Source: Candidatus Competibacter sp.
GTDB taxonomy: Bacteria; Pseudomonadota; Gammaproteobacteria; Competibacterales; Competibacteraceae
Assembly (NCBI GenBank): GCA_029624815.1
Contig: JARSSH010000030.1
Span: 24,677-88,676, forward strand
DNA: 64,000 nucleotides
Direction of reading: 5' to 3'
Below are positions 1 through 64,000 of this stretch, piece after piece. Numbering within the stretch: the first letter of the stretch is position 1; each line of letters starts with the position of its first letter. The translations under genes and the position numbers were made by a program. Under the pieces are notes generated by a model. It saw nothing but the letters and a program-made list of their open reading frames with translations, was not told where the DNA came from and did not search any database.

Positions 1-189
1 GAGGGAAACTTAGGTTAATCTCTTGATTTGAGGAACCGTAATAGAGGCCCGGCAGCTTCGTCAAGCGAGCCGGTCGATCAAGCGCCACCAAACCCCATGA
101 TCCCATGCGGGCGTCGTCACCGCTTCCTTGCCGGAAAGCTTCATGGGTGTTACTTTAAAGTGGCAGAGTAAAGAAGGAGCAACGTGATA

Positions 190-450
190 ATGCGCATCCG
201 AACCCAATTGGATGATCAGCGCCTACAAAAATTGCGTTACCTCGTGGAAACAACCCGTGCCAGCGCCAATGAAGTCATCGGTCAAGCCATCGATTTCTAT
301 TATTCTCGAATGAACGCCGATCATCCCAGTGCCGCCGATCTTCTCGTCGAATCGGGTTTCGTGGGCTGTGGCGAAGCGTCGCCCGAACTCTCGACGAATT
401 ATAAATCTGAATTAAATCAAATACTGGCGCAAAAGCATGGTGATCGCTGA
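190..450 (+). CDS. ribbon-helix-helix antitoxin of a PIN toxin pair
   Basis: Small protein of about 86 residues. Its first 45 residues look like a ribbon-helix-helix DNA-binding fold: a short N-terminal strand (MRIRTQL) followed by two helices around LRYLVETT and ASANEVIGQAIDFYYSR. The C-terminal part is polar and probably wraps the toxin. It overlaps the downstream PIN gene by 14 bases, the usual arrangement of an antitoxin with its toxin. An AAGGAG ribosome site at 174-179 lies 10 bases before the ATG at 190 but only 4 bases before a GTG at 184, so ATG is preferred. Such antitoxins normally neutralise the toxin and repress their own promoter; the 1-183 leader would hold that site, but I could not identify it. 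Confidence 0.72.
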   Translation: MRIRTQLDDQRLQKLRYLVETTRASANEVIGQAIDFYYSRMNADHPSAADLLVESGFVGCGEASPELSTNYKSELNQILAQKHGDR

Positions 451-868
451 CACCGGTTTCTGGTTGGCTTTGGCCAATCACAAGGACAAATATCATGCCA
501 TGGCTCGTGTTCGCTTAATCGAACTTTCTCCCGAACCGCTCATCACCACTTGGCCTGTCGTGACCGAAACTTGTCATTTATTGGAAGCGCGGATCGGTGC
601 CCAAGCGCAACAACTTTTTTTGAGCAACTATCTGGCTGGCGCTTTTAGCCTGTTCGATTTAACCATCCAACACGTTCCACGTATTATTGCCTTGATGAAA
701 AAATATGCTGATTTACCGATGGATTTAGCCGACGCATCGCTCGTTATTTTGGCCGAGCATCTCGGACAGGGGCGCATTCTGTCCACCGATGAGAGAGATT
801 TTGAAGCCTACCGCTGGAAACAAAGAAAACCTTTTCAAAACCTGCTGCTCGATACGCAAATTCGGTGA
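437..868 (+). CDS. PIN-domain ribonuclease toxin (VapC-like)
   Basis: 143-residue PIN-domain protein. Acidic metal-binding residues stand where the family needs them: Asp in the opening strand (VIADTGFW), Glu in TETCHLLEA, Asp in the DLADASLV helix and Asp in STDERDF. PIN toxins cleave RNA, often tRNA or rRNA, with Mg2+ or Mn2+. The gene starts inside the antitoxin gene, so the two are translationally coupled. Length and motifs look intact and I see no damaged active site. It is probably part of a stress or defence module beside the restriction-modification gene. The RNA target cannot be predicted from sequence. Confidence 0.8.
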   Translation: MVIADTGFWLALANHKDKYHAMARVRLIELSPEPLITTWPVVTETCHLLEARIGAQAQQLFLSNYLAGAFSLFDLTIQHVPRIIALMKKYADLPMDLADASLVILAEHLGQGRILSTDERDFEAYRWKQRKPFQNLLLDTQIR

Positions 869-925
869 TCGTTTTTTCTGATCGTCGATGCGAAATACTC
901 GCCGCGAAGTTCCGGACTCCGACAT

Positions 926-3900
926 CTAGCGGACCTCCACCACCGTCTCCAAATCGCCCGCCGCGACCGCGTTCAGGTAGGCGAGAATCAAATCCCGGGT
1001 GAGATAGCGGCCGAATTGCTTTTCGTCCTGCTCGCGCACGATGGGGAATTGCGCCAGGATGTAATCGGCGTCGTTGCGATCCAGGCCGTAAAGATGGAAG
1101 AACAAGGCGTCCAGCCGCGCCAGACGGTGACGGCGGTCCTCTTCGTCCCAGACGAACGGCTCGCCCTCGTAGCCCATGTCGGCGGCGAAGGGCCGCAGAT
1201 CCACAGCGGTATAGCTGAGGCGAAGAACCTGCTCGCGGATAAAGTCGGCGATGGTTTGGTTGCCGATGGTTGTCTCGAATCGGTGCGGAGCGATGACGGG
1301 GATTTGTTCCACGATGTAGAGATTCAAATGTTGCCCTTGCACCTTCTGGCGGGCGATGAAATCGAAGACGAACGAATTGAAGTTGGCCAGCAGCAGCGGG
1401 GCGAAACGGCGGTAGGCGGGTTCACCGTTCGCGCCATCGGGTAGCCACACGGGCAAGGTGTTGCCGAACCCGCCCGTCCCCACGATCATCGCGATCATGG
1501 TGCGCATGTTGGTCGGCGCGGTCACGTCCTTGAACGCCAGCGTCCATTGAATACTCGACGGCGTTTCGACCTGTTGCCGGTCGATCCAAAACTGCGGTTC
1601 CGGCAACCAGTTCACATCCTGATGCTGCTTCAAGCTCGCCGGCTCGGGCTGCGCGGGCCGATGCAGATTGGCTGGATTGACCACGATGCTGGCCGCGCGG
1701 TGATCATACGCCTGCACCATTTTCCCTTCGTACAGCGGTACATATTCCTCCTTCCCCTTGCGCCACCGCTGGCCGCCCACCGGATAAAATCCCGCCGCCT
1801 CCAGTTCATCCCGCCGTTTGAACCAGTGGGAATCGTTGGTCATGTCGAACATGCGCAGGTAACGCACCGGCCAGACCGGTTGGGGCGGATCGGTGTGCCG
1901 ATCCACCAGCACCGGGCAACGGCTGTAAATCGTCCTGGTGATCTCGGCGTCCCGCCGCTGGCGAAAAATCGGCGCGGTGCCGGTGTTGGGGTTGACGGCG
2001 GCGAAGTCCTCCGCGCTCAAGTCGAAGGAACGTTGCGGATCGTCGAGTTCCGCCACCGCATGGAGGAAAAAGGCGCAGCGCGTTTCGGGGAAGGTGCGCT
2101 TGGCCCCGCCGAACACCAGGGCGCAGAACTTGAAGCGGCTATGGACATCGGGGAAAAAAACTTTCCGGTTCTCGAAATCCAGCAACGCCGCCAGTCGTCC
2201 CGCAGTGGCGATGTTTTGGAAAAACGCACTGGAACCCTTGTCCGAGGCAATCCCCGAAGGCGTCAGCAACCCCACGATGCCCTGGTCATTCACCAGACTT
2301 TGCGCCCGCTCCACGAACAGCGCATACAGGTTCACGTCGCCGCCGGACAACAGCGGATACTCGCCGCTGTCCCGCGCGATCCGGGCGGCGGTCTCGGCCC
2401 GGTTCCTGGCCTGCCGGTATTCCAGCCACAAGCCATCGCCCGCTTTTTCCAACTGATCGATCAAGCGCTTGCGGTCGGCGGCGCGGACGGCGTGGGCGAT
2501 CTCCGGCTGGCGCGCGGCGAACCATTCCACTTCCTGCAATTTCATCCGGTCCCATGGCGGATTGCCGATGAGGGCATCGAAACCGCCCCGCGGCTGGCCG
2601 CTGTCCAGATGACGCCAAACCGTGGGAAACGCGATGGCCCAGGACAGGAAACCCTCCTGCCCAGCCAATTCGCGGGTTTGCCGCAGCAATGCCTGGATCG
2701 TCCGCGCCTCGTCGCTGGCGGGGTCTCCGGCCATCACCGAACCGGCGTCGATCACCTCGATCACATCCCCGAAACGCCCCGACGCCAGATCGGCCCAACC
2801 GCGTTGCCGAACCGGGTCGTTCGCCGGCAGCCAGCGCAACGCTTGCCAAAAATCCAGCAGCTTGCGCAGCGGCGCCAGTTCCGCGTCGATCTGCTCGAAC
2901 AGATGCCGGGATTGGTGAACCTCGGCGATGTCCACATCGGTGAGATCGGCGATCCGGTTCATGCTGGCGGTGGCGACCGCGATCCGGGCCAGTTCGTTGG
3001 TCTGGAATAGAGCGCCGAACGCGCGCAACTCGTCCAGCACTTTATCCAGCCGCTCGCCGTACAGAGCATCGCCGGCGCGCAGATGATGATCGAGAAACGA
3101 CAGCGGCGCCCCGACCGTGAAGGTGTGCAGCCACAGCGCGACCTTGGCCAACTCCACCGCCATCGGATTCTTGTCCACCCCGAAGATCACCCGTTTCAGG
3201 ATCATGCGCCGCACGATATGGCGGTCGTCGAGCTGGGCGGGATCGACGGCCCAGCCGTGCGCCCGCGACGACGCCAAAATACGCTCGCGGATGTCGGCGA
3301 TGCGCCGTGCGAGGGGTGACACGTAAGGTTCGGCGGCGTCCGCCCAATGCACCCGCGCGGTGCTGTCGGCCATGCGCTCCAGGATTTGATCGGCCAGATA
3401 GTCCACCAGACTGACCAGGAAATGGCCGCTGCCCATCGCGGGGTCGCAGATTTTCAATTCCAGGAGGGCGGCGGCGGGATCGTGGTCCTGCAAGTCGCGC
3501 ACGCGCTGCGGCGTGGGCGAACGGAGCCGGCCCAGCGCCTCCACTTGTCGCTGAAACGCCTCCGCGCGCTCGTCGAGCAAGGGGCCGACCGTTTGCCGGA
3601 TGAGGAGTTGGACCAAATCGTCGTGGGTGTAATAACTGCCGCTGCCCTTGCGGGCGAAAATGTTAGGGCTGACTTGGATTTGGCCAGCACCGTCGCCGAC
3701 CACCCGGTATTCCAGCAGGCGCTCGTAGATGGACCCCAACTGTTGCACCGACAGATCGCGGTAATTGATCCAGCGGCGCTCGGACCCCACCGCACGGCGC
3801 GACAGGCCGTCGATCAACTCGGCCACCACCGCGTCGGGCAGGGTCAGGCGTTCCAGCAGGGCATGGGCGCGGTCGTCGAACAGACCGCCGTTGTAGGGCG

Positions 3901-5011
3901 GCACGCCGAGCGAGGCGTCGCCCTGGCCGATGATATGGAAAAGATCCTTGAGAATGTGGTAATAGCGCCCGGCGCTGGCGCTGAAGACGGCGTTGGCGTC
4001 CAGATGCCGCGCGATCTTTTGGCGGATGACGCGCAGGGAATAGTGACCATAGCGAGGATCGCGGATCGGCAAAAGGTTGCGATCCTCGGCGTAGAGGACG
4101 AACAACAGCCGGTAAAGCAGGATCAGCGCCTCGCGGCGCACGGCGTCCAGATCCTCCGCCGTCGGCGGTTTGGACGCCGCCGGATCGTGCTCGACCATCG
4201 CCGCGACCAGGCGCGGGAACAACCGCTCGAACACCATTTCGCCCAAGTCCTGGGAAACACGCGCTTCCCAGCGCCGGGCTTCCGCCAAGGCAATGGCAAG
4301 AAAGGCGCGGTTTTCGGGATCATTGGGCTGGGGAACAAAACCGGTTGGGCCAAACAGCAGGTAAAACACGGCGAGGAAATGCGCCGCGTCCTGACTGGTG
4401 GAGTCGAACAGATCTGCTGGCAGCCCTTTCATGCCGGCAAGCCGCGCCAGATCGAGTTCCAGAAATTCCTCGGAACGCGAACGCGCGCCCTGAAAATACA
4501 GCCGCCAATACCGGCCATTGGTCAGCAAGCCCCAGCGAATCGCCCGTTCCGAGGCCACCTCCACCCGGCTCAGATAGCGCAACATCTGATTCGACGGCGC
4601 ATTCGCGTCGAGGGGATCGGTCCGGTCGCCGCGATCCAGCGGGCGTTGCCAGCGTTTGCATTCGACGATGGCAACGCCGCGACGGTAGCGCTGTTCGTCC
4701 CTGCGCTCCGCCAGCGCCGCCCGTTTGGTGGCGGTGTCCACGAACAGCAATACATCGGGCACGTCTTGGCGGCCTTTGCCGGACGCCGTTTGCTGCGGCA
4801 GATACGCCCAGCCCAGGGCCTCCAGCACCGGGAAAACGATCTCGGTTTCCGTCACCGCTTCGTTCGCTTGGCTATCGGCGGGAAAGACGCCAAAGATCGC
4901 CTCGATCCGGGCGCGGAATCGGGTCAGCTCGTCGGCGTCCAGCCGCTGCCAAGCGTCCGTTTCCTTGATGCCTGCCCGGAAAAAATCCTGAGTGAGCAGT
5001 GTGCCCTGCAT
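926..5011 (-). CDS. single-chain restriction-modification enzyme (Eco57I/type IIG-like adenine methylase with nuclease)
   Basis: 1361 residues. The N-terminal region carries a PD-(D/E)XK nuclease signature: PDVLLF (Asp about 86), VECK (Glu117, Lys119) and a following QMLRY motif. N6-adenine methyltransferase motif I (CDPAMGSGHFL) lies near residue 520 and motif IV (NPPW) near residue 813. The remaining C-terminal half would hold target recognition. This is the layout of type IIG/Eco57I-type enzymes, which cut and methylate with one polypeptide and need no partner genes, and none is present here. BREX PglX and DISARM DrmMI methylases are similar in size, but the visible nuclease motif and lack of BREX or DISARM neighbours argue against them. 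The ribosome site is unusually strong. The recognition sequence is unknown. Confidence 0.82.
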   Translation of the reverse strand: MQGTLLTQDFFRAGIKETDAWQRLDADELTRFRARIEAIFGVFPADSQANEAVTETEIVFPVLEALGWAYLPQQTASGKGRQDVPDVLLFVDTATKRAALAERRDEQRYRRGVAIVECKRWQRPLDRGDRTDPLDANAPSNQMLRYLSRVEVASERAIRWGLLTNGRYWRLYFQGARSRSEEFLELDLARLAGMKGLPADLFDSTSQDAAHFLAVFYLLFGPTGFVPQPNDPENRAFLAIALAEARRWEARVSQDLGEMVFERLFPRLVAAMVEHDPAASKPPTAEDLDAVRREALILLYRLLFVLYAEDRNLLPIRDPRYGHYSLRVIRQKIARHLDANAVFSASAGRYYHILKDLFHIIGQGDASLGVPPYNGGLFDDRAHALLERLTLPDAVVAELIDGLSRRAVGSERRWINYRDLSVQQLGSIYERLLEYRVVGDGAGQIQVSPNIFARKGSGSYYTHDDLVQLLIRQTVGPLLDERAEAFQRQVEALGRLRSPTPQRVRDLQDHDPAAALLELKICDPAMGSGHFLVSLVDYLADQILERMADSTARVHWADAAEPYVSPLARRIADIRERILASSRAHGWAVDPAQLDDRHIVRRMILKRVIFGVDKNPMAVELAKVALWLHTFTVGAPLSFLDHHLRAGDALYGERLDKVLDELRAFGALFQTNELARIAVATASMNRIADLTDVDIAEVHQSRHLFEQIDAELAPLRKLLDFWQALRWLPANDPVRQRGWADLASGRFGDVIEVIDAGSVMAGDPASDEARTIQALLRQTRELAGQEGFLSWAIAFPTVWRHLDSGQPRGGFDALIGNPPWDRMKLQEVEWFAARQPEIAHAVRAADRKRLIDQLEKAGDGLWLEYRQARNRAETAARIARDSGEYPLLSGGDVNLYALFVERAQSLVNDQGIVGLLTPSGIASDKGSSAFFQNIATAGRLAALLDFENRKVFFPDVHSRFKFCALVFGGAKRTFPETRCAFFLHAVAELDDPQRSFDLSAEDFAAVNPNTGTAPIFRQRRDAEITRTIYSRCPVLVDRHTDPPQPVWPVRYLRMFDMTNDSHWFKRRDELEAAGFYPVGGQRWRKGKEEYVPLYEGKMVQAYDHRAASIVVNPANLHRPAQPEPASLKQHQDVNWLPEPQFWIDRQQVETPSSIQWTLAFKDVTAPTNMRTMIAMIVGTGGFGNTLPVWLPDGANGEPAYRRFAPLLLANFNSFVFDFIARQKVQGQHLNLYIVEQIPVIAPHRFETTIGNQTIADFIREQVLRLSYTAVDLRPFAADMGYEGEPFVWDEEDRRHRLARLDALFFHLYGLDRNDADYILAQFPIVREQDEKQFGRYLTRDLILAYLNAVAAGDLETVVEVR

Positions 5012-5022
5012 GGATCACCTCC
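5012..5022 (-). promoter_or_regulatory. extended Shine-Dalgarno site of the restriction-modification gene
   Basis: On the minus strand GGAGGTGATCC ends directly before the ATG at 5011. All 11 bases match the complement of the usual 16S rRNA 3' end, and the GGAGG core is six bases from the start codon. This fixes the start of the gene and suggests strong translation per transcript. Confidence 0.7.
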
Positions 5023-5206
5023 GATTTATCCCTTGCGTTCGGAATCGATCGGCGCGCGGGTTCGATTGCCTGGACTGGACGCCGAATGCGAGTTTGGCCG
5101 CCGTCTACATGTCCCACACGGTTATCGGTCGGCCCCAAACCGTTTCCTGTCGCCGAAACAGTTTTTCTTCCCAGTGACTAAAGATGATCTTTTCCAAGAC
5201 GGCTTT

Positions 5207-7198
<1,992 letters not shown>

Positions 7199-7215
7199 CG
7201 GTCTGTCTCCACAGG

Positions 7216-8139
7216 TCAGGAGGGCTCGGTGGCCGGGGAGGGCAAGCCGATTCTCGCCCGCGCGACTTTCGATCCTGGCGGACGTCCCAGCGTCGCGCTG
7301 ATCCAGGCCGAACAATCGATCAGGGCATCGAGATCGATGCCGGTTGCGATCCCCAATCCGTTCAACAAATACACGACATCCTCGGTGGCGACGTTGCCGG
7401 AAGCGCCTTTGGCGTAGGGGCATCCGCCCAGCCCGGCCACCGAAGCGTCGAATACCGCCACGCCACATTGCAGCGAAGCGTAGATATTAGCGATGGCCAT
7501 GCCATAGGTATCGTGGTAGTGGCCGGCGATGCAATCGAGAGGTACGCGGGCGCTCACCGCCTCGATCAAACGTTTCGCCGCCTCCGGCGTTCCGACTCCG
7601 ATCGTATCGCCCAGACTCACCTCGTAACACCCCATGTCGAATAGAGCGCCGGCCACTTGGGCAACCGCCGTTGGCTGGACCTCTCCTTCGTAGGGACAGC
7701 CGAGCACGCAGGACACATAGCCGCGCACTTGGACGCCGACCTGCCGCGCCGCCGTCACGACCGGCTCGAAACGCTTCAGCGAGTCGGCGATGGAGCAGTT
7801 GATGTTTTTCTGCGAGAAGGACTCGGACGCCGCGCCGAATACGGCGACTTCCCGCGCACCCGCCGCCAGTGCCGCTTCAAGACCTTGCAGGTTCGGGGTC
7901 AGCACCGGGTACGCCACGCCGGGCAAGCGCTCGATGGCGGCCATGACCGCGGCGTTGTCGGCCATTTGCGGCACCCACCGCGGCGAAACGAAAGCGGTCG
8001 CCTCAATCGCCCGCAGTCCGGCTTTTCCCAACCGGGCGATCAGCTCGGCCTTTGTGGCGGTGGCGATGATCGCGGGTTCGTTTTGCAGGCCATCGCGGGG
8101 ACCGACTTCGACGATTTTGACGGTTTTGGGTGGCGGCAT
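7216..8139 (-). CDS. mvaB: hydroxymethylglutaryl-CoA lyase
   Basis: 307 residues, the normal length. It splits 3-hydroxy-3-methylglutaryl-CoA into acetoacetate and acetyl-CoA, the last step of leucine catabolism. Family signatures are complete: the N-terminal GPRDGLQNE metal and substrate strand, the HYHDTYG metal histidines, and the catalytic cysteine loop [14 protein letters not shown] with ATEDV. It lies directly upstream of the acetoacetate-CoA ligase gene, as in liu/mcc clusters. The usual upstream partners (carboxylase, dehydrogenase and hydratase) are missing; only the carrier tail of the carboxylase alpha subunit remains at 9557-9905. Confidence 0.94.
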
Positions 8140-8238
8140 TGGTTTGTGACTCCATTGACAAGTGGTCCGGTTCGAATTTTACCTGAAGCGATACAATCCA
8201 GATCGAAGCCACCTGACCTGCTACCCGAACCATTCAGG

Positions 8239-9360
8239 CTACTGACATAACTGCCCTGGCAACTCGACCAACTCCCTGATCGGCCATACCGTAATCCGCT
8301 CATGTGCCGGATAACGATGCTGGCCAGGATACACGATCCACAGATGCTCCAGCGCCAGATCACTCAGCGCAATGTGCTGCGAGCGGGTGGTTCTCGGCGC
8401 TTCATTGAACTTGACTTCCACCCCATAACGCCGGCCCCGGTGGAAAAACAGCACATCCAGTTCCGCGCCATTTTGCGTCGCCCAGAAATACGCCTCGGTA
8501 GCACGCAACATGTGCCAAACCTGTTCGATTACAAATCCCTCCCATGACGCGCTCACCTTTGGATGTGCGGCGAGACTGGACCAGTCGGGTACGTTCAACA
8601 ACCCGTGCAACAGCCCGGAGTCGCGCAGGTAAACCTTGGGCGCTTTCACCTGACGCTTGCCGATATTTTCATGCCAGGGCTGCAACTGTCGAACCATATA
8701 GGTTCCGGTCAGCAGGTCGAGGTAACCACGCACGGTTTTATCCGACAACCCCAAGGCGCGCGCCAGTTCCGAGGCATTCCAGTATTGCCCATGATAGTGC
8801 GCCAACATGGTCCAAAAACGCCGCATGGCCGGCGCGGGAATGGTGATGCCCAGTTGCGGAATGTCGCGCTCCAGGAAGGTGCGGATAAAGCCCTCGCGCC
8901 AAGCCAGACTGTCCTCGTCGGATGTCGCCACAAAGGATCGGGGCAAACCGCCGCGCACCCAGAGCGATTGCCAGGCATCGCTACCGGTTTCACCCAGAGC
9001 AAAGCCGCTCAACTCGATAAATTCCACTCGGCCCGCCAAAGTTTCCACTGCGCTCCTGAGCAACACCGGCGAAGCGCTGCCGAGAATCAGAAAGCGCGCG
9101 GCGTTGTCCGACCGATCGACCAGTACCCGCAGCACGCCGAACAGTTCCGGCAGGGTCTGAATTTCGTCGATCACGACCAGACCCGACAAAGCGCCCAGCA
9201 TCAGCTCGGGATTTTGCAGGCGTTGTTGGTCAGCCGGCGATTCCAGGTCAAACCAGGCGGCTGGCTGGCTCGCACTGAGCATCCGGGCCAAGGTGGTCTT
9301 GCCACACTGCCGCGGACCCAGCAACGCCGTGATCGGCGAGCGGCGGATCGCTGTCGCCAA
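8239..9360 (-). CDS. AAA ATPase with DUF4143-type C-terminal domain, probable N-terminal frameshift
   Basis: 373-residue reading frame. Walker A is GPRQCGKTT near the very N-terminus, Walker B is LVVIDEIQ, and a SASP segment follows. The C-terminal half has a winged-helix-like stretch (ASELARALGLSDKTVRGYLD) and a PD-(D/E)XK-like end (GAELDVLFFHRGRRYGVEVKF), typical of AAA_14/DUF4143 proteins. These are widespread and of unclear function; toxin-antitoxin or mobile-element links have been suggested. The open frame begins at a TTG directly after an in-frame stop, leaving almost no sequence before Walker A. An ATG at 9391 in another frame encodes a plausible missing start (MLNRPDSLTT), so one extra base near 9361 may have shifted the frame. 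It interrupts the leucine catabolic cluster. Confidence 0.78.
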   Translation of the reverse strand: MATAIRRSPITALLGPRQCGKTTLARMLSASQPAAWFDLESPADQQRLQNPELMLGALSGLVVIDEIQTLPELFGVLRVLVDRSDNAARFLILGSASPVLLRSAVETLAGRVEFIELSGFALGETGSDAWQSLWVRGGLPRSFVATSDEDSLAWREGFIRTFLERDIPQLGITIPAPAMRRFWTMLAHYHGQYWNASELARALGLSDKTVRGYLDLLTGTYMVRQLQPWHENIGKRQVKAPKVYLRDSGLLHGLLNVPDWSSLAAHPKVSASWEGFVIEQVWHMLRATEAYFWATQNGAELDVLFFHRGRRYGVEVKFNEAPRTTRSQHIALSDLALEHLWIVYPGQHRYPAHERITVWPIRELVELPGQLCQ

Positions 9361-9402
9361 GCGTTGTTAAGGAATCGGGACGATTAAGCATGATCGAATT
9401 GC

Positions 9403-9441
9403 ACCATGAAAATTCGGAGTATCAATCCGAGTTTTCATGGT
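9403..9441. repeat. 39-bp inverted repeat upstream of the AAA ATPase gene
   Basis: Arms ACCATGAAAATTCGGA (9403-9418) and its near complement (9426-9441) match at 15 of 16 positions around a 7-base spacer. It lies 12 bases before the proposed ATG of the ATPase gene. There is no T-run, so a simple terminator is unlikely. An operator or a remnant of an element end are both possible. Confidence 0.55.
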
Positions 9442-9556
9442 ATTTCCCGCGTAATTCTGGAAGCCACAACCTCCAGGAGCCAACAGGTTGAAGACACGCC
9501 CTGACCTCCTGCCTCGCTCCCATGGGAAAGAGAGTTTTTGGACGGCTTCTCAATTC

Positions 9557-10147
9557 CTACCCTGGTCCCTCACAAGTTTCCGGTTCGAACGCCACCAGTT
9601 CGGCGCCGTCGCCCACTTGGTCGCCGACCGCGAATCGGAAGGATTTCACCGTGCCGTTGGCCGGCGCCGTGATGGTGTGCTCCATCTTCATGGCTTCCAA
9701 AATGAGGAGGGGCGTACCCTTTTCCACCCGCGCGCCCTCCCGCGCGAGCAGGGCGATGACGTTGCCGGGCATGGGCGCCAACAGCCCGCCTTCCTGGCCG
9801 CCACCCTCGCCGCTGTAATACAGGGGATCGACCCGCGCGAGCGGCCAGGCGCGACCGTGGAGAAATACATACCGCCGCTCCCCGGCGACGACCACCGTGG
9901 CGGTCTTGCGGTTGAGCTTGGATCGGATCAGCCAGTCCGCCGGAGTACCGCGCCGGGTGGCCGCATCGAACAACGCCCGCGGGTCATCTTCCCGATCCGC
10001 CACGTACACCAATCGGGTAGGAGGGACCGTCTCGGCCAGATCGGCGACGATCGCGTAACCCTCGACCCCGCGGGTGCTTTCCTTGACGGCGGGCTGGTTT
10101 TTGGGCTTGCGCGCCCACAACCAGGCATTCGGTACCTCCAAGGCCAC
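9557..10147 (-). pseudogene. 3-methylcrotonyl-CoA carboxylase alpha subunit, C-terminal biotin-carrier remnant fused to a transposase fragment
   Basis: The 196-codon frame is a chimera. Residues about 82-196 match the tail of an acyl-CoA carboxylase biotin subunit: TATVVVAGERRYVFLHG, then GLLAPMPGN and the biotinylation motif EAMKMEHTI. Residues 1 to about 81 belong to an IS4/Tn5-type transposase. The biotin carboxylase domain, some 500 residues, is gone, so no working carboxylase can be made. Given mvaB and acetoacetate-CoA ligase downstream, the lost enzyme was most likely 3-methylcrotonyl-CoA carboxylase. The fusion is in frame from a GTG start, so a small biotin-accepting protein could still be produced, but this is not shown. 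Confidence 0.75.
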
Positions 10148-10207
10148 CCCGGCCGGAGTCGTCGCCGGGTCGGATGGACGTACAACCCATGCATGGGTTG
10201 TCGTTCC
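9905..10207 (-). mobile_element. IS4/Tn5-type transposase fragment
   Basis: About 100 codons without start or end. Translating inward from a stop at 10208-10210 gives THAWVVRPSDPATTPAGVAL, then WLWARKPKNQPAVKESTR, RLVYVADRED and GTPADWLIRSKLNRK, which resemble the middle of Tn5-like transposases including the DREG-like catalytic strand. Both flanks are sharp. The left edge meets the stop codon of the EamA transporter gene and the right edge joins the carboxylase remnant. This is the scar of an insertion followed by deletion, not an active element. Confidence 0.72.
10182..10201. repeat. perfect 20-bp palindrome
   Basis: ACAACCCATGCATGGGTTGT is perfectly self-complementary. It lies at the junction of the transposase fragment and the 3' end of the EamA gene, six bases beyond its stop codon. 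It is too tight to fold into a normal terminator loop and has no T-run. It may be an accident of the transposase coding sequence (codons for Thr-His-Ala-Trp-Val) or a junction product. Confidence 0.6.
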
Positions 10208-11083
10208 CTAGCGCTTGACGACCAGATAAACCCCCCACACGGCCAGCACCATGCCGACCAGGGAGAGCAGGGGGAGCGTTTCCCCAAACAGAAACCAGGC
10301 GATCAGCGCGGTGCTCAAGGGCACCAGGTAAAACAGGCTGGCGACATTGACCGCGCTGCCGCTGTGGATGAGCAGGTTCAACAGGCTGATCGCGCCGATG
10401 GACAGCACCAACACCAGCCAGCCAAGCGCAAACACGAACGGGCCGGTCCAGGTGATCTGGAATTCGGTAAACAGGGCGATGGCGACGGCGGTGACGACGG
10501 CGCTCGGGACAAATTGAATGACCGAACCGGTGCGTAAATCGAATCCCGTGCAAAACCGTTTCTGATACAGTGTCCCGGCGGTAATTCCCAGCAAGGCCAC
10601 CAGAGCCGGGACGAGCATCGCTCCGAGTTCGGCGCCCACGCCGAACTTGCCGGACACCACCAGCGCCACCCCCATGAACCCCAGCACCAGCCCAAACCAC
10701 TGACGCGGATTCACCCGTTCTCCAAGCAACCAGCCAGCGCCGATAGCGGTTAAAAGCGGCTGCATACCGACCACCAGCGCGGCGATGCCCGCCGGCAAAC
10801 CGTGCTTGATCGACAGGAATACGCCCCCTAGATAAATGGCGTGGATCAGCACGCCGGAAATACCGATATGCAACCACTGGCTTGGCTCCTGGGGCCACGG
10901 CGCGCGGCTCGCCACGGCAATCGCCATCATCAGAACGATGACGCACAGATACCGCACCAGCAGGAAAGACAAGGGTTCGGAGAACGGCAAGCCAAACCGG
11001 GCGCCGATAAAGCCAGTGCTCCACAAAAAGACGAACAGAAACGGATAGATGCGTTTCATGGGAAATTTTGATTTTCGATCCAT
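10208..11083 (-). CDS. EamA/DMT-family transporter
   Basis: 291 residues with about ten hydrophobic helices arranged as two similar halves of five, the pattern of the drug/metabolite transporter superfamily. A typical opening ([21 protein letters not shown]) and the glutamate-containing half-end motifs ([10 protein letters not shown] and [14 protein letters not shown]) are visible. It acts in the inner membrane, probably as a metabolite exporter; the substrate cannot be told. An in-frame Met at 11059 (MKRIYPF) is an equally good start. It is divergent from serC, sharing the short 11084-11148 spacer. Its 3' end abuts the transposase scar, so any original terminator has been lost. Confidence 0.85.
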
Positions 11084-11102
11084 TATCCGAAATGGGCGTT
11101 TC

Positions 11103-11111
11103 TGCTACTAT
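11103..11111 (+). promoter_or_regulatory. extended -10 promoter for serC
   Basis: TGCTACTAT contains an extended TG motif and a TACTAT -10 hexamer about 38 bases before the serC ATG. The -35 region (TTATCC at 11083-11088) is weak, as is common with extended -10 promoters. Confidence 0.4.
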
Positions 11112-11148
11112 GCGCCGCATTTCAGTGCGGTCACGAAGGATGTCCAAA

Positions 11149-12228
11149 ATGCCACGCCCATACAACTTTAGCGCAGGTCCCGCCATGCTGCCCGAGGCGG
11201 TTCTGGAACAGGCCAGGGTCGATCTGCTCGACTGGCGCGGTTCCGGCATGTCGGTGATGGAAATGAGCCATCGCGGCAAGGAGTTTGTCTCCATTGCCGA
11301 GCAGGCCGAGGCCGATTTGCGCGAACTGCTGAACATTCCCGCCGGCTACAAGGTGCTGTTCCTGCAAGGCGGCGCGTCCGCCCAGTTCGCCATGGTGCCG
11401 ATGAACCTGCTGCGCGGCAAGACCAAGGCGGATTATCTGAACACCGGACAATGGTCGAAGAAGGCGATTTCCGAGGCCAAGAAATTCTGTCAGGTCAACG
11501 TCGTCGCCAGTTCCGAGGCGGTCAACTTCACCACCGTGCCGGCGCGTGAAAGCTGGCAATGCGACCCGGAGGCGGCCTACCTGCACTACACGCCGAACGA
11601 GACCATCAACGGCGTCGAAATGCACCAGGTTCCCGAGGTCGGCGTACCCTTGGCGGCGGATCTGTCATCCACCCTGCTGTCGCGGCCGATCGATGTCGGC
11701 AAGTTCGGGGTGATCTACGCCGGAGCCCAGAAAAATATCGGTCCCGCCGGCCTGACCATCGCCATCGTCCGCGAGGATCTCATGGGTCAGACGCTGCCCG
11801 CCACCCCGACCCTGCTGGACTATGCGGCGATGGCCAAGGAAGGCTCGATGTACAACACCCCGCCGACCTATGCCTGGTACATCGCCGGGCTGGTGTTCCA
11901 GTGGATCAAGGCACAGGGTGGGCTGGACGAGATGGCAACCCGCAATCAGGCCAAGGCCGAGCTGTTGTATCGGGCCATCGACAAATCCGGCTTCTACAAG
12001 AATCCGGTCGATCCCGCCTATCGCTCGTGGATGAACGTGCCGTTTACCCTGGCCGATCCGGCATTGGATAAACCGTTCCTGGCCGAGGCCAAGGCCGCTG
12101 GTTTGCTGACCCTGGCCGGTCATCGTTCGGTCGGCGGAATGCGCGCCAGCATCTACAACGCCATGCCGCTGGAAGGCATCACGGCGCTGGTGGCGTTCAT
12201 GGCCGATTTCCAGAAGCGGCGCGGCTGA
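11149..12228 (+). CDS. serC: phosphoserine aminotransferase
   Basis: 359 residues, the normal length. This PLP enzyme converts 3-phosphohydroxypyruvate and glutamate to phosphoserine in serine synthesis, and often serves pyridoxal phosphate synthesis too. The N-terminus ([12 protein letters not shown]) and the PLP-lysine loop ([12 protein letters not shown]) are intact, as is the end ([20 protein letters not shown]). ATG at 11149 is chosen over 11140 because GAAGG lies nine bases upstream and the family begins there. It is followed by a terminator and then serA, so the two serine genes are adjacent but probably separately terminated. Confidence 0.96.
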
Positions 12229-12247
12229 TTTTCACTCCTCGCCTCCA

Positions 12248-12277
12248 CCCTTCCCCGCCAGGGGGAGGGCTTTTTTT
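12248..12277 (+). terminator. rho-independent terminator after serC
   Basis: A 9-bp stem CCCTTCCCC / GGGGGAGGG with one G-T wobble encloses a four-base loop and is followed by seven T. It starts 19 bases after the serC stop and ends before serA. Confidence 0.85.
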
Positions 12278-12298
12278 ATCCAACCAGATAGCAAGACG

Positions 12299-13462
12299 AT
12301 GTACAAGATCCTGACATTGAACAATATCAGCGTTTCCGGCCTGGAACGCCTCCCGCGCGACCGTTACGAGATCGCCTCGGAAATCCAGAACCCCGACGCC
12401 GTGCTGCTGCGTTCCTTCAAGATGCACGACTGGCCCATTCCCTCCAGCCTCAAGGCGGTGGGCCGAGCCGGCGCCGGCGTCAACAACATCCCCGTGCCCC
12501 AGATGACCGCCAAGGGCATTTGCGTGTTCAACGCGCCCGGCGCCAACGCCAACGCCGTCAAGGAACTGGTCGTCGCCGGCATGTTGCTGTCGGCGCGCAA
12601 TATCTGCACCGCCTGGGACTATACCCGCACGCTGCAAGGCAGCGATGCCGAACTGTCCAAACAGGTCGAGTCCGGCAAGAAGCAGTTCGTCGGCATCGAA
12701 CTGCCCAACCGCACCCTGGGCGTGATCGGTTTGGGCGCCATCGGCGTCAAGGTCGCCAACGCCGCCCGCGCGCTGGGAATGCGGGTGATCGGCTACGACC
12801 CGCACATCACCGTCGGCAACGCCTGGCAGCTCTCCTCGCAAGTCGAGCAGGTGTTGAGTGTCAACGAAATGGCGGCACAGGCCGATTTCGTCACTTTGCA
12901 CGTCCCGCTGAACGACGCCACCCGTCATCTGATCAACGCCCAGTTCCTAAAGAATATCCGGCCGGGTTCGACCCTTCTGAACTTCTCGCGCGAGGGGGTG
13001 GTGGACGAAGAAGCGCTGTTCGAGGCGCTGCAAGCCGGCACGCTCAAAACCTACGTCTGCGATTTCCCCACCAACCGGCTGAAGGATCACCCGCGTGTCA
13101 TCATGCTGCCCCATCTGGGCGCCTCCACGGTGGAGGCCGAGGATAACTGCGCCATCATGGTGGCCGATCAGGTGCGCGACTATCTGGAAAACGGCACGAT
13201 CCACAACTCGGTGAATTTCCCGGAAGTGGCCATGCCGCGCAACGGCGGCCCGCGCCTGGTGATCGTCAACGCCAATGTTCCGCACATGATCGAGCGCATT
13301 TCCAAGGCGATCTCCGGAGCGAGCATCAACATCATGGACATGCTCAACAAATCGCGCGGCGAGATCGCCTGCACCCTGGTGGATACCAACAGCACGGTGT
13401 CGGCCGAGGTGATGGCCCAGATCGCCGATATCCAGGGCGTGTTGAGCGTTCGGGTATTGTAA
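12299..13462 (+). CDS. serA: D-3-phosphoglycerate dehydrogenase, short ACT form
   Basis: 387 residues. It oxidises 3-phosphoglycerate to 3-phosphohydroxypyruvate, the first step of serine synthesis. The NAD-binding loop (GVIGLGAIGVKVANAARALG), the substrate segment (VGRAGAGVNNIP) and the catalytic His region (IMLPHLGASTVEAED) are clear. The last 75 residues are an ACT domain (RLVIVNANVPHMIERISKAI), which usually binds serine for feedback inhibition. It lacks the longer intervening domain of some SerA types. It follows serC in the same direction, placing the first two serine-pathway steps together; serB is not in the window. Confidence 0.94.
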   Translation: MYKILTLNNISVSGLERLPRDRYEIASEIQNPDAVLLRSFKMHDWPIPSSLKAVGRAGAGVNNIPVPQMTAKGICVFNAPGANANAVKELVVAGMLLSARNICTAWDYTRTLQGSDAELSKQVESGKKQFVGIELPNRTLGVIGLGAIGVKVANAARALGMRVIGYDPHITVGNAWQLSSQVEQVLSVNEMAAQADFVTLHVPLNDATRHLINAQFLKNIRPGSTLLNFSREGVVDEEALFEALQAGTLKTYVCDFPTNRLKDHPRVIMLPHLGASTVEAEDNCAIMVADQVRDYLENGTIHNSVNFPEVAMPRNGGPRLVIVNANVPHMIERISKAISGASINIMDMLNKSRGEIACTLVDTNSTVSAEVMAQIADIQGVLSVRVL

Positions 13463-13536
13463 GGAAGGATTCGTCGGGGGATGCGGGGATCGGGAGGTGG
13501 TTTTCCAGCCAGCCCCCCTGAACTCCGGCGTTCTTT

Positions 13537-14307
13537 CTACGCCTCCCGCTCCGGAACCGCGATGTCGAGGTACACCAGCCAATAGCGAGACAGTTCGCTC
13601 ATGCATTCGATCCGGGTGACCAGCGCGGTGAGATCGGCCTTGAGCCGCTCGATCTCGGGCAGCAGGGCAACCAACTCGGTATCGAATTCACTGAGTTGCT
13701 TGCTGCGGCTGGACGCGATGATGGCGATTCGGGTCGTCAGCAGGCGCACGCGCAGGTACAGCAGATCGCCGGATGCGTTCGCATGGCGCGCGGGGTGCGT
13801 TTCGCCGGCTTCCGGCGCCATGTCTTTCTTGCCCAATAAATAGGGTTCCAAACCCTCCACCCGGGCCAGCATCATGTCGAGGTGGTTCTGAGTGGACGTG
13901 CGATGTGTCAGCGGTTCCAATACCGCGATCTTCTCTTCCAGGCAACGTCGCCGTTCCTGTACGCGAGCCCGCAACCGGTCGATTTCGCAATCCACCTCCA
14001 CCATCTGCTGGTTCGACTCCTGCATTGCTACGTCGATCTCGTCGAGAAACTGACGGAGTTGCGCGGACAGGGCCCGCTCCAGCGCCAGCGTGACAAACCG
14101 CTCCCAAACGCCGTCGATCTGGACGCGCAGTGTTTCCAAGCGCTGGCGCAGGCTGCTGGCCAGCTCGATGCTTTCCCGCACGCTCCACACATGCTCGGCG
14201 CGGTCTTGAGCGCTCCAAACCTTCGCCAACTGCTCTTCTTCCTTAAGGACATACGACATGCCGGCAATCATGGTTTCGTCGGTTTCGGAGGGGCGGGTTG
14301 TCTCCAT
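13537..14307 (-). CDS. hypothetical coiled-coil protein
   Basis: 256 residues, no family recognised. Long charged amphipathic helices dominate, for example around residues 45-130 (ESIELASSLRQRLETLRVQI and MVEVDCEIDRLRARVQERRR), predicting coiled coils. There is no signal peptide, membrane segment or catalytic motif. The N-terminal 15 residues are polar and less certain; a Met at residue 13 or 17 could be the start. It is convergent with serA. The long clean frame and lack of an opposing gene support it as real. No function is proposed. Confidence 0.6.
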   Translation of the reverse strand: METTRPSETDETMIAGMSYVLKEEEQLAKVWSAQDRAEHVWSVRESIELASSLRQRLETLRVQIDGVWERFVTLALERALSAQLRQFLDEIDVAMQESNQQMVEVDCEIDRLRARVQERRRCLEEKIAVLEPLTHRTSTQNHLDMMLARVEGLEPYLLGKKDMAPEAGETHPARHANASGDLLYLRVRLLTTRIAIIASSRSKQLSEFDTELVALLPEIERLKADLTALVTRIECMSELSRYWLVYLDIAVPEREA

Positions 14308-14380
14308 GTGGCGGGGCTCCAGAGGGGTGTCTTTCGACCCGCCGCGCGGACCAGCGAAGGGTGGCGCGGCGGGCGCTGCT

Positions 14381-14581
14381 TCAATCCCGATAAGTCCAGC
14401 CGTCGGGGTAGTCGTGATTCAGCTCGTGGACGTCGTACACGCACAGATCCTGATCGGGCAAGTGGGGAAAAAGCTGTTGGGCCTTGGTTTCCGCCTGTTG
14501 TTCGTCCTCGGCCTCGATGACCGCAACATCGATCAGTTTATCGGAGACCGGATCTTCCACGACGATGAGATAAGGTTTCAT
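14381..14581 (-). CDS. small conserved-looking hypothetical protein
   Basis: 66 residues, acidic, with alternating strand and helix segments (MKPYLIVVEDPVSDKLIDVA, then EAEDEQQAETKAQQLFPHL). It begins 21 bases after the Nudix gene stop on the same strand, with a GGAGCGCTC-like ribosome region, so it is probably cotranscribed with it. No known family is recognised. Size and fold suggest a small alpha-beta domain. Confidence 0.55.
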   Translation of the reverse strand: MKPYLIVVEDPVSDKLIDVAVIEAEDEQQAETKAQQLFPHLPDQDLCVYDVHELNHDYPDGWTYRD

Positions 14582-14602
14582 GAGCGCTCCTCGGGCTTGG
14601 CA

Positions 14603-15169
14603 TTAATAATAGCGATGGATACGAAACCGGTTGTCGGATTCGCGGATGATATCGCCGACATGGGGGTGAAACGCACCGGCCCGCCGCTCGGCGAAGTATT
14701 GGCGCAAGGTTTCGTGGACCACGGTGAAGGCGAGTTGATCCCAGGGGATCTCCTCCTCGGCAAACAAGCCGACTTCCAGACTTTCCTCGCCGGGACTGGC
14801 CGCGCCATCCTTGAGTTGGCCGCGGAACATCAGATAGACCTGATTGACGTGGGTTAGCGAGTATAGTCCGTACAGGGTCAGATTTTCGACCATGGCGTTG
14901 GCCTCTTCCAGCGCCTCGCGCGCCGCCGCCGCCACCGCCGATTCGCCGTTTTCCATGAATCCCGCCGGCAGGGTCCATAATCCATGCCGGGGTTCGATGG
15001 CCCGCCGGCACAGCAGGATTCGGTCGCCCCATTCGGGAACGCAGCCGGCGACGATTTTCGGATTTTGATAGTGGATGGTGTCGCAGGCGTCGCAGATATG
15101 CCGAGGCAGGTTATCGCCCGAGGGGACGCGCAAGATGACCGGGGCGCCGCATTGGCTACAGAATTTCAT
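14603..15169 (-). CDS. Nudix hydrolase with N-terminal zinc ribbon
   Basis: 188 residues. An N-terminal ribbon with CSQC and CDAC cysteine pairs precedes a Nudix domain. The Nudix box reads GFMENGESAVAAAAREALEE, keeping the metal-binding REALEE glutamates; the usual final glycine is replaced. Zinc-ribbon Nudix proteins typically hydrolyse dinucleotides such as NADH or ADP-ribose. NudC itself is longer with extra domains, so the substrate is left open. It is divergent from the VWA gene and upstream of the 66-residue protein. Confidence 0.85.
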   Translation of the reverse strand: MKFCSQCGAPVILRVPSGDNLPRHICDACDTIHYQNPKIVAGCVPEWGDRILLCRRAIEPRHGLWTLPAGFMENGESAVAAAAREALEEANAMVENLTLYGLYSLTHVNQVYLMFRGQLKDGAASPGEESLEVGLFAEEEIPWDQLAFTVVHETLRQYFAERRAGAFHPHVGDIIRESDNRFRIHRYY

Positions 15170-15232
15170 GGAACGGGTTCCTTGCTCAACGGGTTCTTGA
15201 TTCTGACAACGAACTATTTGACCATTTCCAGT

Positions 15233-16423
15233 ATGAAAACCCTATCTTTCGATGCTTCATCCGCCAGCGAATCCGGGTCCGGCGACGAGCGCCAGCGCCG
15301 CTGGCGGCTGATCCTCGGCGGGGGCGCGGCCGATGGCATCGGCTGCACGCTGGCGGCGGCCGATCTGGGCATGGATCGCTGCCTGGAACATCTCTACGAC
15401 GGGGAGCGGGCGGGTGGGCTGGGCGGGTCCGCGCCCAAGATCGCCCGCTGGTTGGGCGACATCCGTCGCTACTTCCCGACCTCGGTGGTGCGGGTGTTGC
15501 AAAAGGATGCCTTGAACCGTCATGGCGTGCAGCGCATGCTGCTGGAGCCGGAGATGCTGGCGGCGGTCGAGCCGGACGTGCATCTGGTCGCCACTCTGCT
15601 GGCGCTGCGCGGGGTCATGCCGGCCAAGGTCCGCGACACCGCCCGGCTGGTGGTGCGCCAGGTGGTCGCCGAACTGGAGCGCAAGCTGGCCAATCCCCTG
15701 CGACAGGCGATTACCGGCAGCCTCAACCGTAGCGCCCGTAACCGTCGGCCTCGTCACAACGAGATCGACTGGGATCGCACCATTCGCGCCAACCTGCGCC
15801 ATTACCAGCCCGCGTATCGCACCGTCATCCCCGCTACCCGGATCGGTTTCGGTCGCCGCAGCGCCGCCCTGCGCGACATCATTCTGTGCGTCGATCAGAG
15901 CGGGTCGATGGCCGCCTCGGTGGTTTACGCCGGCATCATGGCGGCGGTCATGGCGTCGATCCGGTCGGTGCGCACGTCGCTGGTGGTGTTCGACACCGCC
16001 GTGGTGGATCTCACCGAGCAGTTGGCCGATCCGGTCGAGGTGCTGTTCGGCGCCCAATTGGGCGGTGGGACCGACATCCAGCAGGCGCTGGCTTACTGTC
16101 AGGGATTGGTGCGCGCGCCCAACGACACTATTTTGGTGCTGATCAGCGATCTGTACGAAGGCGGCGACCGCCAGCAACTGCTCAAGCGCGCCGCCGGCCT
16201 GATCGCCGCCGGGGTCAATCCGATCGTGCTGCTGGCGCTGTCCGACCAGGGCGCGCCCGCCTACGATCACGGCATTGCCGGTATGCTGGCCGCAATGGGC
16301 GCACCGGTGTTCGCCTGTACGCCGGATCAGTTTCCCGATCTGATGGCCGCCGCCATCGCACGGCGCGATCTCGCTCAATGGGCGGCGGCGCGCGGCATCG
16401 TCACGGCGGGTCGCGTCGCCTGA
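15233..16423 (+). CDS. von Willebrand factor A domain protein (MoxR-associated type)
   Basis: 396 residues. The C-terminal half is a VWA domain with the MIDAS motif DQSGSMAAS, a threonine site (GGGTDIQQAL) and an Asp in LISDLYEGGD, so metal binding looks intact. The N-terminal half is helical and arginine-rich (SLNRSARNRRPRHNEIDWDR). Similar proteins occur with MoxR-type AAA ATPases and act as chaperone-like partners for cofactor insertion or complex assembly, but no MoxR gene is nearby. The ATG at 15233 is chosen because upstream codons overlap the divergent Nudix start. No signal peptide is present, so it is cytoplasmic. Confidence 0.78.
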   Translation: MKTLSFDASSASESGSGDERQRRWRLILGGGAADGIGCTLAAADLGMDRCLEHLYDGERAGGLGGSAPKIARWLGDIRRYFPTSVVRVLQKDALNRHGVQRMLLEPEMLAAVEPDVHLVATLLALRGVMPAKVRDTARLVVRQVVAELERKLANPLRQAITGSLNRSARNRRPRHNEIDWDRTIRANLRHYQPAYRTVIPATRIGFGRRSAALRDIILCVDQSGSMAASVVYAGIMAAVMASIRSVRTSLVVFDTAVVDLTEQLADPVEVLFGAQLGGGTDIQQALAYCQGLVRAPNDTILVLISDLYEGGDRQQLLKRAAGLIAAGVNPIVLLALSDQGAPAYDHGIAGMLAAMGAPVFACTPDQFPDLMAAAIARRDLAQWAAARGIVTAGRVA

Positions 16424-16485
16424 TCGCCAGAACCGGCGGATCGTGAGACAAAACCTGACTCCGGTGATTCTTCGAGGTACTGCTC

Positions 16486-18255
16486 ATGCGCTTTCCCTAC
16501 GGCATCGCCGACTTCCGCAAAATCCGCGAAGGCGGTTATTTCTACATGGATCGCAGCGACCGCATCGCGTTGCTGGAAGAAACCGGCAGCCAACTGTTGT
16601 TCCTGCGCCCGCGCCGCTTCGGTAAAAGCCTGTGGCTGTCCACGCTGGAAAACTACTACGACTTGGCGCGGGCGAACGATTTCGAACGGCTGTTCGGCGG
16701 GCTGAAGATCGGCCAGAACCCGACACCGCTGCGCAATCGCTATTTCATCCTCAATCTCAACTTTTCCGTGGTGGACCCCCAAGGCGACTCGGACGCCGTT
16801 CGCGCTTCCTTGTTTCACCATCTGAATATCCAGATCAAGGCCATGGTGGCTCGCTATGGCGATTGGCTGGAAGGTCGGGTCGACATCGAACCCGACGATG
16901 GCATCGCCTCCTTTCAATCCCTGACCAGCGCCATTTCCCAAACCCCGTACAAGCTCTATCTGCTGGTTGACGAATACGACAATTTCGCCAACGAAGTGAT
17001 GATCAGCCCATGGCGCGGCACGGATCGCTATCAGCGCCTGGTCGAAAACGAGGGCACCATCAAAACCTTCTTCAAGGCCGTCAAGGCCGGCGCGGAAGGA
17101 CGAGGCGTCGACCGGGTATTCCTGACCGGCATCTCGCCGGTGGTGTTGAGCGACATGACCAGCGGCTACAACGTCGCCGAGGATCTCTCGCAACGGCCTC
17201 GATTCCACGACCTGTGCGGGTTTACCGAGACCGAATTGCACGTTGCCTTGGACGCCGTGGCGGTGGCGCACGACCTCGACGCCGATCAGATCGACACGGC
17301 CTTGACGCTGATGCGTGACTTCTACAACGGCTATCGCTTCACGCCGCAGCGCGACGAGCGAGTCTACAACCCGACCCTGGTGTTGTACTTTCTCAAGCGC
17401 TTGGCCGAGGACGGCGTTTTTCCGACTCGACTGCTGGACGACAACCTGGCGATGGACCGCGACCGGATTCAATATATCGCCCGGCTGCCCCACGGCGAAG
17501 CCCTGGTCAACCGCGCCCTGAATCCGACCGAACCGCTCGCCGTCGCGCAACTGGTCAACCGCTTCGGGGTGCAGGATATGCTCACCGCGCCGCGCAACCC
17601 TGATTTTCTCGTCACCCTGTTGTATTACTTTGGCGTTCTCACCCTGGCCGGACGGGACGCCCTGGGCAAACTGCAACTCGCCATTCCCAATCAGGTGATC
17701 CGCAAGCTCTACGTCGAGCGCTTACAGGAACAACTCCTGCCACGCTACGAAGATCAGGAACAACGGCAGGCGGTGGTCGAACGGTTCTACGCCAGCGGCG
17801 ACCTTGGCCCCCTCTGCGACCTGCTCGAACGGACCTATTTCAAGGTCTTCGACAACCGCGACTTGCGCTGGAGCAACGAGCTGGTGGTGAAGACGGCGTT
17901 TCTGGTGGTGCTGTTCAATGATGCGTTCTACATCATGGACTCGGAACCGGCGCTGGGACGAGGGTACGGCGATCTGCTGCTGCGGGTGCGGCCCGACATG
18001 CGTCAGTATCAATTGCTCGATCACTTGCTGGAATTCAAGACGGTCGGTCTCAAAGCGGTCGGTCTGACGAGCGCCGATCTGGCGGCAAAGACGCGGGAGG
18101 AGTTGCGTGCCCTGCCGGTGATCGCGGAGAAATTGCAGGAGGCGGAACGGCAACTCGACGGTTATCGAGAGGCGCTGAAGCGCGCCGACGGCGAGGGTCT
18201 CAAGCTGCATACCCACGCGGTGGTGAGCGTCGGGCTGGAACGGTTGGTGTGGTGA
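16486..18255 (+). CDS. AAA-ATPase-like protein with C-terminal PD-(D/E)XK nuclease-like domain
   Basis: 589 residues. The opening (FPYGIADFRKIREGGYFYMD) and the P-loop variant LRPRRFGKS are hallmarks of the PF09820 AAA-ATPase-like family. LYLLVDEYDN is Walker B. Near the C-terminus GYGDLLLRV followed by HLLEFKTV gives the Asp and ExK of a PD-(D/E)XK fold (PF08011). Members occur in many copies in some genomes and their role is unknown; defence or mobile-element roles have been suggested. The gene is intact and stands alone between the VWA gene and sohB. Confidence 0.82.
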   Translation: MRFPYGIADFRKIREGGYFYMDRSDRIALLEETGSQLLFLRPRRFGKSLWLSTLENYYDLARANDFERLFGGLKIGQNPTPLRNRYFILNLNFSVVDPQGDSDAVRASLFHHLNIQIKAMVARYGDWLEGRVDIEPDDGIASFQSLTSAISQTPYKLYLLVDEYDNFANEVMISPWRGTDRYQRLVENEGTIKTFFKAVKAGAEGRGVDRVFLTGISPVVLSDMTSGYNVAEDLSQRPRFHDLCGFTETELHVALDAVAVAHDLDADQIDTALTLMRDFYNGYRFTPQRDERVYNPTLVLYFLKRLAEDGVFPTRLLDDNLAMDRDRIQYIARLPHGEALVNRALNPTEPLAVAQLVNRFGVQDMLTAPRNPDFLVTLLYYFGVLTLAGRDALGKLQLAIPNQVIRKLYVERLQEQLLPRYEDQEQRQAVVERFYASGDLGPLCDLLERTYFKVFDNRDLRWSNELVVKTAFLVVLFNDAFYIMDSEPALGRGYGDLLLRVRPDMRQYQLLDHLLEFKTVGLKAVGLTSADLAAKTREELRALPVIAEKLQEAERQLDGYREALKRADGEGLKLHTHAVVSVGLERLVW

Positions 18256-18364
18256 AGATGGACGCAACCATGGAAAAGCGGGCGCGAAGACTCCACGCTC
18301 ATCTTTACGGCGGGAGTGGTAGGATGGCGGCCCGTTTAACAATCTCTTGGAGACTTGGAGCTTG

Positions 18365-19345
18365 ATGGAATTTTTAAGCGAATATGGCATGTTTCTGGCC
18401 AAGGCCGTCACCATCGTGGCGGCGGTGCTGGTGATGGCCGGCGGCATCGTGGCGCTGGTGGCGCGTGGCGGCCAACGGGGAGAGAGCCATGGACGACTGG
18501 ATATCCGCCATCTCAACGAGAATTACGACGGCATGGCGCTGGCGCTCAGGTCCGCCACTCTGTCGAAAAAGCAGTTCAAGCAGGCCCAAAAGGAACGCAA
18601 GGCGCGCGACAAGCAGCGCGAGAAAAACGAGCGCCGACGGGTGTTCGTGCTGAATTTCCACGGCGACATTCGCGGCACGGCGGTGGCGTCCTTGCGCGAA
18701 GAAGTGACGGCGGTGCTGACCGTCGCCCAGGCGGAAGATGAAGTGGTGCTGCGGCTAGAGAGCGCCGGCGGGCTGGTGCACGCCTACGGGCTGGCGGCGG
18801 CGCAACTGCTGCGCATTCGCGACCGGCGGGTGAAATTGATCGTGGCGGTGGACAAAGTGGCGGCCAGCGGCGGCTACATGATGGCTTGCGTGGCCGACCG
18901 CGTCATCGCCGCGCCGTTCGCCGTGCTGGGGTCGATCGGAGTCGTCGCCCAACTGCCGAATTTCAACCGCCTGCTCAAGAAGCACGATGTCGATTACGAA
19001 CAGTTCACAGCGGGCGAATTCAAGCGCACGGTGACCATTTTCGGCGAGAACACCGATCAGGGCCGGCATAAATTCCAGGAGGAAATCGAGGACGCGCACA
19101 CCCTGTTCAAGGACTTCGTTAAGACCCATCGCCCACGGGTCGAGCTGGCGCGGGTGGCGACCGGCGAGCACTGGTACGGCGCCCGGGCGCTGGAGTGCCA
19201 ATTGGTGGACGAGCTGCGCACCAGCGACGACTATCTGCTGGATGCCAGCGCCGGAGCCGATCTGTACGAAGTCGCCTACACCGGCAAGAAGCCCTGGCTG
19301 GCTCGTTTGCTGGCGCAGACCGGGGAGGCGTTGGGGCGGTTCTGA
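18365..19345 (+). CDS. sohB: SohB-type signal-peptide-peptidase-like protease
   Basis: 326 residues. One N-terminal membrane helix (TIVAAVLVMAGGIVALVA) is followed by a charged linker and an S49 peptidase domain. The catalytic serine lies in AASGGYMMACVADRVIAAP, with LGSIGVVAQLPNFNRLLKKH after it. SohB is an inner-membrane serine protease that degrades membrane or signal-peptide fragments in the periplasm. GGAG four bases upstream supports ATG at 18365; an earlier in-frame ATG at 18347 lacks a site. It is convergent with ssb. Confidence 0.9.
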   Translation: MEFLSEYGMFLAKAVTIVAAVLVMAGGIVALVARGGQRGESHGRLDIRHLNENYDGMALALRSATLSKKQFKQAQKERKARDKQREKNERRRVFVLNFHGDIRGTAVASLREEVTAVLTVAQAEDEVVLRLESAGGLVHAYGLAAAQLLRIRDRRVKLIVAVDKVAASGGYMMACVADRVIAAPFAVLGSIGVVAQLPNFNRLLKKHDVDYEQFTAGEFKRTVTIFGENTDQGRHKFQEEIEDAHTLFKDFVKTHRPRVELARVATGEHWYGARALECQLVDELRTSDDYLLDASAGADLYEVAYTGKKPWLARLLAQTGEALGRF

Positions 19346-19350
19346 GCGGT

Positions 19351-19384
19351 CCGCGCCGGCAAGGCGCGGGCGTTGCGGATTTTT
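19351..19384 (+). terminator. possible terminator after sohB
   Basis: CCGCGCC / GGCGCGG forms a perfect 7-bp stem with a 5-base loop. A short T-run follows, but ten bases later, so intrinsic termination is only probable. Confidence 0.4.
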
Positions 19385-19391
19385 CGACCGT

Positions 19392-19874
19392 TCAGAACGG
19401 AATATCGTCGTCGAAGCTGTTGTCCATGTCCGGTTTCGACGGCGACGGCGACGACGTGCGCGCCGGGCTTTGCGGCGCTCTTGACGCTGGAGCGCCTTCT
19501 TCCGGGGCTCGCGATTCGAACGCGGCATCGCCGCCGGAGTCGCCGCGTCCGCCCAGCATCCTCATTTCGTTGGCGACGATTTCGGTGGTGTAGCGATCCT
19601 GGCCATCCTGCCCCTGCCACTTGCGGGTCTGGATGCGGCCTTCGACGTACACCGAGCGGCCTTTTTTCAGGTACTCGCCGGCGATTTTCGCCAGGGCGCC
19701 GAAGAAGACGATACGATGCCACTCGGTGCGTTCCTGCTTCACGCCCTCGCGGTCCTTGAAGGTTTCGGTGGTGGCGATGTTGATGTGGGTGATCGCGTCG
19801 CCGCTGGGCATGTAGCGCACTTCCGGATCCTTGCCCAGATTGCCGATCAGAATCGCTTTGTTGACGCTGGCCAT
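19392..19874 (-). CDS. ssb: single-stranded DNA-binding protein
   Basis: 160 residues. The OB-fold starts [20 protein letters not shown] and covers residues 1-110, with conserved [22 protein letters not shown] flexible Ser/Pro-rich linker leads to the acidic tip DDDIPF, which recruits replication and repair proteins. SSB coats single-stranded DNA in replication, recombination and repair. The gene follows the MFS carrier gene on the same strand; this MFS-ssb order is common in gammaproteobacteria, where uvrA often lies divergently nearby, though not here. Confidence 0.96.
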
Positions 19875-19975
19875 GGCGCTTGACTCCTTGGATTTCGCTT
19901 AAGTCTCGATGGGTGGTTAATGCCGGCATCATGCCATAGATTGCGGGAATACGTAGACGGGTCGGGGTCCGCCGC

Positions 19976-21361
19976 TCAGCGTTCCGCCGTCGCATACGCC
20001 CGCAGCGCCGCTTCGTCCAGCGCGCGCCGGTCCACCTTGAGATAGGCGACCCCGTCGGCGGCGATGACCACCGCCTCCGCCACGCCCGGCACCCGCGTCA
20101 AGCGCGCCGCCAGATCCCAGGCTTCCACTTCGTCCAGCGTACCCACGTTGAGCAGGTAGCTGCTCAGGTAACTCGGGTTCCGCATGGTCCAGGCCACCAG
20201 CAGCCAGGTTAGCGCGCAGAGCGTTGCGAAGGCGAATACCCCCTGGAAGCCGACCCGTCCGTGCAGCAGGCCGCCCAGCGCTCCACCGGCGAACGCCCCC
20301 AGGAACTGACTGCTGGAGTAGATGCCCATCGCCGTGCCCTTGGCGTCGGGCGGCGCCATCTTGGCGATCAGCGACGGCAGGGTGGCTTCCAGCAGGTTGA
20401 AGCCGGTGAAGAACGCCAGCAGCAGCAGGCTGATCTCCAGTACGTTGTTATGCAGGGTCAACAGCCCGAACTCGGTCAGCGCCAGCAGCAGGATCGCCCC
20501 CAAAAACACCGGCTTGAGCCGGCGCTGCTTCTCGGCGACGACGATGAACGGCGTCATCGCCGCCATCGAGAACAGCAGCGCCGGGAGATAGACTTCCCAG
20601 TGTTGCCCGCTGGCCAGGCCGGCGTCGCGCAGCGCCAGCGGCACGGCGACGAACGTGGCGGTTAGCAGCAGGTGCAGGATGAAGATGCCGAAATTGAGCC
20701 GCAGCAATTGGGGATCGAACAGCACCCGGCCAAACTGGGAAGCGACCGGTTCGGCGTCACGGTGAACCCGGCTGACCACGGGATCGGGCACCCGGAAGCG
20801 CACCACGGCGATGCCGAGCAGGGCGAACAGGCCGGTCAGCCAGAAGATGCCCGGCACGCCGATCCAGCCGTTCAGCACCGGTCCCAGGATCATCGAGACG
20901 GCAAAGGACAGGCCGATGGTGATGCCGATGAAGGCCATGACCTTGATACGGTGTTCCTCGCGGGTCAGATCGGCCGCCAGCGCCATCACCGCCGCCGACA
21001 CCGCGCCGCCGCCTTGCAGCGCCCGGCCGAGGATCACGCCCCAGATGGAATCGGCCAGCGCCGCCACCACGCTACCCAGGGCGAAGATCAGCAGACCCAG
21101 ATAGATCATCCGCTTGCGGCCGTAGCGGTCGGACAGGAAGCCGAAAGGAATCTGGAACAGCGCCTGGCTGAAACCGTAAACGCCGATCGCCAAACCCGCC
21201 AGCGCCGGCGTATTGCCGCGCAGGTGTTCGGCGTACAGCGCGAATACCGGCAGAATCATGAACAAGCCCAGCATCCGCAGCGAAAACACGCTGGCCAGCC
21301 AGAATGTCGTTTGGCGTTCGTCGGTGGTCAATCCGTCATGCACTAAACCGGCTGCCTTCAT
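19976..21361 (-). CDS. MFS transporter, YajR-like
   Basis: 461 residues with twelve membrane helices. The MFS motif A loop is FGFLSDRYGRKRMI. The final ~65 residues after the last helix form a soluble extension (LLNVGTLDEVEAWDLAARLT to VDRRALDEAALRAYA) resembling the ferredoxin-like YAM domain of E. coli YajR. It acts in the inner membrane, probably as a drug or metabolite exporter driven by protons. The start at 21361 lacks a strong ribosome site. A GTG at residue 7 is an alternative. Confidence 0.87.
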   Translation of the reverse strand: MKAAGLVHDGLTTDERQTTFWLASVFSLRMLGLFMILPVFALYAEHLRGNTPALAGLAIGVYGFSQALFQIPFGFLSDRYGRKRMIYLGLLIFALGSVVAALADSIWGVILGRALQGGGAVSAAVMALAADLTREEHRIKVMAFIGITIGLSFAVSMILGPVLNGWIGVPGIFWLTGLFALLGIAVVRFRVPDPVVSRVHRDAEPVASQFGRVLFDPQLLRLNFGIFILHLLLTATFVAVPLALRDAGLASGQHWEVYLPALLFSMAAMTPFIVVAEKQRRLKPVFLGAILLLALTEFGLLTLHNNVLEISLLLLAFFTGFNLLEATLPSLIAKMAPPDAKGTAMGIYSSSQFLGAFAGGALGGLLHGRVGFQGVFAFATLCALTWLLVAWTMRNPSYLSSYLLNVGTLDEVEAWDLAARLTRVPGVAEAVVIAADGVAYLKVDRRALDEAALRAYATAER

Positions 21362-21401
21362 CCTGCTTCAAATCTCTGTCTGTCTTCGAGTCAAGGGCGC
21401 C

Positions 21402-21520
21402 ATATAGCCATTCCTACTCCCTCACCCCCGACCCCTCTCCCGCTTGCGGGAGAGGGGAGCGCGTCAGCGCGGGGTGAGGGCGCGGCGAACGGCGACCACA
21501 ATTATTCAGGATCGCTATAG
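21402..21520 (-). repeat. short mobile repeat, family 2, copy A (119 bp)
   Basis: On the minus strand it opens CTATAGCGATCCTGAAT and ends GGAATGGCTATAT, giving imperfect terminal inverted repeats around (A/C)TATAGC.AT.C. The centre is the hairpin CCCCTCTCCCGC / GCGGGAGAGGGG. Copy B lies at 26093-26240. There is no coding capacity. It sits between the MFS gene start and the family 1 repeat. Confidence 0.7.
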
Positions 21521-21561
21521 TACTACCCCCGATCCTTGCCCGCATGGGCAAGCGGGTTCTT

Positions 21562-21711
21562 ATACCAATTTCCGGTAAGTTTTATATTTCCCGCGTAGGG
21601 CGGGTTAGCGCAGCGTAACCCGCCGAAGTCACAATCAAATCGGCGGGTTACGGGCCGACGCCCTAACCCGCCCTACCCCTCTGAATCATAAAATCTATTG
21701 AGAAACGGTAT
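21562..21711 (-). repeat. 150-bp mobile repeat, family 1, copy 1
   Basis: A 150-bp element bounded by ATACC and GGTAT, nearly identical to 29613-29762 and 38716-38865 but in the opposite orientation. Inside, GGGCGGGTTA and TAACCCGCC segments form long hairpins. TA lies outside at least one end of each copy (both ends here and at 38716). Exact length conservation with no reading frame marks a MITE-type element. Confidence 0.88.
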
Positions 21712-21747
21712 TAATCAAACGCTGGGTATCTTGTGGCTTCCCAGCGC

Positions 21748-24249
21748 TCAGCCGGGCGCCGGGCGGCCGTAATGCCAACCCTGAGCTGAATTGCATCCCA
21801 GCGCCATCAGGCGCTCGGCGTGAGCGGCGGTCTCGACGCCCTCGGCCAGCGCCTCAAGGCCAAGGCTATGCCCCAAGGCAATGACGGCGCGGACGATGGC
21901 TTCGTCGTTGGCGTCGACCAGCATGCCGCGCACGAAACCCTGATCCACCTTGAGCAGATCCACGGGCAGGCGCTTGAGATAGGCGAGCGAGGAATAGCCG
22001 GTGCCGAAGTCGTCGATGGCGATTCGAACGCCGAGTTCCTTCAGTTCGGTGAGTAAACGTACAGCGGCTTCCGGGTCGCCCATGACGAAGCTTTCGGTGA
22101 TTTCCAATTCCAATTGACCGGGTTCGATGCCGGATTCCGCCAGCGCCGCCCGCACCGCGGCCATCAGATCGCCGCGCGTCAGTTGCACGGCGGAAACATT
22201 GACCGCGACATAGCCTGGCGCCTTGCCGGCGGCCAGCCAGTCGCGCATCTGGCGGCAGGCCGTCGTCAACGCCCACTCGCCGAGCGGTACGATCAGGCCG
22301 GTTTCTTCCGCCAGGGGAATAAAGCGGGCGGGCGAAATCATGCCCAAATGGGGGCTATTCCAGCGCGCCAGCGCTTCGACGCCGATGACGCGGCCGTCAC
22401 TCAAGCTCACTTGGGGCTGATAGTGCAGTTCCAGTTGCTGGCTATTCAGCGCTTGGCGCAACAGGGTTTCCAGCGCCATGCATTCCTTGGCGGCCTCGGC
22501 CAGTGCGGTGGCGAAGAAACGGTAAGTGCCGCGGCCTTCGCCCTTGGCCTGGTAGAGGGCGGTGTCGGCGTTGCTTTGCAGAGTCTGGGCATCTCCGCCG
22601 TCGAGAGGATAGAGGGCGATGCCGATGCTGGCTCCGACATAAAAGGTATTGCTTTCGATTTCAAAGGGTTCGCTAATGACAGCAATCAATCGTTCCGCGA
22701 CCATGGCGGCCTCCCGCGCATCACCCAGGCGATCCAGGATGATGTTGAACTCGTCGCCGCCGATCCGGGCGACCAAGTCGATGTCGCGTAACACATTTTT
22801 GATTCGTTGGGCTGTTTTTACCAAGAGGCGGTCGCCCACCGGGTGGCCGAAGCTATCGTTAATGTTCTTGAAACGGTCCAGATCTATGAACAGCAGGGCC
22901 ACCTGGTCGTGTTCCCGGTTCGCTCGTTGGATGGAAAGCTGTAACAGTTCATGAAACAACCGCCGGTTGGGCAGGCCGGTGAGCGGATCGTGATGCGCGA
23001 GAACGTCCAGTTGTTCCTGGATGCTTTTGATGTCGCTGAGATCGGTGAACACCCCCAGGTAGTTGACGATCTTGCCCGTTGGATCGCACACCGTGCTGAT
23101 GCTAAGTAGCTCGGGATACACCGTGCCGTCCTTGCGCCGGTCCCAGATTTCACCTTGCCAGTGGCCGGTTGCCCGGAGTTTGCTCCAGAGCGTCGTGTAA
23201 AAATTACGGTCGTGACGGCCGGATTGGAGAAAACGCGGGTTTTTCCCCAGCACCTCCTCTTCGCGATAGCCGGTGATCCGGGTAAAAGCGGCGTTGACCG
23301 CGACGATGCGGACATCCGCATCGGTGATCGTCACGCCTTCGTTGCTGTGCTGGAACACCGCCGCCGCCAGATGCAGGCGCGCTTCGTCCGCCTTGCGCTG
23401 GCTGATGTCGGTCACCGCGCCGCACATGCGCATCGGGTTTCCGCTCTCGTCACGGAGAAAGCGCCCCCGGCCGGCGACCCAGTGGATGGAGCCGTCCGGC
23501 CAGACCACCCGGAACTCGTGTTGGTAGTCAAGATGCCGCGCGCGGGCGGCCTCGACCTGATCCTCCAGGGCCTGAATGTCATCTGGATGCACGCAGCGCC
23601 GAAAGGTCTCATAACGGCCATCGAACTGCTCCGACTTCAACCCGAATATCCGGGCGTGGGCATCGCTCCAGACAATATGTCCGCTGGCCAGATCCCAGTC
23701 CCAAATGCCCGCCTCCGCCGCCTCCAGCGCCAGCGCCAAGCGCTCCTGAGTCAGATACGCTCGCTGCGACGCGGCTTCCAGTTGATCCATTTTCTGTTCC
23801 AGCTTGTGGATCAGGACGGCGTTGTATTCCTTGAGCACGATCGCTTCGTCCGCCGGCTGGATCGCTGGTTCCGGGGGCGCGTCGCGCGTCAGTTGGCGGT
23901 TGACGGTGGCCAGCAACTCCTCCGGTTCGATCGGTTTGACGATGAACGCATCCGCGCCCAGGCTCAGGGCGAAGGCTTCATCCTGCGAGTCGGTGTAGGT
24001 GGCGGTGTAGAACACGAAGGGAATTTGCCCCAGCCGGGCGTCGGCCTTCCATTCGCGGCACAGTTGAAAGCCGTCCATGACCGGCATGAGGATGTCGGCG
24101 ACGATGAGATCGGGCGGCGCGCGGCGGGCCGCGATCAGCGCATCGGCACCGTTACTGGCTTCATCCACCCGATGGCCGTGCCCCTCGAACAGAGCGCGCA
24201 ACAGATAATGGTTCTCTTGATGATCGTCAACGACCAGGATGCGGCTCAT
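21748..24249 (-). CDS. response regulator with PAS, GGDEF and EAL domains (cyclic-di-GMP enzyme)
   Basis: 833 residues. In order: receiver domain (residues 1-120, ILVVDDHQENHYLL with phospho-Asp in LIVADILMP and Lys in FIVKPIEP), a coiled linker, two PAS/PAC domains (about 150-400), GGDEF (ARIGGDEFNIIL, with an RDID inhibitory site five residues before) and EAL (VEALARW, ELEITESFVM, AIDDFGTGYSSL). Both catalytic motifs look intact, so it could make and break cyclic-di-GMP. The ATG at 24249 overlaps the stop of the preceding regulator gene by four bases. It is the output of the kinase-regulator pair upstream and probably controls attachment or motility. Confidence 0.92.
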   Translation of the reverse strand: MSRILVVDDHQENHYLLRALFEGHGHRVDEASNGADALIAARRAPPDLIVADILMPVMDGFQLCREWKADARLGQIPFVFYTATYTDSQDEAFALSLGADAFIVKPIEPEELLATVNRQLTRDAPPEPAIQPADEAIVLKEYNAVLIHKLEQKMDQLEAASQRAYLTQERLALALEAAEAGIWDWDLASGHIVWSDAHARIFGLKSEQFDGRYETFRRCVHPDDIQALEDQVEAARARHLDYQHEFRVVWPDGSIHWVAGRGRFLRDESGNPMRMCGAVTDISQRKADEARLHLAAAVFQHSNEGVTITDADVRIVAVNAAFTRITGYREEEVLGKNPRFLQSGRHDRNFYTTLWSKLRATGHWQGEIWDRRKDGTVYPELLSISTVCDPTGKIVNYLGVFTDLSDIKSIQEQLDVLAHHDPLTGLPNRRLFHELLQLSIQRANREHDQVALLFIDLDRFKNINDSFGHPVGDRLLVKTAQRIKNVLRDIDLVARIGGDEFNIILDRLGDAREAAMVAERLIAVISEPFEIESNTFYVGASIGIALYPLDGGDAQTLQSNADTALYQAKGEGRGTYRFFATALAEAAKECMALETLLRQALNSQQLELHYQPQVSLSDGRVIGVEALARWNSPHLGMISPARFIPLAEETGLIVPLGEWALTTACRQMRDWLAAGKAPGYVAVNVSAVQLTRGDLMAAVRAALAESGIEPGQLELEITESFVMGDPEAAVRLLTELKELGVRIAIDDFGTGYSSLAYLKRLPVDLLKVDQGFVRGMLVDANDEAIVRAVIALGHSLGLEALAEGVETAAHAERLMALGCNSAQGWHYGRPAPG

Positions 24250-24635
24250 GACGCGCCTCCCGAGCGGCTTTGCCGGAGAAAACCGGTCACGTCGGCGACG
24301 AAGGTGTCCGGATCGATCGGCTTTTCCAGATAGCCGTTGCAACCGGCGGCGAGGATCTGCTCGCGGTCGCCGGCCATGGCGTAGGAGGTCACCGCGACGA
24401 TGGGAAGGTCGCGGGTGATCGGGTCGGCGCGCAGCGCGCGCGCCACGGCATAGCCGTCCAGGCCGGGCAGTTGGATGTCGAGCAGGACCAGATCGAAAGA
24501 TTGCCGCCGGGCCAGCGCCAGGCCGCTGGGTCCGTCCGGCGCCATCGTCACGCGATGGCCGAACCGTTCCAGCAGAAAGGTAACCAGATAGCGGTTTTGT
24601 TCGTTGTCTTCGATCAGCAGGATGGTCGCGCTCAT
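24246..24635 (-). CDS. single-domain response regulator
   Basis: 129 residues, only a receiver domain. The acidic pair is in LLIEDNEQNR, phospho-Asp in LVLLDIQLPG, Thr in VAVTSYAM and Lys in YLEKPIDP, all intact. With no output domain it likely shuttles phosphate or acts by protein contact, as CheY/DivK-like regulators do. It overlaps the histidine kinase gene by four bases on one side and the GGDEF-EAL gene by four on the other, so the three are translationally coupled and almost certainly one pathway. Confidence 0.92.
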   Translation of the reverse strand: MSATILLIEDNEQNRYLVTFLLERFGHRVTMAPDGPSGLALARRQSFDLVLLDIQLPGLDGYAVARALRADPITRDLPIVAVTSYAMAGDREQILAAGCNGYLEKPIDPDTFVADVTGFLRQSRSGGAS

Positions 24636-26068
24636 GGCGTCGCCGCTCCGTTCGAGGGAAGGAGAAAGGTAAACAGGCTGCCCTCGCCAAAGGTGCTTTC
24701 GACGCTGATCTGGCCGCCCATCAAGGCCAACAGGCGATGACTGATGGCCAGCCCCAGGCCGGTGCCGTCGTGGGAGCGCGCCAGGCCGCTCTCCGCCTGA
24801 TGGAAAGGTTGGAACAATTGGTCCATCTCCTCGGGCCGGATGCCGATGCCGGTGTCCTCCACCCGCAGACGGACGCCCGGTTGCGGGCCAGCGGCGCCGG
24901 CGCGGGAAATATCCGCCATCCGCTCGGCGCTGACGGTAATCCGGCCATGCTCGGTGAATTTGATGGCGTTGTTGAGCAGGTTAAACAAAACCTGTTCGAC
25001 GCGGCGTGGGTCGGCGACGATTTCCCCCAGGTCGGGCGCGATTTGAGCGCGCAGCGCCAGCCCTTTCTTTTCCGCCAGTGGCGTAACCAGTTTGATGGTC
25101 TTGTCGATCGACGCGGCGAGCGGGAAGGGAATGCGCCTGACTCGCAGTTGATTGGCCTCGATTTTGGAAATGTCGAGCACATCGTTGACCAGCGCCAGCA
25201 GGTGGCGCGAGCTGTCGCGCACCATGCCAAGTTGTTTTTTCTGCTCGGGATTCAGCGGTCCCGGCAATTCCTGCAACAGGATGCCGGAAAACCCGATGAT
25301 GGAATTGAGCGGCGTGCGCAATTCGTGCGACATGGTGGCGAGAAAAGCCGACTTCACCCGGTCGGCGTGTTGCGCCCGTTCGGTCGCCGTCCGCAAGGCG
25401 GCATTGGTGCTCAGCAGTTCGGCTTCGATGCGCTGGCGGTGGGCGATGTCGCGGTGAATGAGGACCAGCGCGGCGATGACAATTCCAACGGCCAGCAAGC
25501 CGCCAACGCCGATGGACCACCGGGCCAGGCGCGCGAATGCCGCCGTCCGGGCGCTCCGTTGCGCCAGCAGTTCGCGCTCGATCTGCTCCATCTCACTGAT
25601 GATGGCGCGAATCCGGTCGTGCAGCACCTTGCCGCGGCCGGATTGGAGGGATTGGGTAGCGGCTTCCAGGCCGTGTTCGCGGCGCAGTTCGATATTCTTG
25701 GCCAGTTCGTCGGCGCGCTCCCGCAGCAGCGGCCGCAAGTGGGTCAAACGGGCCTGCTGCGGCGGATCGTCGGCGGTCAGCCGTTGCAGGGCCTGGTATT
25801 CGCGCTCGGCTTTCGGTAGATAGGCTTGATAAGGTTCAAGGTAGGTTTCGTCGCCGGTCAGGATGAAACCGCGCTGGCCGGTTTCGCCGTCGGTCAGGCC
25901 GGAGAGCAGGGTTTCGAGCCGCGTCAATACCTCCTGCGTTTGCCGCACCCACTCGGCTTCATTGCTCTGACGCCAGTTGCCGTGCCAGGAGAGCATGCTG
26001 ATCGCCACGATCAGCAGCGCGGCCACGCCAAAGCCAAAAGTGGTTTTGTGTTTCAGAGGGAATTCCAT
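24632..26068 (-). CDS. CHASE3-domain sensor histidine kinase
   Basis: 478 residues. A membrane helix near residue 10-28 (FGVAALLIVAISMLSW) is followed by a CHASE3-type periplasmic sensor (LTDGETGQRGFILTGDE) and a second helix around 185-205. A coiled linker leads to HisKA with phospho-His in SHELRTPLNSIIGFSG and a HATPase with NNAIKFTEHG, DTGIGIRPEE and GTGLGLAIS. The signal is unknown. It heads an operon with the two downstream receivers. A family 2 repeat begins only 24 bases upstream of the start codon, so its promoter lies in or beyond that repeat. Confidence 0.93.
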   Translation of the reverse strand: MEFPLKHKTTFGFGVAALLIVAISMLSWHGNWRQSNEAEWVRQTQEVLTRLETLLSGLTDGETGQRGFILTGDETYLEPYQAYLPKAEREYQALQRLTADDPPQQARLTHLRPLLRERADELAKNIELRREHGLEAATQSLQSGRGKVLHDRIRAIISEMEQIERELLAQRSARTAAFARLARWSIGVGGLLAVGIVIAALVLIHRDIAHRQRIEAELLSTNAALRTATERAQHADRVKSAFLATMSHELRTPLNSIIGFSGILLQELPGPLNPEQKKQLGMVRDSSRHLLALVNDVLDISKIEANQLRVRRIPFPLAASIDKTIKLVTPLAEKKGLALRAQIAPDLGEIVADPRRVEQVLFNLLNNAIKFTEHGRITVSAERMADISRAGAAGPQPGVRLRVEDTGIGIRPEEMDQLFQPFHQAESGLARSHDGTGLGLAISHRLLALMGGQISVESTFGEGSLFTFLLPSNGAATP

Positions 26069-26092
26069 ACGGCCTCCGCGATCTGGCGGCGC

Positions 26093-26240
26093 CTATAGCA
26101 ATCCTGAATCAATGGCGGTGGCTTGCCCGCCGTGCCCTCGCCCCGCGCCGACGCGCTCCCCTCTCTCGCTGAGAGAGGGATCGGGGGGTGAGGGCGTTTG
26201 AATCGTCCGGGTGTCCACAATCCGAACAGGATGGCTATAT
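26093..26240 (+). repeat. short mobile repeat, family 2, copy B (148 bp)
   Basis: It opens CTATAGCAATCCTGAAT and closes AGGATGGCTATAT, matching the ends of copy A. Shared core CGCGCCGACGCGCTCCCCTC is followed by a GAGAGAGGGATCGGGGG arm. It carries about 30 bases more than copy A before the right end. It lies directly upstream of the histidine kinase gene. Confidence 0.68.
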
Positions 26241-26483
26241 GCATTAAATATCGAACTATTTTCATCATATTTATTATAGTCTATCAACGATCTGTGCTTA
26301 TCCGTGTGTTTAATGGCCCGCACGGAAACCATCCCCGCCGCGTCTCGGCACAGTGGGCGCGGTCGGTTCGTCGAATGTGGGCATCGCGTTTGCATCATTC
26401 GTTTTTGGCGACGCCCAGCGAGGGTTGACTTGCCGGTAATTTCCAATTTTTAATTAATAAAAACAATTTAGTATTTTATACTT

Positions 26484-26502
26484 GAGAATAATTATCATTT
26501 GT
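26484..26502 (+). promoter_or_regulatory. Fur-box-like site upstream of the iron operon
   Basis: GAGAATAATTATCATTTGT matches 13 of 19 positions of the consensus GATAATGATAATCATTATC. It sits in an AT-rich island (26440-26510) inside the otherwise gene-free 26241-26676, about 175 bases before the ferritin ATG. Candidate hexamers TTGACT (26425-26430) with TTTAAT (26449-26454, spacing 18) lie upstream. Repression by Fur-Fe2+ would fit a Feo operon. The rest of this gap shows no gene. Confidence 0.6.
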
Positions 26503-26676
26503 AATATGATGCTTTAAAGCTGTCGCAATGCCGACCGTGTCGCCGCCCGCGCCGCTGTGTGGCTTTTTCCCTCCGCCCAGTCCGTCTCCCGGCGGCGGGG
26601 GACAAGAAAAGGGTGGCGCCGACCCGCGGGCGAGCCGCGCAACCGTTTTCCCTGGAACCATGAGGAGCCGCATGAC

Positions 26677-27141
26677 ATGACTCAGACACTGGACAAAGAC
26701 GCCGCCATCGGCGTGTTGAACCGGATTCTCGAACTGGAACTGGCCGGCGTGGTGCGCTACACCCACTACGCGCTGATGGTGTATGGCTACAACCGTATTC
26801 CCATCGTCGGCTGGCTCAACGCCCAGGCCGACGAAAGCCTGCTGCACGCCCGCCAGGCCGGGGAACTGATCACCAGTCTCGGCGGCCATCCCTCGCTGGG
26901 CATCGGCCCGTTACTGGAAACCTATCGACATGATATTGGCGATATCCTGCGGGAATCCTTGGCCCATGAGAACGAGGCGCTCAAGGCGTATTACGAACTG
27001 CTGGACTGCGCGCGCGATCGGGACGTGCGCCTGGAAGAGTACGCCCGTACCCAGATCGCCGAGGAGCAAACCCATTTGGATGAAGTCGATAAGATGCTGC
27101 GGGCGCCGGGTCAGACCCAAACGGCCACGGGGGGCGCCTGA
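26677..27141 (+). CDS. bacterioferritin-type ferritin
   Basis: 154 residues of the four-helix ferritin fold. Di-iron ligands appear in order: Glu in LELELAGVVRY, Glu and His in ADESLLHARQ, Glu in LAHENEALKAY and Glu and His in EEQTHLDEVD. That is a complete ferroxidase centre, so it should oxidise and store iron. ATG at 26677 has AGGAG nine bases upstream; the longer frame is rejected. It is the first gene of an operon with feoA, feoB and a feoC-like gene. Pairing iron storage with ferrous uptake is less common than feoAB alone. Confidence 0.87.
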   Translation: MTQTLDKDAAIGVLNRILELELAGVVRYTHYALMVYGYNRIPIVGWLNAQADESLLHARQAGELITSLGGHPSLGIGPLLETYRHDIGDILRESLAHENEALKAYYELLDCARDRDVRLEEYARTQIAEEQTHLDEVDKMLRAPGQTQTATGGA

Positions 27142-27504
27142 ATGAATACGTACAATGAACAGGAGCGCCATGCATTTGCGTTGGGTCAAGCGGTGGGCTT
27201 GGGCTTCACCCAACCGCTGGGGCGAATGCGGCGGGGCGGGGTCGGACGCATTTTAGCCGTGAGCAGCGCCGCGGGTGACCGTGATATCGAGCGCGGCCTG
27301 CTGGAAATGGGATTTGTGGAAGGCGCGCGAGTCGAAGTGTTGCACCATGGTTTTCTGGGGCAAGACCCGCTGGCGGTGCGCATCAACCAGACCATGACGG
27401 TGGCTTTGCGCCGCTGCGAGGCGAATGCCGTGCTGATCGGCCCATTGCACGACTCGGCGACGGATATCCATCCAGCGATGACGCTGGAGTATGCGTCGTC
27501 ATGA
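27142..27504 (+). CDS. feoA: ferrous iron transport protein A
   Basis: 120 residues. The SH3-like FeoA core (ERGLLEMGFVEGARVEVLHH then DPLAVRINQTMTVALRRCEA) is clear, with about 45 extra residues ahead of it, longer than the usual 75-85. It is cytoplasmic and thought to assist FeoB. Its ATG directly follows the ferritin stop codon, and its stop overlaps feoB, so the three are translationally coupled. Confidence 0.9.
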   Translation: MNTYNEQERHAFALGQAVGLGFTQPLGRMRRGGVGRILAVSSAAGDRDIERGLLEMGFVEGARVEVLHHGFLGQDPLAVRINQTMTVALRRCEANAVLIGPLHDSATDIHPAMTLEYASS

Positions 27505-29405
27505 CCGCCGTCACCCTGGCCAACGAGGAGATCCGGCTGGCCCGGATCGCGTTGGTGGGTCCGCCCAACAGCGGCAAGACCACCCTGTTCAACACTCTGA
27601 CCGGCGGTCGGCAAAAGACCGGCAACTATCCCGGCGTGACCGTCGAACGGAAAAGCGGCCGGTTGCGGACGCCGGTTGGCCACACGGTCGAACTTCTCGA
27701 CCTGCCCGGCAGCTATAGCCTGCGGGCGCGCAGCCCCGACGAAGCCATCACCCGCGACGTGGTGCTGGGCCGGCAAGCGCGGGAAGCGTTGCCGGATGCC
27801 GTGGTCTGCGTGACCGACGCCACCAACCTGGGCCAGCATCTGCGGCTGTTGCTGGAACTCCGCCAGTTGGGGAGACCGCTGATTCTGGCGCTCAACATGA
27901 TGGACATCGCCCAGAAGCGTGGTTGCCAGATCAGCATCGAGGCGCTGTCCCGGCAGTTGGGCATCCCGGTGGTGACCACCGTGGCGATGCGCAAGAATGG
28001 GGTGCAAGATCTACTCGGCCAAATCGACGCATTGTTAAGTCAGGCCCCGACCGCGGACGGAACCACGGCGATCTCCGACTGGGTGGAGCCTTCGCCGGAA
28101 GCCATCCGCGCCTACCACCGGGAGGTGGAGCGCCTGCTGCAAGAGGCCGTGGTCCGCGAGGGCGCGCCGGAACGTCTCACCCGGCAACTCGATCGGGTTT
28201 TATTGCATCCGGTGGCCGGACCGCTGATTCTGCTCGCCCTGCTGTTCCTCATGTTCCAGGCCGTGTTCAGTTGGGCGGAAGCGCCGATGGACTGGATCGA
28301 CGGCGGCATGGCCGGCCTGCAACAGTGGCTTTCCGAGCACATGGCGGACAGCCTGCTCAAGAGCCTGCTGATCGACGGCATCGTCGCCGGCGTGGGCGGC
28401 GTGGTGATCTTCCTGCCGCAAATCCTGATTCTGTTCCTGTTCATCCTGCTGCTGGAGGATTCCGGCTACATGACCCGCGCCGCGTTCCTGATGGATCGGC
28501 TGATGAGCGGCGTGGGTTTGAACGGGCGGGCGTTCATCCCCCTGCTGTCCAGCTTCGCCTGCGCCATTCCCGGCATCATGGCGGCGCGCACCATCGCCCA
28601 TCCGCTGGATCGTTTGGTCACGATCCTGATCGCGCCGCTGATGACCTGCTCGGCGCGCTTGCCGGTGTACGTCCTGCTGATCGCCGCGTTCATTCCCAAC
28701 ACCGCGGTTTGGGGCGGGATCGGCTTGCAGGGCTTGGTCATGTTCGGCCTGTACGCGACCGGCATCGTCGGAGCGCTGATCGTGGCGGGCGCGTTGCGGC
28801 TGACTCTGTTGCGCGGCGGCCGGCAGCCCTTGCTGATGGAACTGCCCAGCTACAAATGGCCGAATGCCGCCAACGTACTGCTGGGCTTGTGGGAACGCGC
28901 CAAAATCTTCATGCGCCGGATCGGGACGATCATCCTGAGCGTGCTGGTCATCCTGTGGTTTCTGGCGACCTTTCCTTCGCCGCCGGAAGGCGCGACCGAG
29001 CCGGCCATCTATTACAGCTTCGCCGGCATGATCGGCCATGGACTGCAACCGCTGCTGGCGCCCATCGGCTTCAACTGGCAGATCGCCATCGCCCTGGTGC
29101 CAGGGCTGGCGGCGCGCGAGGTGGCGGTGGCGGCGCTCGGCACCGTGTACGCTCTGAGCGGCGACGAAGGCGCGGTGACGGAGGCGTTGACCGCGACGCT
29201 GGCTCAGAGCTGGACGCTGGCGACGGCCCTGGCCTTGCTGGCCTGGTACGTGTTCGCCCCGCAATGTCTGGCGACCCTGGCCGCCGTCCGCCGCGAGACC
29301 AATTCCTGGCGCTGGCCGACCTTCATGTTCGTCTACCTGATGGTGTTGGCGTATCTGGCCGCGTTCGTCACCTACCGGGTGGCGTTGGCGCTGGGAGGCG
29401 GCTGA
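27501..29405 (+). CDS. feoB: ferrous iron transporter B
   Basis: 634 residues. An N-terminal G domain has P-loop GPPNSGKTT, switch TGNYPGVTVE, DLPGSYSL and NMMD motifs, followed by a helical regulatory stretch. From residue about 235 there are multiple membrane helices with the gate signatures SSFACAIPGIMAARTI and MTCSARLPVYVLLIAAF. It imports Fe2+ across the inner membrane. It is somewhat shorter than E. coli FeoB (773), as in many FeoA-linked types. A four-base overlap couples it to feoA. Confidence 0.95.
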   Translation: MTAVTLANEEIRLARIALVGPPNSGKTTLFNTLTGGRQKTGNYPGVTVERKSGRLRTPVGHTVELLDLPGSYSLRARSPDEAITRDVVLGRQAREALPDAVVCVTDATNLGQHLRLLLELRQLGRPLILALNMMDIAQKRGCQISIEALSRQLGIPVVTTVAMRKNGVQDLLGQIDALLSQAPTADGTTAISDWVEPSPEAIRAYHREVERLLQEAVVREGAPERLTRQLDRVLLHPVAGPLILLALLFLMFQAVFSWAEAPMDWIDGGMAGLQQWLSEHMADSLLKSLLIDGIVAGVGGVVIFLPQILILFLFILLLEDSGYMTRAAFLMDRLMSGVGLNGRAFIPLLSSFACAIPGIMAARTIAHPLDRLVTILIAPLMTCSARLPVYVLLIAAFIPNTAVWGGIGLQGLVMFGLYATGIVGALIVAGALRLTLLRGGRQPLLMELPSYKWPNAANVLLGLWERAKIFMRRIGTIILSVLVILWFLATFPSPPEGATEPAIYYSFAGMIGHGLQPLLAPIGFNWQIAIALVPGLAAREVAVAALGTVYALSGDEGAVTEALTATLAQSWTLATALALLAWYVFAPQCLATLAAVRRETNSWRWPTFMFVYLMVLAYLAAFVTYRVALALGGG

Positions 29406-29406
29406 G

Positions 29407-29613
29407 ATGTGGCAGGACGGTTTGGCGTTGTTGATCGTGGCGCTCGCCGCGCTCGCCTTGCTGCGGTCGTGGCTGCCGGCCGGTCTTTTCCGTTTCGGCG
29501 TGCGCCGGGGTGGTGACGATCCTGCCACGAACGCCACATCCGCCGCCGGCGGATGTGGCGGCTGTACCATGAGATCGTCCTGCGCCAAGGTCCGTGTCAA
29601 TTCCCCCGTGTAA
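29407..29613 (+). CDS. FeoC-like Cys-rich small membrane protein
   Basis: 68 residues: one membrane helix (LALLIVALAALALLRSWL), then a cysteine cluster GGCGGCTMRSSC. This matches FeoB-associated Cys-rich proteins found at the end of feo operons. It starts two bases after the feoB stop. Its stop codon overlaps the first base of a family 1 repeat, so the natural C-terminus may have been altered by that insertion. Confidence 0.75.
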   Translation: MWQDGLALLIVALAALALLRSWLPAGLFRFGVRRGGDDPATNATSAAGGCGGCTMRSSCAKVRVNSPV

Positions 29614-29762
29614 TACCGTTTCTCAATGGATTTTATGATTCAGAGGGGTAGGGCGGGTTAGGGCGTCGGCCCGTAACCCGCCGATTTGATTGTGACTTCG
29701 GCGGGTTACGCTGCGCTAACCCGCTCTACGCGGGAAATATAAAACTTACCGGGAATTGGTAT
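29613..29762 (+). repeat. 150-bp mobile repeat, family 1, copy 2
   Basis: ATACCG...GGTAT, 150 bp, almost identical to copy 3 in the same orientation (differences include a G for A near base 17 and GCTCTACG for GCCCTACG near the right end). It is inserted exactly at the end of the feo operon. Beyond it, 29763-29895 holds a TTCAGGCGGGGATGT motif (about 29797-29811) and a CCGCGC/GCGCGG hairpin, probably the end of another TnpB-type element, but no gene. Confidence 0.88.
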
Positions 29763-29895
29763 AAGTTATCCTGATTTTGCGCGAAAGACCCGGCGCTTCA
29801 GGCGGGGATGTAGAGCGCGCCGCGCGAAGCGCGGTCAGAGTGTCGGCGTTCGCTGTTGTTGCCCGCATGATAAAGACCTTCCGCTACCGAGATCC

Positions 29896-30420
29896 TTGGG
29901 GTTGAAAACGCTGGCGACGTGTTCGGACGGAACCAAAATCGAAGCGCCCCGCTGGTATCGGAACCAGCAACGGCTGGCCGAATTCCAGCGCAAGCGCAAG
30001 CCACGCAAGGTTCGGAAGCTGCACGCCAAGATCGCCAACCGTCGCTTGGATTTCCTTCACAAGGAACCGACCAATCTGGTCAACGACCGCGAGTTGATCG
30101 TGGTCGGCGACGTGTCCAGTTCCAAGTTGACGAAAACGACCATGGCGAAATCCGTGAACGATGCCGGATGGTCCATGTTCCGCCACCTTCTTGAATACAA
30201 AGCGATCGCGCGGAAGGTGGCGTACCGTGAAGTGTCGGAACGCTTCACAACTCAAGCCTGTTCCTGTCGCGGCGCAATGGGCGGCCCGAAAGGCCGAAAG
30301 GGTCTTGAGATAAGGGAATGGGTGTGTGACGAATGCGGCGCGGTTCTCGACCGCGACGTGAACGCCGCGCTGAACATTCTCCGATTGGGGCATCAATCGC
30401 TACTCGCTGAAGGGCGGTAG
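29896..30420 (+). pseudogene. TnpB (OrfB, IS200/IS605 group), N-terminally truncated
   Basis: 174 codons equal to the C-terminal half of TnpB. It starts inside RuvC motif I (SLGLKTLATCSDG, with the catalytic Asp missing), keeps a RuvC-II strand LIVVGDVSSSKL without the usual ED pair, and ends with RuvC-III DRDVNAALNI. The zinc ribbon has CDEC, but the first pair reads CSCRG instead of CxxC. TnpB is an RNA-guided nuclease carried by transposons. This copy lacks half of the protein and the first catalytic residue, so it is inactive. No TnpA is nearby. Confidence 0.8.
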
Positions 30421-30454
30421 GAATCCTCGCCCTTCAGGGCGGGGAGGATGTCAA
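30421..30454 (+). mobile_element. right end of the TnpB element
   Basis: Directly after the tnpB stop, CCTCGCCC-TTCA-GGGCGGGG forms an 8-bp hairpin and is followed by GAGGATGTCAA. This is the typical right end of IS1341/IS605-type TnpB elements and the 3' region from which guide RNA is made. The left end is lost. Confidence 0.6.
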
Positions 30455-30514
30455 GGAAAATCGAATATAACGAAGCAATAGATAGCCTGAATCCATAAGG
30501 AATCGGTCACTGTC

Positions 30515-33500
30515 ATGTCTTCCCAGTTGACGGCGCGAGCCTTTCGGCGGCGGGTGCTCCGGCCGGCGGAGGGCGTGTTTCTCTTCCATCCCCGCGTGTT
30601 GCGGCGCTTGATCCGCCGCCACTTGGGCGACGATTCGCCGAGGCCGGCCATTCCGCTGCTCCGCTATTACCTGATGCCGCGAGAAATCCTGCTGATCGGT
30701 CTGGAGGACGAGAATCCCGATGCGCTGGCGGTCATCGAGGGTCTCAATCTGCCGGATTGGGCGATCCTGTTACCGATGCCATCGACCCAGGAGTTGGCCG
30801 CCGATACGCCCGAGCACTGGCTGCGCGCCTATTGGGGCCGTCGGTTCGCGGCCGAGGTGGCGCGCGCTTGGCAGATGGCTCGCCACGACAATCAGGATCA
30901 GGATTCATTTGGCGCGCGAGCTTGGGTCCGGCGAATCGGCGAGACGGCGTTTCGCGAGGCGCGGAGCCTGCTCGAACAGGACCAGCGGGTCGTACTGGGT
31001 TTGGACGACGAAACGCTGTGCCGTCACCTGGTCGGTTTTGTCACTTATTTGCGCTATTTCATTCCCGGCGCGCGGGCGTACTTTTTTCCGGCCATCCGGG
31101 ATTGGGGCGGGCTGGATCGCTGGCTGAAAAATAGCGGTTTGGATCTGCCGCCGCCCCGCCATGGCAGCCGCTGGCCGCATCTGTTGACCCGGAGTCGTCC
31201 ATCCGGTTTTCACGGCGCACCGGATTACGAGCCGGAATTGCCGTTGTGGCTACCGTTCGGCCGGAACGATCCCGATTTGACCGATGGCGCCAACACCATT
31301 CTTCCTCTGCTGGCGAAGCCCGCGCCAAGTCTGCTCGGAAACGCCCGCGGAGGAACGGGTCCGAACCGGGCGTCGTCGTCGTGCGACCGGATCGCCTTGC
31401 AGGTCGAGGCGCGTTGCCGGGAGGCGTTGCGGCAGGCGTCCACCCTGACGCGGAAACCGAGTTGGATCGTTTCGATCTGGCGCGATCTGACCGGTCGCAT
31501 GACGCCGGTCATGGAATGGTTGGCCCTGCGGTTGAATCGCCGGTCGGTCGCGCGGGGTGATGGCGCGTCACTGGGATGGGTGTTCGACGCGCGCTTGCGG
31601 CTGTTTCATCGCGGTGTCCAGGCGGCTTTCAGGGCCGAGATGGCCGGTCGTTATGGCACGGCGCTGCGGTATTTGTGCGTGGCGGTGCACCAGTATCGGG
31701 AACTCGTCGGTATTTTTCCGCTTCCTCGCAGCCCCGTCCCGCAAGGAAAGGGGGAATCCGATTCGGTCGCGCGAATTCTGGAGGAACGACGGGAGGAGAT
31801 TGTCGAGGCCCTGGCCCACGGCCTCGCCGCGACCTGGAGGTTGGATGCGCAGTCCACTCGGGTGCTGGAGCACTTGATGCAACGCTTGCTGGACGAGCCC
31901 GCCACCGCGCGGCCTTCCAGCCCGTGTTCCCGTCTGTTGCACGGCCTGGAGCGGGTTTTTCTGGAAGGACGGACCGACTATTACCGTTTGCAACCGGTCG
32001 TCTGGCTGTGGAGCGGCGGCCGGCAACCGCTGCGGCTGGGATTGCCGTTTCAAGGTTCGCTGAAAGCCCTGCGTGTCCTGAACGCCGCGAAAGCCGATCT
32101 CGACCAGTCGCCGTGGTCCGGGGCCGAGGTGAGCTATTTCAGCGCGCCCTTGCGGACCCTGGGCGATCGGATCGGTCAACGGCTCCGCCAGCAGGTGTTG
32201 CCGCGTCTTCACGGTCTGCTCGACACCGCCGACTTTCTCCCTGGCGACCTTCGCCAACAGGTTGCGCGGAACGTGCTTCGGGAAGAGCTGTTCGACATCG
32301 TGCTGCGGCGCTGGCATCTGCGCTTCACCGATCTGCGGGACAGCGTGGCCCGCAATGAATTGCGGTTGCCGGACCCGAATTGGCGCGAGCTGTTGCTGGG
32401 GGATCGCTTGGCGCGTTTCGACCGCCAGGCCAGCGCCGCGCTGCCGGGGGTTTACCAACCCGGCGAGTTTTACCTGAAGGGCTTGCAGCAGTTGAGCGCG
32501 CCGCTGTTCGGTACATCCGCCGGACGGTGGATCACCCGATTTCTGCTGTTGCCGTTCGGCGTCGCGTTCATCGGGCTGGAAGCGCTGGGATATTTACTGA
32601 GTCTGGTTCCGGCGATGCAGGGACCGGTCCGACTGGTCGGTCCGGTTTCGGTGCTGGGTATCGGGATGGGTTTGATCGTCGTCATCCATACCGAGCGGGG
32701 ACGAGCGGCGGTGAGCAGTCTCGGCAACGGGTTCCGCTGGCTGTTCGCCAAGATCTTGCATCGGGGCTTGGCGCGGTGGTTGCGCTGGGGTCGAGCAACC
32801 CGCTGGTTTCGCTATCCCCTGGTGCGGAAAGGTTCGCGTTATGTGCTGGAACCGCTGCTGATCGGCCTGGTCTTGGCGCTGCCGACGATCGGCGTTGCGG
32901 GCGGGTTCGGGCTCGGCGTGGAGGGATTGCCCGCGTTCCTGCTGCTCGGTTTCACGGTGGGCAGCATTCTGCGCAACAGTCAGGCGGGGCGACGGCTACT
33001 GGATGTCGCCATTACCCGCTTCGTCGCGTTCTGGCGCCGAGTGCATCGTAACCTGCTGATCGGTCTGGTCCGTTGGGCGATCGACCTGTTCGGCTGGTTG
33101 ATGCAGGGCATCGAACAGGCGCTGCATCGGGTGGACGAAGCGGTCAGTCACCACCGCGACGAGGGGCGAAACACGATGGCGATCAAAGCCATCGTCGGTC
33201 CGCCGTGGCGCGCGCTCAGCTATCTCATCCATTTCTACGCGGCGGTGTTGATCGAACCCCAGATCAATCCGATCAAGCACTTTCCGGTGGTCATGGTGGC
33301 CGACAAGCTGATGCTGCCGTTTTTTCCCGTGTTGACGGCCACACTGCTGGCGCTGCTGGACCCGATCCTGCCACGGTTTATCGGGTTGCCGCTGGCTACC
33401 GTAACCGTGCTGTTGTCGCCCGGCCTGTTCGGGTTTTTGGCTTGGGAGTTGAAGGAAAACTGGAAGCTGTATCGCGCCAACCATCCCGACCGCATACAAC

Positions 33501-34018
33501 CGGCGCATTTCGGGCCGCGCCGGGAGACGTTACATACCTTGTTGCGGCCAGGTTTTCATTCGGGCGTGCTGCCTCGGGCATTTGCCGAGCTTAGACAGGC
33601 GATCGGGCAGGAAAACGAACGGGAACGCCCTTGTTCCCAACGCTTGCGCCAGGCAGAGGGGCCCCTGAACGAGATTTTGGAATCCCTCCGGGCGTTCGTG
33701 GCGCGCGAACTGCTGTTTACCTTGCTGGAACGGTGTCGGGCGGCGGGTTACGAATGCGCCGAGGGAGTGGTGGAGCGCTTGGAAGTGGCCACGGCGGCGC
33801 TGGACGTCCGAGTGGCGCTGTATCCTTTTGGCCGGGAAGACGCCGCGAACGAACCGGTCGTGCTCAAGCTCGGCTGCGACCTTCGGGGGAACGAACTTCA
33901 GGGTGAAATCGCCTTGGAGGGGCATCTCGAATGTCTGGGCGCCGAGGGGGAAGCGTGGTTGAAGGCGGAAGCGGGCTATTTTCTGGGGAGGGCGGCCTGC
34001 CAGGGTTACGGTGCGTGA
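30515..34018 (+). CDS. very large membrane protein of unknown function
   Basis: 1167 residues; no family recognised. The first ~680 residues look soluble and helix-rich with many Arg and Trp and no catalytic motif that I can name. After about residue 680 there are several hydrophobic segments, for example ITRFLLLPFGVAFIGLEALG, VLGIGMGLIVVIH, LLIGLVLALPTIGVAGGFGL, LLIGLVRWAIDLFGWL and FFPVLTATLLALLDPILP. The last ~170 residues are again soluble and charged. There is no signal peptide. It stands alone between the TnpB remnant and the aminopeptidase gene, with no obvious operon partner. The uninterrupted 3.5-kb frame makes it a real gene. Confidence 0.7.
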   Translation: MSSQLTARAFRRRVLRPAEGVFLFHPRVLRRLIRRHLGDDSPRPAIPLLRYYLMPREILLIGLEDENPDALAVIEGLNLPDWAILLPMPSTQELAADTPEHWLRAYWGRRFAAEVARAWQMARHDNQDQDSFGARAWVRRIGETAFREARSLLEQDQRVVLGLDDETLCRHLVGFVTYLRYFIPGARAYFFPAIRDWGGLDRWLKNSGLDLPPPRHGSRWPHLLTRSRPSGFHGAPDYEPELPLWLPFGRNDPDLTDGANTILPLLAKPAPSLLGNARGGTGPNRASSSCDRIALQVEARCREALRQASTLTRKPSWIVSIWRDLTGRMTPVMEWLALRLNRRSVARGDGASLGWVFDARLRLFHRGVQAAFRAEMAGRYGTALRYLCVAVHQYRELVGIFPLPRSPVPQGKGESDSVARILEERREEIVEALAHGLAATWRLDAQSTRVLEHLMQRLLDEPATARPSSPCSRLLHGLERVFLEGRTDYYRLQPVVWLWSGGRQPLRLGLPFQGSLKALRVLNAAKADLDQSPWSGAEVSYFSAPLRTLGDRIGQRLRQQVLPRLHGLLDTADFLPGDLRQQVARNVLREELFDIVLRRWHLRFTDLRDSVARNELRLPDPNWRELLLGDRLARFDRQASAALPGVYQPGEFYLKGLQQLSAPLFGTSAGRWITRFLLLPFGVAFIGLEALGYLLSLVPAMQGPVRLVGPVSVLGIGMGLIVVIHTERGRAAVSSLGNGFRWLFAKILHRGLARWLRWGRATRWFRYPLVRKGSRYVLEPLLIGLVLALPTIGVAGGFGLGVEGLPAFLLLGFTVGSILRNSQAGRRLLDVAITRFVAFWRRVHRNLLIGLVRWAIDLFGWLMQGIEQALHRVDEAVSHHRDEGRNTMAIKAIVGPPWRALSYLIHFYAAVLIEPQINPIKHFPVVMVADKLMLPFFPVLTATLLALLDPILPRFIGLPLATVTVLLSPGLFGFLAWELKENWKLYRANHPDRIQPAHFGPRRETLHTLLRPGFHSGVLPRAFAELRQAIGQENERERPCSQRLRQAEGPLNEILESLRAFVARELLFTLLERCRAAGYECAEGVVERLEVATAALDVRVALYPFGREDAANEPVVLKLGCDLRGNELQGEIALEGHLECLGAEGEAWLKAEAGYFLGRAACQGYGA

Positions 34019-34113
34019 GGTCTTTCGAGTCTTGATGTCCTGTGCGGTTTTTATGGCCGGATACTCGAATGAGTGAAAGAGGATGCCTTGGACATCGCGC
34101 ACTGTCGGTTCCA

Positions 34114-35199
34114 TTATCGAAAAGCCAGAAAAGGCGGCGACAACTCTCTCAATCTGGCCTCCCGCTCCGGTGGCGGCAATTGTCCGATCGCTTCCGCCGC
34201 CCGATAAAACGCCGCAAAATCCCGGCCTTCCCGTTCGTATAGCGCCAGAAACGCCGGCACTTGTCGGTGGTAGGTGCTGACTCCGGCCAGTTTGGCGTTG
34301 TTCAAATCCCGATCGAACCAACGATCGTAGCCCGTGTAGCCGCCCCAGCCCTGCTTAACTTCCTCATAACGCTCGCGCAGTTGCGCCAGGACGCGTCGTT
34401 TATCGGTCCGCTTCGCCGCCTCGTCACGGTGCGATGCATAAATCGCCGCGAGTTGTTCGCGGGCGTCCGCCGTCAGTCGCAAGAACTGTTCGCGGCGGCG
34501 GACATCGGCGGCGTATTCCTCCCGCTCGCGCGGCGTACCCTGTCGTTCCAGCCAGCGTTCCGCGCCCAGCCGGCCCAGCGCGGTCGCGAATGCTTCGTTG
34601 AAAGCGGTATCGTCGGCCACGTACACGCGCTGGTGCGCCAATTCGTGGAACATCAGTTCCGCCAGTCGCCCGACCGGCCAGCCGATGAAGGTGTTCAGCA
34701 GCGGATCGTCGAACCAGCCCAGGGTCGAATAGGCGGAAATATCGGCGACGTAGACATCGTCGCCGCTGGTCCGCAATTCCTCGGCCAGCGCTTGCGCGGC
34801 CCCGGCATCGAAATAGCCGCGATAGCTCAGGCAACCGGCCACCGGGAAACACCAGCGGCGCGGCTCCAGACTCAGTTCCGGCGCGGCGAAAACGTTCTTG
34901 ACCACCCAGGGCCGCCCGAGGTCGGCATAACTCCGATAGCTATCGTTTTCGGGCAGGGCCAGATCGGCGCTGGCGAACGCGCGCAAGGCTCGGGCGGTTT
35001 CCAGACGCTGGCGCAAGTCGGCGGAGATCGCCGGATCGCTCAGCACCGCCGCCACCGACCGACGGGCCTGGAGCAGATCCCATTGTCCCGCCGCCGCCTG
35101 CCGGTAATAGGCCAATTCGGCGCAACCGGACAGGCCCAGGGCGAACCCGGCTCCCGCCGCAAGTTTATAAGATATTGATTTTATGGTTTTTATGCGCAC
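34114..35199 (-). CDS. lipoprotein zinc aminopeptidase (PF10023-like)
   Basis: 361 residues. A lipobox LGLSGC near residue 26 predicts a lipid-anchored envelope protein. The zinc motif HELAHQRVY with downstream Glu in FNEAFATALG gives a gluzincin-type centre. This matches predicted aminopeptidases of proteobacteria. It is divergent from cca, sharing a 95-base spacer, and convergent with the unknown 1167-residue membrane protein. The exact start is uncertain. Confidence 0.8.
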   Translation of the reverse strand: MRIKTIKSISYKLAAGAGFALGLSGCAELAYYRQAAAGQWDLLQARRSVAAVLSDPAISADLRQRLETARALRAFASADLALPENDSYRSYADLGRPWVVKNVFAAPELSLEPRRWCFPVAGCLSYRGYFDAGAAQALAEELRTSGDDVYVADISAYSTLGWFDDPLLNTFIGWPVGRLAELMFHELAHQRVYVADDTAFNEAFATALGRLGAERWLERQGTPREREEYAADVRRREQFLRLTADAREQLAAIYASHRDEAAKRTDKRRVLAQLRERYEEVKQGWGGYTGYDRWFDRDLNNAKLAGVSTYHRQVPAFLALYEREGRDFAAFYRAAEAIGQLPPPEREARLRELSPPFLAFR

Positions 35200-35294
35200 T
35201 TTGTATCCGAAAATTCACCGGGTCGGCGCACCGCAAAACCCGCATGACGACCCGTCCGGTATAATGATCACTATCCAACATAACCGAACACGCG

Positions 35295-36536
35295 ATGAAC
35301 GCAAACAACATGGAAATCTACCTGGTCGGCGGCGCGGTGCGCGACGAGTTGCTGGATCTGCCGGTCCGGGAGCGTGACTGGGTGGTGGTCGGGGCCACGC
35401 CGGACGAGCTGCTGGCGCGCGGCTTCCGGCCGGTCGGCAAGGATTTCCCGGTGTTCCTGCACCCGGACACGCACGAGGAGTATGCGTTGGCCCGCACCGA
35501 GCGCAAGACCGCGCCCGGCTACCATGGGTTCAGCGTTCACGCCGCGCCGGAGGTCACGCTGGAAGACGACCTGCGGCGTCGCGATCTGACCATCAACGCC
35601 ATGGCCCGCGGCGCGGGCAGTCGCCTGATCGATCCGTACCACGGCGCCCGCGATCTCGAAGCCCGCTGGTTGCGCCATATCTCGCCGGCGTTCGCCGAAG
35701 ACCCGGTGCGCATTCTCCGCGTCGCCCGGTTCAGTGCCCGCTACGCGCCGTTGGGTTTCCGGGTCGCGCCGGAAACGCTGGATCTGATGCGGGCCATGGT
35801 CGCCGGCGGCGAAGCCGACTACCTGGTGCCGGAGCGGGTCTGGGCGGAAACGGTGCGCGCCCTGGGCGAATCGCGGCCGGAGCGCTTTATCGAAACCCTG
35901 CGCGACTGCGGCGCGCTGGCGCGGATTTTCCCGGAACTGGATCGACTGTTCGGCGTACCCCAACCCCCGGCGCACCATCCCGAGATCGACACCGGCGTTC
36001 ATACCCTGATGGCGCTGGCGCTGGCCGCGCGACTGGGGGCGGACCCGGTCACCCGCTTCGCCGTGCTGGTCCACGATCTCGGCAAGGGCGCCACCCCGCC
36101 CGAGGAATGGCCGCGTCATCACGGTCACGAACAACGCGGCGCCGACCTGGTCCGCTCCTTCTGCCAGCGCTTGCGGGTTCCGAACATGTACCGCGAACTG
36201 GGAGTGGTGACCACCCGCTTCCACACCCACTGCCACCGCGCGCTGGATCTGCGTCCGAAAACCCTGATCAATACCCTGCTGGGGCTGGATGCCCTGCGCA
36301 AGCCCCAGCGTTTCGAGCAGTTTCTCCTCGCCTGCGAGGCCGATGCCCGCGGTCGCCTGGGGCTGGAGAATCGAGATTACCGGCAGGCCGAACTGTTGCG
36401 GTGGGTTCGTCGGGCCGCCGCCGGCGTCCAGGCCCGGCCGCTGGTGGAACAGGGTCTGAGCGGACTGGCATTGGCCGAAGCCTTGCGTCAAAAGCGGCTG
36501 GCGGCGATCGCCGAAGCACGGCGGGCGTTCCAATAA
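35295..36536 (+). CDS. cca: CCA-adding tRNA nucleotidyltransferase with HD domain
   Basis: 413 residues, as in E. coli (412). It adds or repairs the 3' CCA of tRNA. The class II motifs are present: [28 protein letters not shown] and [11 protein letters not shown]. The C-terminal half has an HD phosphohydrolase domain ([35 protein letters not shown]). An ATG at 35310 (MEIYLVGG) matches the E. coli start better, and neither has a strong ribosome site. A TATAAT lies at 35260-35265. It is directly followed by an RNA locus with tRNA-like structure, a suggestive neighbour for a tRNA 3'-end enzyme. Confidence 0.95.
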
Positions 36537-36538
36537 AC

Positions 36539-36566
36539 TTGACTCGATTATTTTTCTGGGTACAAT
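36539..36566 (+). promoter_or_regulatory. sigma-70 promoter of the RNA locus
   Basis: TTGACT (36539-36544) and TACAAT (36561-36566) are separated by 16 bases, each one mismatch from consensus. It begins two bases after the cca stop codon and predicts a start near 36573. Confidence 0.72.
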
Positions 36567-36572
36567 CCGGCC

Positions 36573-36771
36573 CCCCATGAATACGATAAATCGCAACCCC
36601 CATTTTGCTGCCGTCGCCGGCCGGTGCTTGCCGGCGGCGCGCGATTGCGCGCCAGCGGTGGACCCGACGTAGATCCCACGAGATTCAGTTCGGGGGGGCC
36701 GCGCCAGGCAACCCTCCGAACGGGAACCCATAACCCCGGTCGGCGGCTTGCCTTCCGGGGTTTCGTTTTTT
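36573..36771 (+). ncRNA. candidate structured RNA of about 200 nt, own promoter and terminator
   Basis: Downstream of a good promoter, the 5' CGGCCCCCC (36568-36576) can pair with GGGGGGCCG (36693-36701). Between them lie two coaxial hairpins, CGCCGGC/GCCGGCG (36615-36636) and GGCGCGC-GATT-GCGCGCC (36636-36653). A CCC/GGG hairpin follows at 36712-36724, then an intrinsic terminator. It does not match 6S, 4.5S, tmRNA or RNase P RNA as I know them. It could be a free small RNA or an attenuating leader for the tRNA-like RNA and slipin gene beyond. A 31-codon frame from ATG 36577 has no ribosome site. Confidence 0.55.
36732..36771 (+). terminator. rho-independent terminator of the structured RNA
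   Basis: AACCCCGG (36732-36739) pairs perfectly with CCGGGGTT (36755-36762) across a 15-base loop and is followed by TCGTTTTTT. Confidence 0.8.
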
Positions 36772-36888
36772 CCGCAACCAGTTCGAAGCAGCCCCGCCGC
36801 CGCACAGCGGCACCGGTTCTGAATGCCGGTCCGGCACGCCCACGCTAACCATGGCACGGCGTGTGTCGGGCGACGGCGGGACTTCGAA

Positions 36889-37013
36889 GCGAGGAAAGTA
36901 GCTCAGTGGGTAGAGCATCTGGCCACGAACCAGACGGTCGAGGGTTCAACTCCCTCCTTTTCACTGGTTAAAGCCCTGAACAGGCTTGCGGTTCGAATCC
37001 GCTCCATCCTCGC
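36889..37013 (+). ncRNA. tRNA(Arg)-like RNA, not a normal tRNA
   Basis: 36893-36962 folds as a full cloverleaf: acceptor GGAAAG/CTTTTC, T8, D arm GCTC-AGTGGGTA-GAGC, anticodon arm TCTGG-CCACGAA-CCAGA, five-base variable loop, T arm GAGGG-TTCAACT-CCCTC. It resembles tRNA-Arg(ACG), but position 33 is C instead of the universal U, the acceptor is six pairs, and no CCA or suitable discriminator follows. A further hairpin AAGCC-CTGAACA-GGCTT and a second T-arm-like GCGG-TTCGAAT-CCGC follow. The ends GCGAGGA (36889-36895) and TCCTCGC (37007-37013) pair perfectly and would enclose everything. A tRNA mimic, or a decayed tRNA gene pair, are both possible. Confidence 0.55.
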
Positions 37014-37039
37014 AACACCCGGGAGCCGTCCCGGCGGGC

Positions 37040-37231
37040 GGTCGTCGGCCTCGCGCTTCGGCGTGAGCTTGAGGACCGACCCGCAACGCCCGCGCGGCTT
37101 TGCGCGGCGAGCAACGGATCGATGCCGACGATCGGCCAGCCGGTCGCAACGACAGCGGGCAAGGAGGCCTCGGGTTGTGGCCGGCCCGCCGCTCATCGGC
37201 CCGGTCCGCCCCGTCGCCCGCCACGCGGGCG
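37040..37231 (+). other. structured leader between the tRNA-like RNA and slipin
   Basis: Part of a 389-base stretch (37014-37402) without a gene. Strong hairpins: GGTCG/CGACC (37040-37081) enclosing CTCGCGC-TTCG-GCGTGAG with a UUCG tetraloop; CCGCGC/GCGCGG (37090-37107); CGCCCGC-CAC-GCGGGCG (37215-37231). The segment 37232-37390 shows nothing further that I can name. The dense pairing suggests an RNA product or a long structured 5' leader. Confidence 0.45.
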
Positions 37232-37402
37232 TGGGACGCGTTCCCAATCCTTCACTCAACAACCGGCAGGAGCCCAGTCACGATGACATCCTGACCTTCG
37301 GCGGTGGCGGGCCGGAAACGGCGCCGATAGCAACACGCCACGCTCGCCCGCCGGATGCGGCGGAACAGGAAGACTGAAAATACGTTCACAAGGAGAATCA
37401 AT

Positions 37403-38551
37403 ATGTTGGGATTCCAGCGAATCGTTATTGCCCAAAACGAGCGTGGGCTTCACCTATACGACCGCCGGTTGGCGGCCATTCTGGAACCGGGGATCTACCG
37501 CTGGTTCGATCCGCTGCGCCGCCACGAGGTGCAGCGCCATGACCTGACCGTGGCCGAGTTCGATCACCCGTGGCTGGATGTGCTGCTGCGGACCGATCCG
37601 GCTTTGATGGAACGGCACTTCCAAGTGGTGGAAACCGGCGAACGCCAGGTCGGCCTGGTCCACAAGAACGGCCGCCTGGAAAAAGTGCTGCCGCCGGCGA
37701 CCCGTCAAGCCTACTGGCGCGGCCCGGTCGACGTGAAGGTGGAGATGCTGGATATCGGCGCCGACTATGCCCTGTCGCGGGCGCACGCCGCCCTGCTGGC
37801 GCGGCCTTCGGCGATGCTGGCCAAGGTTCTGACCGGCTTCATCCTGACCGCCGAGGTCGAAGACCACCACCTCGGTCTGCTGCTGGTGGATGGCGAACTG
37901 GTCCGCACCCTGCCGCCCGGTCTGCACGCCTTCTGGCGCTTCAACCGGGCGATCAAGGTGGAAACCGTGGATCTGCGCTTGCAAACCGTGGAAGTCTCCG
38001 GCCAGGAAATCCTGACCAAGGACAAGGTCAGCCTGCGGGTCAATCTGTCGGCGGTGTACCGGATCGCCGATCCGGTCAAGGCACGCGGCGAACTGGGCAA
38101 CATCGCCGAGTACCTGTATCGGACCTTGCAGTTCGGTTTGCGGCAGGCCATCGGCACTCGTCCGCTGGACGCACTGCTGGGCGACAAGGATGAGCTGGAC
38201 CGGATCGTGAGGGAATACGCGGCGGAACGAGTCGGCGCGCACGGTCTGGAGCTGGAGACCCTGGGCATCAAGGACGTGATCCTGCCCGGCGAGATGAAGG
38301 ATATTCTCAACCAGGTGGTCACCGCCGAAAAGGCGGCGCAGGCCAATGTCATCCGTCGGCGTGAAGAAGTCGCCGCCACTCGCTCGCTGCTGAACACGGC
38401 GAAGCTGATGGAGGAAAACCCGATCCTGCTGCGGCTGAAGGAACTGGAGGCGCTGGAAAAGGTGGTGGACAAGGTCGAGCGGCTGACCGTGTTCGGCGGC
38501 CTGGATGGCGTGTTGCGCGACACGGTGCGCATCGATCTGCCGGCACATTGA
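37403..38551 (+). CDS. slipin-family SPFH/band-7 protein
   Basis: 382 residues. It opens MLGFQRIVIAQNERGLHLYD, has the SPFH core around residues 160-300 (VETVDLRLQTVEVSGQEILT, KVSLRVNLSAVYRI, YLYRTLQFGLRQAIGTRPLD) and a C-terminal coiled coil (VIRRREEVAATRSLLNTAKL). Unlike most slipins there is no clear N-terminal membrane helix, a trait of the longer slipins found near RtcB RNA ligase genes. SPFH proteins form oligomeric scaffolds. AGGAG seven bases before ATG 37403 sets the start. It lies downstream of the tRNA-like RNA and is followed by a hairpin and repeats; no rtcB is present. Confidence 0.82.
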   Translation: MLGFQRIVIAQNERGLHLYDRRLAAILEPGIYRWFDPLRRHEVQRHDLTVAEFDHPWLDVLLRTDPALMERHFQVVETGERQVGLVHKNGRLEKVLPPATRQAYWRGPVDVKVEMLDIGADYALSRAHAALLARPSAMLAKVLTGFILTAEVEDHHLGLLLVDGELVRTLPPGLHAFWRFNRAIKVETVDLRLQTVEVSGQEILTKDKVSLRVNLSAVYRIADPVKARGELGNIAEYLYRTLQFGLRQAIGTRPLDALLGDKDELDRIVREYAAERVGAHGLELETLGIKDVILPGEMKDILNQVVTAEKAAQANVIRRREEVAATRSLLNTAKLMEENPILLRLKELEALEKVVDKVERLTVFGGLDGVLRDTVRIDLPAH

Positions 38552-38581
38552 TGGGTGAATGGCTATCGCTAACCTCACCCC

Positions 38582-38612
38582 GCCTCACTCTCGCAAACGG
38601 GAGTGAGGCTTT
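38582..38612 (+). terminator. hairpin after slipin, probable terminator
   Basis: GCCTCACTC (38582-38590) pairs perfectly with GAGTGAGGC (38601-38609) and is followed by TTT only, so termination may be partial. Confidence 0.55.
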
Positions 38613-38660
38613 ATACCATTTCCTTATGGATTTAATTCATAACGTATAAAGAAATGGTAT
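38613..38660. repeat. 48-bp miniature derivative with family 1 ends
   Basis: Bounded by ATACCATTTC and GAAATGGTAT, perfect 10-bp inverted ends, flanked by TT and TA as copy 3 of the 150-bp element is. The interior is AT-rich and unrelated. It lies 55 bases from copy 3. Confidence 0.6.
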
Positions 38661-38715
38661 TAGCAGTTTCGCTGAACGTTCAAACATCGATGCATTCGCT
38701 CGTTGGGGACAAGTT

Positions 38716-38865
38716 ATACCGTTTCTCAATAGATTTTATGATTCAGAGGGGTAGGGCGGGTTAGGGCGTCGGCCCGTAACCCGCCGATTTGATTGTGACT
38801 TCGGCGGGTTACGCTGCGCTAACCCGCCCTACGCGGGAAATATAAAACTTACCGGGAATTGGTAT
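38716..38865 (+). repeat. 150-bp mobile repeat, family 1, copy 3
   Basis: Same 150-bp ATACC...GGTAT element as at 29613-29762 and, inverted, 21562-21711. It is inserted between the slipin terminator and the 3' end of the ubiT-like gene. Confidence 0.88.
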
Positions 38866-38877
38866 TAATGGGTATGT

Positions 38878-39393
38878 TCAGCCGCTGAATCGCTCGTAAG
38901 CCCCCATCAGCCCATTGGCGGCGCGCAGCAGCGACGGCAACGGCCCGCCGGCTGCGTCCAAATCCATGCCATCCAGCCAGTTCTTCAATTCCAGGCCCAG
39001 TGCGGTATCGCCTTCCATCGCCACCCGACGATTGAAAAATAGCGTGTCGGAGTCCTCGCGGCGGGTGGCCAGCGCCAGAAAATCGTAGATCGTGCCGCCA
39101 ATGGTCAGGTCCGGCGATTGCCCGATCGGGCCGGGTACGAAGCCAGCGGCTCCGGCAAAGCGAATTCGGTATTCCACCTTGGCGTCGCGCACCTGAATCG
39201 CCAGCACCCGGTCATGCAGAAATTCGAACTCGCCCCCGCGAATGCTCGCGGCGAACAGCACATTCAGAGCGGTGGTTAGCGCAATCGAATGGACCGGGCC
39301 GGGAATCAATTTTAACGGCAGGGCGAACGGGGTGGGTAGGGTCGGGCGGCGTGGGGCTTGAAAACCGCTGGCGGTGTCGATGGTGGCGTTCAT
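38878..39393 (-). CDS. ubiT: SCP2-domain protein, UbiT-like
   Basis: 171 residues (E. coli UbiT 174). SCP2-like lipid-binding fold with FALPLKLIPGPVHSIALTTA near the N-terminus, then FLHDRVLAIQVRDAKVEYRI, DLTIGGTIYDFLALATRRED and LFFNRRVAMEGDTALGLELK. UbiT helps O2-independent ubiquinone synthesis by presenting the lipid intermediates. The usual partners ubiU and ubiV are not in the window. ATG at 39393 is chosen because family similarity starts there; codons upstream run into the rho end. Confidence 0.82.
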   Translation of the reverse strand: MNATIDTASGFQAPRRPTLPTPFALPLKLIPGPVHSIALTTALNVLFAASIRGGEFEFLHDRVLAIQVRDAKVEYRIRFAGAAGFVPGPIGQSPDLTIGGTIYDFLALATRREDSDTLFFNRRVAMEGDTALGLELKNWLDGMDLDAAGGPLPSLLRAANGLMGAYERFSG

Positions 39394-39431
39394 GCGCTTG
39401 AAGCAGGATTGGGAGTGGGGGAGAGTGGCGT

Positions 39432-40688
39432 TCAGCGCTTCATCGACTCGAAAAAATCCTTGTTGGTCTTGGTGCTTTTGAGCCGTTCCAACATGAATTC
39501 CATCGCTTGCAATTCGTCCATCGGGTGCAGCAGCTTGCGCAGTATCCACATCTTTTGCAGGTCGTCCGCCTCGGTCAGCAGTTCCTCGCGGCGGGTGCCG
39601 GAACGATTGATATCGATGGCCGGGAACACTCGCTTCTCGGAAATCCGCCGGTCGAGATGGATTTCCATGTTGCCGGTGCCCTTGAATTCCTCGTAAATCA
39701 CATCGTCCATGCGCGAGCCGGTGTCGATCAGCGCCGTGGCCAGGATGGTCAGCGAACCGCCTTCCTCGATATTGCGCGCCGCGCCGAAAAAACGCTTGGG
39801 TTTTTGCAGGGCGTTGGCGTCCACGCCGCCGGTCAATACCTTACCGGAGGCCGGCACCACCGTGTTGTAGGCTCGCGCCAGCCGGGTAATGGAATCCAGC
39901 AGGATCACCACGTCGCGCTTGTGCTCGACCAGCCGCTTGGCCTTGTCGTTCACCATTTCCGCAACCTGCACATGGCGGGTGGCCGGCTCGTCGAAGGTGC
40001 TGGCGATCACCTCGCCGCGCACCGAGCGCTGCATCTCGGTGACTTCCTCCGGCCGCTCGTCGATCAGCAGCACGATCAAATAGCACTCGGGATGGTTGGC
40101 GGCGACGCTCTGGGCGATGTTCTGCAACATCATGGTCTTGCCGGCCTTGGGCGGCGAGACGATCAAACCGCGCTGGCCCTTGCCGATGGGCGCGATCAAA
40201 TCGATCACCCGGGCGGTGATGTCCTCGGTGCTGCCGTTGCCGCGCTCCAGCGCCATCCGTTCGTTGGCGTGCAGCGGCGTCAGATTCTCGAACAGCACCT
40301 TATTCTTGGACGCTTCCGGCGGCTCGAAATTGATGTCGCCGACCTTGAGCAGGGCAAAGTAGCGTTCGCCTTCCTTGGGCGGGCGGATCTTGCCGCTGAC
40401 CGTATCGCCGGTGCGCAGGTTGAAGCGGCGGATCTGGCTGGGGGAAACATAGATGTCGTCGGGGCCGGCCAGATAGGAGCTGTCGGCGGAGCGCAGAAAA
40501 CCGAAGCCGTCCTGCAGAATTTCCAGCACGCCGTCGCCGTAGATATCCTCGCCGTTCTTGGCCAGCGCCTTGAGAATCGCGAAGATCACATCCTGTTTAC
40601 GGGAGCGCGCCGTGCCTTCGAGTTTCAGTTCCTGCGCGATGGCGATCAGTTCGGCGGCGGATTTCTTTTTGAGTTCGGTCAGATTCAT
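39432..40688 (-). CDS. rho: transcription termination factor Rho
   Basis: 418 residues, as in E. coli (419). The N-terminal RNA-binding OB domain ([20 protein letters not shown]), Walker [15 protein letters not shown], Walker [17 protein letters not shown] and Q/R loops ([19 protein letters not shown]) are all intact. Rho is the hexameric RNA helicase that ends transcription and acts on untranslated RNA. trxA lies upstream on the same strand, the usual gammaproteobacterial order, with a 215-base C-rich leader between them. Confidence 0.98.
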
Positions 40689-40903
40689 GGAAGCTACATG
40701 CTCAAGGCGGCGGGCGCCGGCGGGGTGCGTCCGCGGAGGAAGGATCGGGGGTCGCGTCTTGGGAAGCCGGCGGGGTGACGGCGGAACGGCGTACGGAATG
40801 ATCGTGGTGACGGTGGGTGATCGCGACGCGATCGCGGCGTGCCGGGTAAGCTAGCACGGCCGCGAAATGGCGTCCAGCCTCGGGGTCAACGAGGGCCGGA
40901 ATT

Positions 40904-41233
40904 TTAGCGCAGATTGCTGTCGAGAAAGGCGGTGAGTTGCGACTTGGAAATGGCGCCAACCTTGGTGGCTTCGACGTTGCCGTTGTGGAACAGCATCAGG
41001 GTGGGAATGCCGCGGATGCCGTACTTGGGCGGCGTGCCCTGATTTTCGTCCACGTTCAGCTTGCAGATCTTGACCCGGCCGGTGTATTCCCCGGCAATCT
41101 CGTCCAGAATCGGTGCGATCATCCGGCAGGGTCCGCACCATTCGGCCCAGTAGTCCACCAGGACCGGTTGCTCGGCCTTGAGTACTTCGGCCTCGAAGGT
41201 TTCGTCGGTGACATGCACAATTTGCTCGCTCAC
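40904..41233 (-). CDS. trxA: thioredoxin 1
   Basis: 109 residues, with redox site [10 protein letters not shown] and cis-Pro loop [11 protein letters not shown]. It reduces protein disulfides in the cytoplasm with thioredoxin reductase. The start is a GTG at 41233 ([10 protein letters not shown]) with GGAG eight bases upstream; the longer frame would be an unlikely extension. It is divergent from rhlB and upstream of rho. Confidence 0.96.
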
Positions 41234-41502
41234 GGAAGGGTCTCCGGTTCGGGATGGGATAGGGCGGCGGGCCGCTCGCGCGGGTCGGCGGATGCGCGAA
41301 AACGGATGGGCTGCGATACGGTCGGGAGGGTCCGGGAGGGGCCACCGCCACGGCGCGACCGCGAAAATCCACGGCGCGCGGCGTTCAACGAAGGATATTG
41401 TGGCAAAATAATCCATCGGGGCACAAATTTCTTTCAGCATTCCACCAAAATTCAAACGTGGCGCCCCTCCCAACCCCGCTCATTCGGGATCATCGCTCAC
41501 TC

Positions 41503-42768
41503 ATGCAAAAAGATCATTTGACTCATATTCCGTTTTCCTCGCTCGGCCTGAACGATGCGCTGTTGGAGAGCGTGGAAGATGCCGGTTTCGTCCACTGCAC
41601 GCCGATTCAGGCCGCTACCCTGCCGCTGGCGCTTCGGGGCCAGGATATCGCCGGCCAGGCCCAGACCGGCACCGGCAAGACCGCCGCTTTTCTGTTGGCC
41701 GCTCTACATCACCTGATGGAAACGCCGGTTCCCGAAGACGAGGCCGGTCCCTGGACCCTGGTGCTCGCCCCCACCCGCGAGTTGGCGGTGCAGATCCACC
41801 GCGATGCCGAACTGCTGGGTCGTTACACCGGTCTCAAGTTCGCCGTGGTGTACGGCGGAACCGGTTACGACAGCCAGCGCCGCCAGCTCGAAAGCGGCGT
41901 GGACGTGCTGATCGGCACGCCCGGTCGCCTGATCGACTACTACAAGCAGGGCGCCTACAAGCTGTCCAACATCGAGGTGGTGGTGCTGGACGAGGCCGAC
42001 CGCATGTTCGATCTGGGTTTCATCGCCGACATCCGCTATCTGTTGCGCAGGATGCCGTCCCCCGATCGGCGCATCAACATGCTGTTCTCCGCCACTCTGA
42101 GCAACCGGGTCATGGAACTGGCCTACGAGCACATGAACAACCCGCAGGTGGTGCGGATCGAAGCCGAGCATGTGACCGCCGACAAGGTTCGTCAGGCGCT
42201 GTATCACGTCTCCGGCCACGACAAGATCCCGCTGCTGCTGGGGGTGCTGCGCCAGCAGGCGCCCAAACGCACCATGATCTTCGTCAACACCAAACGGGCG
42301 GCCGACCGGGTAACCGGCTACCTGCTTGGCAACGGTTATGAAGCCGGCGTGCTGTCGGGCGATATTCCCCAGCACAAGCGCCTGCGCCTGCTGGAATCGT
42401 TCCAGCGCGGCGAGCTGCCGATCCTGGTGGCGACCGACGTGGCGGCGCGCGGCCTGCACATCCCGGACGTGACCCATGTCATCAATTTCGACCTGCCGCA
42501 GGATCGCGAGGACTACGTCCACCGCATCGGCCGCACCGCCCGCATCGGCGCCAGCGGCGACGCCATCAGCTTCGCCTGCGAAGAGTATGTCTACTCGCTG
42601 CCGGATATCGAGGATTTCATCGGCCAGAAGATTTCGGCGCTGCCGGTCACCGAGGATCTGCTGCTGGAGTACAAGCCGCCCAAGCGGCTGGAGCGCCGAC
42701 GGCCGTCGTCGTCCGGCGGCGACCGCCCACGCAGCCGCGCGCCGCACCGGCGGCCGGCTCGCACCTGA
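41503..42768 (+). CDS. rhlB: DEAD-box ATP-dependent RNA helicase RhlB
   Basis: 421 residues, identical in length to E. coli RhlB. Motifs: Q motif [17 protein letters not shown], Walker [19 protein letters not shown] as [25 protein letters not shown] and HRIGRTAR. The basic C-terminal tail ([20 protein letters not shown]) likely contacts RNA. RhlB unwinds RNA for degradation, usually with RNase E. ATG at 41503 fits the family start [16 protein letters not shown]. Its position divergent from trxA-rho is the classical gammaproteobacterial arrangement. Confidence 0.94.
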
Positions 42769-42798
42769 CGGGCGCCGGCGGAGCGGTCGGGAACCTAT

Positions 42799-44316
42799 AT
42801 GGAAAGCCAAGCTTTCAGGGGTGGCGTGGCCAGCGGCCATCCGTGCGTTACCGCGGCGGCTTGCGACATCCTGCGCGCCGGCGGCAATGCCTTCGACGCG
42901 GCGGTGGCGGCCGGTTTCGCCGCCGCCATGGCCGAGCCGGCGCTGACCAGCCTCGGCGGCGGTGGCTTTCTGTTGGCGCGCACCGCACAGGGTCGGGCGG
43001 CGGTGTTCGATTTTTTCGTGGATACGCCGGGGCGGGGTTTGCGACCCAGTCAGTTGGAGCCGCACTTTCTGCCGGTCACGGTGCGTTTTCCGGGTAGCGA
43101 GCAGGTCTTCAACGCCGGCATGGGCTCGGCGGCGGTGCCCGGCGTGCTGCGTGGTTATCTGCACGTCCATCGACGCCTGGGTCGCTTGCCGCTGCGCGAG
43201 GTGCTGGCGCCGGCCATCGAACTGGCGCGCGATGGCGTCGCGATCAACGCCAAGCAGGCTTATTTCCTGGATCTGCTGACGCCGATCATGACCCTGACCG
43301 CCGCCGGGCGGGCGCTGTTCCAGCCGGGCGGGCGCTATCTGGCCGAGGGCGATGTGTATCGCAACCCGGAACTGGCGGCCTTTCTGGAAATCCTGCCGCG
43401 CGAAGGCGAGCGGGAGTTCTACGAAGGCGATCTGGCCCGCCGCCTCATCCTCGACATGAGCGAAGGCGGCGGCTTGCTGACCATGGCCGATCTGGCCGCC
43501 TACCGGGTCATCGAGCGGAAGCCGCTGCCGATCGACTATCGCGGTTGCCGGTTGCTGACCAACCCGCCGCCTTCCTTCGGCGGCTCGCTGATCGCCCTGT
43601 CGCTGCGCCTGCTGGAAGCGCGCGAAGTGGCCGAACTCGGCTTCGGATCCCCGGCTCACCTGGCGCTGCTGGTGGCGGTGATGGAGGAAGTGGATCGCCG
43701 CCGCGCCGAAGGCTATCTCAGCCCGGCCGATCTGGGCGGGCCGGGCTTGAGCGAAAGTACGGAACGGGTGCGTACCGCGTCCGGCGGCACCACCCATCTC
43801 AGCGTCTGCGATGCCGAAGGCAACGCCGCCAGCATGACGATCTCCAACGGCGAAGGGTCCGGTTACTGCGTGCCCGGCACGGGGATCATGCTTAACAACA
43901 TGATGGGTGAGGACGACCTGCATCCGGAGGGCTTTCACGTCAGCCCGCCGGGCATGCGGGTGGCCTCGATGATGGCGCCGTCGCTGCTGCTGGCCGACGA
44001 TCGGGTTCGGTTGGTCCTGGGCAGCGGTGGCAGCAAGCGCATCCGGACCGCCATGTTGCAAGTCGTTAGCAATGTGGTGGATTTCGCCATGAGCCCGCGC
44101 GCCGCGGTCGATGCGCCGCGCCTGCATTGGGACGGCGAGCACGCGCAGGTGGAGCCGGGCTTCGCCGAGGCGGCGCTGGCGGCGCTGGCGGCGCGCTGGC
44201 CGCTCAACCGCTGGTCAGTGCGGGACGTGTACTTCGGCGGGGTCAACGCGATGGCCCCCGACGGCCAGGGGGCGGGCGATCCACGGCGCGGCGGTCATGC
44301 GGCCACGGTCGGCTGA
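42799..44316 (+). CDS. gamma-glutamyltransferase-family hydrolase
   Basis: 505 residues of the Ntn-hydrolase GGT family. The large subunit starts GVASGHPCVTAAACDILRAG; the predicted autocleavage site precedes the Thr nucleophile in GGTTHLSVCDAEGNAASMTI, and GSGGSKRIRTAMLQVV follows. It would cleave gamma-glutamyl amides such as glutathione. No signal peptide is visible, so it may be cytoplasmic, unlike E. coli Ggt. It is followed 15 bases later by a HAD phosphatase gene. Confidence 0.85.
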   Translation: MESQAFRGGVASGHPCVTAAACDILRAGGNAFDAAVAAGFAAAMAEPALTSLGGGGFLLARTAQGRAAVFDFFVDTPGRGLRPSQLEPHFLPVTVRFPGSEQVFNAGMGSAAVPGVLRGYLHVHRRLGRLPLREVLAPAIELARDGVAINAKQAYFLDLLTPIMTLTAAGRALFQPGGRYLAEGDVYRNPELAAFLEILPREGEREFYEGDLARRLILDMSEGGGLLTMADLAAYRVIERKPLPIDYRGCRLLTNPPPSFGGSLIALSLRLLEAREVAELGFGSPAHLALLVAVMEEVDRRRAEGYLSPADLGGPGLSESTERVRTASGGTTHLSVCDAEGNAASMTISNGEGSGYCVPGTGIMLNNMMGEDDLHPEGFHVSPPGMRVASMMAPSLLLADDRVRLVLGSGGSKRIRTAMLQVVSNVVDFAMSPRAAVDAPRLHWDGEHAQVEPGFAEAALAALAARWPLNRWSVRDVYFGGVNAMAPDGQGAGDPRRGGHAATVG

Positions 44317-44331
44317 AGGCGGAAACCGGGC

Positions 44332-44943
44332 ATGATCGCAAACGATCCCGCGCGGGTGCTGGAGGTTCCGCCCTGGGTCCGGGGGCTCATTTTCGACTGC
44401 GACGGCACCTTGGCCGATACCTTGCCCGCCCACTACGCGGCCTGGCAAGAAACTTTCGCCGCGCTGGGACTGGAGTGCCCGCTGGAATTCCTGATCCGGC
44501 ACAACGGCAAGCCCACCGCGCCGATCGTTGCGTTGTACAACGTGGAATTCGGCCGGCATATCGATGTGGCGTGGTTTACCGCCGACAAGGAGCGGCGGAC
44601 CCTGGCGCGCTTGTGGCAAGCGCGCCCCATGGAGCCGGTGGCGGCGCTGGCGCGGCGTTACCAGGGCCGGATTCCGATGGCGGTGGTGTCGGGTAGCAAC
44701 CGCGCCAATGTGGAGCGGACGCTACGGGCGATCCGTTTATGCGAGCTGTTTCCGACAGTGTTGACCGCCGACGACGGTTTGCCGCCCAAGCCGGCGCCGG
44801 ACCTGTTCCTGGAAGCGGCCCGCCGAATCGGCGTCGAGCCGCGCTATTGCCAAGTCTTTGAGGACGCCGACGCCGGTTTGGAGGCCGCCCGCCGCGCTGG
44901 AATGTTGGCCACCGATGTCCGGCCGGTCGTGGGCGGCTACTGA
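44332..44943 (+). CDS. HAD-superfamily phosphatase (YqaB/beta-phosphoglucomutase-like)
   Basis: 203 residues. HAD motif I is FDCDGTLADT, motif II VVSGSN, motif III Lys in LPPKPAPD and motif IV EDADAGLEAARRAGM. The cap is small and helical, as in beta-phosphoglucomutase-like and fructose-1-phosphate phosphatases such as YqaB. The substrate is probably a sugar phosphate. It lies close behind the glutamyltransferase gene and is probably cotranscribed. Confidence 0.85.
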   Translation: MIANDPARVLEVPPWVRGLIFDCDGTLADTLPAHYAAWQETFAALGLECPLEFLIRHNGKPTAPIVALYNVEFGRHIDVAWFTADKERRTLARLWQARPMEPVAALARRYQGRIPMAVVSGSNRANVERTLRAIRLCELFPTVLTADDGLPPKPAPDLFLEAARRIGVEPRYCQVFEDADAGLEAARRAGMLATDVRPVVGGY

Positions 44944-44989
44944 CAGGCGGAGCAGGCAGGCGTATCGCGTGGATGGCGGCGTGTAACGC

Positions 44990-45029
44990 TTGCCTCGGTG
45001 CGCTGTATTTATCCATAATTTATCCATAA
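44990..45029 (+). promoter_or_regulatory. candidate promoter and direct repeat before siaA
   Basis: TTGCCT (44990-44995) and CATAAT (45014-45019) are spaced 18 bases. The -10 overlaps two direct repeats TTATCCATAA (45009-45018 and 45020-45029), repeating every 11 bases, about one helical turn, as expected for a regulator site. Confidence 0.42.
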
Positions 45030-45087
45030 GTTTTCCGACGGTTTTCCCTTCCCCGTTCCGCCGCGACCGACGGCTTATCCCGGAATC

Positions 45088-47142
45088 ATGTCCGAGCAAA
45101 GACCGCCACGCCCCCGTTTCGCCGGTCTCAAGCGCCAGTTTCTGCTGCTGCTGGGCGGAATCTATCTGTTGGCTTGCATGGCGGCGTTGCTGCTGTTCGC
45201 GGTGGTCGTGGACGGCATCATCCGGCAACTGGGCGAGGATTTCGCCACCCAGTTCGTGCTGCGGCAGAAGGATCGCATCCTGGCGCCGATCCAGCGTGAA
45301 GTGGCCCTGTCCCGCGCTCTGGCGGATTCGCCGCTACTCAAGCAATGGGCGCGCGCCGAAGTCGATCCGGCGCTGCAAGCCCAGGCCCTGGCCGAACTGG
45401 ACAATTATCGCCGGCATTTCGCCGACCGCAGCTATTTCTTCGTCGTCAACGCTTCGGGCCATTACTACCACAACAACGCCGCCGACGAGTATCGCGGGCG
45501 GGAACTGCGGTTTACCGTCGATCCGACGCTGCCGCGCGACCGCTGGTACTTCGCCACGATGACCAGGGTGGACGATTTGGCGCTGAATGTGGATTACGAC
45601 GCGCCGCTGGATGTCACCAAGGTCTGGATCAACGCCGTGGTCAAGGAGGGCGATATCAAGCTCGGGCTCGGCGGCACCGGTTTGGAGCTGGATACGTTCA
45701 TTCAAGCGGTACTGGGCGAGGACCGGGAAGGCGTCGTCACCCTGCTGCTGGATCGCACGGGCGCGATCAAGGCGTACCGCGACCGGTCCTACATCGATTT
45801 CAACACCGTCGCCAAGGATAGCGCCGAACACAGTACCCTGTACCGCCTGCTGGCTTCGCCGGAGGAGCAGGCCGGGTTGCGCGCGCATTTGGAGCAACTG
45901 GCTGTCGGGCGGGCGCCGGTGGCGACGCTGGATCTGACCGTCGAGGGCCAGCCGTATCTGGCCGCGATGGCCTACCTGCCGGACATCCAGTGGTTCGCGG
46001 TGGTGCTGGTGGACATCGCCCACGTCTACAGCCTATGGCGTTTCGCTCCACTGGCGCTGCTGCTGTTGGCCTCGTTGCTGCTGCTGGCCGTCGCCATGAC
46101 CGTGTTGCTCGATCGACTGGTGCTCGGGCCGCTGGCCCGGCTGCATCGTTCCACCCAGGCCATCGCCGCTGGCGACTACGGGCAATTGGCGGCGGTCGAG
46201 TCCGGCAACGAGATCGGTGGTTTAACCCATGCCTTCAACGATATGGCGCTGAAGATGCGACGCTATACCGATCGCCTCGAACAGTTGGTGGAAGAGCGCA
46301 CCCGAGCGCTGACCCGCTCCAACCGGCAACTGGCGGAGACGCACGAGCAGGTGCTCGATAGCATCCGCTACGCCCTCCTGATCCAGCAGGCCATTCTGCC
46401 CCGGTCCGAACTGCTGGAACGGGTGCTGGACGAGTATTTCGTGATTTGGAAACCGCGCGATCTGGTGGGCGGCGATTTTTATTTCTGCCGGGTGGACGAA
46501 TGGGGCTGTCTGCTGGCGGTGGCGGACTGCACCGGCCATGGCGTGCCCGGCGCGTTTATGACCATGGCGGTTAGCGCGGTGCTGAACCATGTAACCAGCG
46601 CCCTGTGCGTCGACGATCCGGCCCGAATCCTCCAGGAAACCAACCGGCAGTTGCGAGCGACCTTGCGGCAGGACGACATGGGCGAGGGATTCGAGAACGG
46701 TCTGGATGCCGCCGTTTGCTATTGGGCATGGTCGGAGCGGCAACTTCGCTTTGCCGGTGCGCGCATCGATCTGGTGTGCCAGGATTCCGACGGCACGCTG
46801 ACGGTCGTCCGCGGCGACGGCCACAGCCTGGGTTACCGGGATGCCGACTTCGAACGGGAGTTTGCCCGTCACCGGATCGAGCGAATCTCCGGCCGCGTCT
46901 TTTATCTGAGCACCGACGGCTTGCTGGATCAGGCGGGAGGAGAGAAAGGCTACGGTTTTGGGCGGCGGCGGTTTTATGAAGCGCTGCGCGCCGGCGACGG
47001 GCAGCCACTGGCGGCGCGAGGGGCGCTGCTGGAGCAGGCGCTCGCCAGCTATCAGGATGGCCGACCGCAGCGTGACGATATCACCGTGTTCGGATTCCGC
47101 CCGGCCATGCAACCATTGGAACCCTTTTTGAAGGAGAGCTGA
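45088..47142 (+). CDS. siaA: PP2C/SpoIIE-type phosphatase SiaA
   Basis: 684 residues. Membrane helix (GGIYLLACMAALLLFAVVVD), a periplasmic dCache-like sensor domain up to about residue 315, a second helix (LALLLLASLLLLAVAMTVLL), HAMP (GPLARLHRSTQAIAAGDYGQ) and a coiled linker. Then a SpoIIE/PP2C phosphatase domain with FVIWKPRDLVGGDFYF, VADCTGHGVPGAFMTM and a final PQRDDITVFGF. In Pseudomonas SiaA dephosphorylates SiaC in response to an external signal, switching on the diguanylate cyclase SiaD. Heads the siaABCD operon; siaB begins two bases after its stop. Confidence 0.93.
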   Translation: MSEQRPPRPRFAGLKRQFLLLLGGIYLLACMAALLLFAVVVDGIIRQLGEDFATQFVLRQKDRILAPIQREVALSRALADSPLLKQWARAEVDPALQAQALAELDNYRRHFADRSYFFVVNASGHYYHNNAADEYRGRELRFTVDPTLPRDRWYFATMTRVDDLALNVDYDAPLDVTKVWINAVVKEGDIKLGLGGTGLELDTFIQAVLGEDREGVVTLLLDRTGAIKAYRDRSYIDFNTVAKDSAEHSTLYRLLASPEEQAGLRAHLEQLAVGRAPVATLDLTVEGQPYLAAMAYLPDIQWFAVVLVDIAHVYSLWRFAPLALLLLASLLLLAVAMTVLLDRLVLGPLARLHRSTQAIAAGDYGQLAAVESGNEIGGLTHAFNDMALKMRRYTDRLEQLVEERTRALTRSNRQLAETHEQVLDSIRYALLIQQAILPRSELLERVLDEYFVIWKPRDLVGGDFYFCRVDEWGCLLAVADCTGHGVPGAFMTMAVSAVLNHVTSALCVDDPARILQETNRQLRATLRQDDMGEGFENGLDAAVCYWAWSERQLRFAGARIDLVCQDSDGTLTVVRGDGHSLGYRDADFEREFARHRIERISGRVFYLSTDGLLDQAGGEKGYGFGRRRFYEALRAGDGQPLAARGALLEQALASYQDGRPQRDDITVFGFRPAMQPLEPFLKES

Positions 47143-47144
47143 CC

Positions 47145-47690
47145 GTGGACAATCTCGATTTGGTCCGATTGCAGGAGGAACTGAGCGCTCAGGGTATTTT
47201 GATGAGCTTCAGTGGACCCTTCTCGCACAGCATCATCGAGGAGCTGGGCGTGGCGGTGAAAAATTATCTGGAAAGCGCCCAGGTTGCCCGCCCGGCGTTG
47301 ATGGACGTATTCGCCGTCTATATCGAACAGGCGCAGAACGTGCGCAACTACATCGACCGCCGGGAGCAGGGCCCCGAACAAGCGCGCCTGAGCCATTCCG
47401 GTATTGTGGTGGTTGCCCGGAAGGACGGGCGGTATGTGGTGAGTTCCGGCAACCTGGTGGACCGTGTCGATGCCCCGTCGCTCGTCGCGCATCTGGAGCG
47501 TCTGCGCGCCTTGGATAAAGCGGGATTAAAGGCCTTGTACAAACAGCGGATGCGTGAGCCGCTGAGTGACCGGAGCGGCGCGGGTCTGGGGTTGATCGAC
47601 ATGGCGCGCAAGGCGGCCGAACCTCTGGATTATGGGCTCAGCGCCGTGGACGAGCAGTACATGTTTTTCAGTTTGCGGGTGATGATCTAG
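47145..47690 (+). CDS. siaB: SiaB-family protein kinase
   Basis: 181 residues, GTG start with AAGGAG upstream. A compact HATPase-like kinase fold: an early helix FSHSIIEELGVAVKNYLESA, the strand GIVVVARKDGRYVVSSGNLV, and a glycine-rich SGAGLGLIDMARKA near the C-terminus. In the Sia pathway this kinase phosphorylates SiaC on Thr and so opposes SiaA. Its place between siaA and siaC is canonical. Confidence 0.9.
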   Translation: MDNLDLVRLQEELSAQGILMSFSGPFSHSIIEELGVAVKNYLESAQVARPALMDVFAVYIEQAQNVRNYIDRREQGPEQARLSHSGIVVVARKDGRYVVSSGNLVDRVDAPSLVAHLERLRALDKAGLKALYKQRMREPLSDRSGAGLGLIDMARKAAEPLDYGLSAVDEQYMFFSLRVMI

Positions 47691-47712
47691 GGGCGGGTTC
47701 GGAGGGATAGCC

Positions 47713-48111
47713 ATGGACAATTTGACAATCGAAGCGACTCGATCCTCGCCGGCCATTCGGTTCGATGCCGAAAACCGCCGCTTGAGCATCCAGGGCGAGT
47801 CGTATCCGGAGAACGCCGCGGCGTTTTATGGGCCGGTGTTCGCCTGGCTGAAAGCATTTCTGGGTGGCCTGGAACCGGCCGCGTCGGTGCGGGTGGATCT
47901 GGAAGTCCTCTATCTAAACAGCAGTAGCACCAAGGTGATGCTGAATTTTCTGGATCTGCTCGATCAGGCGGCCCAGGCGGGAACGCGGATTGTGGTGAAC
48001 TGGTATTACGATCCCGATAACGAAGCAGTACTGGAGTGCGGCCAGGATTTCGGCGAAGAACTCCAGTCCCTGAGCTTCGTCTTGGTGGAAACGCCTCGGG
48101 AGTCGACGTGA
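47713..48111 (+). CDS. siaC: SiaC-family regulatory phosphoprotein (DUF1987)
   Basis: 132 residues. The DUF1987 core reads PAIRFDAENRRLSIQGESYP then LEVLYLNSSSTKVMLNFLDL. The predicted phosphosite is Thr73 in NSSSTK, equivalent by position to Thr68 of Pseudomonas SiaC. Unphosphorylated SiaC binds and activates SiaD; phosphorylation by SiaB blocks this. GGAGGG precedes the start. Its stop overlaps the siaD start. Confidence 0.93.
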   Translation: MDNLTIEATRSSPAIRFDAENRRLSIQGESYPENAAAFYGPVFAWLKAFLGGLEPAASVRVDLEVLYLNSSSTKVMLNFLDLLDQAAQAGTRIVVNWYYDPDNEAVLECGQDFGEELQSLSFVLVETPREST

Positions 48112-49214
48112 GCGCGCCCGAGGTCAGCCTGCTGGACAGCGAGGAGCGGACTTTGGTTACCGCCAAGGCGCTGCTGGATGGCGGTGAATTGGGGTTGGGG
48201 GCCGAGGCTTACGCCGACCTGACCCAGCAATATGCCCGCCTGCTGCGCCATGTCCGCTATCTAATCAAGGTCAGCGACCGGATGCAGGTGGAGCTCAATC
48301 ATTTGAACGACCGGTTGCGCGAGGGCGAGGAAAAATACCGCTCACTGTTCGAGAACGTCAGCGAGGGGATTTTTATCGCCCAACTGGACGGACGATTTCT
48401 CGATGTCAACCCGGCGATGGCGCGGATTCTGGGCCACAAAACCCCGGCCGAATTCCTGCGGGCGCATCAGGAAGGAGAACTGCTGTGGCCGTTTCTGGAT
48501 CGCGACGAGCAGGAACGCTTTCTCGGTACGCTGGCGGCGCACGGCGAGGTTACGAACTTGCAATTGCGAATGATGCGTTGGGATGGGGAGGTGATCTGGG
48601 TGGAAATCAGTGCTCGCGCCGGTATCGACGCCGGGGCGCCGGCCGTGACGGTCGAGGGCGTGCTGTCCGACATCACCGAACGCAAGCGGATGCTGGAAGA
48701 GCTGCGCTATCTGGCTGCCATCGATGGGCTGACCGGCTTGTACAACCGCCGTCATTTTCTCGATCTGTGCGAGCGGGAACTGCTGCGGGCGCGTCGCTAT
48801 CACCTGGACATGGGCTTGCTGATGCTGGATGTCGACCATTTCAAGGACATTAACGATACTTATGGACACGAGGTGGGCGACGAAGTGCTGCGCTTGCTTA
48901 CCCGTCTGTGCCGAACCGCGCTGCGCGAGGCGGACATCGTCGGTCGGCTGGGCGGAGAAGAGTTTGCGGTCTTGTTGCCGCAGACGAGCTTGCCGGCCGC
49001 CCGCGAAGCGGGCGAACGCCTGCGGGAGACGATCGCGCAAACGGCGTTGCCGCTAGGAGACGGGCGGATGCTGCGATTCACGGTCAGTGTCGGAGTGTGC
49101 GCCTTCGCGGCTCGGCAGGTAACGGTGCGGGATTTGCTCAAGGCCGCGGATCAGGCCTTGTATGCGGCCAAGCGCAGCGGTCGCAATCAGGTCGCCAGCT
49201 CGCCGGACGGTTGA
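48108..49214 (+). CDS. siaD: diguanylate cyclase SiaD with PAS domain
   Basis: 368 residues from a GTG that overlaps the siaC stop (GTGA). An N-terminal coiled region is followed by a PAS domain (about 80-200; SLFENVSEGIFIAQLDGRFL) and a GGDEF domain with active site GGEEFAVLLPQ and an inhibitory READ site five residues before. It makes cyclic-di-GMP when bound by SiaC, promoting aggregation and biofilm in Pseudomonas. Many SiaD proteins lack a PAS domain, so this one may take a second signal. Confidence 0.92.
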   Translation: MSAPEVSLLDSEERTLVTAKALLDGGELGLGAEAYADLTQQYARLLRHVRYLIKVSDRMQVELNHLNDRLREGEEKYRSLFENVSEGIFIAQLDGRFLDVNPAMARILGHKTPAEFLRAHQEGELLWPFLDRDEQERFLGTLAAHGEVTNLQLRMMRWDGEVIWVEISARAGIDAGAPAVTVEGVLSDITERKRMLEELRYLAAIDGLTGLYNRRHFLDLCERELLRARRYHLDMGLLMLDVDHFKDINDTYGHEVGDEVLRLLTRLCRTALREADIVGRLGGEEFAVLLPQTSLPAAREAGERLRETIAQTALPLGDGRMLRFTVSVGVCAFAARQVTVRDLLKAADQALYAAKRSGRNQVASSPDG

Positions 49215-49289
49215 ATGTGAGTGGTCAGCCACGCGACGGGCGCCGTGATCATCACGGCGCCCGCCATTCGGTTTACCATCACCCCTTGC

Positions 49290-51329
49290 TTACGCCGCGA
49301 TCCCACTCAGCCGCAGCAGTGGTTCGATGCGCGGTTCCCGGCCGCGAAATTCGACGAAGCTGGCCAGCGCCGGCCGCGAGCCGCCTACCTGTAGAATGCT
49401 TTCCCGGAAACGCGCGCCGGTCGCGGCGTCGAAGATCCCCTGCTCCTCGAAGGCGCTGAAGGCGTCCGCCGACAGCACCTCGGCCCACTTGTAGCTGTAA
49501 TAGCCCGCCGCGTAGCCGCCGGCGAAAATGTGGGTGAAGGCGTTGGCGAAGCGGTTGTAGACCGGCGGCACGATCACCGCCACCTGCTGGCGCACTGCGT
49601 CCAACACCTCCAGCACCCGCCCGCCCCGCGCCGGATCGTAGTCGTGGTGCAGCCGGAAATCGAACAGACCGAATTCCAGTTGTCGCATCATGAGAATCCC
49701 GGTCTGAAAATGCCTGGCCGCCACCATTCGCCGGTGGAGATCCTCCGGCAGCGGTTCGCCGGTCTGGTAGTGCCCGGCCAGCAGATCCAGCGCCTCGCGC
49801 GACCAGCACCAGTTTTCCAGAAACTGGCTCGGCAGTTCCACCGCATCCCATTCCACGCCATGGATGCCGGTCACCGGCAGGTAGTCGATCGTGGTCAGCA
49901 GGTGGTGCAGCCCGTGGCCGAACTCATGGAACAGGGTTTGTACTTCGTTATGGGTCAGTAGCGCGGGCTCGTCGCCCACCGGCGGCGTGAAGTTGCACAC
50001 CAGATAGGCGGCCGGTAGCCGTGCGGCGTCGCCCAGCATCCGTCGCGGCAGGCAGCCGTCCATCCACGCGCCACCGCGTTTGTGCGGACGGGTGTACAGG
50101 TCCAGGTAGAACCGGCCGCGCCGGGCGCCGGCATTATCGACGATTTGGTAGGCGCGAACATCGGGATGCCAGACTTCGACTCCGTCCAGCGGATGGATGG
50201 CGATGCCGAACAGCCGTTCCGCCACCGCGAACAGCCCCGGCAGCACCCGAGTGGTCGGGAAGTAGGGCCGCAACTCCTCTTGGGACAACTGAAAACGGTG
50301 CTGGCGCAGCTTTTCCGAGTAATAGCCGATGTCCCAGGCGTGCAGATCATCCATGCCGAACCGGTCGCGAGCGAACGCCCGCAGCTCATCCAACTCCTGC
50401 CGTGCCTGGGGCCGGGCGCGGCGGGCCAGATCTTCGAGAAAGGCCAGTACCTGGTCCGGCGAATCGGCCATCTTGGTGGCCAGCGAATACTCGCCGTAGT
50501 CGTGAAAACCCAGCAAGCCGGCCATTTCGTGACGCAGCGCCAGGATGCGCTCCATCGCCGCGCCGTTGTCCCATTGGCCGGCGTTCGGTCCCTGGTCGGA
50601 GGCGCGGGTGCAGTAGGCGTCGTACAGCGCCCGCCGCAGCTCCCGGTCGTCGGCGTAATTCAGCACCGGCAGGTAGGACGGCAATTCCAGCGTCAGCAGC
50701 CAGCCGTCGAGACCGCGCTGGCGAGCGGTCTGGCGGGCCAGGGCCTTGGCCGATTCCGGCAGGCCGGCCAGCCGTTCCTCGTTGTCGAGGCGTTGGGTCC
50801 AACCCTGGGTGGCGTCCAGGACGTTTTCCGAAAACTTGGCGCTCAGTTGTGCCAATTCCTGCATGATCGCCTTGTAGCGGGTGCGTTGTTCCGCCGGCAG
50901 GGCGATGCCCGATAGCCGGAAATCGCGCAGGGCGTTGTCGATCGCCTTGCGCTGCGCCGGATCGAGCCGGGTATATTCCGGTCCGTCGGCGATGTGCCGG
51001 TAGGCCCGATACAGTCCTTCGTGCTGGCCCAGTTCGGTGTAGTACGCGCTGAGCTTGGGTAGGCAGACGTTGTAGGCGGCGCGCAAATCCTCGGAATCGC
51101 AAACCGAGTGCAGATGGTTGACCGGCGACCAGGCCTTGTTCAAACGATCCTCCAGCTCTTCCAGCGGCTGGATCAGGTTGTCCCAGGTATGGGCGTCGTG
51201 CGCGGCCAGCAACCGTTCGAGGGCCGCGCGGTTGTCGGCCAGCACCTGATCGATGGCGGGTTCGACATGCTCGGGCCGGATGGCGGCGTAGCAGGGCAGG
51301 TCGGCGCTGCTGAGTAAGGGATTGGTCAT
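49290..51329 (-). CDS. prlC: oligopeptidase A (M3 metallopeptidase)
   Basis: 679 residues, as in E. coli (680). Zinc motif HEFGHGLHHLL with the downstream Glu in GVEWDAVELPSQFLE. It is a cytoplasmic zinc peptidase that degrades short peptides, including cleaved signal peptides. ATG at 51329 begins MTNPLLSSADLP, as in the family. It is convergent with siaD. Confidence 0.96.
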   Translation of the reverse strand: MTNPLLSSADLPCYAAIRPEHVEPAIDQVLADNRAALERLLAAHDAHTWDNLIQPLEELEDRLNKAWSPVNHLHSVCDSEDLRAAYNVCLPKLSAYYTELGQHEGLYRAYRHIADGPEYTRLDPAQRKAIDNALRDFRLSGIALPAEQRTRYKAIMQELAQLSAKFSENVLDATQGWTQRLDNEERLAGLPESAKALARQTARQRGLDGWLLTLELPSYLPVLNYADDRELRRALYDAYCTRASDQGPNAGQWDNGAAMERILALRHEMAGLLGFHDYGEYSLATKMADSPDQVLAFLEDLARRARPQARQELDELRAFARDRFGMDDLHAWDIGYYSEKLRQHRFQLSQEELRPYFPTTRVLPGLFAVAERLFGIAIHPLDGVEVWHPDVRAYQIVDNAGARRGRFYLDLYTRPHKRGGAWMDGCLPRRMLGDAARLPAAYLVCNFTPPVGDEPALLTHNEVQTLFHEFGHGLHHLLTTIDYLPVTGIHGVEWDAVELPSQFLENWCWSREALDLLAGHYQTGEPLPEDLHRRMVAARHFQTGILMMRQLEFGLFDFRLHHDYDPARGGRVLEVLDAVRQQVAVIVPPVYNRFANAFTHIFAGGYAAGYYSYKWAEVLSADAFSAFEEQGIFDAATGARFRESILQVGGSRPALASFVEFRGREPRIEPLLRLSGIAA

Positions 51330-51413
51330 CGCGGGTTAATCCTTCGGTAACGGAAGGAATGCTACTGTGGGAAGATGGGAGGAAATGTCAAGTTTGGCGG
51401 CTTGGGTTGGCGT

Positions 51414-52370
51414 TCAGGGCCACAGCCGCAGCGCGGCGCCTCCAGCCAGCAGCGCGGCCAGCAGGCATCCCGTGGCCCATAGACGGAAGTAATTGATCAG
51501 CCGTCCTTCCTCGCGGAAGGCGGCGATGATGAAGGGACGGGCGGAATCTCCGGTATCGGCCAGCAGATGGGTTTCGGGTTCGACCGCTCGCTGTAATTGC
51601 TCCCGTTCGATTTGCCGCCGGGCCGCGCGCCGGGCCGCTTCCCATTCGTCGGGGTCGACTCGGCCGTTGCGGCGGCGGTCGAACAACGTCATGCGTTGCG
51701 GGTCGCGCTTCCAGCGTTCCAGCAGCGCCGCCACTTCGCCTTGCGTGTCGGGAACCTCGCGCAGGCCCCCGACGGTGCGGAACAGGCCGATGGCGTGCAA
51801 TTCCTCCCCAGGCAGGATGCGCTGCTCGGTATAGCGGTAGGTGGCCCCGATGCCCCAGAGGGCATGGGTGCGCGCCCCGCTGACATTGCCGTACCAGACG
51901 TCGCGCCGGGTCTTGATGCACTCGGCGCCTTCGGGGTCGATGACGCATTGGGCGGTGCCGTCGTCGATCAGGAACAGGCCGTCGCTCTCGCCGGAATCCA
52001 CCGGCCACCAGCGGTTGCCCGAAGTGCGCTCCTCTACCCGATAACGATACCAGGCGCAGGGTAGATAGCTGAGTGGAGCCAGGATCGGCGGCCCCGGCAA
52101 CAGCCGGGCGCGGCCATATAATTCCACGTAGCCCTGCGGCGCCGAACGAATGCGGGCAATGGGCGTGTCCGCCAGCCGCCAGGCCCGCCGGCCGAAATGC
52201 AGCGCGCCGTACAGACCGGCAACCGCGGCGGCCAGCAGCAGCGCCAGCAGCGGAACCGGCGGTGGCTGCCCGCCCAGATTGGTCGTCGGCGCCAGTTGTC
52301 GCAGCAGCAGAAAGAAACCAAGCCAGAGGGCGGCGAACAGCAGCGTCGCTTTCAGGCTGGGTCGGTACAC
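51414..52370 (-). CDS. GIDE-domain membrane protein
   Basis: 318 residues. Two N-terminal helices (LLFAALWLGFFLLLRQL, LLALLLAAAVAGLYGAL) and one at the C-terminus (LWATGCLLAALLAGGAAL) flank a soluble domain with SAPQGYVELYGRARLLPG, SYLPCAWYRYRVEERT and DVWYGNVSGARTHALWGIG. This is the GIDE domain, also found in mitochondrial E3 ligases of the MUL1 type but without a RING here. Bacterial GIDE proteins are commonly encoded next to LemA, and here they are 18 bases apart in an operon. Function is unknown. Confidence 0.8.
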   Translation of the reverse strand: MYRPSLKATLLFAALWLGFFLLLRQLAPTTNLGGQPPPVPLLALLLAAAVAGLYGALHFGRRAWRLADTPIARIRSAPQGYVELYGRARLLPGPPILAPLSYLPCAWYRYRVEERTSGNRWWPVDSGESDGLFLIDDGTAQCVIDPEGAECIKTRRDVWYGNVSGARTHALWGIGATYRYTEQRILPGEELHAIGLFRTVGGLREVPDTQGEVAALLERWKRDPQRMTLFDRRRNGRVDPDEWEAARRAARRQIEREQLQRAVEPETHLLADTGDSARPFIIAAFREEGRLINYFRLWATGCLLAALLAGGAALRLWP

Positions 52371-52388
52371 CGGGCTTTCCCGCCGCGC

Positions 52389-52961
52389 TCAGCGAAACAG
52401 GCCGGCGAGATCGACATCCTGTTTTTCCGGCTCGGAGAATTCCAGCAGCCGGAACGGCCCAAAATTGAAGAAGCGGGCGATCAGCACATCCGGGAACTGT
52501 TCGATGCGGACGTTGTTCAGGTTGACGCTGTCGTTGTAGAACTCCCGGCGGTCGGCGATGGCGTTTTCCAGACCGGTAACGCGGCTTGCCAGATGGCGGA
52601 AATTGTCGTTGGCGCGCAGTTCGGGATAGGCTTCGGCCACCGCGAACAACTGACCGAGGCCAATTCGCAACTGGCTTTCTGCCGCGCCCAGCGCCGGCAC
52701 GTCGCCGCGCTGCCGGGCGTCGGCCACCCCTTGGCGGGCGCGCATCACCGCTTCCAGGGTGTCCTGCTCGTAGCGCATGTACTGCTTGCAGGTTTCGACC
52801 AGCTTGGGCAGTTCGTCGTGACGCTGTTTGAGCAGCACGTCGATATTGGACCAAGACATGCCGGCGTTGTGTTTGAGGTTGACCAAACGGTTGTAGATGA
52901 CGATGCCGTACAGGATTAGCAGCGCCAAGGCGACAATGAGGACAATACTGAACAAGTTCAT
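52389..52961 (-). CDS. LemA-family protein
   Basis: 190 residues. One N-terminal membrane helix (FSIVLIVALALLILYGIVIY) then the characteristic helical coat domain: YNRLVNLKHNAGMSWSNIDV and LKQRHDELPKLVETCKQYM. LemA proteins are anchored outside the membrane with unknown function. It is upstream of, and cotranscribed with, the GIDE gene. Confidence 0.93.
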   Translation of the reverse strand: MNLFSIVLIVALALLILYGIVIYNRLVNLKHNAGMSWSNIDVLLKQRHDELPKLVETCKQYMRYEQDTLEAVMRARQGVADARQRGDVPALGAAESQLRIGLGQLFAVAEAYPELRANDNFRHLASRVTGLENAIADRREFYNDSVNLNNVRIEQFPDVLIARFFNFGPFRLLEFSEPEKQDVDLAGLFR

Positions 52962-53078
52962 GATGGCGGTATCGTGCGGATAGTGGAGAGCGATTCAGGT
53001 AAATAGTCACTGGAATTATATGCCAGTCTGGCTGGCGATGCGGAAAGAAAGGCGCGCTAGCGCCGTGGAGAGATCACC

Positions 53079-53699
53079 ATGCTGTTCTGGTTCAAGGGGA
53101 TGCTGATTGGATTCGCCATCGCCGCGCCGGTGGGGCCGATCGGGTTGTTGTGTGTGCAACGCACGCTGACGCGCGGCCGTTGGGCAGGGTTGCTGTCCGG
53201 TGTCGGGGCGGCCAGCGCCGATGCGGTTTACGGCTGTATCGCCGGCTTCGGACTGGCTTCGCTGGCGCATCGGCTGTTGGCCTGGCAAATGGAGTTGCAA
53301 GTCGGCGGCGGCCTGTTTCTGCTGTACCTGGGCTGGCGGATCTGGCGGACTCCGCCGGCTGGCGAGCAGGCGCGCGTTCGCCCCAACCGCATCGGGCTGT
53401 TGGGCGATTATCTGTCCACCTTGGCGTTGACGCTGGCCAATCCGGTCACCGTGCTGGCGTTTCTGGCCATTTTCGCCGGGCTGGGTCTGGCCGCCGAGGG
53501 ACGGGACTTCGCGGCGGCCGGGGGGCTGGTGCTGGGGGTGTTCGCCGGCTCGCTGCTGTGGTGGCTGTTGTTGGTCGGGGGCGTCGGGTTGCTGCGCGGG
53601 CGACTGACCCCGGCGGCGCTGGGTGGCATCAACCGCGTTTCGGGGATGCTGGTCGCCGGCTTCGGGCTTTGGGCGCTGGCTTCGGCGGTTCGGGGCTAG
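53079..53699 (+). CDS. LysE/RhtB-family exporter
   Basis: 206 residues with about six membrane helices. It opens FKGMLIGFAIAAPVGPIGLL, the LysE signature, followed by CVQRTLTRGRWAGLLSGVGA. Probably exports amino acids through the inner membrane. GGAGAG lies before ATG 53079. Its last 71 bases overlap the 3' end of the convergent carbonic anhydrase gene. Confidence 0.9.
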   Translation: MLFWFKGMLIGFAIAAPVGPIGLLCVQRTLTRGRWAGLLSGVGAASADAVYGCIAGFGLASLAHRLLAWQMELQVGGGLFLLYLGWRIWRTPPAGEQARVRPNRIGLLGDYLSTLALTLANPVTVLAFLAIFAGLGLAAEGRDFAAAGGLVLGVFAGSLLWWLLLVGGVGLLRGRLTPAALGGINRVSGMLVAGFGLWALASAVRG

Positions 53700-54258
53700 G
53701 AGCGCTGGCGGTGGCGTTGTCCGCGCCGGTCATCCGCAGGTGCCGCTCCCGCAAGCGCCGGTAGTTCTGGGCCGAGTATTCGAGAAACTCCATCTCGCGC
53801 TCGTTCAGCGGTCGGATCTGCTTGACCGGACTGCCGACATAGAGAAAACCGCTTTCCAACACCTTGCCTGGAGGCACCACGCTGCCGGCGCCGATGGTCA
53901 CCCGCGCTCGCACCACCGCCCTGTCCATGATGATCGAACCCATGCCGATCAGGCAGTAATCCTCGACGGTGCAGGCGTGCAGGATGACCTTGTGGCCGAC
54001 CGTGACATCGTTGCCGATGAGGGTCGCTTGACCGCCCGGACAAAAGCGGCTGTCGTGGGTGACGTGGATCACGCTGCCGTCTTGAATGCTGGTGCGCGCG
54101 CCGATACGGATGCGCTGGATGTCGCCGCGGATCACGCTCATCGGCCAGACCGAGCTGTCTTCTCCGATTTCGACATCGCCGATGACCAGGGCGGTGTCGT
54201 CAACGTAGACGGTGGCATGGATTCGCGGGGTGTGTTGTTCGAAAGGACGGATTGCCAT
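53629..54258 (-). CDS. gamma-carbonic anhydrase-family protein (left-handed beta-helix)
   Basis: 209 residues. Hexapeptide repeats form the beta-helix; zinc-ligand histidines occur in VIHVTHDSRF and VGHKVILHACTVEDYCLIGM. It may hydrate CO2 or act as an acyltransferase-like metal protein (YrdA/PaaY type); activity is unproven in many members. The ~35-residue Pro/Ala/Arg tail (ASAPSPEPPKPAPKARSRRP) is extra and is encoded antisense to the end of the LysE gene. ATG at 54258 is chosen; a Met five codons earlier is possible. Confidence 0.88.
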   Translation of the reverse strand: MAIRPFEQHTPRIHATVYVDDTALVIGDVEIGEDSSVWPMSVIRGDIQRIRIGARTSIQDGSVIHVTHDSRFCPGGQATLIGNDVTVGHKVILHACTVEDYCLIGMGSIIMDRAVVRARVTIGAGSVVPPGKVLESGFLYVGSPVKQIRPLNEREMEFLEYSAQNYRRLRERHLRMTGADNATASAPSPEPPKPAPKARSRRPASPKRG

Positions 54259-54314
54259 GGGATCGGTTCTCATGCAAGGGGCGAATTTTTGGATTGTTTG
54301 TGGCCCTTCGACCT

Positions 54315-55664
54315 TCAGCGCATCGTGACCAGCTCTTCGGCGCTGGTTGGATGGATGGCGACGGTGTCGTCGAAATCGCGCTTGGTCGCACCCATGCGGA
54401 TGGCGACCGCAAAGCCTTGTAGCATCTCGTCGGCGTTCTCGCCGATCAGGTGGCACCCCACGATCTTTTCCTCCGGGCCGACGCACACCAGTTTCATCGC
54501 GGTCGGCGGCTTGCGTTGGGTAAAGGCGTGGTACATCGGCCGGAAGCGGGTCTGGTAGACCCGCACCGCCGCGCCGTGTCGTTGCCGGGCCTCCTCTTCG
54601 GTCAGCCCGACCGTGGCGATGGGCGGATGGCTGAACACCACGCTGGGAATGTTTTCGTAAGGCAGGCGCCGCTCCGGTTGCTGGCCGAACAATCGGTCGG
54701 CCAGCCGGCGGCCGGCGGCGATCGCCACCGGGGTGAGGTGAAAGTGCTCGGTCACGTCGCCGATGGCGTAAATGCCGGCGACGTTGGTGTTCTGGTAGGG
54801 ATCGGTCGGGATAGTACCGTTCGGATTCGCCGTCACTCCCGCCGCCGCCAGATCGAGCATGTCGGTATTGGGATCGCGGCCGACGGCCCACAACAGCGCA
54901 TCTACTTCCAGGGTATTGCTCCGCCCGTCGCAATGCAGGCTGAGCACGCCCTTGGCCAGTCGCGCCACCGCATTGATCTGGGTGCGCGTCAGCACGTTGA
55001 TGCCGTCCTCGCGCAGTCGCTCCATCAGTTGCTCGCGCAGCATGGCGTCGAACGGCCGCAGTACCTGGTCCTTGCGCAGCAGCAGCGTCACCTCGGCGCC
55101 CAGCGCGTGCAGCATCCCGGCCAGCTCCACCGCGATGTAACCGCTGCCGGCGATGGCGATCCGTCGCGGACAGGCGTTCAGTTCGAAAAAGCCGTCGGAG
55201 GCGATGCCGAACTGCGCGCCGGGCACTTGGGGAACCCGCGGTCGGCCGCCGGTGGCGATGACCAGATGGTCGGCGCTATAACGCCGGTTGCCCACCGTCA
55301 GGGTGCGGGCGTCGGCGAAACGGCCAAACCCACGAATCAATTCGACCCCCGCCTCGGCCAGATAGCCCAGGTACCATTCGTTGAGTTTGCATACGAACGC
55401 ATCGCGGGCGGTTTTGAGCGCCTGCCAGTCGAAGCCGAAATAATCCAGCCGGAAGCCGTAGCCGGGCGCGTCGTCGAGCGCATGGGCCAGATGAGCGGCG
55501 TACCACATGATTTTCTTGGGCACGCAGCCGACGTTGACACAGGTGCCGCCGAGCCGGCCGGTTTCGATCAGGGCGCAGCGAGCGCCGTGGCGGGCCGCCC
55601 GTTCCGCCACCGACAGGCCGCCGCTGCCGCCGCCGATGACGATCAGGTCGTAATGCTGGGTCAT
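54315..55664 (-). CDS. gor: glutathione-disulfide reductase
   Basis: 449 residues (E. coli 450). FAD motif [18 protein letters not shown], redox pair [18 protein letters not shown] fold [20 protein letters not shown] and catalytic His in [14 protein letters not shown]. It keeps glutathione reduced using NADPH. GGAGG precedes ATG 55664. The carbonic anhydrase gene follows on the same strand 56 bases later. Confidence 0.95.
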
Positions 55665-55820
55665 GCATCCTCCAAATGATGAACGTAATGATCGTGCGGG
55701 CGAAAATCCGGGCGCTGGGAGAGACGGCCAACGGCGGCGGCATCCCACGCGCGATAGCAGTTACTATAGCGCGTGCCCGGCGGATCTGCCGGGTGGGAAG
55801 AACAGGACCGGAGGCGATCG

Positions 55821-56633
55821 ATGCATGGGTTCGGATGGAGTCTCATTTTACTACTGTGGCCATTGTGGGTCGGTGCGGGCGAGCTGCATTGGCGAGGGCA
55901 ACTGACTCAGGGTGGTTTGATCGTCGGTCAGGCTCCGCCGGGCACCCGGTTGGAACTGGACGGACAGGAGGTGCCGGTGAGCCCGGAAGGGGTGTTTGTG
56001 TTCGGGTTTCATCGCGATGCGCCGCCGGTGGCGCGCTTGCGCGCCGTGTTCCCGGATGGGAGTCGGGACGAGCGACAATTAGCAATTGCGTCGCGCCAGT
56101 ACGATATCCAGCGGCTCGACGGTTTGCCGCCGGGCAAGGTAACCCCGCCGCCCGCCGTGCTGGAGCGCATTCGCCGGGAAAATGCCCAGGTGGCCGCGGC
56201 CCGCCAGGAGGAGATTCCCCAGACGTATTTCCTGAGCGGCTTTATCTGGCCGGTCACCGGCCGCATCAGCGGGGTGTACGGCAGCCAGCGCATTCTGAAC
56301 GGTGAGCCCCGTCAGCCGCATTACGGCGTCGATGTGGCCAGGCCGGTCGGCACGCCGGTGCATGCCCCGGCCGACGGGATCGTCACGCTGGCCGAACCGG
56401 ATTTGTACTACAGCGGGGCCACCCTGATCGTCGATCACGGTTACCGGTTGAGTTCCACGTTGATGCATCTGGACCGGATCGATGTCCGGGTCGGACAAGC
56501 GGTGCGCAAGGGCGATGTGGTCGCCACCGTGGGCAAGAGCGGGCGAGTGACCGGCCCGCATCTGGACTGGCGGATGAACTGGCGCGAGGCGCGAATCGAT
56601 CCGGCGCTGGTGGCGCCGCCGATGCCGCGATAG
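55821..56633 (+). CDS. M23-family peptidoglycan peptidase
   Basis: 271 residues. An N-terminal signal peptide (WSLILLLWPLWVGAGEL) sends it to the periplasm. The LytM/M23 domain covers about residues 150-265 with zinc ligands in HYGVDVARP and in GPHLDWRMNW. The N-terminal part is a beta-rich domain (PPGTRLELDGQEVPVSPEGV). It cuts peptide bridges in peptidoglycan. ATG at 55821 puts the signal peptide at the N-terminus, so the longer start at 55773 is rejected. Confidence 0.88.
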   Translation: MHGFGWSLILLLWPLWVGAGELHWRGQLTQGGLIVGQAPPGTRLELDGQEVPVSPEGVFVFGFHRDAPPVARLRAVFPDGSRDERQLAIASRQYDIQRLDGLPPGKVTPPPAVLERIRRENAQVAAARQEEIPQTYFLSGFIWPVTGRISGVYGSQRILNGEPRQPHYGVDVARPVGTPVHAPADGIVTLAEPDLYYSGATLIVDHGYRLSSTLMHLDRIDVRVGQAVRKGDVVATVGKSGRVTGPHLDWRMNWREARIDPALVAPPMPR

Positions 56634-56686
56634 GGGACGAGGAGTGGGGGACAACCCGCCTTTGGAGTCCGTCCGAAGCAAAATTT

Positions 56687-56719
56687 ACCCCTCTCTTGAT
56701 GAAGAGAGGGGTATGGGTG
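56687..56719 (-). terminator. hairpin between the M23 peptidase and glgP
   Basis: ACCCCTCTCTT / AAGAGAGGGGT is a perfect 11-bp stem with a four-base loop. Read from glgP, AAATTTT follows it, so it probably ends glgP transcription. Confidence 0.6.
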
Positions 56720-56734
56720 AGACGACCGGTGGCT

Positions 56735-59245
56735 TTACGCCATCGGCATTTCCGGCAGCGCCTGTAGCTTCCAGATCTCGGCGTTGTATTCCTGCATGGT
56801 GCGGTCAGTGGAGAATTTGCCGCTGAACGCCGTGTTGAGAATGCTCATCCGCGCCCACTTTTCCTGATCCTGATACGCCAGCGAGGCCTTCTGTTGGGCT
56901 TCCATGAAGCCGCGCAGGTCGGCGATGGTCAGCCACGGATCGTGCGGGCTGGTCAGCGAGTGCAGGATCGGGTCGAAGATGCCCTTTTCGAACTGGTTGA
57001 AATGGCCGCTTTCCAGCAGGTGCATGATCCGGGCGATATCGGCATCGGCGTTGATGATGGCGACCGGGTTGTAGTCCCGCCGCCGCTCTTCCACTTGCTG
57101 CGCCGTCAGGCCGAACAGGAAGAAATTCTCGTCGCCGACTTCCTCGCGGATTTCGATGTTGGCGCCGTCCAGGGTGCCGATGGTCACGGCGCCGTTCATC
57201 ATGAACTTCATGTTGCCGGTGCCCGACGCCTCCTTGCCGGCGGTGGAAATCTGCTCGGACAGATCGGTGCCGGGGCAAATGATCTCCATCGCGGTGACCC
57301 GATAGTTGGGCAGGAAAGCCAGCTTCAGCTTGTCGCCGACCTCGGGGTCGTTGTTGATGACCTTGGCGACGTTGTTGGTCAGCTTGATGATCTGCTTGGC
57401 CATGTAGTAGCCGGGCGCCGCCTTGCCGCCGATCAGCACGCAGCGCGGGGTCCAGTTGGCGGTATCGCCGCGCTTGATGCGGTCGTACAGGTGGATGACG
57501 TGCAGCAGGTTCAGCAACTGGCGCTTGTACTCATGCATGCGCTTGACCTGTACGTCGAACATGGCCTTGGTGTTGAAGACCACGCCACAGTCGGCTTCGA
57601 CCAGACTGGCCAGACGGACCTTGTTGTCCTGCTTGATCCCCCGCCAGCGCGCCCGGAATTTGGGATCGTCGGCATACGGCGCCAGTTTGCGCAACTCGTC
57701 CAGCTTGGTGATCCAGCCGGGTCCGATGGCTTCGGTGATCAGCGCACTCATGCCGGGGTTGCAACTGGCCATCCAGCGCCGCTGGGTGACTCCGTTGGTC
57801 TTGTTGTTGAATTTCTCCGGCCACAATTCGTGGAAGTCGCGGAACAGCCCTTGCTGGAGTAGCTCCGAATGCAGCGCGGCCACGCCGTTGACCGAGATAC
57901 TGCCGACGATGGCCAGATAGGCCATGCGGATTTGCTGTTCGTAGCCTTCCTCGATCAGCGACATCCGACCCTGACGTTCGATGTCGCCGGGCCAGCGGCT
58001 GGCGACTTCGGCCAGGAAGCGGGCGTTGATTTCGTAAATGATGTCCAACAGCCGAGGTAACAGTTGCCGGAACATCCGCACCGGCCAGCGTTCCAGCGCC
58101 TCGGGCAGCAGGGTGTGGTTGGTGTAGGCCATGGCCTTGCTGGTGATGCTCCAGGCCGCGTCCCAGCCCAGATCGTGCTCGTCCATCAGCAGGCGCATCA
58201 GTTCCGCCACCGCGATGGTGGGGTGGGTGTCGTTGAGCTGGAAACAGTTCTTTGCGGCGAACTGACTGAAATCCTCGCCATTGACCCGTACCCATTGCCG
58301 AATCACGTCCTGCAGGCTGGCGGAGGCCAGGAAGTACTGCTGGCGCAGCCGCAACTCCTTGCCGCTCTCGGTGGCGTCGTTGGGGTAGAGCACCATGGTG
58401 ATGTTTTCCGCCAGGTTCTTGGCGCCCACGGCGTCGGTGTAACTGCCGGCATTGAAATCTTCCAGATCGAATTCATCGGTGGCGGCCGAGGACCACAGCC
58501 GCAGGGTGTTGACCGTGCCGTTTTGGTAGCCGGGGATCGGAAAATCGTAGGGTACGGCCAGCACGTCGTGGGTATCCAGCCAGCGCCAACCCATGTCGCC
58601 GTTGGCTTTCATGAAGCCTTCGGTGCGCCCGCCGAACTTGATCCGCTGCGTGTACTCGGGTCGCTCCAGATCCCACAGGGTGCCGCTGCGCAGCCAATGA
58701 TCGGGTTCCTCGACCTGATAGCCGTTTTCGATGCGCTGGCGGAACATGCCGTAGGCGTAGCGGAGGCCGTAGCCGATCACCGGCAGTCGCAGAGTGGCGC
58801 AGCTATCCATGAAGCAGGCCGCCAGTCGCCCCAGACCGCCATTGCCCAGACCGGCGTCGTTCTCGCATTCGGCCAATTCCTCCAGGGTCAGCCCCATGTC
58901 GTACAGCGCTTTGTTGACCGGTTCGGAGACGCCCAGATTGAGCATGGCGTTGCCCAGCGCCCGGCCCATCAGAAATTCCAGGGACAGGTAATAGGCCCGG
59001 CGCACGCCACCGTCCGCCTCGTAGGCATAGCGGGTGTTCTTCCAGCGCTCCCACAGTCGGTCGCGCAGGGTCAGCACCAGGGCTTCGTACATGTAGTAGG
59101 TGTATTTGGTATGCCGGTCGCGGCCCAGGGTGTGGCTGAAGTAGTGTCGGAAGTCGGCGGCGATGCTTTTGGCGTCCATGCCCAAAGGCGGCAGTTCCGT
59201 CAGCCAGGATGCTGGCGTGCTTCTTTCTACGGTTTGGATCGTCAT
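56735..59245 (-). CDS. glgP: glycogen/starch/maltodextrin phosphorylase
   Basis: 836 residues, near the E. coli length (815). It releases glucose-1-phosphate from glycogen. The PLP-lysine segment EASGTGNMKFMMNG and the active-site strand VIGYGLRYAYGMFRQRIENG are intact, as is NNKTNGVTQRRWM. No other glycogen gene is in the window. ATG at 59245 has no strong ribosome site. It points to storage polymer use by this organism. Confidence 0.95.
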   Translation of the reverse strand: MTIQTVERSTPASWLTELPPLGMDAKSIAADFRHYFSHTLGRDRHTKYTYYMYEALVLTLRDRLWERWKNTRYAYEADGGVRRAYYLSLEFLMGRALGNAMLNLGVSEPVNKALYDMGLTLEELAECENDAGLGNGGLGRLAACFMDSCATLRLPVIGYGLRYAYGMFRQRIENGYQVEEPDHWLRSGTLWDLERPEYTQRIKFGGRTEGFMKANGDMGWRWLDTHDVLAVPYDFPIPGYQNGTVNTLRLWSSAATDEFDLEDFNAGSYTDAVGAKNLAENITMVLYPNDATESGKELRLRQQYFLASASLQDVIRQWVRVNGEDFSQFAAKNCFQLNDTHPTIAVAELMRLLMDEHDLGWDAAWSITSKAMAYTNHTLLPEALERWPVRMFRQLLPRLLDIIYEINARFLAEVASRWPGDIERQGRMSLIEEGYEQQIRMAYLAIVGSISVNGVAALHSELLQQGLFRDFHELWPEKFNNKTNGVTQRRWMASCNPGMSALITEAIGPGWITKLDELRKLAPYADDPKFRARWRGIKQDNKVRLASLVEADCGVVFNTKAMFDVQVKRMHEYKRQLLNLLHVIHLYDRIKRGDTANWTPRCVLIGGKAAPGYYMAKQIIKLTNNVAKVINNDPEVGDKLKLAFLPNYRVTAMEIICPGTDLSEQISTAGKEASGTGNMKFMMNGAVTIGTLDGANIEIREEVGDENFFLFGLTAQQVEERRRDYNPVAIINADADIARIMHLLESGHFNQFEKGIFDPILHSLTSPHDPWLTIADLRGFMEAQQKASLAYQDQEKWARMSILNTAFSGKFSTDRTMQEYNAEIWKLQALPEMPMA

Positions 59246-59585
59246 GGCGGTAAAGTCCGTTGCATGTGCTTGTGGGATTGAAGCACCCGACGCCGGGCCG
59301 GATGGCGTCGGAGATGCTTGGATGGTTTGATTGACCGCATAACTTGCGGTTCGCGGTCCGTCGTTCGCTGAACGTCATAGAAACGATAGTCGGGCGATTT
59401 CCAATTGCAAGGCATGATCGATGCCGTCGGGGGAACATTGGAGGCGCTGGATTTCCGGCCATGGGCCGGCGTGGGCATGGCGGAGGATATTGGAAATTCT
59501 TGGGTACAATCGACGGCGGGTTGGCGGAACGGTTTCCGGGTGGACCGCTCGATCGAACCGGGGTGGACGGCGGCGGCGCGAACCG
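59246..59585. other. gene-free stretch upstream of glgP
   Basis: 340 bases between the glgP start and the end of the small unknown gene. It probably holds the glgP promoter. A TACAAT hexamer near 59504 on the plus strand has no good -35. I see no repeat, RNA or convincing gene. Confidence 0.4.
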
Positions 59586-59906
59586 CTACTCAACAAGGCA
59601 ATGGGCGGCTTGTTCGCGGGTATAGAAATGCCCGAACCGGATAAAGCCGGCGACGACGCTGGGTTTGATGGCGATAATATGACCGCGGGGGTTGCGGCCC
59701 AATACCAGATGGTCGGGCAGACCATCCAGGGCGTGGAAGGGGGCGGGAGTGCCGTCGGCCCAGCAGGAACAGTAGATCGCACCGGTTTCCCGATCCAGAA
59801 AACCGGGGATAAAACCGTAGTGCCGGTTGGCCGCGCTGACACCGCCGGTGCCCGCGAACGACTGGTTTTCGGCTTCCAACGTTTGCAAAGTCAGCGTCTG
59901 CGCCAT
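59586..59906 (-). CDS. hypothetical protein
   Basis: 106 residues, no family recognised. GAGG eight bases upstream supports the ATG at 59906 (MAQTLTLQTLEAENQ). Segments such as NRHYGFIPGFLDRETGAIYC and HALDGLPDHLVLGRNPRGHI look like a small folded domain, not a shadow frame. It is divergent from the glycosyltransferase gene, with a 218-base AT-rich spacer. Confidence 0.5.
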   Translation of the reverse strand: MAQTLTLQTLEAENQSFAGTGGVSAANRHYGFIPGFLDRETGAIYCSCWADGTPAPFHALDGLPDHLVLGRNPRGHIIAIKPSVVAGFIRFGHFYTREQAAHCLVE

Positions 59907-60124
59907 GATCATGCCCTCGCGCCTTGGCAATGGGGTAAGCCTGAAATCGTTTTGTATGAATAAGTGCATCAAAAAAACAACAATTTGTCCAGATGAGACA
60001 CCTTGTTGCGATTTTAGTCTAGAAGTTTTTTTCGAGACAGACAACTTAAATTGCAATCCTACCGTCGCCGGTTTGTCATCGCCGCATCGTTGCGGCGCCC
60101 GCCCCGGCTTGGAGAACGTTTTGC

Positions 60125-61225
60125 GTGATTAAAGCTCCTCATCTTTACGTCGCCCTTTCCAGCCATGGTTTCGGGCATTTAGCGCAAACGGGGCCGGTGC
60201 TGAACGCCCTGCGCCAGCGCTGTCCGGCGGTTCGTCTGACCGTGCAGAGCCTGTTGCCGGAGCCAGTCTTGCGCGGGCGAATCGCGGGCGAATTCGCGGT
60301 CGTGGCCGGCGCGGCCGATTTCGGCATGGTGATGGCGGATGCGCTGGACGTAAAACTTGACGATAGTTTGGCCGCGTATCGGGCTTTCCATGGAGAGTGG
60401 AAGGAACGGCTGGATTGGCAGGAGAGCGTGCTACGGCGGGCGGCGCCGGATCTGCTGCTGGCCGATATTCCCTATCTGAGTCTGGCGGCGGCGGCCCGCT
60501 TGGCGATTCCGGCGCTGGCGCTGTGTTCGCTGAACTGGGCGGATATCCTGCAAGGCTATGGCGCCGATGCCTCCGATTTGGCGGCGCTGCGCGCGCCGAT
60601 GTTGGCGGCCTACAATAGCGCCGCGGCGTTTCTCCAGCCGGCGCCCAGCATGCCAATGCCGGATTTGCACAATGCCCAGCCGATCGGTCCCATTGCCGCC
60701 CTGGGCCGGAACCGGCGGCCGGAGATCGACCGGCGGCTCGGCTTGCGCGGCGGCGAGACGCTGGTGTTGATGGGGCTGGGGGGCGTGAACCTGCGCCCGC
60801 CGCTGGAGACGTGGCCGGCGCTGGCGGACGTGTGCTGGCTGATTCCGCCGGACTGGGGCCAGGTGGCGCGGCCGGATGTGCGGAGTTGGGCGGTGTTGAG
60901 CGACTGCTCGATGCTGGATCTGATCCGCTCCTGCGACGTGTTGTTCACCAAGCCCGGCTACGGCGCCTTCGCCGAGGCGGCGTGCAACGCGACCCGAGTG
61001 CTCTACGTCGGGCGCGACGACTGGCCGGAAGAGCCGTGGCTGAGTCGCTGGCTGACGGAACGGGGCAACGCCATCGAGATCGACCGCCAGCGGCTGGCGA
61101 GCGGCGATTTGGCCGAACCCTTGCGGGCGCTGCTGGCGCAGCCTTCCAAACCGCCGGTGGCGCCGACCGGCGCGGTCGAGGCCGCCGGCTGGCTGGAGCG
61201 GTTGCTCTATCCGCGCGCGTCCTGA
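60125..61225 (+). CDS. glycosyltransferase-like protein (GT-B fold)
   Basis: 366 residues from a GTG. It opens LYVALSSHGFGHLAQTGPVL, like nucleotide-sugar GT-B enzymes (UDP-glycosyltransferase or MurG types), and has a C-terminal donor-site region with SCDVLFTKPGYGAFAEAACN. The Gly-rich early loop and the KPGYG segment support glycosyltransferase activity; the acceptor is unknown. Its last 19 bases overlap the convergent sirtuin gene. Confidence 0.75.
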   Translation: MIKAPHLYVALSSHGFGHLAQTGPVLNALRQRCPAVRLTVQSLLPEPVLRGRIAGEFAVVAGAADFGMVMADALDVKLDDSLAAYRAFHGEWKERLDWQESVLRRAAPDLLLADIPYLSLAAAARLAIPALALCSLNWADILQGYGADASDLAALRAPMLAAYNSAAAFLQPAPSMPMPDLHNAQPIGPIAALGRNRRPEIDRRLGLRGGETLVLMGLGGVNLRPPLETWPALADVCWLIPPDWGQVARPDVRSWAVLSDCSMLDLIRSCDVLFTKPGYGAFAEAACNATRVLYVGRDDWPEEPWLSRWLTERGNAIEIDRQRLASGDLAEPLRALLAQPSKPPVAPTGAVEAAGWLERLLYPRAS

Positions 61226-61983
61226 TACGCCGAGCGGATGGCCCGCATGCTGGCCGCCGCGCCCGAGCTGAGCTTGTGGTCCACGAAGCCGGTGACGTTG
61301 GTGTCGCTGGGGTTGATTTCCACTGTGGGGATACCTGCCTGGCTGGCTTGCACCAGGGGGCCGGCGATGTAGGGAAAGACGCTGGTGGTGCCGATGCTGA
61401 ACACCAGATCGAAACCTTGGTCCAGTTCCCGATAGAGATGCTGGAGGGCGTGCGACGGCAGCGTTTCGCCGAACAGCACCACTCGCGGTCGCACCAACGC
61501 GTGGCAGCGCGGGCAGGCGGGAGGAATGTCCAGTTGGCTGTAGTCGGCGACCGTGGCCGAGTAGTCGCAGCGGGTGCAGTACAGATCGTGGACATCGCCG
61601 TGCATTTCGATGAGATTGCGGCTGCCGGCGTCGCGGTGGAAGCCGTCGATGTTCTGGGTCAACACGCAGACCTCGAAGCGATCCTGTAGCTCGGCGATGA
61701 TGGCGTGCGCGTCGTTGAAGCGTGCGCCACGGCAGGAATTTTCGATCTGGTGCAGGTATTTCCAGGTGATATGCGGGGCGGCTTCGAGCATCGACCCGGA
61801 CAGGGCGGTTTCGATCGAGAAGTTCTCCTCGGTCAGTTCGTTGTTGTACAGCCCGCCGATGCCGCGATAAGTCGGCAGGCCGGAATCGGCGGAGATGCCG
61901 GCGCCGGTGATGAACAGCAGCCGGCGGGCTTGGCGCATTTCCGCGACGATGCGGGCGACGGTGGTGAAATCGGGATCGTTCAT
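61207..61983 (-). CDS. cobB: NAD-dependent protein deacylase (sirtuin)
   Basis: 258 residues. NAD loop GAGISADSGLPTYRG, TQNIDGFHRDAGS with the catalytic His nearby (EMHGDV), and a zinc site CTRC and CPRC. It removes acyl groups from lysines using NAD. The symbol follows the usual bacterial name; the acyl preference is not clear. It overlaps the upstream glycosyltransferase gene end and is divergent from the GT4 gene. Confidence 0.9.
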   Translation of the reverse strand: MNDPDFTTVARIVAEMRQARRLLFITGAGISADSGLPTYRGIGGLYNNELTEENFSIETALSGSMLEAAPHITWKYLHQIENSCRGARFNDAHAIIAELQDRFEVCVLTQNIDGFHRDAGSRNLIEMHGDVHDLYCTRCDYSATVADYSQLDIPPACPRCHALVRPRVVLFGETLPSHALQHLYRELDQGFDLVFSIGTTSVFPYIAGPLVQASQAGIPTVEINPSDTNVTGFVDHKLSSGAAASMRAIRSAYQDARG

Positions 61984-62015
61984 GGCGCGACCTCGCTGGG
62001 ACGGTTGGGGATCTC

Positions 62016-63182
62016 ATGAAAATTCTAATGCTTTCCGACGTGTATTTTCCGCGTGTGAATGGTGTATCCACGTCCATCCAGACCTTCCGGCGCGAGCTGC
62101 AACGATTGGGGCACGAAATCTGGGTGGTGGCGCCGGAGTACGGCCAGCCCGCCGAGGAGGAGGATGGGATCAGCCGGGTGCCGTCCCGCCGGGTGTTGTT
62201 CGATCCCGAAGACCGGATGATGCGGCCAGGACCGCTCGATCGACGCTTGCGGGCGCTGGACGGCGGGCGCTTCGATCTGGTGCATGTCCAGACCCCGTTC
62301 GTCGCCCACTACGCCGGTCTCCGGCTGGCGCGGCGCTGGAGCGTGCCTTGCGTCGAAACCTATCACACCTTTTTCGAAGAGTATCTGTTTCATTACCTGC
62401 CGGTGCTGCCGAAAAACGCTTGGCGAGCGGTCGCCCGGCTGTTCTCGCGCCGCCAGTGCAACCGTCTGGATGGACTGGTGGTGCCCTCGCGGGCGATGCG
62501 CGAGGCGCTCGAACGTTATGGCGTGCGTGCGGCCATGCGCGTGATTCCGACCGGTATGCCGCAGGACGCCTTTCGAGAAGGCGACGGGCAGGCTTTTCGC
62601 GCCCGCCACGGCATCGCCGCCAGTCAGCCGACGCTGGTGTTCGTGGGTCGGGTGGCGTTCGAGAAGAACATCGAGTTCCTGCTGGATGTGGTCCGGGCGC
62701 TCAAGCAGACCCGCCATCCCGACATCGTGCTGATCGTCGCCGGAGAAGGGCCGGCCGAAGGACGCCTGCATCGTTTGGCGGGCGAACTTGGTGTGCGAGA
62801 CAACCTGCGGTTCGTGGGTTATCTGGCGCGCGGGGCCGATCTGGCGAGCTGCTATCGGGCCGGCGATGTCTTCGTATTCGCCTCGCGCACCGAAACCCAG
62901 GGCTTGGTCTTGCTGGAGGCCATGAGTTTGGGGGTGCCGGTGGTGTCCACCGCCGTCATGGGCACCCGGGATATTCTGGAGGCAGGCAAGGGCGCGCTGG
63001 TGGCGGCGGAGGAGGTGGCGGACTTCGCCGCCCAGGTGCGCCGCTTGCTGGACGATGCCGCGCTGCGCCGGCGACTGGGCCAGGAGGGGCGGGAATACGC
63101 CCGGCATTGGGCGGCGGACGGTCCGGCCCAGGCGCTGCTGGCGTTTTACGAACAAATCCGGGCTGGCCGTGCCCCGGTTTGA
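62016..63182 (+). CDS. family 4 glycosyltransferase
   Basis: 388 residues of the GT4 (GT-B) family. N-terminal domain opens MKILMLSDVYFPRVNGVSTS; the donor domain has FVGRVAFEKNIEFLLDVVRA, IVAGEGPAEGRL and ASRTETQGLVLLEAMSLGVP. Such enzymes make glycolipids, exopolysaccharide or mannosides; the opening resembles diacylglycerol or mannosyl transferases. It starts 32 bases from the divergent sirtuin gene. Confidence 0.9.
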   Translation: MKILMLSDVYFPRVNGVSTSIQTFRRELQRLGHEIWVVAPEYGQPAEEEDGISRVPSRRVLFDPEDRMMRPGPLDRRLRALDGGRFDLVHVQTPFVAHYAGLRLARRWSVPCVETYHTFFEEYLFHYLPVLPKNAWRAVARLFSRRQCNRLDGLVVPSRAMREALERYGVRAAMRVIPTGMPQDAFREGDGQAFRARHGIAASQPTLVFVGRVAFEKNIEFLLDVVRALKQTRHPDIVLIVAGEGPAEGRLHRLAGELGVRDNLRFVGYLARGADLASCYRAGDVFVFASRTETQGLVLLEAMSLGVPVVSTAVMGTRDILEAGKGALVAAEEVADFAAQVRRLLDDAALRRRLGQEGREYARHWAADGPAQALLAFYEQIRAGRAPV

Positions 63183-63236
63183 CGGCGGGTTGGGAGTCCA
63201 AATGCGTCGGCCGCTTGCGATTTGGGGCGTGGTGGA

Positions 63237-64000
63237 TCAGCCGTTCAGCAAGCCGTAGAGTGCTTCGAACTCACGGCTGAGTTTGTGCTTGGGATCGAGG
63301 TGGATCATCGGCTGGGCCTGGGCGTGCGACTCGCGGATTTTAACCGAGGCGGACAGAAACGCTTCCAATACCGGCAGTCCCTCGCCGCGCAGTTCCTCGA
63401 CCAGTCGCGTCGGCAGGTTGGCGCGGGCCTGGAAGTGGTTGACCACGATGCCTTCCACCCGCAGCGCGCGGTTGTGATCGGCCTGGATTTCGCGGACGCT
63501 GTCCATCAAGGTGTACAGGGCGCGGCGGGAGAAGTCGTCGCAATCGAAGGGAATCAGGCAAGTATCGGCGGCGATCAGCGCCGAGCGGGTGTAAAAATTC
63601 AAGGCCGGCGGGGTGTCGATGAAGATGTCGTCGAATTCTTGGAGGGTCTCCAGCGCCTCGCGCAGCTTGTACATCTTGTAGCGGGATTCCAGCTTGATCT
63701 GCAATTCCTCCAGCCGGGGATCGGACGGCAGGACGCCGAGGTTGGGGAAGGGGGCCGGTACGATGTAGGCCTCCGGTTTATCGGGAAATAGCTTGAAGGT
63801 CAGGATATCGTCGAAGAAGTGGGCCAGGGTTTTCTTCTGTTCGTCCAGGGCGTTGCCCAGCAGGTAGCGAGAGGCGTTGGCCTGCGGGTCCAGGTCCACC
63901 AGCAGAGTCCGTCGCCCGCGCGCCGCGCCGATGGCGGCCAGATTGCACGCGATGGTGGATTTGCCCACCCCCCCTTTCTGATTGAAGACAACTCGGCGCA
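63237..64000 (-). CDS. ParA-family ATPase, 5' end beyond the window
   Basis: About 254 codons are visible and the start lies past 64000. The deviant Walker A is FNQKGGVGKST at the window edge, with FDDIFIDTPPALNFYTRSAL as the switch region and a signature LLVDLDPQANAS. ParA ATPases position chromosomes, plasmids or protein clusters with a partner protein. No ParB-like gene lies downstream, so the partner, if any, is outside the window or absent. Confidence 0.9.
   Translation of the reverse strand, partial: RRVVFNQKGGVGKSTIACNLAAIGAARGRRTLLVDLDPQANASRYLLGNALDEQKKTLAHFFDDILTFKLFPDKPEAYIVPAPFPNLGVLPSDPRLEELQIKLESRYKMYKLREALETLQEFDDIFIDTPPALNFYTRSALIAADTCLIPFDCDDFSRRALYTLMDSVREIQADHNRALRVEGIVVNHFQARANLPTRLVEELRGEGLPVLEAFLSASVKIRESHAQAQPMIHLDPKHKLSREFEALYGLLNG

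What the first reader, a model, noticed from the sequence alone, without database searches (positions are those of the whole stretch)
36889..37402. tRNA(Arg)-like RNA plus hairpins leading into a slipin gene
A cloverleaf with correct arm lengths, T8, a canonical T loop and a five-base variable loop resembles tRNA-Arg(ACG). It has C instead of U at position 33, a shortened acceptor and no CCA. It continues into a second anticodon-like hairpin and T arm, and the ends GCGAGGA/TCCTCGC pair across 125 nt. Three strong hairpins then precede a slipin gene. Slipins and Y RNAs with tRNA-like modules are known from bacterial RNA-repair loci with RtcB or Ro. Here the RNA and slipin stand without them, next to cca. 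This could be an undescribed slipin-tRNA mimic unit, possibly sensing tRNA damage.
Basis: partly seen in the sequence, partly recalled or inferred. Interest (0 to 1): 0.82.

Follow-up and report, generated by a model that had tools for sequence, protein, structure and literature searches.

The report
tRNA-mimic RNA paired with slipin
In front of a slipin gene (a ring- and cage-forming protein family) sits a conserved RNA that copies the shape of a tRNA but cannot work as one; across many bacteria the pair travels with RNA-repair genes, so it looks like an RNA-protein partner of tRNA repair, a kind already sketched by others but hardly studied.

Summary
Window 36892-37002 holds a tRNA cloverleaf (Rfam 57.5 bits) followed by a truncated second tRNA module, 400-510 nt before a slipin gene. 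It is not a tRNA: no CCA (all 43 complete tRNAs recovered from this genome encode it), mismatched 1-72 pair, C33, and a canonical tRNA-Arg(ACG) elsewhere. It is not a decayed operon: over 26 sequences the fold is 93.8% paired, with compensatory changes at 18 pairs (0 of 500 shuffles). Of 76 informative slipin relatives 64 have a tRNA-like structure upstream on the slipin strand; 11 more keep a T arm. At least 42 of 80 relatives carry linked rtcB, some with RtcR and sigma-54 sites; this genome has rtcB elsewhere, no Ro, no RtcR. The window is thus a stand-alone version of the slipin plus tRNA-like RNA module of RNA-repair systems (a kind I recall from Burroughs and Aravind 2016; not held). Possibly new: tandem-module anatomy, a reduced form in about 30% of complete E. 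coli genomes, and a slipin with three SPFH1-type beta repeats and no evident membrane segment, laid out somewhat like major vault protein. Binding and function are untested.

The parts
36539..36566 (+). sigma-70 promoter-like site TTGACT-16/17-TACAAT between cca and the RNA; the likely local promoter (no RtcR in this genome)
   Evidence: conserved as TTGACY..TATAAT in Competibacteraceae; 1 found, 0.4 expected
36572..36771 (+). conserved structured leader or small RNA that ends in an intrinsic terminator (stem 36732-36739 with 36755-36762, then a T-run); either a separate small RNA or an attenuator in front of the tRNA-like RNA
   Evidence: aligned in Competibacteraceae and, more loosely, Chromatiaceae; similar terminator seen in L195. 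The scan did not list it (loop longer than its limit)
36806..36870 (+). 5' element of the RNA: AGCGG then hairpin ACCGG-TTCTGAATG-CCGGT (36812-36830) and a GC-rich closing region
   Evidence: strict motif in 18 of 76 leaders against 0.2 expected in shuffled leaders
36892..36963 (+). tRNA-like module 1: cloverleaf, anticodon-position ACG, C33, A-A at 1-72, no CCA
36964..37002 (+). truncated tRNA-like module 2: D-loop-like CTGGTTAA, anticodon-like hairpin 36971-36987, T arm 36988-37002
   Evidence: (second T-arm stem 100% paired in 26 sequences, with C-G/G-C/U-A changes)
36889..37013 (+). outer helix GCGAGGA (36889-36895) with TCCTCGC (37007-37013), an alternative to the module 1 acceptor stem; present only in part of the Competibacteraceae
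37019..37087 (+). conserved GGGA..UCCC hairpin (37019-37034) and a following long hairpin
37391..37395 (+). ribosome-binding site AGGAG of the slipin gene
   Evidence: (sequence), conserved
37403..38551 (+). slipin-family SPFH protein, 382 aa: three SPFH1-type beta repeats (about 4-50, 73-120, 147-190), SPFH2 (about 194-293), long helix (296-359), conserved C-terminal tail; no evident transmembrane segment
35295..36536 (+). cca (tRNA nucleotidyltransferase), lineage-specific neighbour; no evidence that it belongs to the unit

Best explanation
The interval is the non-coding 5' region of the slipin transcription unit. It encodes a conserved structured RNA with one complete and one truncated tRNA-like module, which no longer serves decoding. 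The RNA and the slipin are a cognate pair, comparable to Y RNA with Ro: the slipin, a member of the ring- and cage-forming SPFH family, is proposed to bind the RNA and to act as a scaffold that brings tRNA-handling enzymes such as RtcB to damaged tRNAs, the mimic occupying or recruiting tRNA-binding sites. In this organism the pair stands alone; rtcB lies elsewhere in the genome. Shown here: the RNA is real, conserved by covariation, not a tRNA, and associated with this slipin subfamily and with rtcB/rtcR/rtcA. Inferred: transcription together with the slipin gene, binding between the two, cage formation, and a role in tRNA repair.
For: Covariation 0.461 against 0.169 in shuffles, 93.8% paired, 18 pairs with changes on both sides, 0 of 500 shuffles. 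tRNA-like structure upstream of slipin on the slipin strand in 64 of 76 informative loci, on the opposite strand in 0; chance per locus about 0.4%. None in 14 other SPFH-gene loci of related genomes. In a sample of 274 genomes drawn evenly from the class, 13 further slipin loci: 11 match the RNA model (L193 and L194 appear to be the records behind L044 and L048, of which L044 and L048 are in the model), and L195 has a degenerate form. rtcB in at least 42 of 80 loci; in 10 of the loci with rtcB it lies upstream, in the rest downstream, while the RNA always lies directly before slipin, so the RNA goes with slipin rather than with rtcB. Sigma-54-like sites upstream of the RNA in loci with divergent rtcR (L103, L105, L107, L112, L093, L090, L159, L161). 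Among 36 genomes, 10 of 10 with this slipin have an rtcB match against 10 of 26 without. Not a tRNA: 43 of 43 complete own tRNAs end in CCA, canonical Arg(ACG) at G000:C2; pair 1-72 is formed in only 11 of 35 while pairs 4-7 are formed in 31-35 of 35; loops of 6 or 8 nt in 10 of 86 modules, pyrimidine at 37 in 13 of 76.
Against: No expression, binding or phenotype data. The RNA could act only in cis. RtcB is not linked in this genome or in its close relatives. The slipin is a single gene here, so the repair partner is unknown. The co-occurrence test with rtcB ignores shared ancestry. Thermodynamic folding alone does not give the cloverleaf. The structure model is a monomer; SPFH proteins usually sit on membranes.
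Confidence: 0.6

Rival explanations
1. Cis-acting leader: the tRNA-like fold is an operator on the slipin mRNA, bound by slipin, RtcB or a tRNA enzyme to control expression, as the thrS leader does with threonyl-tRNA synthetase (own knowledge).
For: Always upstream of slipin on the same strand; a terminator-bearing leader lies just before it; no clear terminator between RNA and slipin.
Against: The modules lie about 250-650 nt from the start codon rather than over the ribosome-binding site; two modules and a 5' element are conserved as one RNA body; the comparable Y RNAs act in trans.
Confidence: 0.22
2. Decoy: the mimic is a bait or competitive inhibitor of anticodon nucleases, so the anticodon sequence changes fast between species.
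For: Anticodon positions vary while the tRNA body is kept; for YrlA the same idea was raised (PMC7790460); RNA-repair context.
Against: The loop still has a consensus (CU-NAU-AA; CAU in 26 of 76, GAU in 10), loops of 6 or 8 nt would be poor baits, and in enterobacteria the module has shrunk to a single T arm.
Confidence: 0.15
3. Ordinary tRNA gene or a decaying tRNA operon that happens to precede slipin.
For: ARAGORN and Rfam both call it a tRNA; several relatives have real tRNA arrays just upstream.
Against: Fold kept by compensatory changes; no CCA, 1-72 mismatch; fixed position before one slipin subfamily over Gamma- and Betaproteobacteria.
Confidence: 0.02
4. A Y RNA (YrlA type) whose Ro protein has been lost.
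For: Both carry tRNA-like modules and occur in rtc operons (PMC7790460).
Against: No Y RNA family match in Rfam even at E up to 1; no TROVE/Ro gene in the genome.
Confidence: 0.03

Closest known systems
SPFH/Band-7 proteins with a cognate tRNA-like RNA in RtcB RNA-repair systems (Burroughs and Aravind 2016, NAR, gkw722; from memory, paper not held)
   Same: SPFH protein, tRNA-like RNA encoded next to it, RtcB/RtcA/RtcR/nucleotidyltransferase neighbours in relatives
   Different: Here no linked rtcB, RtcR or RtcA; sigma-70-type promoter and a terminator-bearing leader instead of sigma-54; second module truncated. I could not check how far the earlier authors described the RNA.
Bacterial Y RNA (YrlA) with Rsr/Ro in rsr-yrlBA-rtcBA operons (PMC7790460)
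   Same: Non-decoding tRNA-like RNA next to an RNA-binding scaffold in an RtcR-controlled repair operon
   Different: Protein is an SPFH family member, not TROVE; no match to Y RNA families
P. aeruginosa PaFlo8 (PA14_60630) in the rtc locus (PMC13086221)
   Same: SPFH gene embedded with rtcA, rtcB, rtcR
   Different: That paper does not mention a tRNA-like RNA; its locus was not available here
Eukaryotic vault particle, major vault protein (MVP) with vault RNA
   Same: Beta-repeat domains, then SPFH domain, then long helix; small RNA partner. Foldseek aligns the model to MVP chains over 412-470 columns, E 6e-10 to 3e-8
   Different: Three repeats, not nine; the repeats match the SPFH1 subdomain of other SPFH proteins (Z 5-6) better than MVP domains (Z 3.5); no sequence match to MVP
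tRNA-like leader of thrS (own knowledge)
   Same: tRNA mimicry upstream of a gene
   Different: Here a complete cloverleaf plus second module, far from the ribosome-binding site

Membership tests
Functional elongator tRNA | Encoded CCA end, as in the other tRNAs of this genome | tested here: not met
   43 of 43 complete own tRNAs end in CCA; this one does not. CCA addition after transcription is not excluded
Functional elongator tRNA | Seven-base-pair acceptor with paired 1-72 | tested here: not met
   A-A at 1-72 in the window; paired in only 11 of 35 relatives
Functional elongator tRNA | U33 and a 7-nt anticodon loop with purine 37 | tested here: not met
   C33 in the window; among relatives 10 of 86 loops are 6 or 8 nt and 13 of 76 have a pyrimidine at 37
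Slipin plus tRNA-like RNA module of RNA-repair systems | SPFH/Band-7 protein | tested here: met
   PF01145, E 4.9e-28
Slipin plus tRNA-like RNA module of RNA-repair systems | Conserved tRNA-like RNA next to the SPFH gene | tested here: met
Slipin plus tRNA-like RNA module of RNA-repair systems | Linked RNA ligase RtcB | tested here: not met
   rtcB is on another contig; linked in at least 42 of 80 relatives. The window is therefore filed as a stand-alone relative, not as a full repair operon
Slipin plus tRNA-like RNA module of RNA-repair systems | Slipin binds the RNA | not testable with these tools
   needs pull-down or binding assay
Bacterial Y RNA | Match to a Y RNA family model | tested here: not met
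   only tRNA and chance hits up to E 1
Bacterial Y RNA | Ro/Rsr (TROVE) protein in the genome | tested here: not met
   none in G000
Major vault protein | MVP repeat domains N-terminal to an SPFH domain | tested here: inconclusive
   same domain order, but repeats align better with SPFH1
Classical membrane slipin/stomatin | N-terminal hydrophobic hairpin | tested here: not met
   highest 19-residue mean hydropathy 1.46, at 130-148, and that stretch is not hydrophobic in L017; hydropathy only, no dedicated predictor

The most novel reading that the evidence does not exclude
This slipin subfamily forms a soluble, closed or half-closed SPFH cage, built from tandem SPFH1 beta repeats, an SPFH2 domain and a long helix, that holds a dedicated tRNA-mimic RNA: a small bacterial counterpart of the vault ribonucleoprotein, serving tRNA repair and present in reduced form in about 30% of complete E. 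coli genomes.
Probability: 0.18. Interest if true: 0.88.

Novelty: new variant of a known kind. Interest (0 to 1): 0.6.

Why it matters
It turns a loosely known association (SPFH protein, tRNA-like RNA, RtcB) into a defined RNA with a covariance model, a consensus structure and a list of genomes, including cultured Variovorax, Steroidobacter and Thiorhodococcus strains and ordinary E. coli isolates, so that its function can be tested. If the slipin really packages the RNA, it would offer a bacterial model for RNA-containing SPFH cages and help to explain what such particles do. It also gives annotation pipelines a reason not to count these RNAs as tRNA genes.

Tried and rejected
Rfam beyond tRNA: nothing credible in the window at E up to 1; GOLLD appears only in the tRNA array of L041, so the RNA is not GOLLD. 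Ro and RtcR in this genome: none. Coding in the leader: an open frame 36823-37377 exists, but relatives differ by indels that are not multiples of three, so I reject it. Slipin in phages: no match. E. coli and Citrobacter leaders: the full model does not match, only a T arm and 5' hairpin remain. Strong 'hypervariable anticodon' claim: weakened, the loop has a CU-NAU-AA consensus. Vault homology: no sequence match; the N-terminal repeats alone give no Foldseek match below E 0.05 and fit SPFH1 better than MVP. Integration-site explanation: rejected because strand and order relative to slipin are fixed. PADLOC: no hit for slipin or the associated nucleotidyltransferase. Literature: no held paper that I found describes this RNA, but most subscription and non-commercial-licence papers are not held.

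Full report
What is there. The window comes from a Competibacteraceae genome (close relatives are named Candidatus Competibacter and Contendobacter). Between cca (35295-36536) and a slipin gene (37403-38551) lies about 870 nt of non-coding DNA. In it ARAGORN and Rfam find a tRNA at 36891-36965. Read by hand, it has every arm of a tRNA, with T8, a five-base variable loop and a standard T loop, but C33, an A-A mismatch at 1-72 and no CCA. It runs straight into a second, shortened tRNA-like unit: a D-loop-like stretch, a 5-bp anticodon-like hairpin and a second T arm (36964-37002).

Is it a tRNA? No. All 43 complete tRNAs recovered from this genome end in CCA, and a normal tRNA-Arg(ACG) sits on contig C2; the mimic is not a recent copy of any of them (best global score 49 over 75 positions). 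In 35 relatives of the same architecture pair 1-72 forms in only 11, pairs 4 to 7 in 31 to 35. Ten of 86 anticodon loops have 6 or 8 nt, and 13 of 76 seven-base loops carry a pyrimidine at 37. Reported 'anticodons' change between close relatives: ACG, CAT, CAG, ACA, GAG, TGG, TGT. The loop is not random, however: it leans to CU-NAU-AA.

Is it a relic? No. On 26 sequences the named structure is 93.8% paired, with 18 pairs showing changes on both sides; none of 500 shuffles reaches any of the measures, and sliding the partners destroys the signal. The second T-arm stem is paired in all 26, with C-G, G-C and U-A at one position. A covariance model built from these finds the RNA in loci that were not used to build it, for example L070 (108 bits), L058, L071, L200 and L198. 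The window sequence is among the training rows, so its own 102 bits is by construction. Ordinary tandem tRNAs reach about 70 bits with this model, so scores near that value are not specific by themselves.

How tight is the link to slipin? A scan of named genomes gave 80 loci with the same slipin subfamily, nearly all Gamma- and Betaproteobacteria. Of 76 with enough upstream sequence, 64 have an ARAGORN tRNA within 750 nt upstream on the slipin strand and none on the other strand; 11 of the other 12 show at least a T-arm motif. By chance about 0.4% of loci would. Fourteen other SPFH genes from related genomes have none. In an even draw of 274 genomes of the class, 14 besides the window's own have this slipin (one, G038, already known as L017); of the 13 new loci 11 match the model and one more has a degenerate copy. 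Two of the 13 appear to be the same records as training loci.

Neighbourhood. At least 42 of the 80 loci have rtcB within the fetched flank, usually just downstream of slipin but upstream in 10; the RNA lies directly in front of slipin in either order. RtcR is encoded divergently in several loci, with sigma-54-like sites (TGGCACG-N-GC) about 0.5-0.6 kb upstream of slipin, ahead of the RNA. In L070 and L099 the order is rtcB-rtcA-RNA-slipin. Fifteen loci have an HNH endonuclease gene nearby, mostly upstream, and several have long tRNA arrays. In this genome rtcB is on another contig; Ro and RtcR are absent. Across 36 genomes rtcB is found in 10 of 10 with this slipin and in 10 of 26 without; this ignores shared ancestry. 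In the Competibacteraceae a sigma-70-type promoter and a structured stretch ending in a terminator precede the RNA.

Anatomy across lineages. Many betaproteobacterial and other loci have two tandem modules in which the first is the odd one (6-nt loop or missing D arm) and the second a full cloverleaf; in the gamma-type loci, including the window, the first is full and the second truncated. In Citrobacter and E. coli only the 5' hairpin and a single T arm are left, again behind a sigma-54-like site and before slipin and a nucleotidyltransferase gene. Matches covering at least 80% of this E. coli stretch occur in 1,621 of 5,426 complete E. coli genomes; K-12 MG1655 lacks the genes. I read these as reductions of one ancestral two-module RNA; that is inference.

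The protein. It has no evident membrane segment. Profile comparison shows that residues about 4-50 and 73-120 are two further copies of the beta repeat that opens the SPFH domain at about 147-190 (HHalign E 4e-11 to 3e-12). The AlphaFold model (mean pLDDT 80.5, pTM 0.57) gives three beta repeats, SPFH2 and a long helix. Foldseek places it with stomatin, HflK and prohibitin, and also aligns it over a long stretch with major vault protein; one VIA alignment to MVP runs over model residues 6-347 (Z 11.1, rmsd 7.7, 247 aligned). The repeats alone fit SPFH1 of other SPFH proteins (Z 5-6) better than MVP domains (Z 3.5). MVP domains are described as unique to the vault, and SPFH proteins as forming half cages on membranes (PMC13100048). 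So the resemblance to a vault is one of layout, and I use it only as the novel case.

How it probably works. Shown: a conserved, non-decoding tRNA mimic, tied to one slipin subfamily and to RNA-repair genes. Inferred: the two form an RNP; the slipin oligomer is the scaffold and the mimic engages tRNA-binding sites of repair enzymes or displaces damaged tRNA. The main rivals are a cis-acting leader and a decoy for anticodon nucleases; a working tRNA or a pseudogene is effectively excluded.

Known or new? From memory, Burroughs and Aravind (2016) named SPFH/Band-7 proteins with a 'novel tRNA-like molecule' as parts of RNA-repair systems; I could not read the paper. PMC13086221 notes an SPFH gene in the P. 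aeruginosa rtc locus, and in Anabaena a slipin gene, rtcB and a tRNA operon are all repressed by TrcR (PMC10272220). The window is therefore a stand-alone variant of a known kind. The covariance model, the tandem-module anatomy, the enterobacterial reduction and the three-repeat slipin may be new, but I cannot prove that they are undescribed.

Noticed in passing
window 36539-36771: Conserved sigma-70-type promoter, roughly 170-nt structured RNA and intrinsic terminator between cca and the tRNA-like RNA; similar terminator in Chromatiaceae (L066, L074, L075, L078) and in L195. No Rfam match. Possibly an attenuator or a separate small RNA.
   Followed up: partly
L160 4307-6760, L163: Slipin plus nucleotidyltransferase cassette between yjbD and lysC in E. 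coli, with a sigma-54-like site, a 5' hairpin and a single T arm in the leader; matches over at least 80% of the stretch in 1,621 of 5,426 complete E. coli genomes, genes absent from K-12 MG1655.
   Followed up: yes
L041 779-1262 and 847-2736: GOLLD RNA (150.7 bits, gathering 150) inside a tRNA array upstream of the slipin unit.
   Followed up: no
L041 2648-3355, L043 1470-2090 and 13 other loci: HNH endonuclease gene, mostly about 1.0-1.4 kb upstream of slipin, in 15 loci, often with tRNA arrays.
   Followed up: partly
L075 2254-2964 (-) and 11 other loci: Divergent helix-turn-helix regulator gene about 1 kb upstream of slipin, a possible replacement of RtcR.
   Followed up: partly
L058 4604-5572, L059 1644-2819, L065, L067, L069, L095: Gene of unknown family next to slipin and rtcB in six loci; no convincing Pfam match.
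   Followed up: partly
L032 / G000:C38 16421-17536: The genome's rtcB stands away from slipin, next to a gene that looks like a Mut7-C-type RNase protein (by eye, not tested).
   Followed up: no
window 38757-38836: Inverted repeat (TAGGGCGGGTTAG.. / ..CTAACCCGCCCTA) downstream of slipin, resembling a small mobile or repeat element.
   Followed up: no
window 29941-30036 (-): ARAGORN calls a tRNA-Ala(TGC) inside a transposase-like open frame; Rfam does not support it, probably a false positive.
   Followed up: partly
window 36889-36895 / 36957-36963 / 37007-37013: The outer helix and the acceptor stem of module 1 share 36892-36895 and exclude each other, so two folds could alternate.
   Followed up: partly
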